A stretch of DNA of 64,000 nt from contig JAZGGI010000042.1 in the NCBI GenBank assembly GCA_036480375.1, positions 1-64,000 on the forward strand, read 5' to 3'. How positions within the stretch are numbered: the first letter of the stretch is position 1; each line of letters opens with the position of its first letter. This document shows positions 1 to 64,000 of this stretch, in pieces. The position numbers were made by a program, and so were the translations under genes. Under the pieces are notes generated by a model. That model ran no database searches and was not told the origin of the DNA. It was given only the letters and a program-made list of their open reading frames with translations. The stretch is from Candidatus Zixiibacteriota bacterium. GTDB taxonomy: Bacteria; Zixibacteria; MSB-5A5; GN15; JAAZOE01.

Positions 1-102
1 GAAAGGGATCGAATCAAAGAACGAACGATGAAACTGAGGAAACGAAACTATAAAAAAACCATTGCCAGAGTGCAATCTATGTCTTAGTTTTTAGTACCAA
101 TT

Positions 103-128
103 TGTCCGATTTGTCTGACGACGTACAA
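103..128 (+). repeat. Dispersed 26-bp repeat, copy A
   Basis: It shares the 18-bp core TTGTCTGACGACGTACAA exactly with the inverted copy at 8786-8811, and 23 of 26 positions over the full length. A looser copy lies at 10842-10867. It sits just beyond the 3' end of the left molybdoenzyme operon. Its function is unknown. The rest of 1-155 shows no gene. Confidence 0.5.
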
Positions 129-155
129 TTTGGAGTCATATAGGTCATATTAAGG

Positions 156-2456
156 TTACACTTTCTCGATTGTTACAACGGTATCCATCCAGCACATCGA
201 ACCCGAAATCGGATCCCCTACGCAAGGGATGATATTATTGACGTGGCTGCGTCCACTCTCCCACCACTTGTTGTGGACATCAGATTCCTGCGTATGGCCA
301 AAGTTCTTCTTTCCCGAGGCATAGTGACCCCAAGCCCAATGGCCGCAGTGGTGTGAAATGGCAACTGCCCGGGTATGTATACCCTCGATGGTTTTAGCGG
401 TACTGATCATTTCGCCTGCGCTTGACTTCAGACGAACCTGGTCGCCATCGGAAATCCCCAGCCTTGCAGCAGTCCGTGAGTTTATCAAAGCCGGATTGTC
501 GTGGTGCAATTCGGTCAGCCATTTGCAACCTTGAGTACGCGAATGAGTCTGAACGGGCACTTTGAAAGTGGTCAGGATCAGTTCATTGTCAGCCATCTCT
601 ACGTGTTGCGGAATAGGCATCCAGGCCGGTATGGCATCAAAACCGGCCGCACCCAGTTCTTCGGATTTGAAACTCAGCGGCGGTTGATCGTACTCGCTTG
701 TCTCTGCCTCACCGTGCCAGATACCGTTGGCCTTCATGTACTCAAAGCCGCCCGCTTCCTTGACACCAGGTGTGTTATTGCAGGTTTCTCGAACAAGCTC
801 TTCGGCCGAATTGAAGCCAAGCCCTATGTCCATCTGATTGGACAGATCGCACACGACATCGATAAAGTTCCTGGCCTCACCAAGAGGTGGATGCATTGGC
901 TGGCGCAGATAATACTCAGGGGTGTTGTTGGCAGTGGTGCTTTCCAGGGTCCATCGTTCGAGGTAAGTGGCATCAGGAATAACAAGGTCGCCTAATTCTG
1001 AGGTTTCGCTCAGGACGACATCGCAGGCCACCAGGAAAGGAACCTTTTCCACGTCCTTGTATACCTTGATGTTATGGCTGCAATCACCATTTGAATAAAC
1101 TGGATTATGGCAATAGACCAGGTATATCTCCGGTCGATCAAGGCCTTGATCAAGCATATGGACTATTTTATGCGACACCCCCCAATCTGTAAAGAAGTAT
1201 TTACCTGGTTCTCCGCTAAATAGATTGAGGCTCCTGGGTGGTTCGGCAGGTTGCGGGAACGGGAAAGCATAGTCCCAACCAGCCCTTGGTCCTCTGGTCC
1301 CTTTGGGGCTGATGTGACCAGCCAAAGCACTCAGGAGATGTAGAGCCCTTTGGGCTTGCACGCCGTTGTGGTGCATAAAAAGACCTCTTTTGCTAGTTAC
1401 CAAACCAGGTTTAATGGTCCCCAGCTCTGTGGCAATCGTTCGAATTTTCTTCGCCGGGACTCCACTAATCGATTCGGCCCACTCAGGAGTGTATGAGGCC
1501 AGATGCTGCCCCAGTTCATCCATGGAGACGTCTGTGAAATCTCGAATAAAAGCCTCATCGGCCAGACCTTCCTCAATTAGCACGTTCCCCATAGCCAGAA
1601 TAACTGCCAGGTCAGTACCTGGTTTGATCGGCACCCACTCGGTTGACTTGGCAGCGGTATTTGACAGGCGTACATCGAACGTATACATTTTCATCCCTCT
1701 GGCCAGGGCATTGGAAAAATCGCGGGCGTCGGGGATGAAAGAGAAACCGGCGTCCAGAATGGCACTGCCGAAATTCACCATCAGCTTTGCTTCTTTGACC
1801 GTGGCCGATGGGCGCGCCTGTCCGGTATAGGAGTTGTCAACGCCGCCGGCGTTGACACAGATCGAATTGTGATCGCCTACCGAGCCGGTGCCGTAAGCCG
1901 GAAGGAAATAGAGGTTGTTAACGACCCAATCAGATCCCGTCATACGACCGTAATGGAAAAGAAACTTCTCGGGTGTGCCCTCATCGCGCAGGGTCTGCAT
2001 TCCTTTAACCTGGTGCCCCGCGATCTCGCCGCCGTTAACTAACAGGTCCATCGCATCATCCCAGGTGATGCGCTGCCACTTGCCTTCGCCACGCGCACCG
2101 GCTCGTTTCATCGGGTAGAGTAGTCGATCGGGATTATAAACCTGGTTGATACCGGCCTGCCCTCGCGCACATATCTTGCCCCCGGACTTGATCATCGCGG
2201 GATTGCCTTCAATCTTGACCAACCGACCATTCTCGACATAGCCGATGATAGCATCTACATTCAAGCATTGCCAGCAGGCCGACGGAATGGCTTTTCTTTC
2301 CTGTTTGGTTACCAGCGAGAAGTCCTTCCCGTCCGGGTTTAGATTGAGTTTGCCACTGATAGGAGAATCAGCGGAACCGCCTTCAACCCCCAGAATAGTG
2401 CCTGCGGCCCCGAGGGTGGCATACTTGAGAAATGTACGTCGATCTTTGTTACTCAT
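156..2456 (-). CDS. Tat-exported molybdopterin oxidoreductase, catalytic subunit (PsrA/PhsA-like)
   Basis: Catalytic subunit of a DMSO-reductase-family (bis-MGD) complex, probably acting at the outer face of the inner membrane. I start at the ATG at 2456, which has AAGGTGA upstream; this puts the twin-arginine motif DRRTFLKYATLG near the N-terminus. The N-terminal Fe-S motif reads CWQC...KICARGQAG, but the third cysteine position of the usual C-x2-C-x3-C is Asp (CWQCLNVD). A likely Mo-ligand Cys lies in HNSICVNAGG. The C-terminal molybdopterin-dinucleotide-binding domain is present (about residues 640-766). The length of 766 aa is normal. It is the last gene of an operon behind a 4Fe-4S subunit and an NrfD-like subunit, the layout of polysulfide/thiosulfate/tetrathionate reductase-type complexes. 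The substrate cannot be read from the sequence. Confidence 0.85.
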   Translation of the reverse strand: MSNKDRRTFLKYATLGAAGTILGVEGGSADSPISGKLNLNPDGKDFSLVTKQERKAIPSACWQCLNVDAIIGYVENGRLVKIEGNPAMIKSGGKICARGQAGINQVYNPDRLLYPMKRAGARGEGKWQRITWDDAMDLLVNGGEIAGHQVKGMQTLRDEGTPEKFLFHYGRMTGSDWVVNNLYFLPAYGTGSVGDHNSICVNAGGVDNSYTGQARPSATVKEAKLMVNFGSAILDAGFSFIPDARDFSNALARGMKMYTFDVRLSNTAAKSTEWVPIKPGTDLAVILAMGNVLIEEGLADEAFIRDFTDVSMDELGQHLASYTPEWAESISGVPAKKIRTIATELGTIKPGLVTSKRGLFMHHNGVQAQRALHLLSALAGHISPKGTRGPRAGWDYAFPFPQPAEPPRSLNLFSGEPGKYFFTDWGVSHKIVHMLDQGLDRPEIYLVYCHNPVYSNGDCSHNIKVYKDVEKVPFLVACDVVLSETSELGDLVIPDATYLERWTLESTTANNTPEYYLRQPMHPPLGEARNFIDVVCDLSNQMDIGLGFNSAEELVRETCNNTPGVKEAGGFEYMKANGIWHGEAETSEYDQPPLSFKSEELGAAGFDAIPAWMPIPQHVEMADNELILTTFKVPVQTHSRTQGCKWLTELHHDNPALINSRTAARLGISDGDQVRLKSSAGEMISTAKTIEGIHTRAVAISHHCGHWAWGHYASGKKNFGHTQESDVHNKWWESGRSHVNNIIPCVGDPISGSMCWMDTVVTIEKV

Positions 2457-2628
2457 GAGCGTCACCTTTATTTGAGGGGTTATCCGAATAGTGTACCTGC
2501 TCTCTCTCATTGGCCTGGGCTACGGGGCGATCGGATATCAAGCAACCCGTCAGTGGAATAGCCAACAAGAAAATGATTCCGATCAACCATTTGATCGGTG
2601 CATAGTCGTAGTCCCGGGTTACCAGACC
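2449..2628 (-). other. Open 59-codon tail in frame with the NrfD-like gene, beyond a TGA
   Basis: After the TGA at 2629-2631 the same frame stays open for 59 codons and ends with TAA at 2449-2451, overlapping the ATG of the catalytic-subunit gene at 2456. The translated tail contains a hydrophobic segment (KWLIGIIFLLAIPL) and a polar end. The stop-to-start overlap matches the tight ATGA overlap at the other junction of this operon. This suggests the tail was the original C-terminus and the TGA is a secondary nonsense change, for example from TGG (Trp). Confidence 0.55.
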
Positions 2629-3996
2629 TCAGATGATCATCAAGAACCCGGCTACGAGCGATATAACCATAACCGTCTTTCGGGCGGATGAGTGGTCGAC
2701 CGTTTTCTGATAAGCAACCGTGTCAGAACCAACCGGTAGTTCAATTGTGGGAAACAACTTTATCAGAAAGAGGAACACCAGAGCCGCCGCTACATAGGAA
2801 CCCAGAGTTACGACCCATTCCGTATGAGTTGGTATATACTCCGTAAGCGGTCGAGCGGTTTGGAGATACGGCTGGTACTGAGGCGGAACCACGAGGAAAT
2901 ATCGTTTCAACCACAGGGCAACGTTAATAAGAACCGCTGCCGTGGCAGTCAGGCCTATGTTAACATAGCCCCTCTTCACCGATTGGACAAACAGATACCC
3001 AAACGGCATGATCAAACCCACGATAGTGGTCATCCAGAAAACACCCGAGAACCTCCCGCTGAGGAGAGAATCCGATATGGCGCCATCCGCTACCGTTGGC
3101 AGATACTGCGCTGTCAGATGTTCGCTCAACATAAAATAGAGATAGAGAAAAACCATGAAGGTCAGGAAAATGCCAAAAACGCGAAACAGGCGATCGGTCA
3201 GCAGGTGTTGCCAGGAATAGACCCGTCGCAAGAGAGCGGCGACTGCGAGAATTGTAGAAAAGCCGGAGACAATGGCCCCCAGCACAAAGTAGGGCGCCTG
3301 AAGTGGATTGTACCATCCGGCCTTGGCTGAGATCATGCCGAAGAGCAGACCATAAACTGAGTGGACGGATATCATTATCGGAATCAGTGCGAGCGCCAGC
3401 CAGAAGAGAACGCGCTTATGACGAGCTCGCTCTCCCTCAGTATCCTGATAGCCGAACGCCAGAAACTGATATAGGCCCCTGGATTTGGTTGCCAGCCTGG
3501 TCATCGTCCAGAGGTCCCGCCGCATGGACAGATACAGATAAACGGAACTGGTAAGGAAGTACAGGACAAAGACCGTCATCGACCAGACCATCGGGGAGTG
3601 CCACTTACCATACAGAAATACATTCAGAATGAAACGGTCCGGGCGTCCGACATGGAGGAGCAGGTTGATTACGGCGGTCGCAAGGGCGATGAGAGTGATG
3701 AACTCTGCTATCCTTGCTATGGAGCGATATTGATCGAGACGCAGAATCCGCACCACCGCTGAGATGGCAATGCCGACATGACTTATGCCAATTATGTGTA
3801 CGGTATTGGCAACCAGTATGCCCCAAGTCGCGCCGAAAGTATCAATACCCAAAGTTGTAAGCCCCACCGCCAGAATACGGTAACAATGATAAAGCCAATA
3901 GGCGCTGCCCGCGATAAGCAGGATACTCACAACTGTACCGCCCATCCCCCTTTTGACGGTCGGTCTTATGTAGGACTGAGCAGAAAGCGCTTTCAT
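2629..3996 (-). CDS. NrfD/PsrC-like membrane quinone-interacting subunit, apparently shortened
   Basis: Polytopic membrane protein of 455 aa with about ten hydrophobic helices, of the NrfD/PsrC type that exchanges electrons between the quinone pool and a periplasmic Fe-S subunit. Its start ATG overlaps the stop of the Fe-S gene (ATGA at 3993-3996), so the two are translationally coupled. The reading frame stops at TGA 2629-2631 just after GFLMII, in the middle of a hydrophobic run. The same frame then continues open for 59 codons up to the start of the catalytic subunit gene. I infer a premature stop; the shortened product would lose its last helix. Recoding or a sequencing error are the alternatives. 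Confidence 0.8.
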   Translation of the reverse strand: MKALSAQSYIRPTVKRGMGGTVVSILLIAGSAYWLYHCYRILAVGLTTLGIDTFGATWGILVANTVHIIGISHVGIAISAVVRILRLDQYRSIARIAEFITLIALATAVINLLLHVGRPDRFILNVFLYGKWHSPMVWSMTVFVLYFLTSSVYLYLSMRRDLWTMTRLATKSRGLYQFLAFGYQDTEGERARHKRVLFWLALALIPIMISVHSVYGLLFGMISAKAGWYNPLQAPYFVLGAIVSGFSTILAVAALLRRVYSWQHLLTDRLFRVFGIFLTFMVFLYLYFMLSEHLTAQYLPTVADGAISDSLLSGRFSGVFWMTTIVGLIMPFGYLFVQSVKRGYVNIGLTATAAVLINVALWLKRYFLVVPPQYQPYLQTARPLTEYIPTHTEWVVTLGSYVAAALVFLFLIKLFPTIELPVGSDTVAYQKTVDHSSARKTVMVISLVAGFLMII

Positions 3997-4779
3997 ATTG
4001 TCACCTTCCTTGTTCCGTGGCTAACAGCAAACAACATCGGGTGCCCACCTTTATAGAAAACAGATGGTCCGGTTCCAAACTCGGGCAGGAGCGGCACAAG
4101 GCGTTCACTATTATGTATCCGATACACTTCGCTTTCCGGGTCATTTAGGTCGCCAAAGGTCCGCGCATATGCAATGCAGGTATTCACACAAGCAGGCACG
4201 ACACCGTTATCCACCCGGTGAGCACAAAAATCACACTTGTCTACCGTGCCGAAAGTGCGGGCAGGGAACAGCCGGGCCTCTTCAGAATCTCTCCTGGGAT
4301 TGAAGTAACGAACACCATAGGGGCAGGCAACCATACAGTATCGACAGCCAATACATTTGGATTTGTCTATGACGATCAGGCCGTCCGCTCTTTTATACGT
4401 GGCTCCCACCGGACAGACCTTCTGACAGGCCGGTTTCTCACAATGGTTACAGAGCCGGGGAAGAAAAGCACGAGTAACCATCGGGTATTGACCTCTTTCT
4501 TTCTCTGAGACCCATGATCGAAAACCACCCAGCCGCACGCCATTCTCGGACTTGCAGGAAACGGCACAGGCTTTGCAGCCAAGGCACCTATCCAGATCGA
4601 TAACCATGGCAAGTTGTCGCTCTTCCGGTACTATCTGGCACCTTGTCTGCACCGGCTGCCAACCTGGCACCAGGAATCGAAGTCGCCAGGCCAGCCAGGG
4701 CCGCACTGCCTTTTTTCACAAACTTTCTTCGCGAATACATGTTCTGGTTCTGTTCCGTAGCTGTTCTGGACTTAGGCAT
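3993..4779 (-). CDS. 4Fe-4S electron-transfer subunit (PsrB-like), frameshifted after its Tat signal
   Basis: Ferredoxin-type subunit with about sixteen cysteines for four [4Fe-4S] clusters: CLGCKACAVSC, CNHCEKPACQKVCP, CIGCRYCMVACPYG and CDFC...CVNTC. It would carry electrons between the NrfD-like and catalytic subunits. The frame starting at ATG 4779 has a good GGAGG site (4790-4794) and encodes a Tat signal (YSRRKFVKKGSAALAG), but it ends at 4588 without any cluster motif. The cluster-bearing frame (open from GTG 4706 to 3993) has no initiation signal of its own. The two frames must join somewhere between about 4606 and 4660, so a 1-nt indel is likely. As it stands, either no exported product is made or an internal start gives an unexported one. 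Confidence 0.8.
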
Positions 4780-5017
4780 ACCTTTTTTTCCTCCTTATTC
4801 TTTGGGTGAATAGAGAACCATCACCGCGGCGGTTTCCTGACATAGTTAAACGAATTCATGCAATGTTCTTATATTGTGAGGTACCTCTTCACGCTCAACC
4901 GCCATGAACCAGAGAACCTCAAAATACCTCTAAGCATGTGTAGTGAGGCGGAGCAAAAGTCTGTAAAGAGGCGGTCAAATAGTGTACCACCCGAGTTCGA
5001 TGTATTTCTTTTGCCGT

Positions 5018-5560
5018 TTATTCCTCTGCTTCACCATCCTCCAGCCTTTCACCCAGACTGTAATAGTTGAAGTCACCTCCAGTGGCCCAGAGAATTGGAT
5101 GAATCTTTCTGAAATCAAGTTTGTCTTCCTCAAGATACTGCGAATCGGCATATGACTTTATGATACGTCCAATTATTCCCTCATTATCGCCATAATCCAG
5201 GACGTCCGCCAATTCACATTCAATATTAATAGGACATTGTTGTATCATTGGCGCTGTTTTCAACTCGCCAAAAAACGTATTAAATAATTTTCCTTTATCA
5301 ACATCCCGACCGGATTTACTACCGCAGATATTTGTTTCTGCCAGGAGCGATTCCGAGGGAATATTTACACTAAACGTTTTTTTCTCATGAATTCCGATTC
5401 GAGTGTATCGCTTCTTGTACAGGCTAAGAAAAATATATTTCCCGAAATCAAATGGGCAGACGTATCCGACAACCATATAATTGGGTCGGTCGTTGACCAT
5501 CGCTCCAAGCAGAACGATGGGCAACGGGCTTAACAAATTGCCATCAACAGGTTGTTTCAT
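5018..5560 (-). CDS. Flavin-reductase-like domain protein
   Basis: A 180-aa protein resembling the FMN-binding flavin reductase / flavoredoxin family (split-barrel fold), judged from its general pattern: PLPIVLLGAM near the N-terminus, NYMVVGYVCPFDF, and a later TFSVNIPS segment. Such proteins bind FMN and either reduce it with NAD(P)H or act as flavoredoxins in anaerobes. The start ATG at 5560 has GAGGAG about 6 nt upstream. The gene stands alone between the molybdoenzyme operon and a DUF5916 gene, all on the same strand. The C-terminus is acidic (LEDGEAEE). No partner or substrate can be inferred. The 4780-5017 gap shows no gene. Confidence 0.7.
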   Translation of the reverse strand: MKQPVDGNLLSPLPIVLLGAMVNDRPNYMVVGYVCPFDFGKYIFLSLYKKRYTRIGIHEKKTFSVNIPSESLLAETNICGSKSGRDVDKGKLFNTFFGELKTAPMIQQCPINIECELADVLDYGDNEGIIGRIIKSYADSQYLEEDKLDFRKIHPILWATGGDFNYYSLGERLEDGEAEE

Positions 5561-5689
5561 TCTTTTCTCCTCTCAAGCATAGATGGTATTTCAGCGCTGA
5601 CGCCACCTCACTAAATTACCACACTTTGGTTTTTTCGTTATTCCGAAATTTATTATAGTCAAGCATAGGATAACGATTCCAAATTCAAT

Positions 5690-7981
5690 TTACAACCGGA
5701 AGAGGTATTGCAACTTCATAAAGAACTGTCTGGATGCCAGTCGCGTGGAATACGAGCTACTTTCGTTGAATCCTACAGTTGCCAACCTCTGGTAGTTGCT
5801 TGTCATTCCGGCATAAAGGACCGAAAATGGATTCAGGCGATAGGTCAAGAGCGGATCTATTCGCCATGTTTCATAAAAATCGTCGTATTCGGCTACCAGG
5901 CGAACTGCGAGTGGTTTTGATACCTGGTAATTGAGACGAGTACGCCAAATGAATCCATCATACAGCTCCGCGCCCCCTTCAACCTCTGTAGCGCTCTCGT
6001 AATCTAACCATTGTTGCACCAATAGACGATCGTGTGGTTTGATATCAAGAGTGAAATAGAGGCGAAGAATCTTGCCCAGGGTGTTGTACCGTCTGGCGAT
6101 TTTGTGGCCGTATTCTATCCCGCCATAGAACTGCACCGGATCTCCAAGAGATAACGTTGCGTCCTGATATATATACCAGGTCTTGTCGTATTGTCTGCCG
6201 CCGAAGTTCTCCGACTTTCCCACATATTGTGAATAGAACTGTGCCTGTGCCTTCCTAAGTCGGGTCCATAAGCAAAGTTCGTAGGTTGTATATTTATTCT
6301 TACCGTCCCAGTTCCAATCGGCTCTCGCTCTGATATGGGGATTAATCGTCTCAAACAGCCCGGTTTTGGGGCGAATAACGTGGCCCATCACGGTCCCGAT
6401 ATTGCGGCTGTGGTTCCTTGAATTAAGAGCGATGTACTGATGGAAGGTCGGGTCTGTTTCCTGATAAGTAAGCGAGGCATTCCAATCGCTCGTCCACCAT
6501 CTAATTGACGCGTAGTTTTGGCGGCCCCAAAACGATTCACCGTCAAAGGCCCTGGTGTGATTTTTGTCCCAAAGCGAATCGGGATTCGGGATGGCCTCCG
6601 TCAGTTCAGCATCGTCTGGTTCCGATACATGGCTCACCGATATCTGATATAGAGCACGCAGGCTTGGAGCAATACGAAACTGGCCGTCACTTGTTATCGT
6701 GGAATTTGACCAATCGCAGTTGAATCTCTGGTCGGTGATAACCAGGCCAACCTGGGAACCACCAGCCACCGTCTGTCTGAGTCGAAGAATGTTCGATGTA
6801 CTGCGTCCGGATTGTACAAAGAAACTCCGCTCCTCAGATGGCAAATAAACCGGTGATTGCCGATCCTGAGCTACAAGATAGCCAAGACTTGTACGACCTG
6901 AACGCACCGTTGCTTTACCGGCAAATTCAGGATCATTGATGGCGCGCGTGTACAGAGTTCTGATAGGCGTACGGAAAATATCGTTACCCTCCTGAAAAAA
7001 CGGACGTCGCTCAGGATATAAGAGAGCAAATGTAGTATTGACGTCTATTTGTCCGGCATCTGCTTCGATTTGACTAAAATCCGGATTGAGCGTCATCTCT
7101 ACAGTTACATTGGAGGATATCCCGTATTTTGCCCACAATGACATATCCTCTTTAGGATCATCATTGACAAACTCGCCCGGAGACGAATCGTCTGCACTAT
7201 TGACCAGGGCTCCGGATTGGTACCCAACTACAGCCGGTGTGATCTCAATACCTCGCCCCGGTCTAACCCCCGCTATTCCGTTAATGGTACCCCATTGGCA
7301 CGGCCAGCAGTTCTCATCACGGTCATAGGCAGCCCAGGAATATTCTGATTGCACTTCTCTTGGGTGATTTCGCCAGAAATCGGCTTTCCAGGCCCGGTCT
7401 CCCTCGCGGGAGAAGCGAAGAGATGTAAACGGTATGGCCATTTCGACCTGGTAGCCAGAGTCGGTTATAATACCGGCCGATTCCCATATTAGATCATATC
7501 CGATTTCTTCGCCACCACTGCTCGCCCACATTGCATCATTCTGAATGCCATAGGGATTTGCATAAAAAATGTAAGCCCAAGCCGCATCGCCATAAGTGTC
7601 CAAACAAAACCTGACATAATCATCATTCGGTATCTTGTCTCGTTCGCAGATAGATGCCCGTATGGTGCTTGGGTCATCATGGCAAATAAAAGCAATATAT
7701 AGGTTGTTTTCGTCATAGGTAATGTAAGCCTCTGTTTTCACCGCGGGCTTGGTTTGATCACCGGGATAGTGTTCGGCGAAGTTGTCCGCCCTGGCAGTTC
7801 CGGCCCATCCGGCATCGTCTAAACGTCCATCTATTTTGATATGATTTACTGTCTTTGATAGAGTCAGTTCCGGATTGTACGTTGGAGTGAATCCGGCTTC
7901 CTGCGCCCCGACCGATACCGCTAATCCTATCAGGCTGAAACACATTATTACCCAAAGAACTCCAATTCTCTTTATATCCAT
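5690..7981 (-). CDS. CBM9-like plus DUF5916 outer-membrane protein
   Basis: 763 aa with a signal peptide (about residues 1-26, ending AQEA). An N-terminal carbohydrate-binding family-9-like domain follows (about 40-240: IDGRLDDAGW, YITYDENNLYIAFICHD, YQVEMAIPFTSLRF). The long C-terminal part is a DUF5916-type region rich in alternating hydrophobic/aromatic strands, ending in LQYLFRL as outer-membrane beta-barrels do. The motif FFQEGNDIF is typical of this family. The physiological role is not established; surface glycan binding or uptake is a reasonable guess. The gene is monocistronic as far as can be seen, and the upstream region is a long non-coding stretch. Confidence 0.8.
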   Translation of the reverse strand: MDIKRIGVLWVIMCFSLIGLAVSVGAQEAGFTPTYNPELTLSKTVNHIKIDGRLDDAGWAGTARADNFAEHYPGDQTKPAVKTEAYITYDENNLYIAFICHDDPSTIRASICERDKIPNDDYVRFCLDTYGDAAWAYIFYANPYGIQNDAMWASSGGEEIGYDLIWESAGIITDSGYQVEMAIPFTSLRFSREGDRAWKADFWRNHPREVQSEYSWAAYDRDENCWPCQWGTINGIAGVRPGRGIEITPAVVGYQSGALVNSADDSSPGEFVNDDPKEDMSLWAKYGISSNVTVEMTLNPDFSQIEADAGQIDVNTTFALLYPERRPFFQEGNDIFRTPIRTLYTRAINDPEFAGKATVRSGRTSLGYLVAQDRQSPVYLPSEERSFFVQSGRSTSNILRLRQTVAGGSQVGLVITDQRFNCDWSNSTITSDGQFRIAPSLRALYQISVSHVSEPDDAELTEAIPNPDSLWDKNHTRAFDGESFWGRQNYASIRWWTSDWNASLTYQETDPTFHQYIALNSRNHSRNIGTVMGHVIRPKTGLFETINPHIRARADWNWDGKNKYTTYELCLWTRLRKAQAQFYSQYVGKSENFGGRQYDKTWYIYQDATLSLGDPVQFYGGIEYGHKIARRYNTLGKILRLYFTLDIKPHDRLLVQQWLDYESATEVEGGAELYDGFIWRTRLNYQVSKPLAVRLVAEYDDFYETWRIDPLLTYRLNPFSVLYAGMTSNYQRLATVGFNESSSYSTRLASRQFFMKLQYLFRL

Positions 7982-7994
7982 ATTTAATCTCCAT

Positions 7995-9198
7995 TAGTTT
8001 TATCGATTACCCGCATTCATATGATAATGTGCCGTGCTCTAATCGGCCTCTCGTCATATAAGCATGTCGAGTCGTTTGTCTTTACCGTAGCAGGATTTTC
8101 CAGCAGAAATATAGACTGTCGCCGCCTACAAACCTGAGAATGGGTCTGATATCCTGGTCTGCAATGACGCTCAGATTAGCTGGATTTTCCGGTTCTCCGC
8201 TATAGATCTACTTTTCAGCCCGGACGCGCTTGTCGAGCCTGCAACTCCGTGCCACAGCACAAGCACGAACCGGTTATATTACCTCCTTATCTCCTCATCG
8301 GGGCGGATGTTTTCGTTTTAGGCTGAAACGAGCATCCGGTGACCGATATTGTTCACCGGTGCCTGCCCACCACGATTATCACTGATACCGTGCGGAAACC
8401 AGGGGCAACAAGACGAGGAGAATCACGATCTGGCATGTTGCTCGAGATTTCCGGAAACGAACTTACCGGGCAGTTTAGGGTCTTACCCGGGACACACTAC
8501 TGCATCCATCACTGCAATGGGCTGTACGAGGAATCGTAAAGCGCTTCACGGCATCCTCCATGCTAAGGGTTAGTACCCGGAGCCAATCATAGCATTGGCT
8601 CAAAACAAATAATCCTCGTATGTATATATGCACATAACCGCATATTTGTTTCAACAAAAAACACTCATTTTCTGCTTTTTTTTCCTTCGATTTCTGGGGT
8701 TTACGTGTCAGCAATCACAGAATTCGCTGCAAGAGACACCGACTTTTTCCTTGTTCAGACCATAGATAACATTCTGGCCATCTCTTTGTACGTCGTCAGA
8801 CAATTTGAACAGGGGAATCGACCACATATCAGAGGTCAAAAAAGAGGTTGCCGCATGGCAAAATCACAGGAATAATCGGAAAGCAGTAATTAACTGGCAG
8901 TTCACTACAAAAAAAGCACGAATAAAATTGCGACGGCTTTACCCGACATTAGATACTTGACATGACACTAGTACTAATCTGCAATAATAACAATAAGTTA
9001 CAGGCAACACAGTGTTTGGTGTTTTCCCTTTTTGTCTGTTGTTATGACCGATTTTATTAGAAAAGTGTTAGAAAGGGCAACAACACACAATAGACCAAGA
9101 TTTCCCATATAGGGGTTCAAGAACAAAGTTTGTCCATTTCAGTCACTTTGAATACAAGATTGATTTGCCCTTTATTGTATTGTGAGTAAAATCTTCTT
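7995..9198. other. 1.2-kb intergenic stretch with hairpins, no supported gene
   Basis: No open frame here looks like a protein. The stretch holds an imperfect inverted repeat GGATG..CGTTT/AAACG..CATCC (8305-8337), directly followed by CCGGTGA/TCACCGG (8336-8359), a perfect 8-bp hairpin GAGCCAAT/ATTGGCTC (8580-8601), and the inverted copy of the 26-bp repeat (8786-8811). It may hold a structured RNA or a decayed element; I could not match a known family. Confidence 0.4.
8786..8811 (-). repeat. Dispersed 26-bp repeat, copy B (inverted)
   Basis: Reads as TGTTC plus spacer and the core TTGTCTGACGACGTACAA on the minus strand. It matches copy A at 103-128 at 23 of 26 positions. It lies in non-coding DNA. 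Confidence 0.5.
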
Positions 9199-10770
9199 CT
9201 ATCTCAAGTCGTCAATCACTTTGGCATCCACCCAATAAATATTCCCTTCCCGAGAAAAAAAGATGTACTTTCCATCGGGTGATACGCTGGCAGCCATCTC
9301 TGGATCCCGAGATCCCCAGACTTTACTCAGATTCTTGGGCGTTGTCCAAGTAGTATCTTCTTCTCGGAAACTGATAAAGAGCCTGGCGCCTTCTTGCGGT
9401 CCATAGGGCATGGCATCGAATATCAGATAGCTCTCGTCGGGTGCGATGAAAGGGTGTGCCGCGTTATAATCGTCGTTGATTTTGTTGGATAGTTTTTGAA
9501 GCTTTTTATATTTGCCATCGTCCAGCCTTGATAAATAGATACCATCCCTTCCTGTAAAATAGATCGTGCCATCGTTGGCTGTTGAGACATACATGACATG
9601 GTTTTCTACAAATGGAGTCCTCAGAGGTTTTGGTTCTGCCCATCCCATTTCGGACTTGTTTAAAACCCATTGATGCATTCCTGTTGATTCCCCGTTTTCC
9701 TCGAGAGGCCTTCTTGTCCCGAAATAGAGTTTTTCTCCATCCGGTGAGATATGCGGTTCAAAATCAAAGGTTTTTCCAGAGAACCACGCTACCTCCGGTT
9801 CGGTCCATCGATTGTTGATTCGTCTTGTGACCATGATGGTATTCATTCTCAGGTTTTTAATCCCGCCGTTCGCTGTATAGTAGAACTCTTCGCCATCTGG
9901 AGAAAAAGTTCCTGCAAAATCTCCTCCATCTGTTGAGATGATCCCCGGTGTGAATATTTCAGGTATTTTGCCTGGCGGCTTCTGTCCCAGATACTCGCCT
10001 TCCAGAACCGGAAATCCCCATGGTCTATTATCAGCTTCTTTTTCTATGAGCAGATCAGCGACCTCCTGATGATTGCCTAGGGTTGCGAGGTGCAGGGGTG
10101 TTCTCATATCCAAGCTCTTTTTATTTATGTCCGATCCTTTATCAAGCAACAGTTCTATCACGGCCTTATAACCACCCGAAACGGCAAAGTGGAGCGGAGT
10201 CCGGCCGAAAGCATTCGAAGTATTCACATCCATCCCTTTTTCAACCAGATATTGAGTGAGGGCTAAGTGTCCTCCAGAGGCTGCACTGTGAAGGAGTGTC
10301 ATTCCATTCATACCCTTACTATTGATATCAATACCATTTCGTAATAACAATTCAATAATCTCTAGGTGTCCTCCGAATGCAGCATAAAAAGCAGGCGTAT
10401 GTCTACTCCTGCCCTTGGCATGAATATCCGCCCCTTTTTTGATTAATAACTCGATCACTTTTTGTTGACCATTTTGTGCGGCTACATGAAGGGGAGTTAT
10501 GCCAAAATAGGACTTCGTATCTACATCCGCCCCTTTTTCGATCATATACTCGATGACCTCTGTATGACCCTCTGACGCCGCAAAGTGGAGTGGTGTGTTG
10601 CCCGGTGTTCTTTTCATATCCCTGGCAGTGACCAATTTAGGATCTTTTTTCAATAGCATCTTGATGGTTGACATATCACCTTTTTCAGCTGCTTTGAATA
10701 TGTCCTGGGTCTGCACGGCCAATGAAGAGGAGACTAAAAAGCAGAGAATAAAGGCCCTTTTTATATTCAT
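9199..10770 (-). CDS. Secreted ankyrin-repeat protein fused to a PD40/TolB-like beta-propeller
   Basis: 523 aa. It has a signal peptide (about 1-20, LVSSSLAVQTQ), then about seven ankyrin repeats (about 22-245; recurrent TPLHFAASEGHTEVIEYMIEKG pattern, here TPLHFAA..GH and GADV/GADI), then a C-terminal half with PD40-type blades (FSPDGEEFYYTA, ISPDGEKLYFGTRR, VSPDGKYIFFSREG) like those of TolB and related propellers. Both halves are protein-interaction modules; no catalytic motif is visible. The start ATG at 10770 has GGAG about 7 nt upstream. It is probably periplasmic or surface-exposed. The ankyrin plus propeller combination on one exported chain is uncommon. Confidence 0.8.
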   Translation of the reverse strand: MNIKRAFILCFLVSSSLAVQTQDIFKAAEKGDMSTIKMLLKKDPKLVTARDMKRTPGNTPLHFAASEGHTEVIEYMIEKGADVDTKSYFGITPLHVAAQNGQQKVIELLIKKGADIHAKGRSRHTPAFYAAFGGHLEIIELLLRNGIDINSKGMNGMTLLHSAASGGHLALTQYLVEKGMDVNTSNAFGRTPLHFAVSGGYKAVIELLLDKGSDINKKSLDMRTPLHLATLGNHQEVADLLIEKEADNRPWGFPVLEGEYLGQKPPGKIPEIFTPGIISTDGGDFAGTFSPDGEEFYYTANGGIKNLRMNTIMVTRRINNRWTEPEVAWFSGKTFDFEPHISPDGEKLYFGTRRPLEENGESTGMHQWVLNKSEMGWAEPKPLRTPFVENHVMYVSTANDGTIYFTGRDGIYLSRLDDGKYKKLQKLSNKINDDYNAAHPFIAPDESYLIFDAMPYGPQEGARLFISFREEDTTWTTPKNLSKVWGSRDPEMAASVSPDGKYIFFSREGNIYWVDAKVIDDLR

Positions 10771-10841
10771 CTTTGTGCTCCTTGTACGCCTTCAGACTAC
10801 ATGGCAATACAAAAAAGTGTCTCTTAAATTACGACTTGAAA

Positions 10842-10867
10842 TGTCCAAAATGTTCTGACGACACACA
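10842..10867 (+). repeat. Dispersed 26-bp repeat, copy C (degenerate)
   Basis: Shares TGTCC, the nine bases TCTGACGAC and the overall spacing (one extra base) with copies A and B. It lies about 70 bp upstream of the ankyrin gene start. It is weaker than the other two copies. Confidence 0.3.
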
Positions 10868-10908
10868 TTTTCTTTCCCAGAAGATTTTTATCCTAAATTG
10901 ATTAAATC

Positions 10909-11031
10909 TCAGTTGGCACATGGTTCTGGGCCGCCTTTGAAGACATGGTTTATCAAATAAACGGCGTCGCCGACGTTATAATCACAATCACAATTGGCAT
11001 CGCCATAGGCATCCCCGGGTATATTCATCAA
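10909..11031 (-). pseudogene. Orphan dockerin-like C-terminal fragment
   Basis: The minus-strand frame ending at 10909 encodes IPGDAYGDANCDCDYNVGD and then AVYLINHVFKGGPEPC, the same C-terminal tag that ends the M28 peptidase at 61499. The upstream part of the open frame runs into the 3' end of the permease gene in a different frame and does not look like protein. No gene body is attached. I read it as the remnant of a secreted protein whose body was lost by deletion. Confidence 0.65.
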
Positions 11032-11074
11032 TGATAGCCAATATACGTACCGGCCGCCCATCATTCGTTTCGAC

Positions 11075-13693
11075 CTATTCGCATTTAAGACTATCCACTG
11101 GATTAGCCGAGGCCGCTCTAATCGCCTGGTAAACAACTGTCCCCAGCGCAGCAGTTAAAGCCAATAAAGTAGCAAAAGCATATATACCCAGACCGAGATC
11201 AATACGATAAGCAAAATTCTCCAACCATTTACGCATGATAAAATACGCAACCGGCCAGGCAACAATATTGGAAATTACAGCAAGGCCTAAAAACTGTCGG
11301 GTTAACAAGGCCACCACACCCGAAGTTGATGCGCCGAGTACTTTGCGAATTCCAATCTCTTTGGTTCTCTGCTCGGCGGCATAAGATGCCATTCCAAGCA
11401 GTCCCAGGCAACCGATAAATATTGCCAACAGACAGAAATAAAGCACGATTTTACTCAGCATTACTTCTTTTCGATATTGCCGGTCAAAATCCTCGTCGAG
11501 GAAGAAATAGTCATAAGGAATTCCCGGAGCGAACTGTTTCCAGATTTGCTCGATTGCCTCAATTGATTGAGTGACCGATATCCCGGCCAATTTGAGAGAG
11601 ACATCTCTCAAAGGTTCCCGCTCATATTGAATTACCAAAGGCTCAATTGGATTTTGGAGTGAATACTGATGAAAATCCTTAACGACACCAATCACTCGTT
11701 TTACTGAATTCGGTTCCGTGTCATCTGCCGGTGAGGTACGGATGATTTTGCCCAGGGGCTCATCCCAGCCTATCAATCGAACCGCCGCTTCGTTGATAAT
11801 GATTGCCTCGGAGACGTCAGTGGTGATCTCTGGCGAAAAATTTCTACCCTCAGCCAGAGTTATACCAAGGACTTCCAAAAATTCATGATCAGTGCCTATG
11901 TAATTCATCGTCTGGGATTCATCATCCATTTGACCTTCGGGGAAATAGATTGATTTTGAAATTCCGCGCCCGGGGATTCTGGTCGACGCAGTGACTCCCG
12001 CGACTCCCGGGGCTCTCTCCAGTTCACTCAGGAGAACGTCAAAATTATTACTGACTGCGGAATTTACGTTCGGCAAAACCAGAACCTGCGCGCCGTCAAA
12101 TCCCAGTTCCTGGTTTTTCATAAAATCAATCTGACTAAAAATGGTGAGCGTTCCGATGATTAGAATAATAGAAATGGAAAACTGAAAGACGACTAAGGCG
12201 CTACGAATCCCTGAACCTGATTTACTGGAGACCGGTACTTTTTTGAGAGTCTGCGATGGATTAAAAGCCGAAAGATAAAAGGCAGGATAACATCCGGCCA
12301 ACAAGCCGATCAATACGGCCCCGCCGAGTAATCCAAGCATCAACTCGAGATTGGTGAAATATTCGAGACTTATGTCACATCCCGCGAGATTATTGAACGC
12401 CGGTAGAGCCAATTCAAATAATATTAATGCCAGAGCGAAGGCTAACAGGCAGTATAATACAGCTTCACCGAGAAACTGCCCAATGAGTTTTCTACGATCA
12501 GCCCCAAATGTTTTCCTAAGGCCAACTTCACGAGCGCGAGAAGCGGAACGAGCGGTTGTCAGATTCACAAAATTGATACAGGCGATCAAAAGAACAAATA
12601 AGGCAACCGCCGTAAAGCTGTAAACATACGTCATATTACCAACAATTCCGTAATCTTGGCCAAAGTCGGAATGCAAGTAAATATCCTTTAACGGCTGGAA
12701 GTAGATTTTCATACTGCCCCCCATTGCAAGCAGATCTCCAAAATGCCTGTTTGCGAAGTCGTCCATTTTCTGCTCAACAGCGTGGTAATCAACACCCTCC
12801 TCAAAAATTAAATAGGTAGTTGTATTAAAATCGAACCAATCATTCAAATAATCCGAGCCGGTTGATACCAGGGTCTGGTGAGACCGAACGATATCGAACG
12901 TGATATGGGAATTGGAAGGAATGTCTCTAAATACCCCGGTCACAGTGTAATCATCTCTTCCGTTGAATCGTATAATCTGGCCGATTGGATCTGCATCTCC
13001 AAAATACTTCCGGGCCGTTGACTCAGATAAAACGGTTGTAAAAGGTTCTTCGAGAGCCGTCATCGGGTCTCCCCGTATCATTGAGAAATCAAAAACCTGG
13101 AATAGAGAATTTTCGGCAAAAGTAACATCATCCTCAAAATACTCACTCTCTCCGACGGTGACGGCGATTCGGGAATCTCCCGAAAATCTGACCGTAGCCG
13201 CAATTTCAGGGAATTCTTCCACCATGGCGGGACCCATGGGAGCGCTGCTGACAGGCACCCTTATCGGCGTACCAAAGTGTACATCAAGATATGGTCTGTA
13301 AATGCGATCGGCATTCTGATGAAAACTGTCAAAACTCAACTCATGCTGTACCCAGAGCATGATTAGAAGACTGCAAGCCATTCCTACCGCAAGGCCGGCA
13401 ATGGTGATAGTGAAATATCCAAATTGTTTCTTTATGTTGCGCCCGGTAATCTTTAAGTAATTTTTAAACATTACGATACTCCAGTAAATAGTGTTCCTCA
13501 TGAACCCCGGTAAAGACCTTAGAATTTCCCACCAGAACCACATCCATGCCACAATCGGAGACTTATGCCGAAGGATAGAAGCGTAAATTTGGCTCAAATC
13601 GCCCGCCGCATAATAAAAATCATCAGGCCTGGCAATCGCTTTGAGCAACCAGATGGCAAATTGGGGCAGTTTATCAGGTTGATCTTTGTTCAT
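11075..13693 (-). CDS. Large MacB/FtsX-type ABC transporter permease with permease-prefix domain
   Basis: 872 aa. The N-terminal about 75 residues (LPQFAIWLLKAIARPDDFYYAAGDLSQIY) look like the permease prefix domain of PadR-linked permeases. Then come TM1 (about 95-115), a MacB-like periplasmic domain, three helices around 375-480, a second periplasmic domain and a final set of three helices with the FtsX signature EQRTKEIGIRKVLGAS. The start overlaps the stop of the PadR gene by 4 nt, so they form one operon. No ATPase gene adjoins; such permeases borrow one encoded elsewhere. Substrates of this class are usually lipoproteins, peptides or antibiotics, but the sequence gives no hint here. Confidence 0.85.
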   Translation of the reverse strand: MNKDQPDKLPQFAIWLLKAIARPDDFYYAAGDLSQIYASILRHKSPIVAWMWFWWEILRSLPGFMRNTIYWSIVMFKNYLKITGRNIKKQFGYFTITIAGLAVGMACSLLIMLWVQHELSFDSFHQNADRIYRPYLDVHFGTPIRVPVSSAPMGPAMVEEFPEIAATVRFSGDSRIAVTVGESEYFEDDVTFAENSLFQVFDFSMIRGDPMTALEEPFTTVLSESTARKYFGDADPIGQIIRFNGRDDYTVTGVFRDIPSNSHITFDIVRSHQTLVSTGSDYLNDWFDFNTTTYLIFEEGVDYHAVEQKMDDFANRHFGDLLAMGGSMKIYFQPLKDIYLHSDFGQDYGIVGNMTYVYSFTAVALFVLLIACINFVNLTTARSASRAREVGLRKTFGADRRKLIGQFLGEAVLYCLLAFALALILFELALPAFNNLAGCDISLEYFTNLELMLGLLGGAVLIGLLAGCYPAFYLSAFNPSQTLKKVPVSSKSGSGIRSALVVFQFSISIILIIGTLTIFSQIDFMKNQELGFDGAQVLVLPNVNSAVSNNFDVLLSELERAPGVAGVTASTRIPGRGISKSIYFPEGQMDDESQTMNYIGTDHEFLEVLGITLAEGRNFSPEITTDVSEAIIINEAAVRLIGWDEPLGKIIRTSPADDTEPNSVKRVIGVVKDFHQYSLQNPIEPLVIQYEREPLRDVSLKLAGISVTQSIEAIEQIWKQFAPGIPYDYFFLDEDFDRQYRKEVMLSKIVLYFCLLAIFIGCLGLLGMASYAAEQRTKEIGIRKVLGASTSGVVALLTRQFLGLAVISNIVAWPVAYFIMRKWLENFAYRIDLGLGIYAFATLLALTAALGTVVYQAIRAASANPVDSLKCE

Positions 13694-14022
13694 GATTCAT
13701 GAGACCGCACTTTGGCCCCGGTTAACATCGCATTTATTGTGTTATTAAGCTCCCTCACTTCTGCAAGAGCCTCTATTCCTTCCTGGCTGACCGTATATAT
13801 TCTGCGGCTTCTGCCGCTTCTTCCCGGCAAAGGAGGCGCGACCGCCGCTTTCACCATTCCCTTTTCCAATAAACGATCCAAAACGTCATAGATCGCTCCG
13901 ATCGACCAGTATTTTCTCGTAATCCGAGCCAATTGCTCCCTGATTGTGACTCCATATGCGTCATCTTCCAGCTTCTTGATCGAGAGCAAAACCAGTTCTT
14001 CTTTTCTTGAAAGCCATTTCAT
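13690..14022 (-). CDS. PadR-family transcriptional regulator
   Basis: 110 aa winged-helix repressor-type protein. It has an N-terminal helix (LSRKEELVLLSIKKL), a tyrosine-containing helix-turn-helix (YWSIGAIYDVLDRLLEKGMV) and a wing with RRIYTVSQEG, all characteristic of PadR regulators. The start ATG at 14022 has GGAG upstream (GGAGTAAAAAGCGT). Its end overlaps the permease start (13690-13693). PadR/permease pairs of this architecture are common, and the regulator is expected to control its own operon, though no clear operator palindrome was recognised upstream. Confidence 0.9.
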   Translation of the reverse strand: MKWLSRKEELVLLSIKKLEDDAYGVTIREQLARITRKYWSIGAIYDVLDRLLEKGMVKAAVAPPLPGRSGRSRRIYTVSQEGIEALAEVRELNNTINAMLTGAKVRSHES

Positions 14023-14228
14023 ACGCTTTTTACTCCAATTATTCTGTAAACTAGAACAACATACTTTAATTACGGTCGGAAAAGCCTGAGGGTTTCATTT
14101 TTTTTCATGGCGGGTGAAATCTCAAGATGCTATATTGGCCAATTCTAAAAGACGATTATGGGTATGACCGATGATCGAGCCAAAAAGAACGATATATATT
14201 CGGTTCGGTCGATCTCAGCATCGCGGAG

Positions 14229-14705
14229 TTGCTTTTATATAACATGCGCCATGTCCAGCACGGTGCCGGCCAGCTGGTTGCAGCCACAATATCATGGGCT
14301 ATTGGCTCAACATATTCCCGGTATGCGGATCAACCATCATCAAAGTTATTGGGCGTTGGTATGCAAATGATAACCGGAGGAACAGGACTTTTAATAATAT
14401 CATTTATATCCGGTGAAATACTTGATTTAAATTTCAGCGCTATCACTCTCAGGTCCTGGTTTTCACTGGGCTATCTGATTTCGTTCGGATCGATCGCTTT
14501 TGCCGCCTATGTATGGTTACTATCCGCATCGACCCCGGCCAAAGCGTCAACCTATGCTTTTGTGAATCCTATAATAGCGTTAATTCTGGGCGCAATGCTG
14601 GCAGAAGAAACTCTTATTTCATGGACGCCAGGCTGTTCGATTTTAGTGATTGTTGCGGTCGTCATAATTAAGACACCCACACAACCCAAAATAAAACGCG
14701 CCTAA
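14229..14705 (+). pseudogene. 5'-truncated EamA/DMT-family transporter
   Basis: The frame encodes about five hydrophobic helices matching the second EamA repeat of drug/metabolite transporters (GQLVAATISWAIGSTYSRY, then FVNPIIALILGAMLAEE). Family members are about 300 aa with ten helices; only the C-terminal half is present. The preceding 70 bases, in any frame, lack the first repeat and no ribosome-binding site is evident. It converges on the Lys-rich miniprotein gene and overlaps its end by 4 nt. Most likely a deletion remnant. Confidence 0.7.
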
Positions 14706-14854
14706 TCACGATTCTTGTTGGCCTTCTTCTTTTTCTTCTTGGGTTTAGGTTTAGTGGTTTTGGGTGGGACATTCACCAATCGACGCATGATGTCGTCGAA
14801 GCCGATATCAGACTGGTCGCCGTTTTCAATCTTCGTCGTCTGTTTCCTTGGCAT
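14702..14854 (-). CDS. Lys-rich miniprotein downstream of the PIN gene
   Basis: About 50 aa: a short acidic/hydrophobic stretch (IGFDDIMRRLVNVPP) followed by a tail of Lys, Pro and Thr. Its ATG (14854) lies inside the PIN gene, whose stop is at 14826, so the two are overlapping and probably translated together. The ribosome-binding site is weak. Short proteins with an F-D-x-x-x-x-x-L-x-x-V-P-P core are seen next to PIN toxins, so an antitoxin or accessory role is possible, but this is inference. An earlier start at 14887 is possible. Confidence 0.5.
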   Translation of the reverse strand: MPRKQTTKIENGDQSDIGFDDIMRRLVNVPPKTTKPKPKKKKKKANKNRD

Positions 14855-15377
14855 TTTCTTCTTTACCAGTAAATAAGTCAGGCACACCCAGTGGTTTTTT
14901 GACCTTCAGGTCGTACCCAGCAACATTACCGTCGAGAGGTAACAAAGCTCGACTTTTGCCGGGTTTGTCTTTTCCGTCAAACGTGTAAAACGTTTCCACC
15001 TCATAATGAATAGCCGTTGCTAAATGAATCGCATCTGGAACAGATAGCGTTGGGAGATTTTCTTGATCCTTTATGTTCTGATAAAAGTCGCGCAAGTCAT
15101 GGGTTAACGTATACATATTGTGATCAGTGCTCGCCACCACAACATTTCGCCTTTGCAAGACATTATCAAAATCTCTTTGGGCCTTAACTGACAACGTGCA
15201 TCGCAAAACCTCTGCTCGCGTAACGGCACTTGTGATCATTCGTACCTTGTTGTCGTCGATGAGCCGCATGATTTCACTTATGCCCTTCGTCTCTTCGGGA
15301 TTCTTTCTTTGTTCGTTCTTTAACCAAGCAATGAAAATACACGAATCGAGGTACACAAGAGGTACTTTAATCGGCAT
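14826..15377 (-). CDS. PIN-domain ribonuclease
   Basis: 183 aa PIN-fold protein. The four acidic metal-binding positions are visible: Asp in VYLDSCIF, Glu in TRAEVLRC, Asp in VPDAIHLATA and Asp in YTFDGKD. The start ATG at 15377 is chosen because AGGAGG lies 7 nt upstream; a longer frame from 15452 lacks a site. It overlaps both neighbours: 11 bases with the 270-aa gene upstream, 29 bases with the Lys-rich miniprotein downstream. Known PIN proteins are mostly RNases, often VapC-type toxins. No classical AbrB/RHH antitoxin is encoded next to it, so the partner, if any, must be one of these unusual neighbours. Confidence 0.8.
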   Translation of the reverse strand: MPIKVPLVYLDSCIFIAWLKNEQRKNPEETKGISEIMRLIDDNKVRMITSAVTRAEVLRCTLSVKAQRDFDNVLQRRNVVVASTDHNMYTLTHDLRDFYQNIKDQENLPTLSVPDAIHLATAIHYEVETFYTFDGKDKPGKSRALLPLDGNVAGYDLKVKKPLGVPDLFTGKEENAKETDDED

Positions 15378-16170
15378 CGCGAAGCCTCCTAATAAAGTCC
15401 TCAGAACTAAGGTCGCCGGTAGCATCTGGCGCAACTCCCCGCAGGTCTGCAAAGGACGGTAGTTTATTATCAGGCGGATGTATCTCTATTCTGTTTACCT
15501 CTGCACAATGTGGAAACTTCGCTCTCGGGCGATACCCCAGGCGTCCATAAATAGTTATGTGTCTGTCAAGAGATTTGACGGCATCACCCTTTACGTCATC
15601 GGAGAATTTACACTTGATGCTAACCGGACCTGCAACGGGATAGACCCTAAATTCATTCTTGCCGCCGTGAATGTTGATCTGTTCCAACATACCGGTGATA
15701 CTGCCCTCAGCAAAATAATCCCCACCTAACACATCACCAATAAACTCATCCAAGTGACGACTAATATTTACGCGTTCGTTGTCGAACGCTACGTCAATGC
15801 TAGCAACCTCTTTATTGATACTGGACCCAAGTTTTCTGAAATCGTTTACAAGGGAATCGTCGAAATCTTCTGGGATTTCGCCTCTTTGGATATCGCCGAT
15901 ACCCTTGATAAACTTCACGCCCACAGCCTTAGTATAGTCGATAGAGGGTTCTTCCGGTATAGCTGCCACCTCAACGGTAGCGGGGCTGGAATACTCAAGA
16001 TTGGTGATCTGGAAAAACATCGTGGGCTGCCGTTTTCGGCTAACGAGCTTATCCATCCGTACTAATATCTTGTAAATGTGGGACAGTTCTTCTGCAAAAT
16101 CATCCAAGCGCAGGCGATCTCCGTCGTTTTTACGACTTCGGATTGTGAATTTCAATTTGTTTTCGGACAT
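15367..16170 (-). CDS. Uncharacterised protein preceding the PIN gene
   Basis: 267 aa, no signal peptide, no helices crossing the membrane. I start at ATG 16170 (AAGGTGG upstream) rather than the GTG nine bases earlier. The N-terminal third contains LDDFAEELSHIYKIL and YSSPATVEVAAIPEE. I do not recognise it firmly; its arrangement of a predicted helix, then a strand with SPATV, resembles a family of proteins of unknown function that co-occur with PIN genes. The C-terminus is charged (SSEDFIRRLRDAD) and overlaps the PIN start, indicating translational coupling. Confidence 0.65.
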   Translation of the reverse strand: MSENKLKFTIRSRKNDGDRLRLDDFAEELSHIYKILVRMDKLVSRKRQPTMFFQITNLEYSSPATVEVAAIPEEPSIDYTKAVGVKFIKGIGDIQRGEIPEDFDDSLVNDFRKLGSSINKEVASIDVAFDNERVNISRHLDEFIGDVLGGDYFAEGSITGMLEQINIHGGKNEFRVYPVAGPVSIKCKFSDDVKGDAVKSLDRHITIYGRLGYRPRAKFPHCAEVNRIEIHPPDNKLPSFADLRGVAPDATGDLSSEDFIRRLRDAD

Positions 16171-16211
16171 TGGTACCACCTTGCCATTTCTGTTGGTGTC
16201 AGAGCTAAATA

Positions 16212-16740
16212 CTATTCCGATGAGTCCCGATACAATAGCCTTTTGCCCTCTATCCCAACCAATGCAACGTTGGTGCGGTCAATATCGGACATCTGCCTAT
16301 TGTTGTACCTAAAATCAAACTCACCTATTATAACGCTTTAAATGGTTTGCACCGACATGTTGATAAATCCCAGTCAATCCGCGTTTCAAGATAATAAAGT
16401 AATTCTCAACTGTGTTTGTATGAATCCTACCGCACACGTATTCTCCTGCGCTACGGTTAACAACTTCGTGATTTTCAAATTCTTTGTCAATACCGGAATA
16501 GGCCCTAAAATCGTCGGTGAATATTTCCGTATCCTTTCTGATCTGTTCTTTCATTATCGGCTTCAAAGTCTTTGCCGCCACAGTAGGTACGTGATAAGAC
16601 CTAACTTCACCACCGCGCTCGACAAGAGAAAATACCTTTTCCTTATGACCCCAATCCCTGGCTCCGGGCCTGTGCTTTCCTTTATTCCCCCAATTGGGTT
16701 TGTTAAGTATATAATCGCCCAAAATAAAATATAGGCACAT
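16212..16740 (-). mobile_element. IS1595-family transposase remnant
   Basis: The minus frame from 16740 encodes the central ISXO2-like DDE core (FTDDFRAYSGI, HTNTVENYFIILKRGLTGIYQHV, HLKRY) and stops after HLKRYNR. Shifting by one base at about 16332-16336 continues the family C-terminus (GEFDFRYNNR, then DIDRTNVALVG) to a TAG at 16212. The indel fits one extra A in CGTTATAATAGG. The N-terminal zinc-ribbon and the first Asp region are missing. No terminal inverted repeats were identified. It is inactive and directly precedes the PIN cassette. Confidence 0.7.
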
Positions 16741-16958
16741 TATTTTTGTTTCCGATTAGGGTAACCAATCCGACCATTATAAATTACATGGATAAAGACG
16801 ACCTTTTTCAAAAGTAGATAGAGAATAAGAGGATAATTTATGCTCTGATTTTCTATAAATAAAAAACCGTTTGACTATGGGTTTACCAGGGTGTATTTTG
16901 CGCTATTCTTGATTCCGGAATATTGCCGGATATACTGATCTGAAGGAGGAGTCGATCT

Positions 16959-19637
16959 ATGGCCGTTTCATCACAGGCCCAGGTTAAAGAAGACGTTTGG
17001 ACCCCGACTTGCTGTGGCCAGTGCTACTGCATGTGCGGTATAAAAGTCCGCCGGCAGGATGGGGTCATTACCGAATTAGCGGGGAACCCCGACGCGCCTA
17101 CCGGTCGAGGACATATTTGCGTCAAAGGCCTTGCCGCGCCGCAATTATTGTACGATCCCTATCGCGTTAATTATCCCCTAAAAAGAACCAATCCAGAAAA
17201 GGGTCTTGGGGTTGATCCCAAGTTTGTGCGCATCTCATGGGAGGAAGCGTACGATATAATTGTCAAAAAACTCAAGGAATGCCAGGAGCGCGATCCGCGC
17301 GGAGCCTTTTTCCAGGCGACTACAACCCAGGCTTCCGAAATACGCTTTGGTGTAATCGGATTCATGAAGGGCTTCGGCACGCCCAATTACTGGGTTTCCG
17401 GAGGCGGTCTCCATTGCGGAAACGGCGCCCACTTCATGAACGGCATCATGCATGTATCCTGGTCGATTATTCCCGACTTCGCCAACTGCAATTACGCCCT
17501 GAACTTTGGATGTTCCAAAGGACACGGCGCCGGTCACGTCGCCGTACAGAACGCGACTCAGGTGGCCGATGCCCGCGCCCGCGGATTCAAAAACGTCGTC
17601 TTTGATCCGTTTCAGAGCTCGCAGGCGTCCAAGGCGCATGAATGGGTTCCGATTCGGGTCGGCACCGACGGCGCTCTGGCGTTAGGTTTGGTCAATTCGC
17701 TTCTCAATGAGCATGGTATTTATGACGCCGAATATCTAATGTATAAGACCAACAGTCCATACCTGATTCGTCCATCCGACGGAAGATATATGCGCGACCC
17801 GGATACCAACAAACCGCTCGTCTGGGACGTGGCTGATAATTGCCCCAAGGTTCATAACGATCCGTCCGTTACGAGAGTAGAATACGAAGACGTGGCTCAC
17901 GAAGTCGCCCTGACCGGTACTTACAACGTCAACGGCTCCAATTGCCGTCCGGCGTTCGAATTATTGAAAGAACACGTCAAGAAATACACTCCGGAATATG
18001 TTGAAAAAATTACCTACGTCCCGGCCGCGACAATTAGCCGCATCGCCAAGGAATTCGGTGAAGCGGCCGAAATCGGTTCGACGGTTACGATTCAGACGAG
18101 CAAAGGTCCCAGGAAGATTCCAAGACGTCCTGTCGCGACTCACTTCTTCCGCGGCAGTCAGGGACATACCAATTCCGGATGGACCTGTCTGTCGATTGAT
18201 ATGGTCAATCACATAGTCGGCGCCGCCGATACCTACGGAAGTGCTTTGGGTTTGGGCGCTTCTGTCGGCAGCGGCTATGAAGGCACCGGCAAACCGTATC
18301 AGATTCCTTATCCGTGTCCCGATGGTCTGCTCGTCGCCGGAGCCTGGGTGTATGATCACAAACCGTATCCGTTACGCAAACCCGGCCCGCCGACTCGTCT
18401 TGATTTGCATGATATGTTCCCGACCTCAATCTACAACGCCTTTACCATCACCAGCCCGAGATGGTTCGATATGCTCGAAAGATTCGATATCCCATACAAG
18501 CCGGATGTCATGCTCAATTTCGGTTCCAACTCGGTGATGACGATGGGCAACTCCGAGGCGGTCACGGAGAACTTCCTCAAGAAATTTAATTTTATCTTCT
18601 CCTTCCAGCTTTATGTGACCGAGTTTGAAGAAGCGGTCGCCGATATCGTTCTTCCTGATACCTGTTTCCTCGAAAGATATACTCCGGCTGTCAGTTTCCC
18701 CTCCACTTTCTCGCATCCGCAAGGCGAGGATGACTGGGGCTGGACGATACGTCAGCCAGTAATCAAGCCGCTATATGAAAGACGCGACTTCAATGAAGTC
18801 ATGCTCGAAATCTGCAAACGTCTCGGCATTCATGGTAAGTTCTACAAAGGTCTAAACGATTCCATTGGCGTTCGCTACGGCGGCGAGATGGATGAGAAAA
18901 ATAAATTGGTTGAAGACGGAAGCGTATTCCATTCCTGGGAGGATATCACCGATCGCCTCCTGAGGGATAGATTTGGCGATGAACATGGCCTTGAGCATGT
19001 TCGCAAAAAAGGCGTCTTTACCTGGCCCAAGAAGAAAGAAGATGTTTATTGGAAATGGTTTAATCCTTCCCGAGTGCCTGTCTATTTCGAGTATTTCATC
19101 GACTCCGGCGAACAAATCGACACCCTCTGGAATAAATACGGCGGAAAAGACTTCTTCGATTTTGACTGGTCCCGTTTCAAAGCGCTGGCCGATTGGTATC
19201 CCTGTCCGACGCATACCGAAAAGAATCCCGAGTATGATATGCACACCTTCTACTGGCGCGCGGTCATGCACTGCAACTCGATGACGCAGCAAAATCCTTA
19301 TCTTGACGAATGCTCGCAGGAGGATCCCAACGTTTATGCCGTGCAAATGCACGTCGATACGGCCCAGAAGAAAGGCATTACCGACGGCGACAAAGTCTGG
19401 CTTGAAAATCCAGAGGGTCATAAAGTTCGCGGTTGGGTTTCCCTGACCGAAGGTATTGAACCGCATCATCTAGCAATTGCCGCCGTGGCCGGTCACTGGG
19501 GTAAATACATGCCTATCGCCAGGGGCAAGGGAACTTTTTTCAACGACCTGGTTGAGATGGATTTGGGTCATACCGATCCGTTGACATTCAATCAGGATAT
19601 TTGTGCCCGAGTAAAAATCTATAAGGCGGAGGATTAG
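16959..19637 (+). CDS. Cytoplasmic molybdopterin oxidoreductase, catalytic subunit
   Basis: 892 aa DMSO-reductase-family enzyme. Strong GGAGGAG site before ATG 16959. The N-terminus has no Tat or Sec signal and goes straight into a canonical [4Fe-4S] motif (CGQCYCMC...HICVKG). The region GGGLHCGNGAHFMNG probably supplies the Mo/W-ligating Cys. Two insertions (about 260-310 and 640-760) make it longer than many relatives. The C-terminal dinucleotide-binding domain is present (about 770-892). It heads an operon with a four-cluster ferredoxin, an NrfD protein and FdhD, so electrons likely pass to or from the quinone pool. FdhD points to sulfurated bis-MGD cofactor, as in formate dehydrogenases, but the Cys-His pair of those enzymes is absent; the substrate is open. 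Confidence 0.85.
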   Translation: MAVSSQAQVKEDVWTPTCCGQCYCMCGIKVRRQDGVITELAGNPDAPTGRGHICVKGLAAPQLLYDPYRVNYPLKRTNPEKGLGVDPKFVRISWEEAYDIIVKKLKECQERDPRGAFFQATTTQASEIRFGVIGFMKGFGTPNYWVSGGGLHCGNGAHFMNGIMHVSWSIIPDFANCNYALNFGCSKGHGAGHVAVQNATQVADARARGFKNVVFDPFQSSQASKAHEWVPIRVGTDGALALGLVNSLLNEHGIYDAEYLMYKTNSPYLIRPSDGRYMRDPDTNKPLVWDVADNCPKVHNDPSVTRVEYEDVAHEVALTGTYNVNGSNCRPAFELLKEHVKKYTPEYVEKITYVPAATISRIAKEFGEAAEIGSTVTIQTSKGPRKIPRRPVATHFFRGSQGHTNSGWTCLSIDMVNHIVGAADTYGSALGLGASVGSGYEGTGKPYQIPYPCPDGLLVAGAWVYDHKPYPLRKPGPPTRLDLHDMFPTSIYNAFTITSPRWFDMLERFDIPYKPDVMLNFGSNSVMTMGNSEAVTENFLKKFNFIFSFQLYVTEFEEAVADIVLPDTCFLERYTPAVSFPSTFSHPQGEDDWGWTIRQPVIKPLYERRDFNEVMLEICKRLGIHGKFYKGLNDSIGVRYGGEMDEKNKLVEDGSVFHSWEDITDRLLRDRFGDEHGLEHVRKKGVFTWPKKKEDVYWKWFNPSRVPVYFEYFIDSGEQIDTLWNKYGGKDFFDFDWSRFKALADWYPCPTHTEKNPEYDMHTFYWRAVMHCNSMTQQNPYLDECSQEDPNVYAVQMHVDTAQKKGITDGDKVWLENPEGHKVRGWVSLTEGIEPHHLAIAAVAGHWGKYMPIARGKGTFFNDLVEMDLGHTDPLTFNQDICARVKIYKAED

Positions 19638-20312
19638 TTGACCATGAATCAGGAGGTTGCAGAACAGAAAAGATCAAAGGCAGGCGTTACTCAATATGGC
19701 ATGGTCATCGATCTTAAGAGATGCTATGGTTGCTATGCCTGCAGTATGGCCTGTAAGACATCGAATCATACTCCGCCGGGAGTTTTCTGGGCTCGAGTCC
19801 TGATGAGTGAAGTCGGCAAATATCCCAACGCCGTTCGTCAAGCCCTGCCGGTTCTCTGCATGCAGTGCGAAGAACCGTCATGTATGGAAGTATGTCCGAC
19901 CGGAGCTACCCAGCAACTCGATAACGGCATCGTCATCGTCGAAAAAGATAAATGCATGGGCTGTAAATATTGTATCATGGGCTGCCCCTACGGCGCCCGA
20001 TACAGCGTGGAAAAATGGGAAAGCTATTTTCCGGATGGCCTTCCGCTTTCTCCGCTGGAGGAGTTCCAGAAGAAAGCATGGGAAGAGAAATCGGGCGTCG
20101 GCGTAGCGACCAAATGTGACTTCTGCCGGGACAAACTCGCCGAGGGCAAAGAACCGACCTGCGTTCAGGCCTGTCCGGCTAAGGCCCGAATATTCGGCGA
20201 TCTGAACGACCCCGATAGCGAGATTTCGATCCTGATTAAAAAGGAAAGAGGCCAGGCGCTCAATCCCGAATTTGGGAATAAGCCCAAAGTCTATTACCTC
20301 TTCCCGAGATAA
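19638..20312 (+). CDS. Four-cluster 4Fe-4S ferredoxin subunit
   Basis: 224 aa electron-transfer subunit (DmsB/PsrB/HybA type). Cysteine blocks CYGCYACSMACK, CMQCEEPSCMEVCP, CMGCKYCIMGCPYG and CDFC...CVQACP bind four [4Fe-4S] clusters. Translation may start at TTG 19638 (GGAGG five bases upstream, immediately after the previous stop) or at ATG 19644; the difference is two residues. There is no Tat signal, consistent with a cytoplasmic complex. The C-terminal part has the usual FGDLNDPDSEI motif. Confidence 0.9.
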   Translation: MTMNQEVAEQKRSKAGVTQYGMVIDLKRCYGCYACSMACKTSNHTPPGVFWARVLMSEVGKYPNAVRQALPVLCMQCEEPSCMEVCPTGATQQLDNGIVIVEKDKCMGCKYCIMGCPYGARYSVEKWESYFPDGLPLSPLEEFQKKAWEEKSGVGVATKCDFCRDKLAEGKEPTCVQACPAKARIFGDLNDPDSEISILIKKERGQALNPEFGNKPKVYYLFPR

Positions 20313-20368
20313 TCTCGCGGGATATTAAACGAAACGGAGACTAACGACAATCATTAGGGAGATATAAA

Positions 20369-21334
20369 ATGGATCCGAAAGTTAATGGTCAACTGCAGCG
20401 CGAATGGGGTTGGCTCATCGCCGCCTATCTGTTCCTCGGAGGTGTCGCCGGAGGAGCTTACACAATCGCCGCCATTAATAGTTTTATGGGAGATGGCCTT
20501 ACATTATCGACAACGATAGGGTTATGGATCAGCTTCCCGGCTCTTTTAATCGGAACGCTATTCTTGATCGTCGATCTGGGTTCGCCGACGCGAGCCATTT
20601 TGGCCGGTATGAAGCCGGGGACGTCCTGGATTGCTCGGGGGACCTGGATTATCTCTACCTTTATGTTGATTTCGTTTATCCATCTTATTCTCAATCAATT
20701 CACTGACATCGGTAGAACCCCGGGCGTTGATATTCTCGCCATCGCCGGTATTGTTTTCGCCATTGGAACGATGGCCTATACCGGAATCCTGCTGAGCGCT
20801 TCCAAAGGAATCCCATTCTGGCATTCGGGTATAGTCCCTGTCATTTTCGTCGTTTCAGCTACCGTAACGGGTCATTTCGCGGTTATGCTCGGTATGACAT
20901 TCTCGGGCGCGACCGCGGAAATCGCGGCGGGCATGCAGACGATGACTCTCGAAGCGGTTGCTCTGGTAGTTATAGAAGTTCTGGCCATATTGTTTTTCCT
21001 TCAGGCGGCTTTCCGACAACCCGATCCCCGCGAATCGGCGGAGAGAATTTTGAAAAAAACGATGTTTGTCGTTGGTTATTTCATCCTTGGCCTTGCGGCT
21101 CCGCTGGTTTTAATGCTCTTCGCGTATTTTTCGATCTCCGGTTCCGGAGGGGGAGGTATGACAGTTGTTTTGGCTATCGGCTCCATTCTCGGACTGATCG
21201 GCGGTTTGATTTTAAGACAGGCAGTTTTAATTTGCGGCGCATTACCGACTCTCAATATCGCGGGATTTGCATTCCGGCGCATACATAGGCCCAAACAACC
21301 GAAACCGGATATTGGGCTTTTGCCGCCTCAGTGA
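20369..21334 (+). CDS. NrfD/PsrC-like integral membrane subunit
   Basis: 321 aa, about eight transmembrane helices. The N-terminal REWGWLIAAYLFLGGVAGGAY is typical of the NrfD family, which binds quinones without carrying a cofactor. Clear GGGAGAT ribosome-binding site before ATG 20369. Together with the two genes upstream it completes a catalytic, Fe-S and membrane complex. It is considerably shorter than the 455-aa homologue at 2629-3996, so the two operons are not recent duplicates. Confidence 0.9.
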   Translation: MDPKVNGQLQREWGWLIAAYLFLGGVAGGAYTIAAINSFMGDGLTLSTTIGLWISFPALLIGTLFLIVDLGSPTRAILAGMKPGTSWIARGTWIISTFMLISFIHLILNQFTDIGRTPGVDILAIAGIVFAIGTMAYTGILLSASKGIPFWHSGIVPVIFVVSATVTGHFAVMLGMTFSGATAEIAAGMQTMTLEAVALVVIEVLAILFFLQAAFRQPDPRESAERILKKTMFVVGYFILGLAAPLVLMLFAYFSISGSGGGGMTVVLAIGSILGLIGGLILRQAVLICGALPTLNIAGFAFRRIHRPKQPKPDIGLLPPQ

Positions 21335-21383
21335 TTATAAGCTATTGACAGATTCGCAATAAATATCGACAATTCATAAATCT

Positions 21384-22226
21384 ATGGAATCGGGAAATCC
21401 TGCCATGGATAAGTCAGAAAAACAACCCGAAACGCTAAAATACGTTCAGGCCAGTCGTATCTCGACAGCCGGTAGCGATTCCACGGCCAGAAATGAAGAA
21501 GTCTGCGTTGTCCGAGAAGCCCCCCTTACCATAGATGTTGAAGGTATCGAAGATTATACAATTCTTTGCACTCCGCTTGACCGGCGGGCTTTAGCCGTCG
21601 GTTTTCTTTATACCGAGGGCGTCATTGATAGCATCGACGATATCACAGTTCTTAATGAATGTGAAGATGATCCCAATACCATTCGTGTGCGATTGGCCGG
21701 TGATGTACCTCATATCGGAGACGAAGGCCGCAACCTGATGATTGTTTCCTCGTGCGGAGCGTGCGGTAGCGAAAATCTAAAAAAACGAATTGAGTCCCTG
21801 CCCGAAGTTGGAAATAAAATGAAAATAAAAGCGAATATCCTGCGTTCCGTCTACGAAGCTGTTCGGGAAAAACAGGAATTATTCAATTCCAGCGGAGGAA
21901 CTCACGGAGCGGCATTGTTTAATGACCAGGGGGAAATTATTACTTTTGCCGAGGATACCGGCCGTCATAACGCATTGGATAAGGCCATTGGTAAGTGTTT
22001 GCTTGGCGGGGGCGAGACTACCGGACTGGGGATTGCCCTGACCAGCCGCCTCAGTCTTGAGATGGTCAGCCGCTGCGCCCGACCGGGGATTGAAATTATC
22101 GCGGCCGTATCGGCGCCAACGTCATTAGCGATTGATGTCGCCCAAAAATGTAATATCACTCTGTGCGCTTTCGTGCGAAAAACGCGGGCTACAATCTTCA
22201 CTCATCGTGACAGAATTATTATTTGA
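21384..22226 (+). CDS. fdhD: FdhD, formate dehydrogenase accessory sulfurtransferase
   Basis: 280 aa. FdhD passes sulfur from a cysteine desulfurase to the molybdenum cofactor of formate dehydrogenases and some related enzymes. Signature parts are visible: the CxxC active loop in SSCGACGS, SGGTHGAALF, and EDTGRHNALDKAIG, plus VSAPTSLAID near the end. The start at ATG 21384 is not well supported by a ribosome-binding site; ATG 21405 is the alternative. It is the last gene of the second molybdoenzyme operon, which suggests that enzyme is its client. Confidence 0.9.
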   Translation: MESGNPAMDKSEKQPETLKYVQASRISTAGSDSTARNEEVCVVREAPLTIDVEGIEDYTILCTPLDRRALAVGFLYTEGVIDSIDDITVLNECEDDPNTIRVRLAGDVPHIGDEGRNLMIVSSCGACGSENLKKRIESLPEVGNKMKIKANILRSVYEAVREKQELFNSSGGTHGAALFNDQGEIITFAEDTGRHNALDKAIGKCLLGGGETTGLGIALTSRLSLEMVSRCARPGIEIIAAVSAPTSLAIDVAQKCNITLCAFVRKTRATIFTHRDRIII

Positions 22227-22259
22227 CCTGATAATCAATTCGACCTGAATAAAATCAGA

Positions 22260-23477
22260 TCACCGTGAGGCAACCGCGCCGTTCTTTTTTAATTCCTCAA
22301 TTTTCTCAGATGAATAGCCCAGCACTTCATTAAGGATTTCATCGGTATGCTCGCCCAGAAGAGGCGGATGCATACGAATTTGACCCGGCGTTTCGCTGTA
22401 CTTAATCGGTATCCCGGTCAATTTCAGATTGCCGATAGTCGGATGCGGCAGTTCAGCTATCATACCACGATGCTTAATCTGGGGATCGGCAAACAAATGC
22501 TCCATATTGTTGACCGGACCGCAGGGTATGGCCGCACCCACCAAAATCTCCATCCATTCGTCGCAGGTCTTCTGCGCCAATAATTCATGTACCAGCGGAA
22601 TTAGTATTTCACGGTTTTCAACTCGTTTCGGATTGGATTCAAACCGCTCATCATCGAGCCATTCTTCTCTACCAACCGCTTTACAGAAATTCACCCATAG
22701 TTTCTGATTGGCTACCGCGATAGCAATAGGACGATCTTTGGTATTGAAAACCTGATAAGGTATTATTGATTCATGAGCCGTCCCCCAGCGCGTCGCCTCT
22801 TTACCAGCCACGAGATAATTGCTGGCGATATTGGCCAATCCGGAGACCTGAATATCGAGAAGGCTGATGTCGAGATGTTGACCCTTGCCGGATCGTTCCC
22901 GCCATAATAGCGCCGAAGTTATTGCTCCGGAAGCATAGACGCCGGTGAGAACATCAGTGATCGCGACGCCCACTTTGCAGGGATTACCGTCACGCTCGCC
23001 GGTTATCCACATCAGCCCGCCAACTGCCGACAAGACCATGTCGTATCCCGGGCGATCCCGGTAAGGGCCGTCCTGCCCGTAGGCTGTAATAGAAACATAT
23101 ACTAATCGAGGATTTAATTTATGTAGCGTTTCATAATCGAGCCCGAATTTTTTTGACAAACCGGGTGTAAAATTCTCGACGAAGACATCTGATTTCGCGG
23201 CCATCTCTCGAATTATTTCCAAACCGGCTTCGGTTTTCAAATCTACCATGATTGATTTTTTATTTCGATTACAGCATAGATAATAAGCGCTTTCGCCGCC
23301 GCTGAACGGAGGTCCCCAGGTGCGAGTGTCGTCGCCGGAACCGGGGCGTTCCACTTTGATTACTTCCGCGCCCTGGTCTCCCAAAATCATCGTACAAAAC
23401 GGCCCGGCCAGAATACGGGACAGGTCGAGAATTCGGTATCCCTTCAAGGGAAGGTTATTTGCTGATGCCTCACTCAT
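22260..23477 (-). CDS. CaiB/BaiF (class III) CoA-transferase
   Basis: 405 aa enzyme of the formyl-CoA transferase family, which moves CoA between carboxylic acids through an aspartyl-CoA intermediate. Landmarks: LDLSRILAGPFCTMILGDQGAEVIKVE at the N-terminus, the active-site Asp in RPGYDMVLSA, and the C-terminal GEHTDEIL. I use ATG 23477 (AGGGG upstream) rather than TTG 23498. It converges with fdhD with only 33 bases between. A link to formate metabolism (formyl-CoA) is tempting because of the neighbouring FdhD, but the acid specificity cannot be read from the sequence. Confidence 0.85.
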   Translation of the reverse strand: MSEASANNLPLKGYRILDLSRILAGPFCTMILGDQGAEVIKVERPGSGDDTRTWGPPFSGGESAYYLCCNRNKKSIMVDLKTEAGLEIIREMAAKSDVFVENFTPGLSKKFGLDYETLHKLNPRLVYVSITAYGQDGPYRDRPGYDMVLSAVGGLMWITGERDGNPCKVGVAITDVLTGVYASGAITSALLWRERSGKGQHLDISLLDIQVSGLANIASNYLVAGKEATRWGTAHESIIPYQVFNTKDRPIAIAVANQKLWVNFCKAVGREEWLDDERFESNPKRVENREILIPLVHELLAQKTCDEWMEILVGAAIPCGPVNNMEHLFADPQIKHRGMIAELPHPTIGNLKLTGIPIKYSETPGQIRMHPPLLGEHTDEILNEVLGYSSEKIEELKKNGAVASR

Positions 23478-23637
23478 ATATGTTACCCCTAACTCCAAAT
23501 ATCCGTCACAAATTTATTTGGAGCGCAATATAAGCGGGCAGGAGCAAACTTCCAAAATTTTTTTTGGAGCGTTTGTATTAGTCTTGATTATTAATACCGC
23601 AGGCATTATTAATGGAATTGAAGGGTGATTGAATACT

Positions 23638-24273
23638 ATGAATATTCGCGATCAGATGGATAAAATTTATCGGGATATTCCGCCTGAGAATATACCCTGG
23701 AATATATCCGAATCGCCCGAGCTGTTGATTAATCTCTTTGAATCCGGAAAAATAAAACCCGGCAAAATTGTCGATCTGGGGTGCGGAGTGGGTAATTATT
23801 CAATTTGGCTGGCCCAAAAAGGATTTGACGTAACCGGCATTGATATCAGTCAGCAGGCGATCAATCTTGCGATGAAGCAGGCCGAAAATGTGGGCATAAA
23901 ATGTCGGTTTTTTGCCTGCGATCTTCTGGGTGATTTGAAAGAATTTCATTATAGCTTTGATTTCGCGATGGATTGGGAAGTATTGCATCATATCTTCCCC
24001 GAGGACAGACCAACTTATATGGAAAATGTTCATAAATTACTAAAGGCAAACGGTCAATATTTCACCGTCTGTTTCAGCGAAGAAGATAAATCATTCGGTA
24101 CAACGGAAAAATACCGTGAGACTCCGCTGGGAACGACATTGTATTTTTCTTCAGAGCAGGAATTGAGAGAATTATACAAACCTTTTTTCAAAATCCTTGA
24201 GATGAATACCGTTGAAATTCCCGGCAAATTCGGAGTGCATACTGTCATCGCTTCATTGTCAACGACCAATTAG
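23638..24273 (+). CDS. Class I SAM-dependent methyltransferase
   Basis: 211 aa. Motif I is VDLGCGVGNYSIWLA, followed by VTGIDIS (motif II acidic residue) and DFAMDWEVLHHI (motif IV region). It resembles the small TehB/UbiE-like methyltransferases. Start at ATG 23638 with AAGGGTGA upstream; the TTG nine bases earlier would touch the ribosome-binding site. Substrate unknown. It stands alone between the CoA-transferase (divergent) and the hemerythrin gene. Confidence 0.8.
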   Translation: MNIRDQMDKIYRDIPPENIPWNISESPELLINLFESGKIKPGKIVDLGCGVGNYSIWLAQKGFDVTGIDISQQAINLAMKQAENVGIKCRFFACDLLGDLKEFHYSFDFAMDWEVLHHIFPEDRPTYMENVHKLLKANGQYFTVCFSEEDKSFGTTEKYRETPLGTTLYFSSEQELRELYKPFFKILEMNTVEIPGKFGVHTVIASLSTTN

Positions 24274-24418
24274 TGAAAGTGTTGCCCATCAATGCTTGAT
24301 ATACAATTATGTGTCACTTGATGCAAGTCAAAGAATTTTAATTCAGAAAGTTTATCTTACTAAAGAATTTGTTCGTAGATTACATAGGTATAAGGATAGT
24401 ATTTTGGAAGGAGGATAA

Positions 24419-25654
24419 ATGAGTGAATTAGTCAATCAAGTCAGGCAGAGAAAAGAACTTCTCAAGCATATGATATTACAGTTGCATGAAGGAAAGGCTC
24501 CCGAGGAAGTTAAACCGCAGCTACTCAGATTGCTGGGGCGCGTCCCGTATTCGGAAGTAGTTGAAGTTGAGCAGGAACTTATCTCGGAAGGATTGCCCTC
24601 GGATGAAGTTCTAAAATTATGCGATATGCATACCGCCGCTATGAAGGGAGTAATTGACGCTTCCAATCAAAAAGTCGTACCTTCGGGGCATCCGGTGGAT
24701 ACTTTTCACCAGGAGAACAAAGCCCTGCAAGGAGAATTGACATTAACAGAAAAACTCTATGATGAAACAAAAGGTTTACTTGATGACGCTGATGCTTCCG
24801 AGCTTATCGGTCAGATAAGAACGCATTTTGGCATGCTCTCCGATGTCGAGAAGCATTATATGCGCAAAGAAAATTTGCTGTTTCCATTTCTGGAGAAAAA
24901 GGGAATAACCGGACCGCCCAAAGTGATGTGGGGTAAACATGATGAAGTCCGTGAATATCTTAAGGGAGCTATCGAAGCCCTGCAGGTCGGGGCCGTAATC
25001 ACAGTCGCCGAAGCAAAATCATTGATAGAGCTTGTTCTACGCCTGGCCACCGATGCCATCGGGGAAATGATTTACAAAGAAGAAGAAATCCTTCTTCCGA
25101 TGAGCCTGGATAAACTATCTGAATCCGAATGGTACTCGATTTACACTCAAAGCCCGGAATTAGGCTTCTGTCTCTTCGATCCGACAACCCCATGGCAACC
25201 GGAATCAGTACCTGTGGGAGAAGCGGTTAAGGAATCTCAAGCGAGGGTTCGCTTCCCATCGGGAAGCATGACGCCAGCCGAATTGAACGCGATCCTCAAT
25301 ACAATCCCCTTTGACCTCACTTTTGTCGATAAAGATGATACCGTCCGGTATTTCACTCAAGGTCGGGAACGAATATTCGCTCGCAACCGCGCCATTATCG
25401 GGCGCAAAGTCCAATTATGTCATCCGCCTTCGAGCGTTCATATTGTCCAGCAGATTCTTGATAATTTTCATTCCGGAAAACAAGACCGCGCCCCATTTTG
25501 GATAACTATAAATGATCGCTTTATTCACATCGAATACTATGCTCTGCGGGATGACAACGGCGAGTATCTGGGAACACTGGAAGTCAGTCAGGATTTAACC
25601 GAGAAGAGAGCGTTGGAAGGCGAACATCGGCTTTTAACTTATGCTGAGAAATAA
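24419..25654 (+). CDS. DUF438 / hemerythrin / PAS-domain protein
   Basis: 411 aa. The N-terminal region (about 5-80) matches DUF438. A hemerythrin-like four-helix bundle follows (about 90-230) with the di-iron ligand set HQEN, HFGMLSDVEKHYMRKE, WGKHDE and YKEEEILLPM. A C-terminal PAS-like domain (about 285-400: LNTIPFDLTFVDKDDTVRYF) completes it. Proteins of this layout occur in anaerobes and are thought to sense or detoxify O2, NO or other oxidants at the iron centre. Strong GGAGG before ATG 24419. It overlaps or abuts the next gene, so the two form an operon. No output domain is present. Confidence 0.85.
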   Translation: MSELVNQVRQRKELLKHMILQLHEGKAPEEVKPQLLRLLGRVPYSEVVEVEQELISEGLPSDEVLKLCDMHTAAMKGVIDASNQKVVPSGHPVDTFHQENKALQGELTLTEKLYDETKGLLDDADASELIGQIRTHFGMLSDVEKHYMRKENLLFPFLEKKGITGPPKVMWGKHDEVREYLKGAIEALQVGAVITVAEAKSLIELVLRLATDAIGEMIYKEEEILLPMSLDKLSESEWYSIYTQSPELGFCLFDPTTPWQPESVPVGEAVKESQARVRFPSGSMTPAELNAILNTIPFDLTFVDKDDTVRYFTQGRERIFARNRAIIGRKVQLCHPPSSVHIVQQILDNFHSGKQDRAPFWITINDRFIHIEYYALRDDNGEYLGTLEVSQDLTEKRALEGEHRLLTYAEK

Positions 25655-25655
25655 A

Positions 25656-26198
25656 ATGCAAATGGCAAACGACCATCCGCCCATTACAGCGAATATGAAA
25701 ATCGGTACCCTGCTTGAGGCCTATCCTCAGCTTGAGGAAATCCTGACTCAACTGGCGCCGGCCTTTGAGAAACTTAAAAATCCTATCCTGCGCAAAACTG
25801 TCGCAAAAGTTACGTCAATCAGGCAGGCGGCTAAAGTCGGTGGAATATCGGTGGGGGAGATGGTCAATCAGCTTCGGCAGGCGGCCGGGCAGTTGCCAGT
25901 TGAGGCGGATCCTGAAGAATTGCCAAAGGAGGATAATTCCGCGATTTTAGAAGAGGCCCCAAAAGGAAAACTATATAAATCTTTTGATGCTCGGATGATG
26001 ATTGAATCCGGTGAACAACCGCTCGGTAAGGCACTATCTGAACTTAGAAAAATGCCGCATGGTGAAGTTTATGAACTGATTACGCCTTTCAAACCGGCTC
26101 CATTGATTGACCAGGCAAAAACCCAGGGCTTCAAAGCGATATCACGGAGGGAAGGCAAAGATATAATTAAGACATATTTCAAGCATGCTGATGATTGA
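25656..26198 (+). CDS. DUF1858 plus DUF2249-like protein
   Basis: 180 aa. The N-terminal half (IGTLLEAYPQLEEILTQLAPAF) is a DUF1858 module as found at the N-terminus of ScdA/RIC iron-repair proteins. The C-terminal half (KSFDARMMIESGEQPLGKAL, then GEVYELITPFKPAPLI) resembles the TusA-like DUF2249 module. Start ATG at 25656 lies directly after the previous stop; ATG 25662 is also possible. Coupling with a hemerythrin protein suggests a joint role in handling nitrosative or oxidative damage to iron centres. That is inference from domain company. Confidence 0.75.
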   Translation: MQMANDHPPITANMKIGTLLEAYPQLEEILTQLAPAFEKLKNPILRKTVAKVTSIRQAAKVGGISVGEMVNQLRQAAGQLPVEADPEELPKEDNSAILEEAPKGKLYKSFDARMMIESGEQPLGKALSELRKMPHGEVYELITPFKPAPLIDQAKTQGFKAISRREGKDIIKTYFKHADD

Positions 26199-26224
26199 TG
26201 GCCTACCCATAATAAAAAGAGAGC

Positions 26225-26385
26225 TTTTGTCAAGAGTTGTGTAAATTTATTTTTCAAGCAGCGCGTTTTTCGATCTGATTGTTCTTCGATTTCCTGACCT
26301 CGATACCATCTTCAGACTTCACACCCTCCAGAACCTTCGTCACCAAGTGCGGGGCATTGAGCTGTCGCCATCGTTTCTGCGCCCT
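26225..26385 (-). mobile_element. IS256-family transposase 3' remnant with terminal inverted-repeat-like end
   Basis: The minus strand encodes AQKRWRQLNAPHLVTKVLEG and then VKSEDGIEV, ending KRAA-stop at 26254-26256, the typical C-terminus of IS256-type transposases. About 42 codons remain. Just downstream, the minus strand reads TTTACACAACTCTTGACA (26229-26246), like the terminal repeat of this family. The 5' part of the gene and the other end are absent. The rest of 26199-26420 holds nothing else. Confidence 0.7.
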
Positions 26386-26417
26386 GATGATTAAGTGATT
26401 AAATAATTACAGGGTTT

Positions 26418-26445
26418 TTAATGGAGGGGGGAGTCGAACCCCCAA
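26418..26445 (-). repeat. tmRNA/tRNA 3'-end-like repeat, possible attachment site
   Basis: The minus strand reads GGGGGTTCGACTCCCCC and then CTCCATTAA, a T-arm plus acceptor end. It closely mirrors the 3' end of the tmRNA gene at 28392 in the same orientation, including the shared TTAATGGAGG on the plus strand. No cloverleaf can be drawn upstream of it, so it is not a tRNA gene. It could be the far attachment site of an element once integrated at the tmRNA 3' end. Confidence 0.45.
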
Positions 26446-26744
26446 TTTGTCACGGGGTACAAAGACTGACATAGAGTGTGGCAATATTGTGACCGCTTTT
26501 GGGTGCGTTCTACAAGAGTGTCGGGCGTGGTCTGCCAGTTCAGGTGAAACATTCGGATGGTATAAACGTATTCCATAGAAAGTATGTGTGGCTGAATCCG
26601 GATAGAGGAATCGCTGGCGAGCAAGTAGCTTTCTGTTTAAGAAAGGAGCCGTTCGCGCTGACGCCCGATTAGTCGAAGCTACTTAATGAAATGAACAAAG
26701 CAAAGCAAGGTCTTAAGGACAATTGCCTGGAAAGGAATCGTGGT

Positions 26745-28273
26745 ATGTGGTTGAAATTATTTTCTTTTGTCTTCGTTCTGAATTTGACTTCTCAGGTTTG
26801 GTCGTCATCTCTGCAGTTAAAGATCGACGACCTCATGAGTAACTACGTCGTCAATCAAGGCTTCATGGGATCCATTTTGGTTGCCGAGAAAGGTGAAGTT
26901 ATCTTCGCGAAAGGCTATGGAGTAGCCGATGTGAAGAGAAGTATTCCAAACACACCCGAAACCCAGTTCGGGATCGGATCGATTTCCAAACAATTCACGG
27001 CCATGCTTGTAATGCAGCTGGTGGAAAAAGGAAAACTCAGACTAGACAATACCATAGCCGGCTTTTTGCCGGATTTCCCTGAAGATATCGGGAAAAACAT
27101 CACTGTTGAAATGCTTCTCTGTCACACCTCCGGTCTTCCATTTCCCGAAGGTATTGAGAAATATTATTACGCATCCACCAAAGATGAATACCTTCAGGAA
27201 TTTCTCAGACAGCTTGCTCAAGAAGGGCTTCGTTTTGATCCAGGTAAAGGCTATGGGTATAGCAATGCCGGATATTTTATCCTCGGTCTTATCATAGAGA
27301 AGGTCACCGGAAAAGCCTATGAAGAGGTACTTCGTGAACAAATCCTAAAACCGCTGGACATGTCCCATACCCTATGCGCGCGGAAAAAGGTCTGACAACG
27401 GAAAACATGGCCGTTTCCTACCAGAATCCGGGGGGGCGATATGTCACGTGGAATGAGGACATGAACTCTTATGATCCCGCTATCTGTGGCTTTGGTTATG
27501 GTTCAATAATTTCAACAGTCCAGGATTTATTCAAGTTCAGTCTGGCGCTTTCTTCGGATAACCTGCTGTCTAAACCATACATGGATATGTATCTAAAACT
27601 GAGAAATATAAAATCTCGTCCTCCTATTCCTAACATTTCCGACTATCTCGTAAAAGAGTTCTTTGGAACCTGTGGCAATGGATTTGTGGGAGAGATTGCC
27701 GTTATCGAGGATCCGGACTCCGGGGAGGAACAGTCAGTCTACTGGCATGATGGAACTAATAAGTTATTTAAATCAAACCACTTCCATTTCAGCGGCAAAG
27801 AACAGATTATTATTATCTGCAGTAACTGTAGTTTTCTCTGTGAGGGCAACGAAATGGTATTGAAAATATATCAGATAATCAATAATAGGCCTTATGAACA
27901 TATCCGTATTAAACATAGTCTTATGCAGTATGTAGAGGAAGATATCGCCACGCATGCGGGTATCCCGGCGGCAGTGGGTGAATACCTGCAGCTGAAAGAT
28001 GATACAACCAACTTCATTGTGCCCGACCAGAAGTACCTGTACTGGGTCGGTCGGCAGGTGGCCGAGCGCGGTGATTACGATAACGCCATCTTGATTCTTC
28101 AGACAATGGTGTCAGAGTTCCCTGAATTTTGGGAAGGATATGACGCTCTTGCAGAGACATGCTTGTTAAGAGCCGACACTGTTATGGCTCTTGATTACTA
28201 CCGGAAGTCGCTTGAATTGAATCCTCAGAATACAAAAACAGCGGAGATGTTGAAAAAATTAGAGAAGAAATAG
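26745..28273 (+). pseudogene. Serine hydrolase (beta-lactamase/PBP-like) with C-terminal TPR, frameshifted
   Basis: The first part (26745-27395) has a signal peptide (MWLKLFSFVFVLNLTSQVWS) and the catalytic motifs SxxK (GSISKQFT) and YxN (GYSNAGY). It goes out of frame after DMSHTLCARKK. The frame from 27374 to 28273 carries on with the rest of the domain, including HDG (YWHDGTNK) in place of KTG, and a C-terminal TPR-like repeat (ALDYYRKSLELNPQN). The indel lies in 27370-27390, a CTATGCGCGCGG stretch. ATG 26745 has AAAGGA upstream and is preferred to 26691. Family members act on peptidoglycan, peptides or esters. Confidence 0.75.
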
Positions 28274-28391
28274 ATCCATTCTTGAATTTAGCAGAACTTG
28301 GACAAAAAATCGTTTCCAAACCTTTCTATCAAAATTGGCTACGTCGTTAGGAAGAAGAATTAGTTAAGCCAAGATTTACTTTAAATATTAA

Positions 28392-28748
28392 TGGAGGTGG
28401 GGGGAATCGAACCCCCGTCCGAAAAAGGCGTCAAATCATCTTCTACGCGCGTGTCCGTTTTATTAAATCTCGTCTACAATCAAGCCAAACGGCAGGCTTA
28501 GACCATAAACCAGCCCGTAAATTTAAGCCCTGCATCCGGACTATGCAAAGCCGAGCCTTCTTTTGCGACGCCTTATCCGGACGTAGAAGGCATAACTTCC
28601 GGTAAGACGAGCTGCACTATTTACTAGGCAGCCATGGCGTAATCATATTCGCCAATTATTTATGGTTGCCGAATAGTTTACGAGAGTATCCGACAATCTC
28701 GGCGCGCTGACAATTCCCCACCTGATCCGTCGAAACCTGGTCACCCCC
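28392..28748 (-). ncRNA. ssrA: tmRNA (transfer-messenger RNA)
   Basis: Rescues stalled ribosomes by trans-translation. The ends form an acceptor stem GGGGGTG / CACCTCC with the G3-U pair recognised by alanyl-tRNA synthetase, and discriminator A. The T-arm is GGGGGTTCGATTCCCCC. The 5' domain has the conserved CCAGGTTTCGACGG. The tag frame reads GGC GAA TAT GAT TAC GCC ATG GCT GCC TAG, giving GEYDYAMAA after the Ala carried by the RNA; a Gly resume codon is typical of Bacteroidetes/Chlorobi-type tmRNA. CCA is not encoded. Length about 357 nt, one-piece form. Confidence 0.93.
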
Positions 28749-28934
28749 CAAATTTCGAAACGAATCTGCGTGAGAACACAGATTCAGTTTTCAAAGAACA
28801 AACAATTATCTCGCGTTAAATGATACGCAAAAAACTCATAATGTCAATAATGCCCGGCAGTCGTTTTTAACGCATATTCCTTACAAAAGTTGCAGGATAT
28901 CTATTTAGAGTATGGATTATTGCAAGAAATATTC

Positions 28935-28967
28935 AAAAAAAAACGGCCCATCGTCGGGCCGCTTTTT
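28935..28967 (-). terminator. Rho-independent terminator
   Basis: Stem CGGCCC/GGGCCG (28944-28949 / 28956-28961) with a 6-base loop. On the minus strand it is followed by nine T, directly after the basic Myb-like gene. On the plus strand it is also followed by CTTTTT. Confidence 0.8.
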
Positions 28968-28988
28968 ATTGAAAAACCTTAAATCGGT

Positions 28989-29342
28989 TTACCAACGGGA
29001 ACGACGATTGTTCTTCCGTGTGCGAGCCCAGCGAGTGGTCTTTTTGGCACGGGTCGTTTTGCGACGGGTGGTCGGCCTGGTTTTGTAACCGAAGGTCACC
29101 TTGCCTTTAGGCGGATTTTTCCACTTGGACGGATTAGCCTTGCGAATGCTTAAGTCGCTGGCTTTGTAACGTACGGAATATACGGTACGTCCAAGCTGAC
29201 GTGCGCACCATGCGGTATCGTGGTAGCGGTAGTATTTGCGCAGGAATGAAATTTCGTCGCGAGCCCAAACTCGAGCAACCTTTTTGATGCGAGTTCTGCG
29301 AACTTTCGGGCGAGCCTTTCTGGGTTTACGCCGTGTCGCCAT
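28989..29342 (-). CDS. Small, highly basic Myb/SANT-like DNA-binding protein
   Basis: 117 aa, very rich in Arg, Lys and Thr. The centre (about 24-72) has the pattern of a Myb/homeodomain-like three-helix fold: VWARDEISFLRKYYRYHD, then AWCARQLGRTVYSVRYKA. Both tails are histone-H1-like (ATRRKPRKARPKVRRTR; TTRRKTTRAKKTTRW). No enzymatic motif. It has an excellent AGGAG site before ATG 29342 and its own terminator, so it is likely well expressed as a single gene. I infer a nucleoid-associated or regulatory DNA-binding role; I cannot name a characterised family. Confidence 0.7.
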   Translation of the reverse strand: MATRRKPRKARPKVRRTRIKKVARVWARDEISFLRKYYRYHDTAWCARQLGRTVYSVRYKASDLSIRKANPSKWKNPPKGKVTFGYKTRPTTRRKTTRAKKTTRWARTRKNNRRSRW

Positions 29343-29639
29343 GTGTAACTCCTTTCATGAGTTGTGAAAAAAGTTCGGCCATACAAAAAAAGATGCACAG
29401 CCTCTTCTTTTACATATTAAGCAATCTGATAAAATTATCGGTGATTTCTTAATATCCTTTATGTCAATCGCTTAAAAAACATTAACCTAAAAATCGCTGT
29501 TGTGTAAAATTTGCACAGGTAATCGACCAAAATTTCTTGAATCAAAATTCGAATCGCACATAACAATGATTGCTTTTCCTTCTTCAGTCAGATATTTTCC
29601 TGGTGATGTAAAAGTGTACTGATGTTTCAGGTGGAAGAG

Positions 29640-30389
29640 ATGATGTCATCATATCGTAAATTTGCTCGCGTGTACGATAAAATCGGATCGGATAATTTTT
29701 CGGTTAAGATGTTTCATTATACTAAGCGCATACTATCACGCCTCCGCTACCGCCCCAAATCGATTCTTGACCTGGCGTGCGGCACCGGGACCGCCGCGGT
29801 AATGTGGGCCAGGAAAAACACGGAAGTCTTCGGAATCGACGCTTCGGCCGATATGCTGGCGATGGCCGCCAAAAAAGCAACGAAAGAAAAAGTGAAATTG
29901 ATATTGTCGCAATCACCGATGACCTCTTTTTCAATTCCCCAACAAGTCGATCTGGTAACCTGCTATTTTGATTCGCTTAATTATGTTCTATCCCTAGATG
30001 ATTTAAAAAAAGTATTCACCTGTGTTAACCGTGCCCTTTACCCCGGCGGTTACTTTATATTCGATGTCAATACTCCGGAGGCGATGAAAGTCCTCTGGGG
30101 TTCGGAAATCTACGCCGATGAAACCGAAGATGTCGCCTGGATCTGGAAAAACTGCTATTACCCGAAAGCCAAACAGGCCGAAGTCAAGGCGACGTTTTTT
30201 GTTCGCAAAGGAAAAATATGGGAGCGGTTCGACGAGATTCACGCCGAGCGGGGTTATACCGCCACCGAGATCAAAGCTGTTACCCAGACATCGGGATTCA
30301 AACTTGTTAGTCTTTATAACTGCCTGAAATTTTCAAAACCAAAACGGGATAGTATGCGTATTGCGGCGGTAGTTCAAAAGCCTCACTGA
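29640..30389 (+). CDS. Class I SAM-dependent methyltransferase
   Basis: 249 aa. Motif I is ILDLACGTGTAAVMWA, followed by VFGIDASADML and LVTCYFDSLNYVL, the pattern of the small YjiC/CypM-like methyltransferases with a C-terminal beta-rich cap. Start at ATG 29640, six bases after AGGTGG; ATG 29622 in the same frame has no site. Transcribed alone, divergent from the basic Myb-like gene. Substrate unknown. Confidence 0.8.
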   Translation: MMSSYRKFARVYDKIGSDNFSVKMFHYTKRILSRLRYRPKSILDLACGTGTAAVMWARKNTEVFGIDASADMLAMAAKKATKEKVKLILSQSPMTSFSIPQQVDLVTCYFDSLNYVLSLDDLKKVFTCVNRALYPGGYFIFDVNTPEAMKVLWGSEIYADETEDVAWIWKNCYYPKAKQAEVKATFFVRKGKIWERFDEIHAERGYTATEIKAVTQTSGFKLVSLYNCLKFSKPKRDSMRIAAVVQKPH

Positions 30390-30628
30390 AGCGATATTTA
30401 GCATAATTTGGGGGTTTCATTTGAGTTTTTCTGATTTCCCTAACATGTTACGGGAACGAAATTTATTTGATTTTGTTAAAATGTCTGCTTGACATATTCG
30501 AAAAATCTGTTTTCTTATTAGTTAAGAATATGTGTGCTTCCTTACGCCCTCAAGGACATACATCAGTTAATTTGAGGGAAGAATAATGCGCTGGTCCGCG
30601 GGTTACTGCGGGCCTCAAGGAGTTACCT

Positions 30629-30832
30629 GTGAATCAAGGTACTGTGAAGTGGTTTAACACCTCCAAAGGTTACGGTTTTATCGTTCCCGAAGGGGGGGGG
30701 GAAGATCTGTTTGTTCATTTTTCTAACATCACCGGCGATGGCTATCGGACGCTGGAAGACGGCCAGAAGGTAGAGTTTGAACTTGGCGAGGGACGCAACG
30801 GTCCCGAAGCTGTCAACGTCAAACCTATGTAG
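30629..30832 (+). CDS. Cold-shock-domain protein (CspA type)
   Basis: 67 aa single-stranded nucleic-acid chaperone. It contains the RNP1 motif KGYGFI and RNP2 LFVHFS on the five-strand OB fold. Start is GTG 30629, eight bases after GGAG. The 5' leader is long (a TTGACA at 30489-30494 is a candidate -35), as common for cold-shock genes with thermoresponsive leaders; the 240-base gap 30390-30628 holds no other gene. A run of ten G inside codons 21-24 encodes the Gly-Gly-Gly stretch. A strong terminator follows. Confidence 0.92.
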
Positions 30833-30856
30833 CATACAGTGACAGAAAAATAACCA

Positions 30857-30890
30857 CACCCCGGTCGGTTTCGGCCGGGGTATTTTTTTT
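30857..30890 (+). terminator. Rho-independent terminator of the cold-shock gene
   Basis: Stem CCCCGG/CCGGGG (30859-30864 / 30875-30880) followed by TATTTTTTTTT. Confidence 0.88.
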
Positions 30891-30982
30891 TAGGGGAATC
30901 GGTTAATTGAAATCTATTACGTAAGAAATCCAAACTTCGACGGATTTGCCGTTTGTTGTTGCTGGATTAAATCGAGATTTTA

Positions 30983-31541
30983 TTAATCGAGATGATATTT
31001 GTCGAGTGACCATTTTAACGGATTGTTTTGGATATATTATCGAGTTTTTTCCAAATCGTTTTCATTGCGGATGATATGTTCGTAGTAATTGCGCTGCCAG
31101 ATAGAACGATTTTGACAACGACCTGTCTTATGTATGAGTTTGGTTGCCCGCATTTTTAAAGCACCAATAATTTGCCCCAACGGTTTAATCTTGATTTCGA
31201 TAATTGGATTATGGTTTGCAGGGGCTCGTCGCGACGAGCCCGCAATTCGGGTCGCTCGCGAGCGACCCCTACGGGTAACATTTGAGGTATAAATCAAAAT
31301 TGTGTGCAGATGATCAGGCAAGATGATAAATTCATCAAGTTGATGATATATGGATATTATGCGGTAAATTGAGTAGGCATTCGCAGACGATTTTGCCGCT
31401 TTGATTTAATCTTATCGAATCATTCACAACATGCCCGAATAATGGAAATTTGTTTTGGGTGCAAATTGTAACGAAATATGCGCCCTCGGTGGAATAATCA
31501 TAATCTTTCAGGCGAATGTTTTTACGATTGGGCAATTTCAT
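30983..31541 (-). pseudogene. REP-associated tyrosine transposase (RAYT), decayed
   Basis: Y1-type single-strand transposase of the TnpA-REP family. The first frame (31541-31335) encodes the N-terminus (RLKDYDYSTEGAYFVTICTQ). A frameshift at about 31345-31355 leads into LDEFIILPDHLH, the HUH-type metal-binding motif. The catalytic region WQRNYYEHIIRN is kept. The frame then hits TAA at 31037-31039, after which the natural end continues (YIQNNPLKWSL...YHLD) to 30983. Two 20-bp palindromes (31222-31268) lie in the middle of the gene. With a frameshift and a nonsense codon it is not functional. Confidence 0.8.
31218..31272. repeat. Pair of inverted REP-like palindromes
   Basis: GCAG followed by the perfect palindrome GGGCTCGTCGCGACGAGCCC (31222-31241), then a 7-base spacer, then GGGTCGCTCGCGAGCGACCC (31249-31268), with GTAG reading on the minus strand (31269-31272). 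A (G)(T/C)AG tetranucleotide next to a hairpin is the hallmark of REP elements. The two face each other. Confidence 0.65.
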
Positions 31542-31627
31542 AATGAGTAAAAAATATGTGAAAATTAATTATTCAGCAATCACATATTTGCAGGCAACAG
31601 CAAATATCCAATTTAATAAATCATCCT

Positions 31628-31648
31628 TAGGGGCGCGGTTTCCGCGCC
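31628..31648 (+). repeat. REP-like hairpin near the RAYT 5' end
   Basis: TTAG followed by GGGCGCGGTTTCCGCGCC; the GGCGCGG/CCGCGCC arms pair around TTT. It lies about 90 bp upstream of the RAYT start, where cognate REP elements are often found. Confidence 0.45.
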
Positions 31649-31660
31649 AAGGGGGGATTT

Positions 31661-32512
31661 TCAATCGTCTGAATATGAGTCTCGTATCTCAAGTAATTTG
31701 GGAGAACTTGACACTATCGATTCAACTAAATTATCTATTTCATGACTTTCATTGGCAGGTAAGGTCTTGCACAGCGCTTCTACTGTTATTTCAATCGCCA
31801 AATACATTACACCTTCCTCTTCTTCCATTGCATCACATTTCTTATCGTAATCCAAATAAAACGAATGATCAACAGTCCTGAAGTAAGGAATACAGCCATA
31901 TACTGTCGGGTGAGTATAATTTGATAAAAACTTAAATGCAAAGGGTAAGTATTTATTTATTATTGAATTGTCATAATGCTTAATGACATTATTGAGTCTA
32001 TCTACTGAATTTAGGCCCGACCAACTTTTTTTATATTTCGATTTTACACTTTTATCCAGCTCTGATAAACTTAATTTGTCTTTTGCATCATTTTTCTTTT
32101 TGGCCGTTATAATCAATTCACTGAATTCGTTAGCTAAATAATTTCTGTAATTACTTTCTAGTTGATCTTTATCTACATCAATAAACTTAAACTCATCTCG
32201 ATTCCAGTAAAGTAATAATTTATAATAATTGATAAATCTCCTATTGATCTTGACGTCATTGTTTGCAGCAATATATCGTAAATCAATAAGATACTCAGTT
32301 ATACTTCGACCCAATACATTAAATCCAACTATTTCCCTGCCTTCTATTGTCGCATATGCACTCCTAATCAACGAAAAGATTGAACTCATAAAACATCTAC
32401 AAAGTGTTTTCGTACAATATAAATCCTTCGGATAATTAAATTCATTTAATTTTTCCATCAATTGATCCATCAATGAATCAATTTCTTCCTTGCACTTTGT
32501 TGGATACTTCAT
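31661..32512 (-). CDS. Uncharacterised protein, DUF5677-like
   Basis: 283 aa, largely helical by composition, no signal peptide. The stretch SLIRSAYATIEGREIVGFN, then RSITEYLIDLRYI, resembles DUF5677-type proteins, whose function is unknown. Start at ATG 32512 (GGAGAAGG upstream); a longer frame to 32641 would read into the end of groEL out of frame. Its local base composition is more AT-rich than groEL next door, which may point to acquisition. Family assignment is tentative. Confidence 0.55.
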   Translation of the reverse strand: MKYPTKCKEEIDSLMDQLMEKLNEFNYPKDLYCTKTLCRCFMSSIFSLIRSAYATIEGREIVGFNVLGRSITEYLIDLRYIAANNDVKINRRFINYYKLLLYWNRDEFKFIDVDKDQLESNYRNYLANEFSELIITAKKKNDAKDKLSLSELDKSVKSKYKKSWSGLNSVDRLNNVIKHYDNSIINKYLPFAFKFLSNYTHPTVYGCIPYFRTVDHSFYLDYDKKCDAMEEEEGVMYLAIEITVEALCKTLPANESHEIDNLVESIVSSSPKLLEIRDSYSDD

Positions 32513-32615
32513 AATCCTTCTCCATATCAATAAAAAGAGGATGGCACTGGATAATGCCATCTCCTTCCAAGATGTATAAATAATGTGAGTCGTCCTAAGT
32601 AAATCAGGAGACGGC

Positions 32616-34265
32616 TTAGTACATGCCGCCGCCCATACCACCCATGCCGCCCATACCGCCCATGTCGGGCATAGCCGGACCTTTGTCCTTTTCGGGCTTG
32701 TCGGCCACGATGCAATCGGTGGTCAGAAGCAGACCGGCGATGGAACCGGCGTTTTCCAAAGCGGAGCGCGCGACCTTGGTCGGGTCGATGACACCGGCTT
32801 TGAAGAGGTCTTCGTAAACGTCGGTCTGAGCGTTGTAACCGAAGGCTTCCTTCTCATCGCGGAGTTTACTGACGACGATTGACGGTTCGACACCGGCGTT
32901 GTCGGCGATCTGACGAACCGGCTCTTCGAGAGCGCGCTTGATAATCAGTTTGCCGATTTTCTCGTCGCCTTCGCATTTTTCACAGGCATCAACTGCTTTG
33001 ATAGCACGAAGCATAACCACGCCGCCGCCGGGAACGATACCTTCTTCAACCGCCGCGCGGGTCGCGTTGAGTGCGTCTTCGACGCGGGATTTCTTTTCTT
33101 TCATTTCGGTTTCAGTAGCCGCGCCGACGTTGATAACGGCCACGCCGCCGGCCAGCTTGGCCAGGCGTTCCTGCAGTTTTTCGCGGTCGTAATCGGAACT
33201 GGTTTCTTCAATTTGCTTGCGGATGCTGTCGATCCGAGCCTTAATATCATCGGTCGATCCGGCCCCTTCGACGATCGTGGTGTTGTCTTTGTCAATGGAG
33301 ATTTTCTTAGCGTTGCCCAGATCTTCGACTACGGCGTTTTCGAGCTTGAATCCGATTTCTTCGGAAATTACCCGGCCGCCGGTGAGAATCGCGATATCAT
33401 CAAGCATCGCCTTGCGGCGGTCGCCGAATCCCGGAGCCTTAACGGCACAAACTTTGATAGTGTTGCGCAGTTTGTTGACAACCAGTGTCGCCAGAGCTTC
33501 GCCTTCGATGTCCTCGGCGATAATCAACAGGGGCTTGCCCATCTGAGCGATTTTTTCGAGGACCGGCAAAAGGTCTTTCATGTTCGAGATTTTCTTGTCA
33601 TGAATGAGAACCAGACTATCTTCGAGAACCGCTTCCATTGAATCGGGATCGGTCACGAAATAAGGCGACAGATAACCTCGATCGAACTGCATCCCCTCGA
33701 CGACATCCATATAGGTCTCGGCGGTTTTAGATTCCTCGATAGTAATAACGCCGTCTTTGCCGACCTTTTCCATCGCTTCGGCAATCTTGTCGCCGATGAA
33801 TTTGTCATTGTTGGCAGAAATCGCACCGACCTGGCTGATTTCTTCTTTGCCGGAAACCGGCTTGGACTGGCTTCTGATACTTTCAACGGCGGTTTCAACG
33901 GCTTTGTCAATTCCGCGCTTGACGGCCATAGCGTTGGCTCCGGCCGTAATATGCTTGACGCCTTCTTTGTAGATAGCCTGGGCCAGAACGGTCGCGGTGG
34001 TGGTGCCGTCACCGGCAACATCGGAAGTCCTGGAGGCAACTTCCTTGACCATCTGGGAGCCCATGTTTTCAAACGGATCTTCCAGTTCGATCTCCTTGGC
34101 GACGGTGACACCGTCCTTGGTAATCGTGGGAGAACCGAATTTTTTATCAACACTGACATTGCGGCCGCGCGGTCCCAGAGTGATCCTGACGGCGTTAGCC
34201 AGTTGGTCGATACCCCTGAGTAGTTTGTCGCGAGCAATCGCGTCATATTCTATAATCTTTGACAT
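32616..34265 (-). CDS. groL: Chaperonin GroEL (Hsp60)
   Basis: 549 aa from ATG 34265 (AGGAGTGAT site; the frame opens nine bases earlier). The 60-kDa subunit of the double-ring folding chamber. It shows the ATP-binding GPRGRNV and [14 protein letters not shown], the apical domain with [10 protein letters not shown], and the Gly-Met-rich C-terminal repeat ending GGGMY. It follows groES by 16 bases under the same CIRCE-controlled promoter. Confidence 0.98.
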
Positions 34266-34281
34266 TTTTATCACTCCTTAT

Positions 34282-34569
34282 TTATTCAATAATGGCCAAA
34301 ACATCAGATTCACGCATGATAAGCATCTCTGTATCGTCGATTGAGATTTCCGTACCGGAATACTTACCATACAATATTTTGTCGCCTTTTTTGACGGTCA
34401 TCGGGATAACTTTGCCGTCTTCGGTCTGGCGACCGGTTCCGATTTCCATAACCTCGCCCTGCATCGGCTTTTCCTTGGCGGTATCGGGAATAATAATTCC
34501 GCCTTTTTTGACTTCGGCCGCTTCGGTCGGTTTAATCAAGACCCGATCGGCCAACGGTTTTACTGCCAT
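34282..34569 (-). CDS. groS: Co-chaperonin GroES (Hsp10)
   Basis: 95 aa heptameric lid of Gro[19 protein letters not shown] at the N-terminus, the mobile loop (about 17-32, [14 protein letters not shown]) and the C-terminal strand (DVLAI) are all present. Strong AGGAGG before ATG 34569. First gene of the heat-shock operon. Confidence 0.97.
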
Positions 34570-34621
34570 GTTAAATCCTCCTTAATATTACTTCTTCAAT
34601 CTGGTTTTTTATTTTCGCTTG

Positions 34622-34648
34622 TTAGCACTCGCCGCGAACGAGTGCTAA
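34622..34648. promoter_or_regulatory. CIRCE operator (HrcA binding site)
   Basis: Perfect consensus inverted repeat TTAGCACTC-N9-GAGTGCTAA, about 53 bp upstream of the groES start. It indicates repression by HrcA at normal temperature; no hrcA gene is in this window. Confidence 0.97.
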
Positions 34649-34657
34649 CGGATTGCC

Positions 34658-34686
34658 AATAAAAAAAATCGCGATAAAATTGTCAA
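34658..34686 (-). promoter_or_regulatory. Sigma-70-type promoter of groES-groEL
   Basis: On the minus strand TTGACA (34686-34681), 17-base spacer, TTTATT (34663-34658). The predicted start point falls right at the CIRCE element, the usual arrangement. Confidence 0.65.
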
Positions 34687-34741
34687 GCGATTTTTAATAA
34701 GTTCTTTAAACTGAGTGTTCTCTCAAAAGTTCCCTATAAAT

Positions 34742-35512
34742 TCAGCCAGCATTACAATTAGCGATAATTTTAATTCCCTCCAGTGTCAGAGTTGGTAGAT
34801 GCTCGCTAAGATATTTGGAATCAGCAATATACGAGTTGGCCGCACCGCCTGTTGCGACAACTTTACACTTTTTTCCGGTCTCCTCAAATATTTTTTCAAC
34901 GATATAATCGATCATCCCAACGGTACCGAAATGAAGGCCCGATTTAATGGCATGGGCTGTCGATTTCCCGATAACCGTATCGGGTTTTGCGATATCGACT
35001 TCAAATAATTGTGCCGCCATCTTGGCTAGATTCGCCCCTGCCGTTTGCGGTCCCGGGGCGATTATACCTCCTATATAAGAGCCGTCTTCAGAAATAACAT
35101 CAAAAGTAGTGGCTGTCCCCAGATCAACAACGATTAAGCCCGTTTTAAATCGAGCAAACCCGGCCGCGGCATTGGCCAGACGGTCGGCTCCGATTTCTTC
35201 TGGTTTGGGATAGTCAATTTTGAATGGAAGATTTATTCTACTTGAGATTATCAATGGATCAAGATTAAAATATTTTATTATCATCTTTCCACAGATATCG
35301 GTTAAATGAGGCACCACCGAGCAGATCGCGACTCGTTTAACCTGACTTAATTCAGCGTCAATATGATGATGAAAAAGCGACGATATGAAAAGCCCTGCTT
35401 CATCAACGGTCAAATTCAAGGCCGAAGCGACCCGAAAATCTTCGATTAGATTCTCGTTTTCGAATACCCCAAGGACGGTATTGATATTACCTATGTCGAT
35501 AGCCAGCAACAT
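34742..35512 (-). CDS. coaX: Type III pantothenate kinase CoaX
   Basis: 256 aa ASKHA-fold kinase for the first step of coenzyme A synthesis. P-loop-like LLAIDIGNINTVLGVFE (Ile in place of the usual Thr in DIGNTNT), pantothenate-binding GADRLANA, and DLGTATTFDVI followed by GGIIAPG are visible. Start ATG 35512 has no obvious strong ribosome-binding site. It is divergent from the lipoprotein gene at 35613. Confidence 0.93.
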   Translation of the reverse strand: MLLAIDIGNINTVLGVFENENLIEDFRVASALNLTVDEAGLFISSLFHHHIDAELSQVKRVAICSVVPHLTDICGKMIIKYFNLDPLIISSRINLPFKIDYPKPEEIGADRLANAAAGFARFKTGLIVVDLGTATTFDVISEDGSYIGGIIAPGPQTAGANLAKMAAQLFEVDIAKPDTVIGKSTAHAIKSGLHFGTVGMIDYIVEKIFEETGKKCKVVATGGAANSYIADSKYLSEHLPTLTLEGIKIIANCNAG

Positions 35513-35612
35513 AGGCAGAATATACGGTAATTGCTTTTTATGTCAAGGGCGCGTAAATTTGTTATCAATGTCTTCTCTTTACAAATTTCTACCCATAACA
35601 TATATTATCCGC

Positions 35613-36419
35613 ATGAGAAAACTACTTTTTGCAGGGTTGGCGGTTATCATAATATTAGCCGCCTGTGAATCGGGTCAACAAACCGATTCGAGTACCGCAT
35701 CAGGTACCGAAATAGTTATCGCCAAAGAACGGCTCAAATATTTCATAGGCACGTTTGACGAGGCGTCAGATTCATTTGTCGCTCATGATATCATGGGTTG
35801 GAACGAACTCGAACCAATGGAATATATTGAAAAAATTGGCGAGTTCCCCGATGAACAGGGCAAATATTACGGCCTGCCTCCCTGGTACACCAACATGGCC
35901 CAGGCGACGCTGGAGGTTGTCGATGAGGGAATTATATATGCCTCTTTGGTTGACGTCAAAAGCCGGAAAAGAGTCAGCGCCATTATGACCAAATGGAAAG
36001 TTGAGGGCGATAATATTCGTTTGATGTGCATCGGTGAGAATTTCCCCAATCTTGACGCAGCGGTCAATCTCGACGGCAGCTACCTCTTCCCCGATTCGTC
36101 CCGGTTTATCATGGCCCGTTCCGGCGGTGGAGACATGGACAAAGTCTGGCGGCGTTACCTGTACATTCTGGATAAGGGCAATTGCCAATGGGAGACAATT
36201 TATGATTTTGAGTCGGCCCGTTATCCAGGTAAAGAAAAATTTGTCGAGGGGCTTTGCCAGCTGCAGACGCCGATTGTTGACGATTATCTCGTGTTTGTCC
36301 AGAAATTCAACTATCAGGCGACCGGAGAATTGAACGGCGATGGCTCCATGATCCATGAAGTCTTCAGCGTTGATTCGTCTTACGTTGACCTCTGGGAGCT
36401 GGCACAGGAATTGAAATAA
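35613..36419 (+). CDS. Predicted lipoprotein of unknown function
   Basis: 268 aa. The N-terminus MRKLLFAGLAVIIILAAC is a lipoprotein signal with the lipobox LAAC, so the mature protein is lipid-anchored. The start is placed at ATG 35613 because it gives this signal; the frame is open further upstream into coaX. The rest is rich in Asp and aromatic residues, with no recognised motif. A weak stem-loop (CCGGG/CCCGG, 36423-36442, then T-rich) lies downstream. No family recognised. Confidence 0.75.
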   Translation: MRKLLFAGLAVIIILAACESGQQTDSSTASGTEIVIAKERLKYFIGTFDEASDSFVAHDIMGWNELEPMEYIEKIGEFPDEQGKYYGLPPWYTNMAQATLEVVDEGIIYASLVDVKSRKRVSAIMTKWKVEGDNIRLMCIGENFPNLDAAVNLDGSYLFPDSSRFIMARSGGGDMDKVWRRYLYILDKGNCQWETIYDFESARYPGKEKFVEGLCQLQTPIVDDYLVFVQKFNYQATGELNGDGSMIHEVFSVDSSYVDLWELAQELK

Positions 36420-36422
36420 AAT

Positions 36423-36458
36423 CCGGGAAGTTTTGAGCCCGGTTAAGCATTTTTTATA
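36423..36458 (+). terminator. Weak terminator candidate
   Basis: Stem CCGGG/CCCGG with 10-base loop, then TTAAGCATTTTTT. Confidence 0.4.
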
Positions 36459-36628
36459 ATAATTCGTGCTTATATTAAATTATGATAGCATTGTATCAAG
36501 CGGCGCAGAATGGGCCGTTAATATGATTTTTTATTATTGCATGAAAATTCTATGTTTTAAGCATTTACTAATTTCAGATTATCACCGGAAATTAATTTAT
36601 CAAAAACAAATCGATGGAGAATGTTTTT

Positions 36629-37627
36629 ATGAAAACAACCCTAATCCTGTTAACTATTGCATTGGCCCTTATTCATATGGCCTGCGGACAAAATGATTCC
36701 ATGACGGCTGATAACCGGATTCCTGTGTTATTCGCGTGTTATGCCGGTGTAGAACCGCAGCTAACAAATATCCATGGCCTTATTAAGAGTATCAGGAAAT
36801 TCGGCGGCGAATATCGCGACGCACCGTTTCGGATTTATGTATCGCCTAAGGTAGCGGATTCGGGTTCCGAAATATTGGAACAGCTCAAAGGACTTAATGC
36901 TGAATATAAAATTGTTAACATCCCCGAGGAAGCTTCATGGTATTTTCTATCAGGGATGGTTTTCTCAGCCGCAGCGGCCGAGAACGACGCCAAAGATACC
37001 GCCAAAATTGTCGTGTTTCTCGGAAGCGATACTATCATTCTGCAGCAACCCGATGAATTCATTTTGGCTGACGGCGTAAATTTGGGCTATCGGCCGGTTA
37101 TGCATAGAAATATTAGTCCCTTGTTTGCCGATGAACTCGATTCTTACTGGAGTAGAGCTTACGAGATAATGCAAATCGATCCATCGACCGTTTTTTCGAT
37201 GGTGACGCCGGCAGACGGCGACACTATCCGACCTTATTTCAATGCCGCCTGCTTGGCGACGCGCCCCGAGAAGGGTTTATTTAATAAATGGACCGAAACA
37301 TACTTGCGTTTGTGCGCCGATTCTGCGCTTAAGGAAGAATGTGCGCCCGAGGAGCGGAGGCGAATTTTTACGTTCCAGGTTGCCCTTACCGGCGCTATTC
37401 TTAATAATCTTGATAGAAATGAAATCGTGGAATTCTCTGACCGATATAATTACCCGATATTCTTCAAGGAAATGTATGGCGCCCGGTATGATTTTCATGA
37501 TATCTCGGATGCTGTAACTATACGCTATGAAAGTTTCTTCTATAATCCAATACCTGATTGGGACCAGATTTTGAAGGGCCCAGCCGATAAAATCACCTGG
37601 ATTAAAGAAAATTTCATTCAAGAGTAG
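36629..37627 (+). CDS. Lipoprotein with GT-A glycosyltransferase-like features
   Basis: 332 aa. Signal MKTTLILLTIALALIHMAC ends in a lipobox-like HMAC. Start ATG 36629 with GGAG upstream. The body carries IVVFLGSDTIILQQPDEFIL and YFNAACLATRPEKGLFNKW, which recall the DxD strand and the N-A-G-type loop of GT8-like transferases; the first acidic residue of the DxD is Gly here, so activity is doubtful. I infer a nucleotide-diphospho-sugar transferase-like fold attached to the envelope. Function unknown. Confidence 0.6.
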   Translation: MKTTLILLTIALALIHMACGQNDSMTADNRIPVLFACYAGVEPQLTNIHGLIKSIRKFGGEYRDAPFRIYVSPKVADSGSEILEQLKGLNAEYKIVNIPEEASWYFLSGMVFSAAAAENDAKDTAKIVVFLGSDTIILQQPDEFILADGVNLGYRPVMHRNISPLFADELDSYWSRAYEIMQIDPSTVFSMVTPADGDTIRPYFNAACLATRPEKGLFNKWTETYLRLCADSALKEECAPEERRRIFTFQVALTGAILNNLDRNEIVEFSDRYNYPIFFKEMYGARYDFHDISDAVTIRYESFFYNPIPDWDQILKGPADKITWIKENFIQE

Positions 37628-37965
37628 TACGTGGCCCAAAAATGCACATCACAGTGGGCGTTTGCGATGTTATTGTTATAATGTGACACTTTGTGAAGCG
37701 CCGTATGTGAGGGATTTGATAATATATCACTGAGTTAATCTGTCCTCATTTCACTCGCCCGGAAATTCGATTATTCAAGCGGTTATTGGACCATAAAAGC
37801 CATCGAACAATCGATTACAGACACTTGAGAAGAACATCATGATTACGATATAAAATCGATATTTTTGGTACCCCTCGCGTTTTTTTAACATTTTTTAAGA
37901 ATTTTTCCGGCAACTTTGAATAAACTTCAGCTGTCTAATGTATACAGAACAGACAGGAGATAATA
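37628..37965. other. Intergenic stretch without a supported gene
   Basis: 340 bases, AT-rich, no convincing frame or structure seen. It ends in the leader of the small membrane-protein gene at 37966. Confidence 0.5.
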
Positions 37966-38085
37966 TTGGATATCGGATCAACAAATAGTATCATAGCGGT
38001 CGGACTGGTAGCTCTGTTCTTTTTAATTCCGGTGCCTATCATATTGAAAAGAAAAAACAAGGGTGGTTCCGGAAAGAAAAAGTAA
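37966..38085 (+). CDS. Small single-span membrane protein (39 aa)
   Basis: TTG start at 37966 with AGGAG seven bases upstream. The peptide begins LDIGSTNSIIAVGLVALFFL, continues IPVPIIL and ends in a cationic tail (KRKNKGGSGKKK). One transmembrane helix with a positively charged, probably cytoplasmic, C-terminus. A strong terminator lies 110 bases downstream. Coding is inferred from the ribosome-binding site and the amphipathic layout only; no homologue is known to me. Confidence 0.5.
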   Translation: MDIGSTNSIIAVGLVALFFLIPVPIILKRKNKGGSGKKK

Positions 38086-38196
38086 ACCCTTCGGGCGATT
38101 ACGGATGGAACAGATTTAATTTATGGAGATAAGGGAATATATTAAAAGGAAGTAATACGAAGTTAAACCCCATCTGTATCGCCTGATACCGCATAC

Positions 38197-38230
38197 AAAA
38201 AGACCGGCAGAGGGATCCGCCGGTCTTTTT
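38197..38230. terminator. Bidirectional rho-independent terminator
   Basis: Perfect 12-bp inverted repeat AAAAAGACCGGC/GCCGGTCTTTTT with a 10-base loop, between convergent genes at 37966-38085 (+) and 38264-38698 (-). Confidence 0.9.
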
Positions 38231-38263
38231 ATTATTTGGTTAAATCCGAAGGATAAGGATTTC

Positions 38264-38698
38264 TTAGTTCACGATAAAACTCATCTTAAACATAATGGCG
38301 GAATTGTCGTAATATGCCAGAAATTCGGTATTTTCGGGCATAATCAAAAACGATGCTATCCCTCCGATGTCCATATATATATCTCTTCGAGACCATCCTT
38401 CCCGGTAAGCATCATCGACTTCCTTGAAGAGGCCAAAACCCAGCGCAATGATACTCCCCCAGGCTTTGTCGTTTGTTGCCGCGGTTGCGACCTCAGCAAG
38501 AGCCCTGCTGCCCATGAAATGGGTCCATTTGTCAGGAGATTTGATATACCAGTTTTTGTGATCGACAAAATACCATTTGTCTTTATTGTAAGGCAGTTCT
38601 TTGAATCTCCAATCCCGCGGATATGATTTGGCCATTGCGGGTCCACAGAAGATTATCAGGCCGAGTAAAACTATCAGGTATGTCAAATATTTCTTCAT
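38264..38698 (-). CDS. YfiM/DUF2279-like exported protein
   Basis: 144 aa with a signal peptide (MKKYLTYLIVLLGLIIFCGPAMA). The core KWTHFMGSRALAEVATAATN and then FGLFKEVDDAYREGWSRRDIYMDIGGI follows the H...S..L...G.. E..D.......D...N..G plan of YfiM/DUF2279 proteins, which are of unknown function. Start at ATG 38698. Convergent with the small membrane-protein gene across a terminator. Confidence 0.6.
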   Translation of the reverse strand: MKKYLTYLIVLLGLIIFCGPAMAKSYPRDWRFKELPYNKDKWYFVDHKNWYIKSPDKWTHFMGSRALAEVATAATNDKAWGSIIALGFGLFKEVDDAYREGWSRRDIYMDIGGIASFLIMPENTEFLAYYDNSAIMFKMSFIVN

Positions 38699-38939
38699 AT
38701 TGTGTGCTCTCTGGTGGGCCTTTCGCAAGGGATATGCCAAGCTTTCCCAAAACACCTAAGTCAAATTGTTGTAACTCGTTAGAAATCCCTATCAGGCGCA
38801 GGTCAGCAATATCACGGAGCGAACTATGCATAAATTTGCATAATCTTGAATTATCCTATTTCTTCTTGATTGGGATATATTGTAGTTGGCTAACGGGGAG
38901 GGAATTTGTATTTTTAAGGTTCTACTCAAGGAGGAGGAT

Positions 38940-40301
38940 TTGAAAAAAGCGCCGTTGATGAAATCGACTTCGGGGATTAGGGGAATAGTCGGACAATCTC
39001 TGACACCGTTTACAATCGTAAAATATGTCGCCGCTTTCGGTCATTTTTTGAAAAAAGGCAAAGTGGTTGTTGGACGAGACAGCCGTCCTTCGGGCGAACA
39101 CTTTTCTCATCTGGTATGTTCGACTTTAGCGATGGCCGGATGCGATGTTGTTGACCTTGGTATTGTCCCGACTCCGACCGTTGAATTGGAAGTGGTTCAC
39201 CATAAGGCCGCGGGCGGAATCGCTATTACAGCCAGCCACAATCCGGCCGAATGGAACGCCCTCAAATTTTTCAACAGTCTGGGTGAATTTATTACTAAAG
39301 CCCAATATAATCGTCTCGAGACAATTCTGTCTTCGGAAAAAGAAATACCGCTGGCTGCCCATGATAATATTGGTACGATAGTTTTCGATGATGGGGCGAT
39401 TAGGCGGCATATATCGAAAGTACTGAAAATAAAATCGGTTAATCCGGCAAAGATAAAAAAGGCTCGGTTGAAAGTTGTTGTCGATGCCATAAACGGCGCC
39501 GGTTCCAAGGCTCTTCCGGCATTGCTGGAAAAACTGGGAGTAAAGGTAATAAGGTTGAACTGCAAGGGCGACGGTGATTTTTTCCGCAAACCGGAGCCGG
39601 TTCCCGAGAGTTTATCTCAGCTGGGCAAAACGGTGAAAAAGTATAAGGCAAATATGGGTCTGGCCTGCGATCCCGATGCCGATCGATTGGCTTTAGTAGA
39701 TGAAAACGGTCGGCCGATTGGTGAGGAGTTGACTCTGGCCCTGGCGGTTGCCCATTATTTAAGGAAAAAGAGAGGCCCGGTAGCAATCAATCTTTCGACT
39801 TCACTGGCCACTGCAGACGTCGCCCGAATGATGGGTAGTAAGGTTTATTTGAGCCCGGTTGGGGAGGCCAATGTTATCGCGGAAATGCGCCGCAGAAAGG
39901 CTGTCATCGGCGGTGAAGGCAACGGTGGGGTAATTTTGCCGGAGTGCCACTACGGCCGGGACGCTCTCGTGGCCGCGGCCCTAACCTGTTCTTATCTGGC
40001 TGAATCCGGGAAAAAACTGAGCGAGCTGGCCGGAACCATTCCGAACTATCAAAATATAAAAAAGAAAGCTCCACTACCGGGATTATTTGAACGTAAAATA
40101 TTGAGAGTTGAAAAAGAGATCAGGTCATCTTTTGGGAAACTTAAAGTTGATCGCAGGGACGGCCTCCGATTCGATTTGGAAGGCGGCTGGGTTCATATTA
40201 GAAAATCCAACACGGAGCCGATATACAGATTGATAGCCGAGGCGAGGACACCGACTTTAGCTCAAAAATTGGTAAAAACAGTCGGAAGAATATTAAAATA
40301 A
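38940..40301 (+). CDS. glmM: Phosphoglucosamine mutase / phosphohexomutase
   Basis: 453 aa alpha-D-phosphohexomutase. All four family loops are visible: the phosphoserine loop TASHNP, the Mg loop CDPDADRLA, the sugar loop GGEGNGGV and the phosphate loop RKSNTEPIYRLIAE. Start TTG 38940 follows AGGAGGAGG directly; ATG 38958 is the alternative. Ten bases before glmS, so the pair should make glucosamine-1-phosphate from fructose-6-phosphate on the way to UDP-GlcNAc. A phosphomannomutase role is not excluded by the sequence. Confidence 0.88.
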   Translation: MKKAPLMKSTSGIRGIVGQSLTPFTIVKYVAAFGHFLKKGKVVVGRDSRPSGEHFSHLVCSTLAMAGCDVVDLGIVPTPTVELEVVHHKAAGGIAITASHNPAEWNALKFFNSLGEFITKAQYNRLETILSSEKEIPLAAHDNIGTIVFDDGAIRRHISKVLKIKSVNPAKIKKARLKVVVDAINGAGSKALPALLEKLGVKVIRLNCKGDGDFFRKPEPVPESLSQLGKTVKKYKANMGLACDPDADRLALVDENGRPIGEELTLALAVAHYLRKKRGPVAINLSTSLATADVARMMGSKVYLSPVGEANVIAEMRRRKAVIGGEGNGGVILPECHYGRDALVAAALTCSYLAESGKKLSELAGTIPNYQNIKKKAPLPGLFERKILRVEKEIRSSFGKLKVDRRDGLRFDLEGGWVHIRKSNTEPIYRLIAEARTPTLAQKLVKTVGRILK

Positions 40302-40311
40302 GGGTGACAGC

Positions 40312-42138
40312 ATGTGCGGAATCGTCGGTTATGTCGGAAATAAAATCGCAACACCGATTCTCATAGAGGGGTTGAAGCGTCTGGAATATCGGGGATATGA
40401 TTCGGCCGGAATCGCGTTGATCGAAGGAGCCGGACTGATCCATGAAAAAACCGCCGGTAAGGTGAAAATGCTTGAAAACTTATTAAGTGAAAAATCATTT
40501 ACCGGAAAAACCGGAATCGCTCATACTCGTTGGGCAACTCACGGCGTACCAAACGACCTCAATGCCCATCCGCAGCTTGACGATACGGGAAATATCGCTG
40601 TCGTCCACAACGGCATAATTGAGAATTACCGGGCTTTACGCAAGGCTCTGGAGGGGGAAGGGTATCAAATCCTATCCGACACGGATACTGAAATAATCGC
40701 TCACCTTATCAGCCTCTATTATGAAGGTGATCTGACCGAAGCCGTTCGGATAGCTTTAACTCATGTTGAAGGAACTTATGCAATAGCGGTCATCGATGCC
40801 CGCAATCCCGAAAAAGTTGTAGCGGCCCGAAACGGAGCACCGCTCTTATTGGGTATCAGCGAAGACGAGAATTTTGTCGCATCCGATGCCGCCGCGCTAC
40901 TTCGCCATACCAAGAAAGTTGTCTATCTTGAAGATAAAGAAATTGTCACCGTTACTGCAAATGATTATCATATCTCGACGGTTGAAAATGTTGAAATAAC
41001 AAGGAAGGCCGAAGAAATTGGATGGTCGTTGGAAATGATTGAAAAAGCCGGCTTTGAGTATTTCATGCATAAGGAAATACATGAACAACCGGAGACGCTC
41101 CGAAACGCTATGCGCGGGCGCCTGAATTTTGAGGAAGGAACCTCAAGATTGCGAGGGTTGACCGATCATCTCGAGGATCTTTCCAAAATAAAACGAATAA
41201 TCATTACCGCCTGCGGGACTTCATGGCATGCCGCCTTAATAGGGGAATATCTGATTGAGGAATACGCGCGGATTCCGGTCGAAGTCGAATACGCTTCGGA
41301 ATTCCGTTATCGATCGCCGATTATAGATGACGGAACGATGGTTCTGGTAATTTCTCAATCCGGCGAAACGGCCGATACGCTGGCGGCGATGCGGGAAGCT
41401 CAGCGCAAAGGCGCCAAGGCTCTGGGAATCGTCAATGTCGTCGGCTCAACCATCGCGCGAGAATCGGATGGGGGCGTATACATTCATGCCGGTCCGGAAA
41501 TCGGAGTAGCGTCAACCAAGGCATTCACATCCCAGATAATGGTTCTATCCCTGATAACTATCCTGCTGGGGCGGATGCGTAATTTATCGGTTCATACGGG
41601 ACGGGAAATGATCAACGGTTTAGAATCAATCCCGGACAAAATTCAGAAAATACTGGCCAATGAAAATGAGATTAAAAAAATAGCGGAAACATATTATAAG
41701 CATACCAACTTTTTATATCTGGGTCGCGGAGCCAATTTCCCGGTGGCTCTCGAAGGCGCTTTGAAATTGAAGGAAATTTCATACATCCACGCTGAAGGAT
41801 ATCCGGCCGCGGAGATGAAACACGGCCCCATCGCGCTGATTGATGAAAATATGCCGGCCGTGGTTATCGCCACCAAGGATTCGATTTATGATAAAGTGAT
41901 GTCCAGCATCGCTCAGGTTCGGGCTCGCAATGGGCAAGTTATCGCAATCGCCACCGAGGGCGACACCGAAATCGCCGAAAGGGTGAATCATGTCATTTAC
42001 ATCCCGGAGATACGACAATGCTTTACACCGCTTCTGGCAGTTATTCCATTACAGCTTTTAGCCTACCACATGGCGGTACTGCGCGACTGTAATGTCGATC
42101 AACCGCGTAACCTCGCAAAATCCGTAACCGTCGAGTAA
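40312..42138 (+). CDS. glmS: Glutamine-fructose-6-phosphate aminotransferase (isomerizing)
   Basis: 608 aa, the usual size. N-terminal Ntn glutaminase domain begins MCGIVGYVG with Cys2 as nucleophile, followed by LEYRGYDSAGIA and HTRWATHG. Two SIS sugar-isomerase domains follow (ITACGTSWHAALIG; SQSGETADTLAAMREA; LGRGANFPVALEGALKLKE), ending in the conserved DQPRNLAKSVTVE. First committed step of amino-sugar synthesis. Not preceded by a recognisable glmS ribozyme, as expected when it sits behind glmM. Confidence 0.98.
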   Translation: MCGIVGYVGNKIATPILIEGLKRLEYRGYDSAGIALIEGAGLIHEKTAGKVKMLENLLSEKSFTGKTGIAHTRWATHGVPNDLNAHPQLDDTGNIAVVHNGIIENYRALRKALEGEGYQILSDTDTEIIAHLISLYYEGDLTEAVRIALTHVEGTYAIAVIDARNPEKVVAARNGAPLLLGISEDENFVASDAAALLRHTKKVVYLEDKEIVTVTANDYHISTVENVEITRKAEEIGWSLEMIEKAGFEYFMHKEIHEQPETLRNAMRGRLNFEEGTSRLRGLTDHLEDLSKIKRIIITACGTSWHAALIGEYLIEEYARIPVEVEYASEFRYRSPIIDDGTMVLVISQSGETADTLAAMREAQRKGAKALGIVNVVGSTIARESDGGVYIHAGPEIGVASTKAFTSQIMVLSLITILLGRMRNLSVHTGREMINGLESIPDKIQKILANENEIKKIAETYYKHTNFLYLGRGANFPVALEGALKLKEISYIHAEGYPAAEMKHGPIALIDENMPAVVIATKDSIYDKVMSSIAQVRARNGQVIAIATEGDTEIAERVNHVIYIPEIRQCFTPLLAVIPLQLLAYHMAVLRDCNVDQPRNLAKSVTVE

Positions 42139-42146
42139 TAAGTATT

Positions 42147-42983
42147 TTGAGAGCGCCGTCGACCGTATATATAAATCTTCTGTTTCTCATATTGCTTTTT
42201 TTTGTACCTGCCTTTTCCCCTTCGAACGAAATCTGGAATAATCTGGATGATGGTCTTGATGTAGCTCGATTTTCGCTGAATGAACTCAGCGAGGACTCGT
42301 CAATCACAATTGTCCGTATTAATCCGAAAGATTGGAATCTTAAAATTCTATCAATTTCCGAAACCGGCGCTTCCAGGGGGCATAGCGCCAGGGAATGGTG
42401 CGAGAAACATAATCTAACGGCCGCAATAAATGGCGGCATGTTTGATATAGATTATAAGACACATATCGGCTACATGAAATCCTACGAGCATATAAACTCT
42501 TCCCGTCGAAATAAATATTTATCGGCGGCGGCTTTTGATCCGTTCGGAGATGATTCACCTCTATTCAAAATATTTGACCTTGATGAAGTCAGCCTCGATA
42601 CCCTCATCGCGAATTATAATTGCGTCATTCAGAATTTAAGGCTAATAAAACGCAATCGAGAAAACCGCTGGGAACCTCGAATCAGGAAATGGGCTGAAGT
42701 GGCCCTGGCTGAAGATTTCGCGGGTAATGCACTGTTTATATTTTGTAGCGAACAAGTGACTATGTATGAATTCAATGAACGCCTCCTGGCGCTGCCGATA
42801 AATATAATCACCGCCCAGCATCTTGAAGGCGGCATTCAGGCCCAGCTATATCTTAAAAATGGTGATTACGAAGTTAATCTCTCCGGCGATTTTTCGACAG
42901 GAATATCGATTAATAATCAGGAGGGTCTGGTTTCACAGTTACCCAATGTGATCGGAATCTATCCCCGCGATAAAAATGATTAA
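42147..42983 (+). CDS. Exported phosphodiester-glycosidase (NAGPA-like) domain protein
   Basis: 278 aa. N-terminal signal (YINLLFLILLFFVPAFS), then a domain with ITIVRINPKDWNLKIL and AAINGGMFDIDY, matching the NAGPA/phosphodiester glycosidase family, which cleaves GlcNAc-1-phosphodiesters in characterised members. The C-terminal HLEGGIQAQLYL is also typical. The start at TTG 42147, nine bases after the glmS stop, has only a weak site. Following glmM-glmS, a link to GlcNAc-containing envelope polymers is plausible. Confidence 0.7.
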   Translation: MRAPSTVYINLLFLILLFFVPAFSPSNEIWNNLDDGLDVARFSLNELSEDSSITIVRINPKDWNLKILSISETGASRGHSAREWCEKHNLTAAINGGMFDIDYKTHIGYMKSYEHINSSRRNKYLSAAAFDPFGDDSPLFKIFDLDEVSLDTLIANYNCVIQNLRLIKRNRENRWEPRIRKWAEVALAEDFAGNALFIFCSEQVTMYEFNERLLALPINIITAQHLEGGIQAQLYLKNGDYEVNLSGDFSTGISINNQEGLVSQLPNVIGIYPRDKND

Positions 42984-43068
42984 TCCGGGTATTGAAAATC
43001 TCGTCAAAATATCGTATCTCATTATAATGAGAATTTAGGCTATCTTAATAAATTCGCAAGGAGTTGGT

Positions 43069-43602
43069 ATGTTTTTTCTCCGACTGCTTATTTTTTGTTT
43101 TTTAATAACACTTTGTGCTTGTTCCAACACTATGGTGAAATTTTATGAATTTTCCGATTCTGACTGGAAAACGCAAACTGATAAATATAATATCGAGATG
43201 ATTATGCGCGCCTTCCAAATCGGCAATGTATTGGGAGTAGATTCTTTTGATGTGAAGGTAAAAGTCACCGCCCGGGAAACTATTTCGCCTTCTCTTGAGC
43301 GAGAGGAAGTGTCATTATTGCGAATTGATTCATTGCGATTGGTATTGCCTGAAACCCAGGATGTTTTGGTTCCGGAATTGAAGCCCTGGAATTTCGGCGG
43401 CGTTCATCTCAAATCTTCCATCTTTGAAAACAGGCTGTGCGACCGGATTGAAACCAAGCTGCTTTATATCCCCGACAGGCATGACACATTGGATTTATAT
43501 TTTGACCTGGTTTTGCTCGACCGGGCTACTCAGGATGAAAAAAGCCGGGAAAAAATTCACGAGAAAATAGTCAAAAAAAACAGCGATGCGAAAATACGGT
43601 GA
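43069..43602 (+). CDS. Predicted lipoprotein of unknown function
   Basis: 177 aa. Hydrophobic N-terminus FLRLLIFCFLITLCACS suggests a lipoprotein signal (cleavage before the Cys of LCAC). Good AAGGAG site before ATG 43069. The mature part has alternating charged and hydrophobic residues and a charged C-terminus, with no recognised domain. It precedes the THUMP methyltransferase gene by 36 bases. Confidence 0.65.
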   Translation: MFFLRLLIFCFLITLCACSNTMVKFYEFSDSDWKTQTDKYNIEMIMRAFQIGNVLGVDSFDVKVKVTARETISPSLEREEVSLLRIDSLRLVLPETQDVLVPELKPWNFGGVHLKSSIFENRLCDRIETKLLYIPDRHDTLDLYFDLVLLDRATQDEKSREKIHEKIVKKNSDAKIR

Positions 43603-43638
43603 CAATTAAGTAAGCGGCAAATCGAGGATAAATGGAGA

Positions 43639-44829
43639 TTGAAATTTCCAAATACAAACATACTAAAAGGTGAAATGGTCGCCAAAACTCTGTCCGGGCT
43701 CGAAGAAGTTTTAGCCGATGAGTTGTCCGCAATCGGCGCGGCCGATGTCATTCCTATGAAAAGATCGGTTCGATTTTCCGGTGATAAATCAATACTATAC
43801 AAAGCAAATCTGACGTGTCGCACGGCGACCCGAATTTTAAAACCGGTGAAACGATTTCAAGCGGGGTCGGCTGGCGAATTATATCATAATGTCTCGCAAA
43901 TTGACTGGTCGGATTATATGGATGTCGACCAGACGTTCGCAATCGATGCCGTCATCAATTATTCCGAGTTTTCAAATTCGATGTTTGTCGCCCAAAAAAC
44001 CAAAGATGCCATAGCCGACTGGTTTCGTAAGAGGCAGGAAAAGCGTCCTTCGGTTGACGCGACTGATCCCGATATTCGAATCAACGTTCATATAAAAAAG
44101 AAAACCGCAACCTTATCGCTTGACAGTTCTGGCGGTCCGCTTTCACATCGCGGGTATCGCAAAGAAGGCGGCAAGGCTCCCTTGAGCGAAGTTCTGGCGG
44201 CGGGAATTATCAAAATGTCCGGATGGGACGGATCGTCAGCATTTGTTGATTTCATGTGCGGCTCGGGGACCTTTATAATTGAAGCCGGGCTAATAGCCAA
44301 AAATATTGCCGCGGGATTGAACCGCGAGTACTTTGGATTTTTCAACTGGAAAGACCTTGACAAAAATTTATGGGATAATATAAAGAGTCAAGCTAAAGCT
44401 TCTATTTTAACCCAATTAAATTGTAAAATCGTCGGTTCCGATATTGATCCGGCCCAGGTGAGCCAGACGATGGCTAATATCAAACTGGCAGGATTATCAA
44501 AAGATATAAAAATCGAATGTAAATCACTGGAAAGACAAAAACCACCTGCGAGTAAGGGGATTGTAATCATTAATCCTCCCTATGGCGAAAGAATGCCGGT
44601 TTCCGAAATCAACGAGCTGTATAAAAAAATCGGTGATGCCTTGAAGCAGAGATTCATCGGATATGACGCTTATATTTTGACTTCAAATTTAGAAGCGGCC
44701 AAGAACATCGGTCTGCGGGCAACGCGGCGTATCAAGTTATATAACGGCCCTCTGGAATGCAGGCTGTTGAAGTTTGAGATTTATAAAGGGTCTAAAAAGC
44801 AAAAGAAACAAGGCAATAATAGATCATAA
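43639..44829 (+). CDS. THUMP-domain class I RNA methyltransferase (RlmL/Trm14-like)
   Basis: 396 aa. The N-terminal part (about 12-155) is a THUMP RNA-binding domain (MVAKTLSGLEEVLADEL). The C-terminal part has the UPF0020 Rossmann methyltransferase fold with FVDFMCGSGTFIIEAGLIA (motif I) and the NPPYGERM catalytic motif typical of N2-guanine RNA methylation. The conserved SHRGYRKEGGKAPLSEVLAA joins the two. Translation may begin at TTG 43639 or at ATG 43675, the latter with AAGGTG just upstream. Expected target: a guanine in 23S rRNA or tRNA. Confidence 0.88.
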   Translation: MKFPNTNILKGEMVAKTLSGLEEVLADELSAIGAADVIPMKRSVRFSGDKSILYKANLTCRTATRILKPVKRFQAGSAGELYHNVSQIDWSDYMDVDQTFAIDAVINYSEFSNSMFVAQKTKDAIADWFRKRQEKRPSVDATDPDIRINVHIKKKTATLSLDSSGGPLSHRGYRKEGGKAPLSEVLAAGIIKMSGWDGSSAFVDFMCGSGTFIIEAGLIAKNIAAGLNREYFGFFNWKDLDKNLWDNIKSQAKASILTQLNCKIVGSDIDPAQVSQTMANIKLAGLSKDIKIECKSLERQKPPASKGIVIINPPYGERMPVSEINELYKKIGDALKQRFIGYDAYILTSNLEAAKNIGLRATRRIKLYNGPLECRLLKFEIYKGSKKQKKQGNNRS

Positions 44830-44968
44830 TTGGCTACTTCCTTTTTTTATTGCTTCCACATCTTATTTTTTTTATCGTGAGGCGATAAAATATTATCGCA
44901 CCTGAAAATCCATCCATGTTAGTCATCGGCGCTGAACAACTTATTTTAATTTATACCGGGAGAGTATT

Positions 44969-45334
44969 ATGGAAGATCAGGAAATGGTTCAGGAAGCAGC
45001 CGGGGAAAAACAGCCAACGATTCAAAATGATAAGGCCGGAAAACTTGGTACCCTGGGCTGGGGATTGTTCTTTATCTGGATCGGTATTGGATTTCTCGCA
45101 GAATTGGATATTGGCATTAGCCTGATCGGTATCGGCGTAATTACATTGGTGATTCAGTTATTGCGCAGGTCATTCAGTCTGGCGATTGAAGGCTTCTGGT
45201 TTGTGGTCGGCGTTCTTTTTATTATCGGGGGGATCTGGACTCAATACGAGCCGGATATTCCTTTGATCGCGATAGTACTGATTGTCGCGGGATTATTACT
45301 TCTGGTATCTGCCATGCGAAAAAAAAAGAAATAA
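44969..45334 (+). CDS. Small four-helix membrane protein
   Basis: 121 aa. Acidic, hydrophilic N-terminus (about 1-28), then four hydrophobic segments (LGWGLFFIWIGIGFLAEL; ISLIGIGVITLVIQLL; FWFVVGVLFIIGGIW; IPLIAIVLIVAGLLLLV) and a Lys-rich C-terminus. Good GGGAGAG site before ATG 44969. It resembles generic DUF5668/LiaF-type membrane segments but I cannot assign a family. Confidence 0.6.
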   Translation: MEDQEMVQEAAGEKQPTIQNDKAGKLGTLGWGLFFIWIGIGFLAELDIGISLIGIGVITLVIQLLRRSFSLAIEGFWFVVGVLFIIGGIWTQYEPDIPLIAIVLIVAGLLLLVSAMRKKKK

Positions 45335-45560
45335 AAATTCCAGTTTTTTTGAAAAGAAATCAGGACTTACGCCTGGGCACTCATAAACGCCTAAAATGGA
45401 CCTAATATGTTCATCTGTACCGATTGGTACAAAATTGGTAAGCTTGAAATTCATCGGTGGATTGATAATTCATTATCCGGTTTGACGTTATTAATTGGTT
45501 GATTTAAGGCACGACTCTTGCTTGATTTTCTACGAGGAATATGTTTAAAGAGGAGAAACT

Positions 45561-46760
45561 GTGAGACATTTATACCTGAATTTGATAATTTTCGCCATAG
45601 CCGCATTTTTAATATCCGGGTGCGATGACGATCCTGTCTCGAGTAAAAAAATGGGACTTGTACTGACATCCCAACATAATTTCCCCAAGGAGGTTGGAAT
45701 GTATTGGGAGTATGCCGTTCATGACAGCCTGACTGGCGAAACCGATACGGTTGAAGTGTCAATAGTTGATACGCTGACGGTTGAAGATACTCTTTTGACA
45801 ATGAAGTGGAATGTCAATTATTCTGACGGCGTCATACGACGCTATTATACTTTCAGAGGCGATACGCTGATGATCTCAAATGACAGTTTAATGATGGAAA
45901 GCGGTGAATGGTTTGTATTTCCATTTGAACTTAACAGTATGTGGACCGGACCCAATATATATGATGACACCAGCCGGGTAACTGAGATAGGCACAATTTC
46001 CGTTCCGGCGGGAACATTTACATCGGCGACTAAAATTGATCGCATCTGGTGGCGAGATTTTGAGGGCGGCGGCAATTACAGCACGACCTGGATTGCCGAT
46101 AGCGTTGGGATGGTTTACCGCCATCATCTTTCTCAGTATTCCGACGGGGCGCAATTGCATACAAGGGTGAATGAGACATGGGAATTATTGAATTTTAATT
46201 TGACGACTTTTTATATCGAGCAGTTTCCCAATGATATCGCCTTTTTCTGGAAATATGAATCATACGATAGTATCAACAATATCTATGACACCGTATTCGT
46301 TTTGGTAACCGATACGATAACCGTTTCGACCGTCAGCGGGGATATTCTTGGTAAGGTCTGGGTATACGACTACGGTGACCGTCAGGATACGGAATATGTA
46401 GCCGTGGTTGATAACCGAATTGAAGTTTATCCTCTTCCCCGAATCACTATTCCGGAGCTGAATCCGCTCCGTGATTATTATTATGAATTTCCCCTGACTG
46501 TTGGTCGGTACTGGGGCATCCTGTTTTTTTTCCCGATTCCTGATGTGTTTGAAAAAGTCCCCGTGAGATATCGTCAGGGTGGCGAATTTACGGCTTTCAA
46601 ACATTTTTATTCGCAGCAGGGATTAAGTTATTTTAAGGGTGTTGAAAGTTTGCTTGTTCCAAATATTGGAGTCATGTCACGAACGGTACGCGAGTATAAT
46701 CTCGGGCCGATGACGAAAGTGACTTATGAGTTGATTGATTATGGGTATCTAGAGGATTAG
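45561..46760 (+). CDS. Lipoprotein with two tandem copies of a ~190-aa domain
   Basis: 399 aa. Signal MRHLYLNLIIFAIAAFLISGC ends in the lipobox ISGC. Start is GTG 45561 behind GAGGAG. The mature protein falls into two similar halves: VGMYWEYAVHDSLTGETDTVEVSIVDTLTV (about 46-75; quoted in part as YWEYAVHDS) recurs as FFWKYESYDSINNIYDTVF (about 232-250), each followed by VxVxDTxTV and a later IxVPAG/IPELNP section. No known family; such modules are common in surface lipoproteins of this group of bacteria. Confidence 0.7.
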   Translation: MRHLYLNLIIFAIAAFLISGCDDDPVSSKKMGLVLTSQHNFPKEVGMYWEYAVHDSLTGETDTVEVSIVDTLTVEDTLLTMKWNVNYSDGVIRRYYTFRGDTLMISNDSLMMESGEWFVFPFELNSMWTGPNIYDDTSRVTEIGTISVPAGTFTSATKIDRIWWRDFEGGGNYSTTWIADSVGMVYRHHLSQYSDGAQLHTRVNETWELLNFNLTTFYIEQFPNDIAFFWKYESYDSINNIYDTVFVLVTDTITVSTVSGDILGKVWVYDYGDRQDTEYVAVVDNRIEVYPLPRITIPELNPLRDYYYEFPLTVGRYWGILFFFPIPDVFEKVPVRYRQGGEFTAFKHFYSQQGLSYFKGVESLLVPNIGVMSRTVREYNLGPMTKVTYELIDYGYLED

Positions 46761-46919
46761 TAGCGTTGGCAAAAATCTCGGAATTGAAATCCCTCAACTT
46801 CCGCCCTATCTCATATTATCACATATTTAAATTATCCTACACAATGTGATAGAATATCCGCATCTATTCATTACCTTGATGTGTTAGCAAAACAAAAATT
46901 TATTACAAAGGAGAATAAA

Positions 46920-47312
46920 ATGGCTGACGAGAAACCGGTCCATGGGACTTTTTGCTGGAATGAATTGATGACGCGTGATGCGGCGGCGGCTGAGAAATTT
47001 TATAGTGAGCTGGTTGGTTGGGAATTTGCCGACAGCAAAATGCCGGGAATGAAATATACCATTCTAAAAGCCGGGGAAAAAGAAGCCGCCGGAATGATGG
47101 ATATGCCGGCCGAAGTTCCCGCCCAAGTACCATCGCACTGGATGGCCTATATCACCGTTGACGATGTTGATGTCCTGGCGGGCAAAGTCGCCGGATTGGG
47201 CGGCGAAGTTATGCACGGCCCGATGGATATTCCCGGGGTTGGCAGATTTTGCGTCGTCAAAGACCCCACCGGAGCAGTCGTTGGTTTTATCACGTTCCCT
47301 GAGAAGAAGTAA
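46920..47312 (+). CDS. VOC-superfamily (glyoxalase/bleomycin-resistance-like) protein
   Basis: 130 aa. Two betaalphabetabetabeta modules with CWNELMTRDAAAAEKFYSELVGWEF and then HWMAYITVDDVDVLAGKVAGLGGEV; quoted motifs such as FYSELVGWEF are typical of the family. Start ATG 46920 with AAAGGAG. Ends in DPTGAVVGFITFPEKK. Catalytic or resistance function cannot be assigned. A REP-like hairpin sits 3 bases after the stop. Confidence 0.82.
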   Translation: MADEKPVHGTFCWNELMTRDAAAAEKFYSELVGWEFADSKMPGMKYTILKAGEKEAAGMMDMPAEVPAQVPSHWMAYITVDDVDVLAGKVAGLGGEVMHGPMDIPGVGRFCVVKDPTGAVVGFITFPEKK

Positions 47313-47315
47313 CGA

Positions 47316-47342
47316 GTAGGGCGGCATCCCTGCGATGCCGCC
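47316..47342 (+). repeat. REP-like hairpin
   Basis: GTAG followed by GGCGGCATC-CCTGC-GATGCCGCC, a perfect 9-bp stem, without a strong T-run. Its GTAG-plus-hairpin layout matches the palindromes in the decayed RAYT gene at 31 kb. It may double as a weak terminator. Confidence 0.5.
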
Positions 47343-47541
47343 GTTTAATCGCTGTTTATCGCGATTTATTCAATGACGTATCGTCTTGATTCAAACTCGA
47401 ATAAGCCAAAGAGCTAATATAAATGGAAATCCGTTCAGGAGCGGCATATGCGTCCATATATTCGGATAATACAATGTAAGATTCTCTACATTGGGATGAA
47501 GCTGAAAATTCAAAATAAAAATGGCATTTTGATTAATTGCT

Positions 47542-48225
47542 TCAGAAAAACTTATCAACAATGAATCTACAGAATATACTTGAACTGTCGATTTCTTCTA
47601 TTTTCACATCGAGGTTAAATTCGTTTGCAAGCTTTATGAAATCATCGGGCCTAAACGTATCGGAACGGAAGCCGTCTTTGCAAACGATAACGCCATTGCC
47701 GGTTGCGTCATAATCAATCTCACCCAGAAGACCTTCTTTTGATTGCAGTTCGAACCAATTCAGACGTTCGTCCCAGAATTTTTCGGAATAGCTGGAGAAC
47801 ATGATTATCCCCTTTGGGCGTGCGACGCGAAGAGCTTCGGATAGAAGTATTTCGGGATTTATCTTAATCGCCGATATTCCATTTTGGATACATAAAACAA
47901 CATCGAAAACATTATCAGCAAAACCGAGCGATCCGGCATCCATATTCGCCAAATGAAAATGCTTTCCTGCCGGCTCAAAGGATTTTGCCATCATCAGACT
48001 TTCAAGAGAAGTATCTATTCCGTATATGGACAAGTCTATCGATGACAAACAACTTAGTACCCGTCCATAGCCGCATCCGAGTTCGAGTACTCTATCATCG
48101 GGTTTGATATATTCGAGGACATAAGCGAATTCGGCTTCAAGATATTGTTTGACTCTGGGAGGCGCGATATCGTAGCATTTTTTTAGCTTCTTGGCCGAAA
48201 GTTTTTCCGAATAATAATCCGACAT
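47542..48225 (-). CDS. Class I SAM-dependent methyltransferase
   Basis: 227 aa. Motif I VLELGCGYGRVLSCL, followed by IYGIDTSLES and VFDVVLCIQNGISAI. Start ATG 48225 is chosen because it removes a Lys/Phe-rich leader of no coding character; the ribosome-binding site is weak either way. Divergent from the RNA candidate at 48397. The C-terminal third (FRPDDFIKLANEFNLDVKIEEI) is usual for UbiE-like enzymes. Substrate unknown. The 47343-47541 gap holds nothing recognisable. Confidence 0.8.
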   Translation of the reverse strand: MSDYYSEKLSAKKLKKCYDIAPPRVKQYLEAEFAYVLEYIKPDDRVLELGCGYGRVLSCLSSIDLSIYGIDTSLESLMMAKSFEPAGKHFHLANMDAGSLGFADNVFDVVLCIQNGISAIKINPEILLSEALRVARPKGIIMFSSYSEKFWDERLNWFELQSKEGLLGEIDYDATGNGVIVCKDGFRSDTFRPDDFIKLANEFNLDVKIEEIDSSSIFCRFIVDKFF

Positions 48226-48396
48226 AATCCAAATATATGTTTTCTCAAGCCTGAATATTAGGAAAAATTTGCGCTTTGCGAATTTTCGATGATGCTTTAT
48301 TATTTTGAAGCTTGAAACGGCGAAGAACAATAAAGAATACGATTTTCAAATTTTGATTGCGTCTTAGTGATTTTTGAACTATCTTATACTATCACC

Positions 48397-48539
48397 GTGT
48401 TGGGCGTGCAAGGGCGTAGTATTTATTACCCAGGGAACACACGGGGCTAACGTTAAGGGGAGCTTGGGGCTGTAACTTTTGTTGAATTCGACAGAAGTGT
48501 GAATTAGCCCGGTGGACCTGTTCTGCCGGGTTAATTTTT
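48397..48539 (+). ncRNA. Candidate structured small RNA, family not assigned
   Basis: A TATACT -10 box (48385-48390) precedes a 140-base non-coding stretch that ends in a strong terminator (11-bp stem 48502-48512 / 48526-48536, then T-run). Inside are a hairpin GGG..TTACCC (48412-48431), two copies of a GGGGCT(A/G)-type block, and a long imperfect palindrome around GAATTC (CTTTTGTTGAA/TTCGACAGAAG). There is no frame with a start. Too short and without the hallmarks of SRP or RNase P RNA; 6S RNA is possible but not shown. Confidence 0.4.
48502..48539 (+). terminator. Terminator of the RNA candidate
   Basis: AATTAGCCCGG / CCGGGTTAATT with one G-T pair and a 13-base loop, followed by TTTTA. Confidence 0.75.
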
Positions 48540-48554
48540 AAATTATGATACAAA

Positions 48555-48586
48555 AAAGCCGGGTATTTATTACAATACCCGGCTTT
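48555..48586 (-). terminator. Terminator of the PorV operon
   Basis: Perfect 13-bp stem AAAGCCGGGTATT / AATACCCGGCTTT with a 6-base loop, 19 bases after the PorV stop; on the minus strand it is followed by T-rich sequence. Confidence 0.85.
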
Positions 48587-48604
48587 AATTCAAGTAAAAC
48601 TCGC

Positions 48605-49600
48605 TTAGAATAGGAACTTTAGGGTGAAATATTGATTGGCATCGAATATATCACCGGTTTCAGCCCATGCGTATTCAAAGCTCATGGTGTTTCCGCCCAG
48701 GTCGAACATCAGTCCGCCTCCGGCTGAGAAACCATATATGTAATCATCCTGATCGGCGTAATTATAACCCGCTCTCAAGGAATACTTCTCGTCAAAGACA
48801 TATTCCATACCACCCTGCCAGACATCCTGGGAGTAGTTATTGGAACGGAAATTTCCATTCAAAGAAGCCATGCTCTTTTCCTGGTCAAAGAAGCGATATG
48901 ATGCTCCGAAGTTGATGGAGCTTGGCAGGTCGAAGGAAGCGACAACCGGACGGGCTGGACGGTCACCGTCAAGGGAACGATCGAATCCGCGACCGCCGAA
49001 TTCCATTTCGGGTCCGTAATTCTTAATCACCATGCCCAGCTTGAGGCCATTCCAGTTGGGGTCAAAAACGACACCGACATCGAAAGCTAAACCGGAAGCC
49101 GAAACTTCGAATATCTTTTCGTTGACAAACATGGTCGTAAATCCGAAGGATACATTCGAAGTCAGGATACGCGCGTAGGAGAGTGAAATTACCGACAGAG
49201 TCGGTGAAAATACTCGTCCGGTGCCGTCCGAATAGTCCTCGGTAGTTTCTTCTATGTCGCCGATTGAAACAATCTTGGCGGCGACGCCGATCGTTCCAAA
49301 ATCTTCAATGCGGGTAACCACACCGGCGAAATTGACATCAATATCGGCCAAATATGGCTGATGGCTAAACATAGCCTCAGTACGTGTGGTAAAGGCCAGA
49401 CCGGCAGGATTCCAGAATATTGATTCAACCCCGGTTGCGTCAGCCACGACTGCACCGCCCAAGGCCGTGCCGCGAGAGCCAACCGGAAGACGAAGTTCCT
49501 GCCCACCGGCACTGCCCAAACGCAGTACGTTCCCTGCGTAAGCCGTATTAAGGCTCACAACAAGGAGAATCAAAAACATAATTAGGTATTTATTGTTCAT
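48605..49600 (-). CDS. PorV/PorQ-family outer-membrane protein
   Basis: 331 aa with signal peptide (MFLILLVVSLNTAYA). The N-terminal LPVGSRGTALGGAVVADATG, then SIFWNPAGLA, is the signature of the PorV/PorQ (UPF0164) beta-barrel family. It ends in the aromatic strand YFTLKFLF. PorV is a shuttle component of the type IX secretion system in Bacteroidetes; here it is the last gene of an operon behind a TonB receptor and a large secreted protein with a C-terminal sorting-like domain. GGAGG precedes ATG 49600. Confidence 0.85.
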   Translation of the reverse strand: MNNKYLIMFLILLVVSLNTAYAGNVLRLGSAGGQELRLPVGSRGTALGGAVVADATGVESIFWNPAGLAFTTRTEAMFSHQPYLADIDVNFAGVVTRIEDFGTIGVAAKIVSIGDIEETTEDYSDGTGRVFSPTLSVISLSYARILTSNVSFGFTTMFVNEKIFEVSASGLAFDVGVVFDPNWNGLKLGMVIKNYGPEMEFGGRGFDRSLDGDRPARPVVASFDLPSSINFGASYRFFDQEKSMASLNGNFRSNNYSQDVWQGGMEYVFDEKYSLRAGYNYADQDDYIYGFSAGGGLMFDLGGNTMSFEYAWAETGDIFDANQYFTLKFLF

Positions 49601-49620
49601 CTTTCTATCATCCTCCTTGT

Positions 49621-52600
49621 TTAATATATCTTCAATACTTCGGCTTCAACAAAGACCGCCATTTTGCCAATCTTTGTGCCATAACCTTCGGCTTCAACAA
49701 CATAGATATAAATACCGGAGGCAACCGGGAGATTATTTTCGGTTAAGACATCCCAGTAAGCTATAGCCGTCGATGGGTCATCCTTATCAATAGTACGAAG
49801 CAGATCACCACCGAGATTAAATATCTTTATAGTGCAGGCGCCCGGCAGATGATGGAAGGCAATCTGCTTGATGCCCGGTGACGGATCATAACCACCGAAG
49901 AGATAGAATGGATTCGGAACCGCCTTAATATCATCCAGAGCTGATTCGGATTTGGCTACGGTCGTTACCAGAGAGGTAAAAGTAAAAACATCGCTTGGTG
50001 TATTTACTCGGGCAGGAATAATCAAAAATTCATCTCCATCCTCAAAAACCAGACCTGAAGTACCATGCCTGTTCCAAGTCGCCCAGTACATTATCGGCAT
50101 CGGATCATCGATGGCGTTTAATTGATATTCCGCAACCGGAGTTTCGGAATATGGGGCATTGAAAATCCAGAGCCATTCACGAGGACCACCACCATCAATA
50201 TTACTTGAACCTTCTGCCGGACCACCTATGCCATATTGATTGTGATCTCTGGGCCAATACTTTCCATCCAGAACAGCTAATGCGGCATTGTTTTCCAGAT
50301 ATCCGACCGCTAATCTTTCCGGAGGATCCACATCCATATTCCAGGCAGAAAGTGGACAGCTCTTTTCAAAATCCTGAAAACCGTAACTGCCGCCGTTAAT
50401 CATAAATGGCGCAAATTCAGGCAGTGCCGGTGGATCACCAAAGCCACGGCCATATCTGTATGCATATGATACATTTTCATCCGCTGGATCGAAGACGCCG
50501 TTCTCATCAACGGCCGCCAACTTGAGAAGTACAGCCGGTATAGTTGAAGGATCGACCGGATCGTGACCTCCCCACACATCGCCCGGACCAGCCCAACCGA
50601 GAGCTCCTCCGAAACCTTCAAAGCCGAAGTCTGCACTTGCCCAAGTAAATCGGCGAGTACCATTTGGAATTTCCCAACCCGCACTACCCGGTTTTACGCC
50701 AGGAGTTGGGCCGAGAACTTTAATCAACATACCCTCAACCGGGAGATAAAAATGATCACCGGTTTGATTCAACTGTCCCATTTGCAAAGTATCGCCGGTA
50801 GTAACATTGACTAAATGCCATACGGTCTCACCCAACAGGGCATCGTCTTCAAAGGTTACTTCATAAGTATCACCTGTTAGTAGCCAAGGATCGGTAACAA
50901 TCGGCAATACGCTGCCGTCACCCCCGCCGGTATGAGTTACCTCGAGAGTATCGTTACCTTCGGCGCCAAACAATGTTCCTGCTGTCGGTGATTGCGGGAA
51001 GACACGCAATACCGTTTGGCTTTCGAGGAAACGGTCCTGATTAGGAACCGGCTGATCGTCAAAAATATAGCTAAACGAAAACGCCGTAACGCGGAAGAAA
51101 TATTCCGTAACGTCGTTAAGTAAACCCCCATTTATCCTGTCTTGCGTGACAGTACGACTATAAGCCAGTCTTGAATTACTCAGGTCGCGTTTGGGATCTC
51201 CAACAATTAAACCGGTAATGGGATCTCTTAGCGAATCGACAAGGGCATTGTCTCGAGCATTTACCACGTCCCATGTATTCAATAAGGTCCAGGGGCCAGC
51301 GGCTGTTTCACCCTGCCAGAAAGAATAACCTTCGTATTCAAAATCGCCGGGATCAACTTCGGAAGTATCACCCCATGTGAAGATTATTTCCCCCGGCAAT
51401 TGGGCTACATTCACTACTGGGGCAGCCGGGGGTTTTGGAGGATTGAACCCTGATTCATATAATCTCTGTGCGAATATATCCAATTCCTTCACGAGAGTAA
51501 TTGAGGTCAACCTGTCAGTGCCCAACCCTACGATTATGGCAGCCAAAATTTCGGTCGAGTCGCCCGGAGCGAAAGTAACCGGTCCGGTTGTCTGCATCCA
51601 ACGCCGGTCGGCGGGATTGATATCAAGGTCACCCACATCCGCTACCGGATCACCTGAATGCATATACTTAAGATCAACACCATTATAATTATAAGGGTTA
51701 CCGGTCTTACCATCCAAACCTTGCATAAATGCGTAGGTTTCGGTGAAGTTATCCGGATCGGTACCGTTGATGTATTTGAAGAATGATCCCATCCCGTAAT
51801 TTACAGAGTCGGGATAGGTTTTTCCCCACATTCTTCCCAAAATCAGCTCACCGTCTTCTGTGGTATCGGCCGGATCCGCAGCATCGATTTCCGCTTGAGT
51901 AGCGGCTCGGAGCGGTCCCTGGAAAAAGTCAATACCGAGACAAGGCACATCATCATAAAAAGTATCGTTATCATCGACATTGTAAACAAATCCGAGACCT
52001 ATCAGAGTATCACACCCTACTAAGTCATCTCCGGCACCGCCCAAATCAGGGTCGGACCATATCGAGAAATAACAATCATTGATAGTATTGCCGCCTTTAT
52101 TGAATATCTGGAATTTCAAAATAACAATATTCCCCAGAGATCCTTGGCGGTCAAAAGCAAAAACGGTCTGCTTGACTTCAAGGCCCAAAGGAGCAGTTGT
52201 CCCGCCGTCAACATCGCCGCGTTTATCGGGGTCGGCGTCGTTGTAAATGGCCCAACACATTTGATCGCCCAACATTTCCGGCTGTAGCTTATTATCGGCG
52301 TCCAGAATGGGTTCGCCCAAAGTATCAAGCATTATTGGAGCGCCCCAGGCAACCGCGTTGTCAAGATAGTCCAAATAATCCTGATTTGGGTTTCCGGCCA
52401 GGGAATCGCGATAAAGTTTCAAAACCCTGAAATCTGGTGAGTCTGGCGAAAATGTAGTACCAATCATCGGACCGGGAACGTATTCACTACCATATTCCGA
52501 TAAAGCACCACGTCTTTGGCCGTTTACCTCCCCTCCAACCCAAAGACCGCCAGCATAATATGGCGATCTTATGGCAAGATCATCGCCGGCCGAGATTGGA

Positions 52601-52833
52601 GCCGGATCACCGGCATACGGGAAAAATGTTCCATAATCATAGCCGAAGTAACCGGATAAATCTCTGCCAAAATTCCCGTGATTGGTGACAAACATCAATA
52701 TACGGTTGGCGTCGATAAATGTCGTATTATCGGTTACCGCTGCTTTATCACTGATATATCCTTTGGGTGGCAATGCCATGACAGGCACCGCGAAAAGGAT
52801 TACCAGCAAAAAGACTAGAAGTTTTATTTTCAT
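49621..52833 (-). CDS. Large secreted protein with C-terminal FlgD-Ig/T9SS-type sorting domain
   Basis: 1070 aa with signal peptide (KIKLLVFLLVILFAVPVMA). The body contains beta-rich and fibronectin-type stretches without a catalytic motif. The last about 90 residues (IKAVPNPFYLFGGYDPSPG; IKIFNLGGDLLRTID; ASGIYIYVVEAEG) form a FlgD-Ig/por-secretion type A-like tail, typical of proteins anchored on the surface by type IX secretion. ATG 52833 (AGAGG nine bases upstream) is preferred to ATG 52842. Sits between the TonB receptor and PorV genes. Role unknown; substrate capture or attachment are possible. Confidence 0.8.
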   Translation of the reverse strand: MKIKLLVFLLVILFAVPVMALPPKGYISDKAAVTDNTTFIDANRILMFVTNHGNFGRDLSGYFGYDYGTFFPYAGDPAPISAGDDLAIRSPYYAGGLWVGGEVNGQRRGALSEYGSEYVPGPMIGTTFSPDSPDFRVLKLYRDSLAGNPNQDYLDYLDNAVAWGAPIMLDTLGEPILDADNKLQPEMLGDQMCWAIYNDADPDKRGDVDGGTTAPLGLEVKQTVFAFDRQGSLGNIVILKFQIFNKGGNTINDCYFSIWSDPDLGGAGDDLVGCDTLIGLGFVYNVDDNDTFYDDVPCLGIDFFQGPLRAATQAEIDAADPADTTEDGELILGRMWGKTYPDSVNYGMGSFFKYINGTDPDNFTETYAFMQGLDGKTGNPYNYNGVDLKYMHSGDPVADVGDLDINPADRRWMQTTGPVTFAPGDSTEILAAIIVGLGTDRLTSITLVKELDIFAQRLYESGFNPPKPPAAPVVNVAQLPGEIIFTWGDTSEVDPGDFEYEGYSFWQGETAAGPWTLLNTWDVVNARDNALVDSLRDPITGLIVGDPKRDLSNSRLAYSRTVTQDRINGGLLNDVTEYFFRVTAFSFSYIFDDQPVPNQDRFLESQTVLRVFPQSPTAGTLFGAEGNDTLEVTHTGGGDGSVLPIVTDPWLLTGDTYEVTFEDDALLGETVWHLVNVTTGDTLQMGQLNQTGDHFYLPVEGMLIKVLGPTPGVKPGSAGWEIPNGTRRFTWASADFGFEGFGGALGWAGPGDVWGGHDPVDPSTIPAVLLKLAAVDENGVFDPADENVSYAYRYGRGFGDPPALPEFAPFMINGGSYGFQDFEKSCPLSAWNMDVDPPERLAVGYLENNAALAVLDGKYWPRDHNQYGIGGPAEGSSNIDGGGPREWLWIFNAPYSETPVAEYQLNAIDDPMPIMYWATWNRHGTSGLVFEDGDEFLIIPARVNTPSDVFTFTSLVTTVAKSESALDDIKAVPNPFYLFGGYDPSPGIKQIAFHHLPGACTIKIFNLGGDLLRTIDKDDPSTAIAYWDVLTENNLPVASGIYIYVVEAEGYGTKIGKMAVFVEAEVLKIY

Positions 52834-52852
52834 TTTATTCATCCTCTTCTTC

Positions 52853-55822
52853 TTAGAATGACAACCTTAAACCAAAATATACTATCCTGGGATTGGAATA
52901 GTTTTTAGGATTATTCTGGCCCAGTTTATATCGATATTCGAATTCTTCGCCAAAAGACCGGTCAGTAGAGCCTACACTAGCGTTATCGACCCGAGTCTGA
53001 CCTGCCGGAGTTTCCAGATAACCCGAAACATCGGCTTTGCCTGTACCTTCATAAACGTTCGTTGGATTTTCGGTATTAAGAAGATTCTTGACCCAAATAT
53101 AGGGGACCAGCTTAAAATTGCCTAAATCAATTGAACGATCAGCTTTCAGGTCAATAACATACGTCCATGGAAGATTAGCCGAATTTACAGGCCCGGTCGG
53201 CTCCTGCCATACGGCAGTATTAACACTGACGCCGTCATAAGGCAACATCGGAGTATATGGGGTTCCGCTGGCAATTTGAACGATGGTATTAAATCCAAAG
53301 TTTTCCAGAATATAAGTGTCACCCAATTTGGGACCTTCGCCCTTGGTTGTGCGTATATCAAATATTCCGATTACGCTGTGGCGTTGATCATAATCAAGAG
53401 GTTGAGTCTGTTTGGGGAAACTATCCGGGCTTTTCCATGCCACGTTGTTGGTCGCGTCGGTATAGGAACCGGTTCCGGTAGCATAACTGAGAGTGTATTT
53501 GAGACTGAAACTCATATTGCGAGTTCGTCTCATAGTCAGACTAAAATCAAAACCTTTGATTGTTCCAAAGTCGGTATTACCGTAGAAATCATATACACGC
53601 GGTACACCCGGGGTCTGATGGAAAATCTGAGTTAATCCGGTAACGTCCTTATAATAGGCCGCAATTCCGAAAACCATATTATCACTCAACTGATTTGTCA
53701 GACCAAATTCATACTGGATTGTTTTTTCAGGCTCCAAACCCGGATTCGGGAATGGGTAGTACGAACCTGCCGTTACTCTCTGGTTCATGAAATCATAACC
53801 GGAATAAAGTTTAACCAAATCGGGGCGTTGATACATTTGCCCGTAATTGATATATAATTGCGTTTCATCGGAGACTGGGAATGAAATTCCTAATCTCGGT
53901 GAGAGGCGTTTGAATTTTTTGGATGCTTCCAGATCCGATTCATCTACTTCATGTATATCTGTGGTATCCGGATCAAACGGCCGTTCGGGATTTTTCACCC
54001 AGAGGCCTTTGTAATCAAAATAATCGAATCGAATACCGGCGTTAACTATAAAGCCCCGCCAGTCAAAACGATCCTGGATATACAGTCCGAGGTTAATCGG
54101 ATGCTTAGTATTATTCATGAAGCCGTCAATGTCAGCCAGCTGCGCATCCAAATCATAACCATATCGATTTACTCTTTCAACTGCTTTCGCGCTGTCCTGA
54201 TCCTGAGTTGCGTTCAGACTCTCAAAGCGACTGATAGTATGGCGCTGGAATTCAAAACCAATCTTGAGAGTATGATAGGTTCCAGCCTGATGAGTCAGAT
54301 CACCCTTACCTTGCCAGTAGATTGATTTACGGCGCATGAAATTGGGCCAGAATGATTCAAAATAGCCAATCAATGTATCGGCATCGGTATCGGCATAATC
54401 TGTAAAGTAATCTCCGACAAAGGCCGAATCGCCCTCCCTAAATAGATTATGGACATCATATTCGGGATTGGGTAATTCAAGTGATCGCATAGTATCGGCC
54501 AGCATAAAATCAATCGTCCGATAATAGGCACGATAATTATCAAAGAGGATTCCATCTCCGCGATGGCGTTCGGTGCGGAAGTATGATGCGCTAAGATTAT
54601 AGAATGTCTCAGGGCTTAAGGTATGGGTAATCTTAAGATTTATACCCTGGTTGCGATCATCATACTTGGTCGAGTGTTTAACCTGATCGGGGAACGATGG
54701 ATTCATATAATAATGGAGATATTCCTGCCATTTATCGATGGAGCCGTTTCCGTTCAACATCAATTTCAGATTAGACGTTAAATCCCAATCGATTTTGCCC
54801 TGATATGACCAGCCCGAGACATGGTTATTTGGTAGACGTTGCGGATCATCAAAGAATTCATCTAATCCAAATTCCTCGTATACTTCTTTTGTCCGTACCG
54901 ATGGAGTGCGGTCTCTCAAGAACCGCCTCTCCCCGGAGAAGAAGAAATAGGCGTTTTCCACGCCGGGTATAGGTCCTCCGATATCTCCTGAATACCAGTT
55001 ATGATCATAGCTGTCATAGCCAAAGGGAGTCGCAATATTATCACTGACCACTTCGATATTTCCCTTGTATTCCTCGGTCCCGGAATTAGTCACAACCTGT
55101 ACAATACCGGAAGCGACATGTCCATATTCGGCCGAAAAAGCTCCCGAAGTAACCGAGACTTCCTTAATCGCGTTATTGTTGATGTTGGCTGATGAAATTC
55201 CGGTTAATGGATCCTGTTGTGAAAAACCATCAACATAATAGGCGACTTCTGAAGGCCGTCCGCCGCGAAGGTTAATCTCTGGAGCTGTCGCCGAGGATGA
55301 TTCTCGATTACTCCTTTGACGGGTATCAACGTTTGAGTTCATGCGAACAACACTATTTTGAATGCCAACAATTTGCTCAAAACCGCGGGTCGGCAAGGCA
55401 AGTAGTTCTTCGCGGTCAATGATGCTGACCGATGTTGTTCGGTCTTTAATTACCATAGGACGTTCCGCGGTAACGGTAATCACTCGTCCGGTTTCCGTCG
55501 TCTCCTGATCCATTTCCCGATTTTGGAATGTCGCCAGGTCAGCGGAAACTCTCACGTTGGAAACCTCCACCCGAGAATAACCTACGGAACTAAAAACAAG
55601 AGTGTATGCTCCGACCGCGACGTTCAAAACAATATAACGCCCCTCCAGATCGGTTTTTGCCCCCATTGTTGTTCCGGCAATACTAACCGAAACACCGGGC
55701 AACGGTTCCTTGGTCTGGGAGTCAACCACCGTGCCGGTTATGGCACCGGTAACACCCGCCCAAATAGGAGCCGCCATTAAGCATGCTATAAAACACACTA
55801 CGATAAAAACTTTTGGCTTCAT
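52853..55822 (-). CDS. TonB-dependent outer-membrane receptor with carboxypeptidase-like N-domain
   Basis: 989 aa. Signal peptide (VFIVVCFIACLMAAPIWA), then a carboxypeptidase-regulatory-like Ig domain (about 22-105: GTVVDSQTKEPLPGVSVSIAG), a plug domain (about 110-240; SEVAYYVDGFSQQDPLTG, GAFSAEYGHVASGIVQVVTNSG) and a 22-strand-type barrel ending in VYFGLRLSF. SusC/Cna-type layout. Start ATG 55822 with GGAGG ten bases upstream. Imports an unknown large substrate across the outer membrane with TonB energy. First gene of the operon. Confidence 0.92.
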   Translation of the reverse strand: MKPKVFIVVCFIACLMAAPIWAGVTGAITGTVVDSQTKEPLPGVSVSIAGTTMGAKTDLEGRYIVLNVAVGAYTLVFSSVGYSRVEVSNVRVSADLATFQNREMDQETTETGRVITVTAERPMVIKDRTTSVSIIDREELLALPTRGFEQIVGIQNSVVRMNSNVDTRQRSNRESSSATAPEINLRGGRPSEVAYYVDGFSQQDPLTGISSANINNNAIKEVSVTSGAFSAEYGHVASGIVQVVTNSGTEEYKGNIEVVSDNIATPFGYDSYDHNWYSGDIGGPIPGVENAYFFFSGERRFLRDRTPSVRTKEVYEEFGLDEFFDDPQRLPNNHVSGWSYQGKIDWDLTSNLKLMLNGNGSIDKWQEYLHYYMNPSFPDQVKHSTKYDDRNQGINLKITHTLSPETFYNLSASYFRTERHRGDGILFDNYRAYYRTIDFMLADTMRSLELPNPEYDVHNLFREGDSAFVGDYFTDYADTDADTLIGYFESFWPNFMRRKSIYWQGKGDLTHQAGTYHTLKIGFEFQRHTISRFESLNATQDQDSAKAVERVNRYGYDLDAQLADIDGFMNNTKHPINLGLYIQDRFDWRGFIVNAGIRFDYFDYKGLWVKNPERPFDPDTTDIHEVDESDLEASKKFKRLSPRLGISFPVSDETQLYINYGQMYQRPDLVKLYSGYDFMNQRVTAGSYYPFPNPGLEPEKTIQYEFGLTNQLSDNMVFGIAAYYKDVTGLTQIFHQTPGVPRVYDFYGNTDFGTIKGFDFSLTMRRTRNMSFSLKYTLSYATGTGSYTDATNNVAWKSPDSFPKQTQPLDYDQRHSVIGIFDIRTTKGEGPKLGDTYILENFGFNTIVQIASGTPYTPMLPYDGVSVNTAVWQEPTGPVNSANLPWTYVIDLKADRSIDLGNFKLVPYIWVKNLLNTENPTNVYEGTGKADVSGYLETPAGQTRVDNASVGSTDRSFGEEFEYRYKLGQNNPKNYSNPRIVYFGLRLSF

Positions 55823-55846
55823 GCTTTTAAACTCCTCCTTTGTCAT

Positions 55847-56870
55847 TGGTATAGATTATGAATACTTTTCCAAGAAAGTTCTTTAACAATAAATTTTCGA
55901 TACATCCCTCCCTTCAATCCTTTGCGGTTTTTTGGTTATATTTGCTTATAAAAAACATTATGTAATTCTCATCCATGATAGAAGACTTTCCATGTCCTTT
56001 TTTTCATATAACTACCCAATGGGAAAATCATACACTAACCGTAAAGGTGTCAACAAAAAATAAATTTTTTCCAAGTTTTTTATTAAACATTTTTCACTTC
56101 TATAAATCGCTTTGAAAGCACGTTATATCCCGACCCATCCTGAGGCTCAAAATTCTCAGCAATTCTGATAAACTCAAAGACAAACCTCACTAAAAAGTTC
56201 ACGGGTCGCGAATTTTCAAAGGAATGAGATGGTCTGTAGAAGTGAATTATATAACAATCAAACGATGGGCAGAACTATCACAATATCTGGCGTGAGTGAA
56301 AATATGTTTACACAGGTAAGATTGAAGTTCTTTTCCTGCGACACTTATTGATTTTTTCGGTTTTTTCCATCCATGTTAAGATGATTAATCGCAATCATCT
56401 ATTCCTTTGATTTCAGGCCATCAGACCCATTTGTAAATTTCATACGCCGCATAACGGATCTGTATAGAAGGGCATTTAGGCGGCGGAGGCAGGTAGCATA
56501 CATCTATTCAATTTCCATATTCTATACGTATTAAGAATTGATGCTGATGGCCTATTTTGAATGTTTGAGAGGCGTGTCGCTTATCCTGTGTGATTGAATG
56601 AATCCTTTAATTATATATCAATTCATTCCAAAATTACAAAATTCTTATCCCTGTATTTCATTGTTAGAAATAATTTGTCGTGGCGGTCAAATATACTATA
56701 TTCTAATCAACGATAGACAAGGCTATCATTTTAGAACGCAGACTGAAAAATGCGCGGAAATCAATAATCGTTGCCGCCTTATGTCTCATCTTAAAACTCA
56801 TTCCTTGAATGGTAAAATGTGCCGTTCCTGCTTCAAAAGGAATGGATAATGTATATCAGAATTGGTTGTC
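55847..56870. other. 1-kb intergenic stretch without a supported gene
   Basis: AT-rich, with short frames only. The promoter of the TonB operon should lie at its left end, but no clear -35/-10 pair stands out. Confidence 0.5.
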
Positions 56871-57446
56871 CTTAATTGTAAATAATAGCGGAGGCTGAGC
56901 AGGAGTAACAAATCCCGAAATCGCAGGTTATGAAGATATGTTATGGATTGGTCGATATTATGAAATCGCCCCCGACGGATTTGTAGTGGTTCACGGGAGA
57001 TAACAGAGCTGAGCCTTTGAATGTGTTTGAAATTTCCGCAATTCAGTCTGTTTTAGATAATGGGGGAACCTATTCCTATCCGGCTAGGGGATTGCGGCAC
57101 AATTACATAGTCAATATCCTATTTTTCTGCGCAATTATTTGAAGTCAGAATATATATCATCCAATTATCTGCCGATTTGGGGTGGTTCGAATAACCGGAT
57201 CTTTGGGGATACCGTTACGGTCGTCATCTTTGGCACTGGAGGAGCTAATAATCAAACCAATCCTGACCAAATTACTGCCGCTGATGTAAGCTTAATCGAG
57301 AAGACGCAATGTTATCTATCCTGAATTTCTTCGGCCATCAATGTGGTGATGCCAATGGTGATAAAACCATTAACGTCAGCGACGCCGTTTTTTTAATCAA
57401 TCATGTTTTCAAAGCATGTCCGGCGCCGTGCCCAGCCTGCCCATAA
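56871..57446 (+). pseudogene. Decayed secreted protein gene with dockerin-like tag
   Basis: Protein-like segments lie in different plus frames: TNPEIAGYEDMLWIGRYYEI and PDGFVVVHGR (56907-57004), EISAIQSVLDNGGTYSYPAR (57030-57089), DTVTVVIFGTGGANNQTNPD (57199-57258) and a dockerin-like end CGDANGDKTINVSDAVFLIN...KACPAPCPACP (57309-57446). The segments are separated by stops and frame changes. I read it as the remnant of one gene for a secreted, dockerin-tagged protein. The tag alone could start at ATG 57309 (45 aa). Confidence 0.55.
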
Positions 57447-57578
57447 TTTTTTATTAATATCTGCAACAATTGAATCCGATCTTGGTCTAATATAATAACT
57501 TTCGAATGGTCGGATTCTTCTCATAAAATCTCCGCCGATTCGGCGGTACCAGGTAATTTAAGATGGCAGGTATAACTT

Positions 57579-58913
57579 ATGTCTATGCGGAAAAAAACTA
57601 AAAGGTACTTATTCCTGGTCGCCATACTGGTGGTTATTGTGGCGGTGATTATCGGTTCTACGACCAATGGCGATGAAGGAACATTGGTTCAGGCCGACCT
57701 GGCTTTTATTGATGATATTTCGGAAATCGTGACGGCAGCAGGCAGAATTCAGCCCCAGACAAAAGTTGAAATCACGGCCGAAGTGTCGGCCGAAATTATC
57801 GGTGTATTCGTAAATGAAGGAGCTCAGGTTTCAAAAGGCGATCGGCTAATCCTACTCGACACAGTCCAATTGCGGGCCGATATGTTGCAGGCTCAATTCG
57901 CCTACGACGAAATGGCTGCCCGTACGGAAGCGGCTCGCGCTCTGTATGAAAAAAATAAAAATGACTATGAACGCCAGTCCCGCCTTTTCAATCGACAGCT
58001 TATTTCGGAAACCGATTATTCCGAGGCAACTTTTGCTTATGAGAATTCAAAGGCGAATTATGAAGCGATGCAGGCTCAGGTGAAAATTGCCCGTTCGCGA
58101 GTGGAAAAAGCCGCGGATAATCTGGCTAAAACCGTAATCTCGGCACCGATGTCGGGAATTGTTACTTATTTGAACGTTGAGGTGGGAGAAATCGCACAGG
58201 CTCAGACGTCATATACCCAGGGCAAGAGACTGATAACCATATCCGATTTATCGGTGTTTGAAGTGGAAGTCAGCGTTGATGAGACCGAAGTAAGCAAAAT
58301 ATTTATCGGGCAGGAAGCGGAAATAAGAATTGACGCCTATCGGGATACATCATTTGTGGGTTCGGTGGTCGAAATTGGAAATAGCGCTATGATAACCGGC
58401 GAAGGCACCGAGGATTATTCAACCAATTTCCAGGTCAAAGTACGTTTTGATGAAATGATTGGAAATATCAAACCGGGAATGTCGGCGACGGTCGATATTA
58501 CCACCGATTTCACATCCGAAGCTGTTTTGATCCCGTATGCCGCGGTTGTAACGCGAGAATTTCATCCCGATACGTTAAAGCGGATTCTTGAAGAGTTCCC
58601 GGCTTCAATGAATTCTGAAAACCCTGAACCGGGCGAGCAAGATGAAGAGGCTTCTAATTATAAACCGGGCAATAGGAAAAGGGATAAAATAACGTGTTCC
58701 GGCGTTTTTATTATTAATAATAGCAAGACTAAATTTGTCGAAACCGCGACCGGTATTGCCGATGATCGTCATATCGCCGTATTATCCGGAGTTACTCCCG
58801 GCGACACAGTCGTATCCGGTTCATATCAAACACTCCGAAAATTAGGGCATGAGGAAAATGTAAAAATCGATGAAACTTCATTGGATCGGATCAAAGAAGA
58901 AAGCCAATTATAG
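57579..58913 (+). CDS. HlyD/MacA-like periplasmic adaptor (membrane fusion protein)
   Basis: 444 aa. One N-terminal membrane anchor (about 7-27), a lipoyl/biotinyl-like half-motif (VEITAEVSAEIIGVFVNEGA, VSKGDRLILLD), a long coiled-coil hairpin (about 105-185), and the second lipoyl half (TVISAPMSGIVTYLNVEVGE), followed by beta-barrel and membrane-proximal domains. It links an inner-membrane transporter to an outer-membrane TolC-type channel. It leads an operon with two FtsX-type permeases. An insertion of charged residues (about 350-375) precedes the last domain. Confidence 0.88.
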   Translation: MSMRKKTKRYLFLVAILVVIVAVIIGSTTNGDEGTLVQADLAFIDDISEIVTAAGRIQPQTKVEITAEVSAEIIGVFVNEGAQVSKGDRLILLDTVQLRADMLQAQFAYDEMAARTEAARALYEKNKNDYERQSRLFNRQLISETDYSEATFAYENSKANYEAMQAQVKIARSRVEKAADNLAKTVISAPMSGIVTYLNVEVGEIAQAQTSYTQGKRLITISDLSVFEVEVSVDETEVSKIFIGQEAEIRIDAYRDTSFVGSVVEIGNSAMITGEGTEDYSTNFQVKVRFDEMIGNIKPGMSATVDITTDFTSEAVLIPYAAVVTREFHPDTLKRILEEFPASMNSENPEPGEQDEEASNYKPGNRKRDKITCSGVFIINNSKTKFVETATGIADDRHIAVLSGVTPGDTVVSGSYQTLRKLGHEENVKIDETSLDRIKEESQL

Positions 58914-58928
58914 GCGGAGCCTGACAAC

Positions 58929-60155
58929 ATGAGGATTTTAATTTCAATTATTGGTGAAGCCGTTTCCGCACTATGGGCCAATCGTCTTCGCTCAGGTTTG
59001 ACTGTTCTGGGAATGATCATGGGTGTGACTTCGGTGATTGCCGTTGTGTCTTTAGTTGAGGGATGGCAGGCACAGATTGAAGACACTTTCGAATCATTGG
59101 GTCCGAGGGCATTTATAGTCAGTCGATTCGGTTTCAATTACAACTGGGCCGATTATGTAAAAATGCTCAAACGCAAGAAAATCACTCGGGGACTGATTAC
59201 CCCCGTCAAAGAAGCCTGCCCCGACTGCGAAGATGTCGGGGCCGAAGCCTTTGCTTACCGAAGCGCCAAATACGGCTCGCAAAAAATGAGACGGCTCGAA
59301 ATCAGAGGCGAAACACCCAATGTCCTGGCAATGCGCTCCAATGATATTTTGATGGGGCGTTATATCAACTGGGAAGATGAATATCGCAAAAAGAATGTCG
59401 CGGTTATCGGCTATAAAATTTACACTAAGTTGTTTGAGGAATCTGATCCCATAGAGAAAAAATTCAAAATTGGAAATGTAGAATTTATTGTCATTGGCGT
59501 GATGGAAAAACTCGATTCGGAAATTGTCCAGGGTCTTGATGAAGAAATCGTTATCCCCCTTTCGACGCATCAAAAAATCTATAAACAACCGGGCAATCCA
59601 GTGCGCCTGATGATCAGCGCCGTTACACTGGACAAACGCGATGTGGCGATGGAACAGGTTCGCTCGGCTTTAAGAGCTATCAGGCATGTCCCTTTTGCTG
59701 ATACCGATGATTTTGAAATTTATTCGCCGACGTCCTTATTGAGTTTTATTAATGATATCACTCGAGCTTCGAGGGTAATCATGATTTCTCTACCACTTCT
59801 TTCAATCGTCATCGGCGGCATTGTTATTATGAATATCATGATGGTTTCGGTGACTGAAAGAACCCGAGAAATTGGAATTCGAAAATCTCTTGGCGCCAGC
59901 CAAAATAAAATTCTGGTACAATTTCTCTATGAGGCCGTCATATTATCTTTGATCGGAGGATTGATTGGCGTTTTCCTCGGAATTAAAACCGGTCAATACA
60001 TGTTGGTCAACTGGATGGATGTATTTATCACCCCGACGACGATGGCCATCGTTCTGGGATTTGGAATTTCAACCGGAGTGGGGCTGTTTTTTGGAATATA
60101 TCCGGCCCGAAAAGCGGCTCGGCTTGATCCGATAAAGGCTTTGACCTATGAGTAA
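58929..60155 (+). CDS. MacB/FtsX-type ABC permease (first copy)
   Basis: 408 aa. TM1 (about 15-40, RSGLTVLGMIMGVTSVIAVVSLVEG), a MacB-like periplasmic domain, then three helices with the FtsX signature (VTERTREIGIRKSLGASQNK). No ATP-binding domain is fused. It overlaps the next permease by eight bases (ATG at 60148 within the stop region), so both are made together, consistent with a heterodimeric permease. The MacA-like adaptor precedes it. Confidence 0.88.
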   Translation: MRILISIIGEAVSALWANRLRSGLTVLGMIMGVTSVIAVVSLVEGWQAQIEDTFESLGPRAFIVSRFGFNYNWADYVKMLKRKKITRGLITPVKEACPDCEDVGAEAFAYRSAKYGSQKMRRLEIRGETPNVLAMRSNDILMGRYINWEDEYRKKNVAVIGYKIYTKLFEESDPIEKKFKIGNVEFIVIGVMEKLDSEIVQGLDEEIVIPLSTHQKIYKQPGNPVRLMISAVTLDKRDVAMEQVRSALRAIRHVPFADTDDFEIYSPTSLLSFINDITRASRVIMISLPLLSIVIGGIVIMNIMMVSVTERTREIGIRKSLGASQNKILVQFLYEAVILSLIGGLIGVFLGIKTGQYMLVNWMDVFITPTTMAIVLGFGISTGVGLFFGIYPARKAARLDPIKALTYE

Positions 60156-61401
60156 AACATGGAAGATTCCGGCTGAGGTTCAGGAAGGCATCCGGTTGGC
60201 TTTTGATGCCCTGCGGTCAAACAAATTCCGCTCCGGAATGACGATTCTTGGCGTCATGATAGGGATCGGAGCGGTCATTATTGTCAATACTATCATGGAA
60301 GGATTCATAAAATACACGGAGGCTTCGATTGACAAAATCGGCAGTAATGTTATCTACGTTACCAAGTGGGGTGATGATACTGATTTTGATAATATGACCG
60401 ATGAAGAGCGTCGGCGCAAAGACATGACAATGGATGAAGCTCTGGCCATTCGGGATATGTGCCCTCTGATCAAGGCCGTATCTCCTGAAAAGAAAGCTTT
60501 CCGCAATGTCGCCAAATATATGGGTCGCGAAATCAGGTCGCCCGATGATTTCCGGGGGTGCTGGCCGGAGCAGGCGATTGTCACCAATCGTGATGTGTCT
60601 CACGGCCGGTTTATCGACGATAATGATATGCGTCGAGCGGCTAAAGTATGCGTTATCGGTCCGGCCGTGGCCGACGCCCTTTTTGATCATCGCGAAGACG
60701 CTATCGAAAAGGAAATCAAGGTCAACGGTTATCCATTTACCGTCATCGGGGTTCAGGAAGAAATCGACGATTTCTTTGGTATTAGCGAAAATGACTTTAT
60801 CTATATCCCGATGACGACCTTTGATCAATTTTATCCGAATACAAAACGGGTTTATTTGCTGGCCAGCGCCATTTCACGGGATATGTTTGGCGAAGCGATG
60901 GATCAGGTTATTAATGCTTTGCGAAGAGTTCGCCGATTGCGCCCGGAAGAACCGAATAATTTTGGTTTTCGAACTCAGGAATACTTTAAAAATGCTGTCA
61001 ATAATATTATGGGAACGATTCACATGGTTGCCGTGGCCGTGGCCTGTGTCGGATTAATGGTCGGCGTTATCGGAGTATTGAATATTATGCTGATATCGGT
61101 TACCCAGAGAACCCGCGAAATAGGCATTCGCAAAGCCCTCGGTGCGAGAAGAAAAAATATTTTGTTTCAGTTCCTGGTGGAAGCCGGGACCCTAACGGGC
61201 GTCGGAGGATTGATCGGCATATTATTCGGAGCTCTGGTGGGACTGGTAATTACGGCTTCGCTGGGATGGCATTATCACTTGTCATTTATCTGGACAATCG
61301 CGGGATTGGCAGTTTCGGTTGGGACCGGTATGACGGCCGGGGTGTATCCGGCCTGGCGGGCGTCGCGGGTCGATCCGATTATTGCTTTACATTACGAATA
61401 A
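60148..61401 (+). CDS. MacB/FtsX-type ABC permease (second copy)
   Basis: 417 aa, same layout as its neighbour: TM1 (about 25-50, RSGMTILGVMIGIGAVIIVN), periplasmic domain, three helices with VTQRTREIGIRKALGARRKN. Lacks an ATPase domain. Ends the operon, followed by a terminator. The cluster carries adaptor and both permeases but no nucleotide-binding subunit, which must come from elsewhere in the genome or lie outside the window. Confidence 0.88.
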   Translation: MSKTWKIPAEVQEGIRLAFDALRSNKFRSGMTILGVMIGIGAVIIVNTIMEGFIKYTEASIDKIGSNVIYVTKWGDDTDFDNMTDEERRRKDMTMDEALAIRDMCPLIKAVSPEKKAFRNVAKYMGREIRSPDDFRGCWPEQAIVTNRDVSHGRFIDDNDMRRAAKVCVIGPAVADALFDHREDAIEKEIKVNGYPFTVIGVQEEIDDFFGISENDFIYIPMTTFDQFYPNTKRVYLLASAISRDMFGEAMDQVINALRRVRRLRPEEPNNFGFRTQEYFKNAVNNIMGTIHMVAVAVACVGLMVGVIGVLNIMLISVTQRTREIGIRKALGARRKNILFQFLVEAGTLTGVGGLIGILFGALVGLVITASLGWHYHLSFIWTIAGLAVSVGTGMTAGVYPAWRASRVDPIIALHYE

Positions 61402-61408
61402 TAACCTT

Positions 61409-61432
61409 GCCTTTTTTCAAAGGCGGCTTTTT
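61409..61432 (+). terminator. Rho-independent terminator of the adaptor/permease operon
   Basis: Stem GCCTTT/AAAGGC (61409-61414 / 61419-61424) with a TTTC loop, followed by GGCTTTTT, eight bases after the stop. Confidence 0.65.
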
Positions 61433-61498
61433 ACAGCATTCTTAAAATGAATCAATACTTTATAAAATAGCAAACACCTTATTAATCTATAGTATACA

Positions 61499-64000
61499 CT
61501 AACAAGGCCCTGGGCCGTCTTTGAATATATGATTTATTAAATAAACGGCATCGCCAATATTTACGTTGCTATCACAAAACGCATCGCCCAACACAATTGG
61601 GTCCGGTGCGGGTCCACCTTTGAATACAAAATTGATTAGAAATACAGCATCACCAACATTGACCATTCTATCGCCATTGGCATCCCCTCTTATATAATTA
61701 AAATTAAAATCATAGGTCCATTCCTGAGTACTTCCGGTAGTATCTTCAATATATACCGTAAAACTAAACGTATTGGGCTCATTAATAAGTCCGGATAATA
61801 ATCCGGTTTCAGTTAATGTTAGTGGAGTGCCGTCCAGATCGTCATATTTATCAGACCATGTTAATCCCCCCGTTCCGCCGGTAGCAATTATTTGCGCGGA
61901 ATAGTATTCATGTATCATACCTCCCGGTAATTCAAATGTTTTTAGGGCAACGGGCTCGTTAACTATCAGGTGTAATGTTTTTTGACTGGTCTTCCCGCCT
62001 TCGTCCTCAACCTCCGCAATAAGAGCTACAGCGGGATTATTAAACGGGGCTCCTGTTATTATACCGGTTGAGTCCAATAATAAACCATTATAGGTAAAAC
62101 TGTTACCCACTTCTGACCAGAAATAGTCTCCCACACCTCCGCTTGCTGTGATTTTATTTGTATAGGGGCGATGCTTTGTCCATTCACCCAGATCATATTC
62201 TGCAATCTCAAGCGGGTCAGAATCATATAGTAAAATCTTAAAATCATCTATCCCCGCTTCAACATTAGACGCGGACCAAATATCGGATACGTCAAATTTT
62301 ATGCGAACTGAAGGGCTCATTCCGACAAATTTATTTACAATAAACGAATAATTCCGCCAACCGCCAATCGCTTCATTGTGGATGTCACCGATTGTATCGA
62401 CTATCTCCCACGATACGCCGTCATCTCCGCTGGCATATACGAAGATCATATCCTTTCTGTCAATCTCATTGCTAAGCCAGGCCGAGTATCTGACTTCACC
62501 GTAATATTCAGATAAATCAAATGAAGGGGAAATTAACGATGTCGTTCCATCGTCAACATCGGATTCGCCAGGGTTGTTACCAGTCACAAAGCAATATCCG
62601 GAATTATCATAATCCGCGACAGGATCACCGTGGGTCCCATCGCCTGCCGGAATCCCTCGTTCCCAGTGGCCATTCTCGGCATCCCCCTCAATTATCCAAT
62701 CCTGACCTTCATTGAAGTTATCCTCAAATAACATTTCATCAAAATATAAAAAATAGCCCTGTTTATAAGATCCTGGATTTTCGCATAGCATCTGACCCGT
62801 TTGCTCTTCTTCGGCATTAACACAATATTTCATTTTTGAACCGGCTGCCTCTGAGGGTATTGGTACAACATAAATACCCCCCGATTCTTCCGTTAATGAC
62901 GATGTGTATGGTTCTGATTCATCTATGATATAATTAAATTCGGCTGTCTGAGGATCAACCAGGCCGCCATTTACTCCTTCCAATGCCACTGTTATCGATG
63001 ATGACTCTAAGGCCGGAAATACAGATGGCTGACCTCCCCAATATTCTACATTTAGCATAGGCCCGGGAGATACCGCTTTGTCGGCTGACAAAACTGTAAT
63101 CAATGCGATTTTGGTTATATCCGTTACATAATCGAAATCAACATAAATCATGGAATCGTGTGCTGAGTGATATAAGTAATTGTTTCCGTTCTCATGGAGA
63201 AAATTAGCGATAAAACCCCGTTTTTTAAATGAATAAGTATCAGAACGTAATCGACCACCGAGTAAATGCACTCCAAATCCGAGCAGAGAATCAGCCAAAT
63301 GCTCGCACATGGTTGCAAAGAAAAGATCATCTCCGTGATAAAGTTTTACGCTATTATTAGACCTTCCTCTGTAACCAATCATGTCTATATTTAGCATAAA
63401 CTGAATATTTTGGCGGGAAGCCCATGCATTAAAGGCATAATGTTCTGAGCCTAATAATACTGTTTCCTCGCCATCAAACATCACAAAGATTATTGATAAA
63501 TCGGTCTCAATCTCGCTTATAACTCTGGAAATTTCCAACACGGCCGCAACACCAGTACCATTATCGTCCGCACCAGGGCTCATATCCCCGGGCTGCCCCA
63601 TACACTCAGCCCAACCATTATATGTATCAAAATGAGCACCTATTATTATTTGATGATTTGGAAACTTATTGCCAGGTTTTATTGCAACCACATTTGCACC
63701 AGTTACTTCAATACCATAATTGCAATCAATACCATCCCAATAGTGATAACCTTTAGTAAAGTGGTCATAATATGTCGAATCATAACCAAACTCTTGGAAT
63801 TTACCCCTTAACCATTTTCTGGCGGCAATATTTTGCGGTGTGTTTGATTGTCGTCCATCGAAGCTTTCAAGTACTACTGAATAAGAAATTAGTGAATCCA
63901 TACTGATTCGGTCCATCGCGATTTCCAAATCCTGAGGCAATTGATAATAATTCTTGTCAAAAACTCGAGGGGCAATATATTGAAATATAATGCCATCTGA
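61499..64000 (-). CDS. Secreted M28-family zinc peptidase with two dockerin-like repeats (partial)
   Basis: Open to the right edge of the window, so the N-terminus is missing; a TTG at 63940 is not a convincing start. The M28 domain shows zinc ligands in GAHFDTYNG, PGADDNGTGVAA, FDGEETVLLGSEHYAF, NIDMIGY and HSAHDSMIYVDFDYV. Then come a jelly-roll/MAM-like region (about 390-560), Ig-like repeats with putative Ig motifs (about 560-745), and two dockerin-like repeats, GDANGDRMVNVGDAVFLIN and GDAFCDSNVNIGDAVYLIN, each followed by xFKxGPxP. It is an exported aminopeptidase-like enzyme probably held at the cell surface. The C-terminal tag is shared by the fragments at 10909 and 57446. Confidence 0.88.
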   Translation of the reverse strand, partial: SDGIIFQYIAPRVFDKNYYQLPQDLEIAMDRISMDSLISYSVVLESFDGRQSNTPQNIAARKWLRGKFQEFGYDSTYYDHFTKGYHYWDGIDCNYGIEVTGANVVAIKPGNKFPNHQIIIGAHFDTYNGWAECMGQPGDMSPGADDNGTGVAAVLEISRVISEIETDLSIIFVMFDGEETVLLGSEHYAFNAWASRQNIQFMLNIDMIGYRGRSNNSVKLYHGDDLFFATMCEHLADSLLGFGVHLLGGRLRSDTYSFKKRGFIANFLHENGNNYLYHSAHDSMIYVDFDYVTDITKIALITVLSADKAVSPGPMLNVEYWGGQPSVFPALESSSITVALEGVNGGLVDPQTAEFNYIIDESEPYTSSLTEESGGIYVVPIPSEAAGSKMKYCVNAEEEQTGQMLCENPGSYKQGYFLYFDEMLFEDNFNEGQDWIIEGDAENGHWERGIPAGDGTHGDPVADYDNSGYCFVTGNNPGESDVDDGTTSLISPSFDLSEYYGEVRYSAWLSNEIDRKDMIFVYASGDDGVSWEIVDTIGDIHNEAIGGWRNYSFIVNKFVGMSPSVRIKFDVSDIWSASNVEAGIDDFKILLYDSDPLEIAEYDLGEWTKHRPYTNKITASGGVGDYFWSEVGNSFTYNGLLLDSTGIITGAPFNNPAVALIAEVEDEGGKTSQKTLHLIVNEPVALKTFELPGGMIHEYYSAQIIATGGTGGLTWSDKYDDLDGTPLTLTETGLLSGLINEPNTFSFTVYIEDTTGSTQEWTYDFNFNYIRGDANGDRMVNVGDAVFLINFVFKGGPAPDPIVLGDAFCDSNVNIGDAVYLINHIFKDGPGPC

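Follow-up and report, generated by a model that had tools for sequence, protein, structure and literature searches.

How does a PIN-domain nuclease come to stand in a chain of overlapping genes with no classical antitoxin beside it, and what do its neighbours do? In the 64,000-nucleotide stretch of Candidatus Zixiibacteriota DNA analysed here (the window), three minus-strand genes follow one another: a 267-aa protein, here termed X (15367..16170), a 183-aa PIN nuclease (14826..15377) and a 50-aa Lys-rich miniprotein (14702..14854) composed of FDDIMRRLVNVPPK and a basic tail. X and PIN overlap by 11 nt, and PIN and the miniprotein by 29 nt, confirming the coordinates and the serial overlap called in the first-pass annotation. 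Shine–Dalgarno-like sequences are present for X (AAGGTGG), PIN (AGGAGG) and the miniprotein (GAAGAA), and a promoter scan of the cassette performed no better than scans of shuffled sequence. Elsewhere in the window, a minus-strand tmRNA gene with the tag GEYDYAMAA occupies 28389-28748, and the same strand carries at 11075-14022 a PadR-like regulator and, after it, an 872-aa MacB/FtsX-type permease, a common regulator–transporter pairing that was judged from sequence only.

The PIN protein matches PF01850 at E 1.9e-11, and its profile matches VapC 7by2 at E 7.5e-7. Alignment of 18 relatives revealed that the four catalytic acids, D11, E56, D115 and D134, show little or no variation; the active site is intact, as had been supposed. 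Among 40 relatives, PF01850 at E<=1e-8 was found in the window's own genome alone. This scarcity fits a horizontal arrival. The GC content does not stand out (44.5% in the cassette and 45.4% in the window), and the composition of the cassette gives no sign of transfer.

Comparison across genomes, plasmids and phages identified 26 distinct loci in which X lies immediately 5' of PIN, spanning the window's lineage, two Alphaproteobacterial plasmids, Pseudomonas phages (PQ349086 among them) and many viral contigs. The plasmids belong to Roseomonas (NZ_CP061092) and Methylobacterium (NZ_JX627580). At essentially all 26 loci, the stop codon of X and the start codon of PIN overlap or abut, at about -17 to +2 nt; where a locus offered several possible starts, this geometry was read from the start homologous to that of the family. 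The overlap is no chance feature of one genome. A decayed copy was also seen on a phage contig (L062:5030-5140), where an X tail is followed by the start of PIN (MAGAKPIIYFE) and nothing further.

The pairing was approached from both sides. An X-first search of 133 genomes of the window's phylum yielded six confident X genes (G000, G015, G043, G049, G001 and G097), five of them directly followed by PIN and the sixth, in G001, cut by the contig end; a weak X relative in G118 (E 1e-6) has no PIN. Queries with single X sequences reached few relatives on viral and genome contigs, and a PIN-alignment query worked. The PIN-first search of viral contigs returned 14 loci, two of which (L036 and L037) are the same sequence, and all 14 carry X immediately upstream, as do five of five extra loci from a second PIN scan. 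The first-pass annotation had proposed to look for co-occurrence of the two families, and had named an X found mostly without PIN as the observation that would count against its toxin–antitoxin-like reading; in these searches X is nearly always accompanied by PIN, and the reading was not refuted. X and this PIN subfamily are a real pair.

Further analysis of the distance matrices revealed a correlation between X and PIN (Mantel rho 0.52, with 0/2000 shuffles as high), which remains at 0.49 (22/2000 permutations) on the ten loci having a transposase. X–transposase and PIN–transposase distances, in which some transposase sequences are fragments, show no correlation (rho about 0). Since X and PIN distances correlate and neither tracks the transposase, the pair travels as a unit that is swapped between transposons.

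The transposons in question belong to the IS1595 family, some members of which carry passenger genes (ISfinder literature). The remnant upstream of X in the window (16215..16740, minus strand) is a decayed, 5'-truncated and frameshifted transposase that matches PF12762, the ISXO2-like DDE family, at E 1.5e-24; in relatives the transposase is full-length and bears the Zn-ribbon PF12760. The element order is transposase, X, PIN and, in some cases, miniprotein. Of the 26 loci, 12 have an IS1595 transposase directly 5' of X, and in G097 a few bases separate its stop codon from the X start. Within the phylum, PF12762 occurs in 16/133 genomes, including four of the six with X, where the transposase directly precedes X; genome co-occurrence alone gives P 0.002.

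The ends of the element were resolved in relatives. On the Roseomonas plasmid (L042), repeats beginning GGGGATTATG enclose transposase, X, PIN and miniprotein, with an exact 8-bp target duplication, TATCTTTA. Similarly, on the Methylobacterium plasmid (L043), repeats beginning GGCGATTATATCC enclose the same four genes and are flanked by an exact 8-bp duplication, AATCGGAA. Both terminal repeats are also present in L035 and L041. The window keeps a single repeat, GGCGATTATATACTTAACAAACCC, at the transposase end (16719-16696, minus strand), and this recurs inverted 3' of the cassette with 0 mismatches in L021, where it follows the miniprotein, and 3 mismatches in L020. The far end of the window's element is gone at the point where a truncated EamA transporter fragment begins (14229..14705, plus strand; PF00892, E 5.8e-13). 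A target duplication is no longer recoverable in the window. X, PIN and, where present, the miniprotein are therefore cargo of IS1595-family transposons. The mobile setting assumed for the cassette is thus corroborated, and both the truncated transporter and the IS remnant said to flank it are present; the remnant, however, is the vehicle and not a mere neighbour, and while the three genes do fill 14702-16170, the element itself reaches upstream to the terminal inverted repeat at 16719.

Elsewhere in the phylum, IS1595 elements hold a DNA methyltransferase (L085 and L089) or, in L090, a P63C gene at the X–PIN position, which suggests that IS1595 is a general cargo carrier. In two further elements, X–PIN is followed by a methyltransferase–Mrr gene (L041:5450-6919 and L039:5576-6826), in which an N6/N4 methyltransferase is joined to an Mrr-like or NA-iREase domain; the cargo of these elements is compound and defence-like. 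Two rearranged or extended copies were also noted: at L030:4010-4996 a deletion has joined the transposase N-terminus and the X gene into a single open frame, and at L020:4896-5201 (genome G097) the transposon end also contains a fourth gene, for a probable membrane protein of 101 aa.

The cargo has outlived its transposon. Both G000 and G015 have a frameshifted or decayed transposase, and comparison of these genomes, at dS about 0.8-1.0, gave dN/dS values of 0.13 for PIN and of 0.05 and 0.11 for two segments of X. Purifying selection thus acts on both genes; by itself it cannot distinguish a toxin pair from a pair with some other role in RNA processing.

What X might be was addressed through its family and its predicted structure. 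X has no family in Pfam, NCBIfam or PADLOC, where matches reached E 0.04 at best and fell short of the cut-offs, and scanning 18 X relatives singly against Pfam and PADLOC gave no family match. The original description of the cassette as lacking a classical antitoxin holds, with X lying outside the searched family libraries. PADLOC-DB 2.0 defence models gave weak matches alone for X or PIN (E 0.003 or worse), and PDB sequences returned for X designed coiled coils and chance matches, nothing else.

An AlphaFold model of X built with 13 family sequences (pLDDT 83) divides the protein into three parts. Residues 1-149 (15724..16170, minus strand) form a compact alpha/beta domain, which, modelled alone as residues 1-150, gave pTM 0.84 and pLDDT 88.6 and had no match to solved structures in the PDB at E<=0.001. 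Residues ~150-232 (15475..15723, minus strand) were matched by Foldseek to the OB domains of Asp/Lys-tRNA synthetases, SSB, OBody, PolD and RecG, with best E values of about 1e-3; an OB-fold of the nucleic-acid-binding type is a fair inference from these model-based matches, not proof. Residues 235-267 (15370..15468, minus strand) constitute a tail, NKLPSFADLRGVAPDATGDLSSEDFIRRLRDAD, in which a flexible linker, modelled with low confidence around residues 231-255, leads into a helix at 256-266; the tail as a whole is the proposed PIN-binding element. This tail, with the consensus DLRGxAPDATGxxSSEDFVRELRDGW, is the best-conserved part of the window's X subfamily. In the other X subfamily, the tail is short or different and ends in ...GIFRQGD.

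The tail motif was also encountered outside X genes. It forms an in-frame C-terminal extension of a phage GH25 endolysin (L061:2490-3380) and of a 77-aa phage protein (L063:4923-5153), with no X or PIN gene near either. In G126 an unrelated PIN is preceded by a small ORF that ends in VNYVRELRDEW, resembling the X tail, a single anecdotal case. Among full-length viral structures, the closest to X is a predicted phage DUF6575 protein (E 2.7e-9, TM 0.41). Membership of X in DUF6575, raised by this Foldseek match, was ruled out at the sequence level, since the PF20215 profile matched X neither in the Pfam scan nor in the whole-genome search.

The locus is an IS1595 transposon relic that retains an intact, selected X–PIN pair, and this pair is proposed to be, in all probability short of certainty on the role of X, a toxin–antitoxin-like module in which X probably inhibits PIN via its tail. 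X would be made first, with its translation coupled to that of PIN. PIN would be an RNA-cleaving toxin, and X, with its alpha/beta domain and OB-fold, would block it with the C-terminal tail and helix. Should X be lost, with the element or because foreign nucleic acid titrates its OB domain, PIN would be released, and could then cause addiction to the element and/or abortive defence.

The toxin–antitoxin-like reading is favoured because the order is antitoxin-first with overlap or abutment, because X and PIN distances correlate while transposase distances do not, and because both genes are conserved, down to the PIN acids, despite decayed transposases. It is favoured also by the predicted OB-fold and the C-terminal helix after a low-confidence linker, and by IS1595 carriage with 8-bp duplications, together with the methyltransferase and P63C cargo of sister elements. 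Counted against it are the large size of X and its lack of a recognised DNA-binding antitoxin domain, a tail motif that is clear in the window's X subfamily alone, and the incomplete terminal repeats of the window's copy. A gene that lies upstream of its nuclease gene, overlaps it and encodes a flexible tail with a terminal helix has the usual antitoxin layout, and X is for this reason most likely an antitoxin that neutralises PIN through its tail. X–PIN thus looks like a mobile toxin–antitoxin-like module with a new antitoxin type.

A possible, if unlikely, alternative is that X is a nucleic-acid-binding sensor or adaptor that brings PIN to phage or other foreign RNA or DNA, PIN being inactive until X is engaged, so that the pair forms a defence unit. 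The predicted OB-fold would suit such a role, as would the defence-type cargo on other IS1595 elements and the occurrence of X–PIN in prophages. Viral structures most like full-length X include the DUF6575 protein, and DUF6575 is listed among the domains of an anti-phage defence screen (PMC9519451). However, X lacks a DUF6575 profile match, and the antitoxin-first overlapping order and the flexible tail with its helix are typical of antitoxins. Less likely again is a mobile sensor–effector immunity unit, in which the OB-fold would sense foreign nucleic acid, the tail would serve as the release switch for PIN, and the bare X tails borne by phages (L061 and L063) would act as decoy antitoxins.

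The third gene was examined as a candidate antitoxin or needed third part, X then having a separate role. The miniprotein is small and basic and overlaps PIN, and similar miniproteins follow PIN in about ten loci. These are nevertheless of two unrelated types, and many loci have none, among them several viral loci and those of the Pseudomonas phages; in G015 all but the first ~13 residues have been lost, and X–PIN is still conserved there, with PIN under purifying selection. The window and L021 miniproteins are near-identical in their core (88% identical DNA over 41 bp), whereas the X and PIN proteins of these loci are merely 22-27% identical (PINs ~27%). A miniprotein that is near-identical where X and PIN have diverged goes with the transposon ends and not with PIN, which makes an antitoxin role very unlikely. 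It has no match in Pfam, NCBIfam or PADLOC, and it seems to be a dispensable part of the transposon chassis. A three-part toxin–antitoxin system with an essential miniprotein was rejected in view of the patchy presence of this gene and the G015 remnant. Of the original toxin–antitoxin-like reading, the conserved, overlapping X–PIN pair on mobile DNA therefore stands, and the tight stoichiometric unit of three does not.

A role internal to the transposon, in which X–PIN would regulate transposition or the transposase mRNA and not host survival, might be read from the fact that roughly half of the loci show tight linkage to the IS1595 transposase; it is highly improbable given that X–PIN occurs without any transposase in Pseudomonas phage AV001 and several viral contigs, and has been conserved beside dead transposases. 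That the cassette is neutral debris, a decaying passenger without present function, is scarcely credible: the transposase is broken, one element end is lost and the flanking EamA gene is truncated, but three frames stay open, the catalytic acids are kept and dN/dS is 0.05-0.13.

PIN toxins and transposon-carried toxin–antitoxin pairs are already known (PMC2701414, PMC7157771). The toxin–antitoxin-like module resembles type II VapBC systems in its PIN protein with four acids, its antitoxin-first overlapping operon and its patchy mobile distribution, and X, like a VapB, is an upstream gene that overlaps or abuts the toxin. It departs from them in its upstream partner. VapBC antitoxins are small and have a known DNA-binding domain (RHH, AbrB, PHD, HTH, MerR, COG2442 or COG2886); X matches none of these, is far larger than usual antitoxins, and combines a predicted OB-fold with an undescribed N-domain. 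PMC2701414 lists PIN antitoxin families, and X belongs to none of them. Its likeness to DUF6575 is at the level of structure, with no PF20215 sequence match and no shown link of that family to PIN.

Text searches of an open-access library for IS1595 with toxin–antitoxin or PIN gave no account of an X–PIN module. The present comparison identifies a PIN partner family that is missing from the protein libraries searched and differs in structure from the listed PIN antitoxins, and IS1595 transposons that move X–PIN among distant bacteria, plasmids and phages while sister elements carry DNA methyltransferases. If X neutralises PIN, it would represent a new antitoxin class and, for simple insertion-sequence-like elements, a new class of cargo.

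The nearest precedent for the carrier is the Tn3 family, whose passengers include toxin–antitoxin-type pairs, PIN toxins among them (PMC7157771). No Tn3 transposase or resolvase was found beside X–PIN, where the adjoining transposase is of the IS1595 type. In contrast to the Tn3 passengers, X–PIN is carried by an element with an ISXO2-like DDE transposase and 8-bp duplications, X is not a Phd, AbrB or RHH protein, and the pair stands directly behind the transposase. What is new here thus looks like a toxin–antitoxin-like module with a new type of antitoxin in a new family of carrier.
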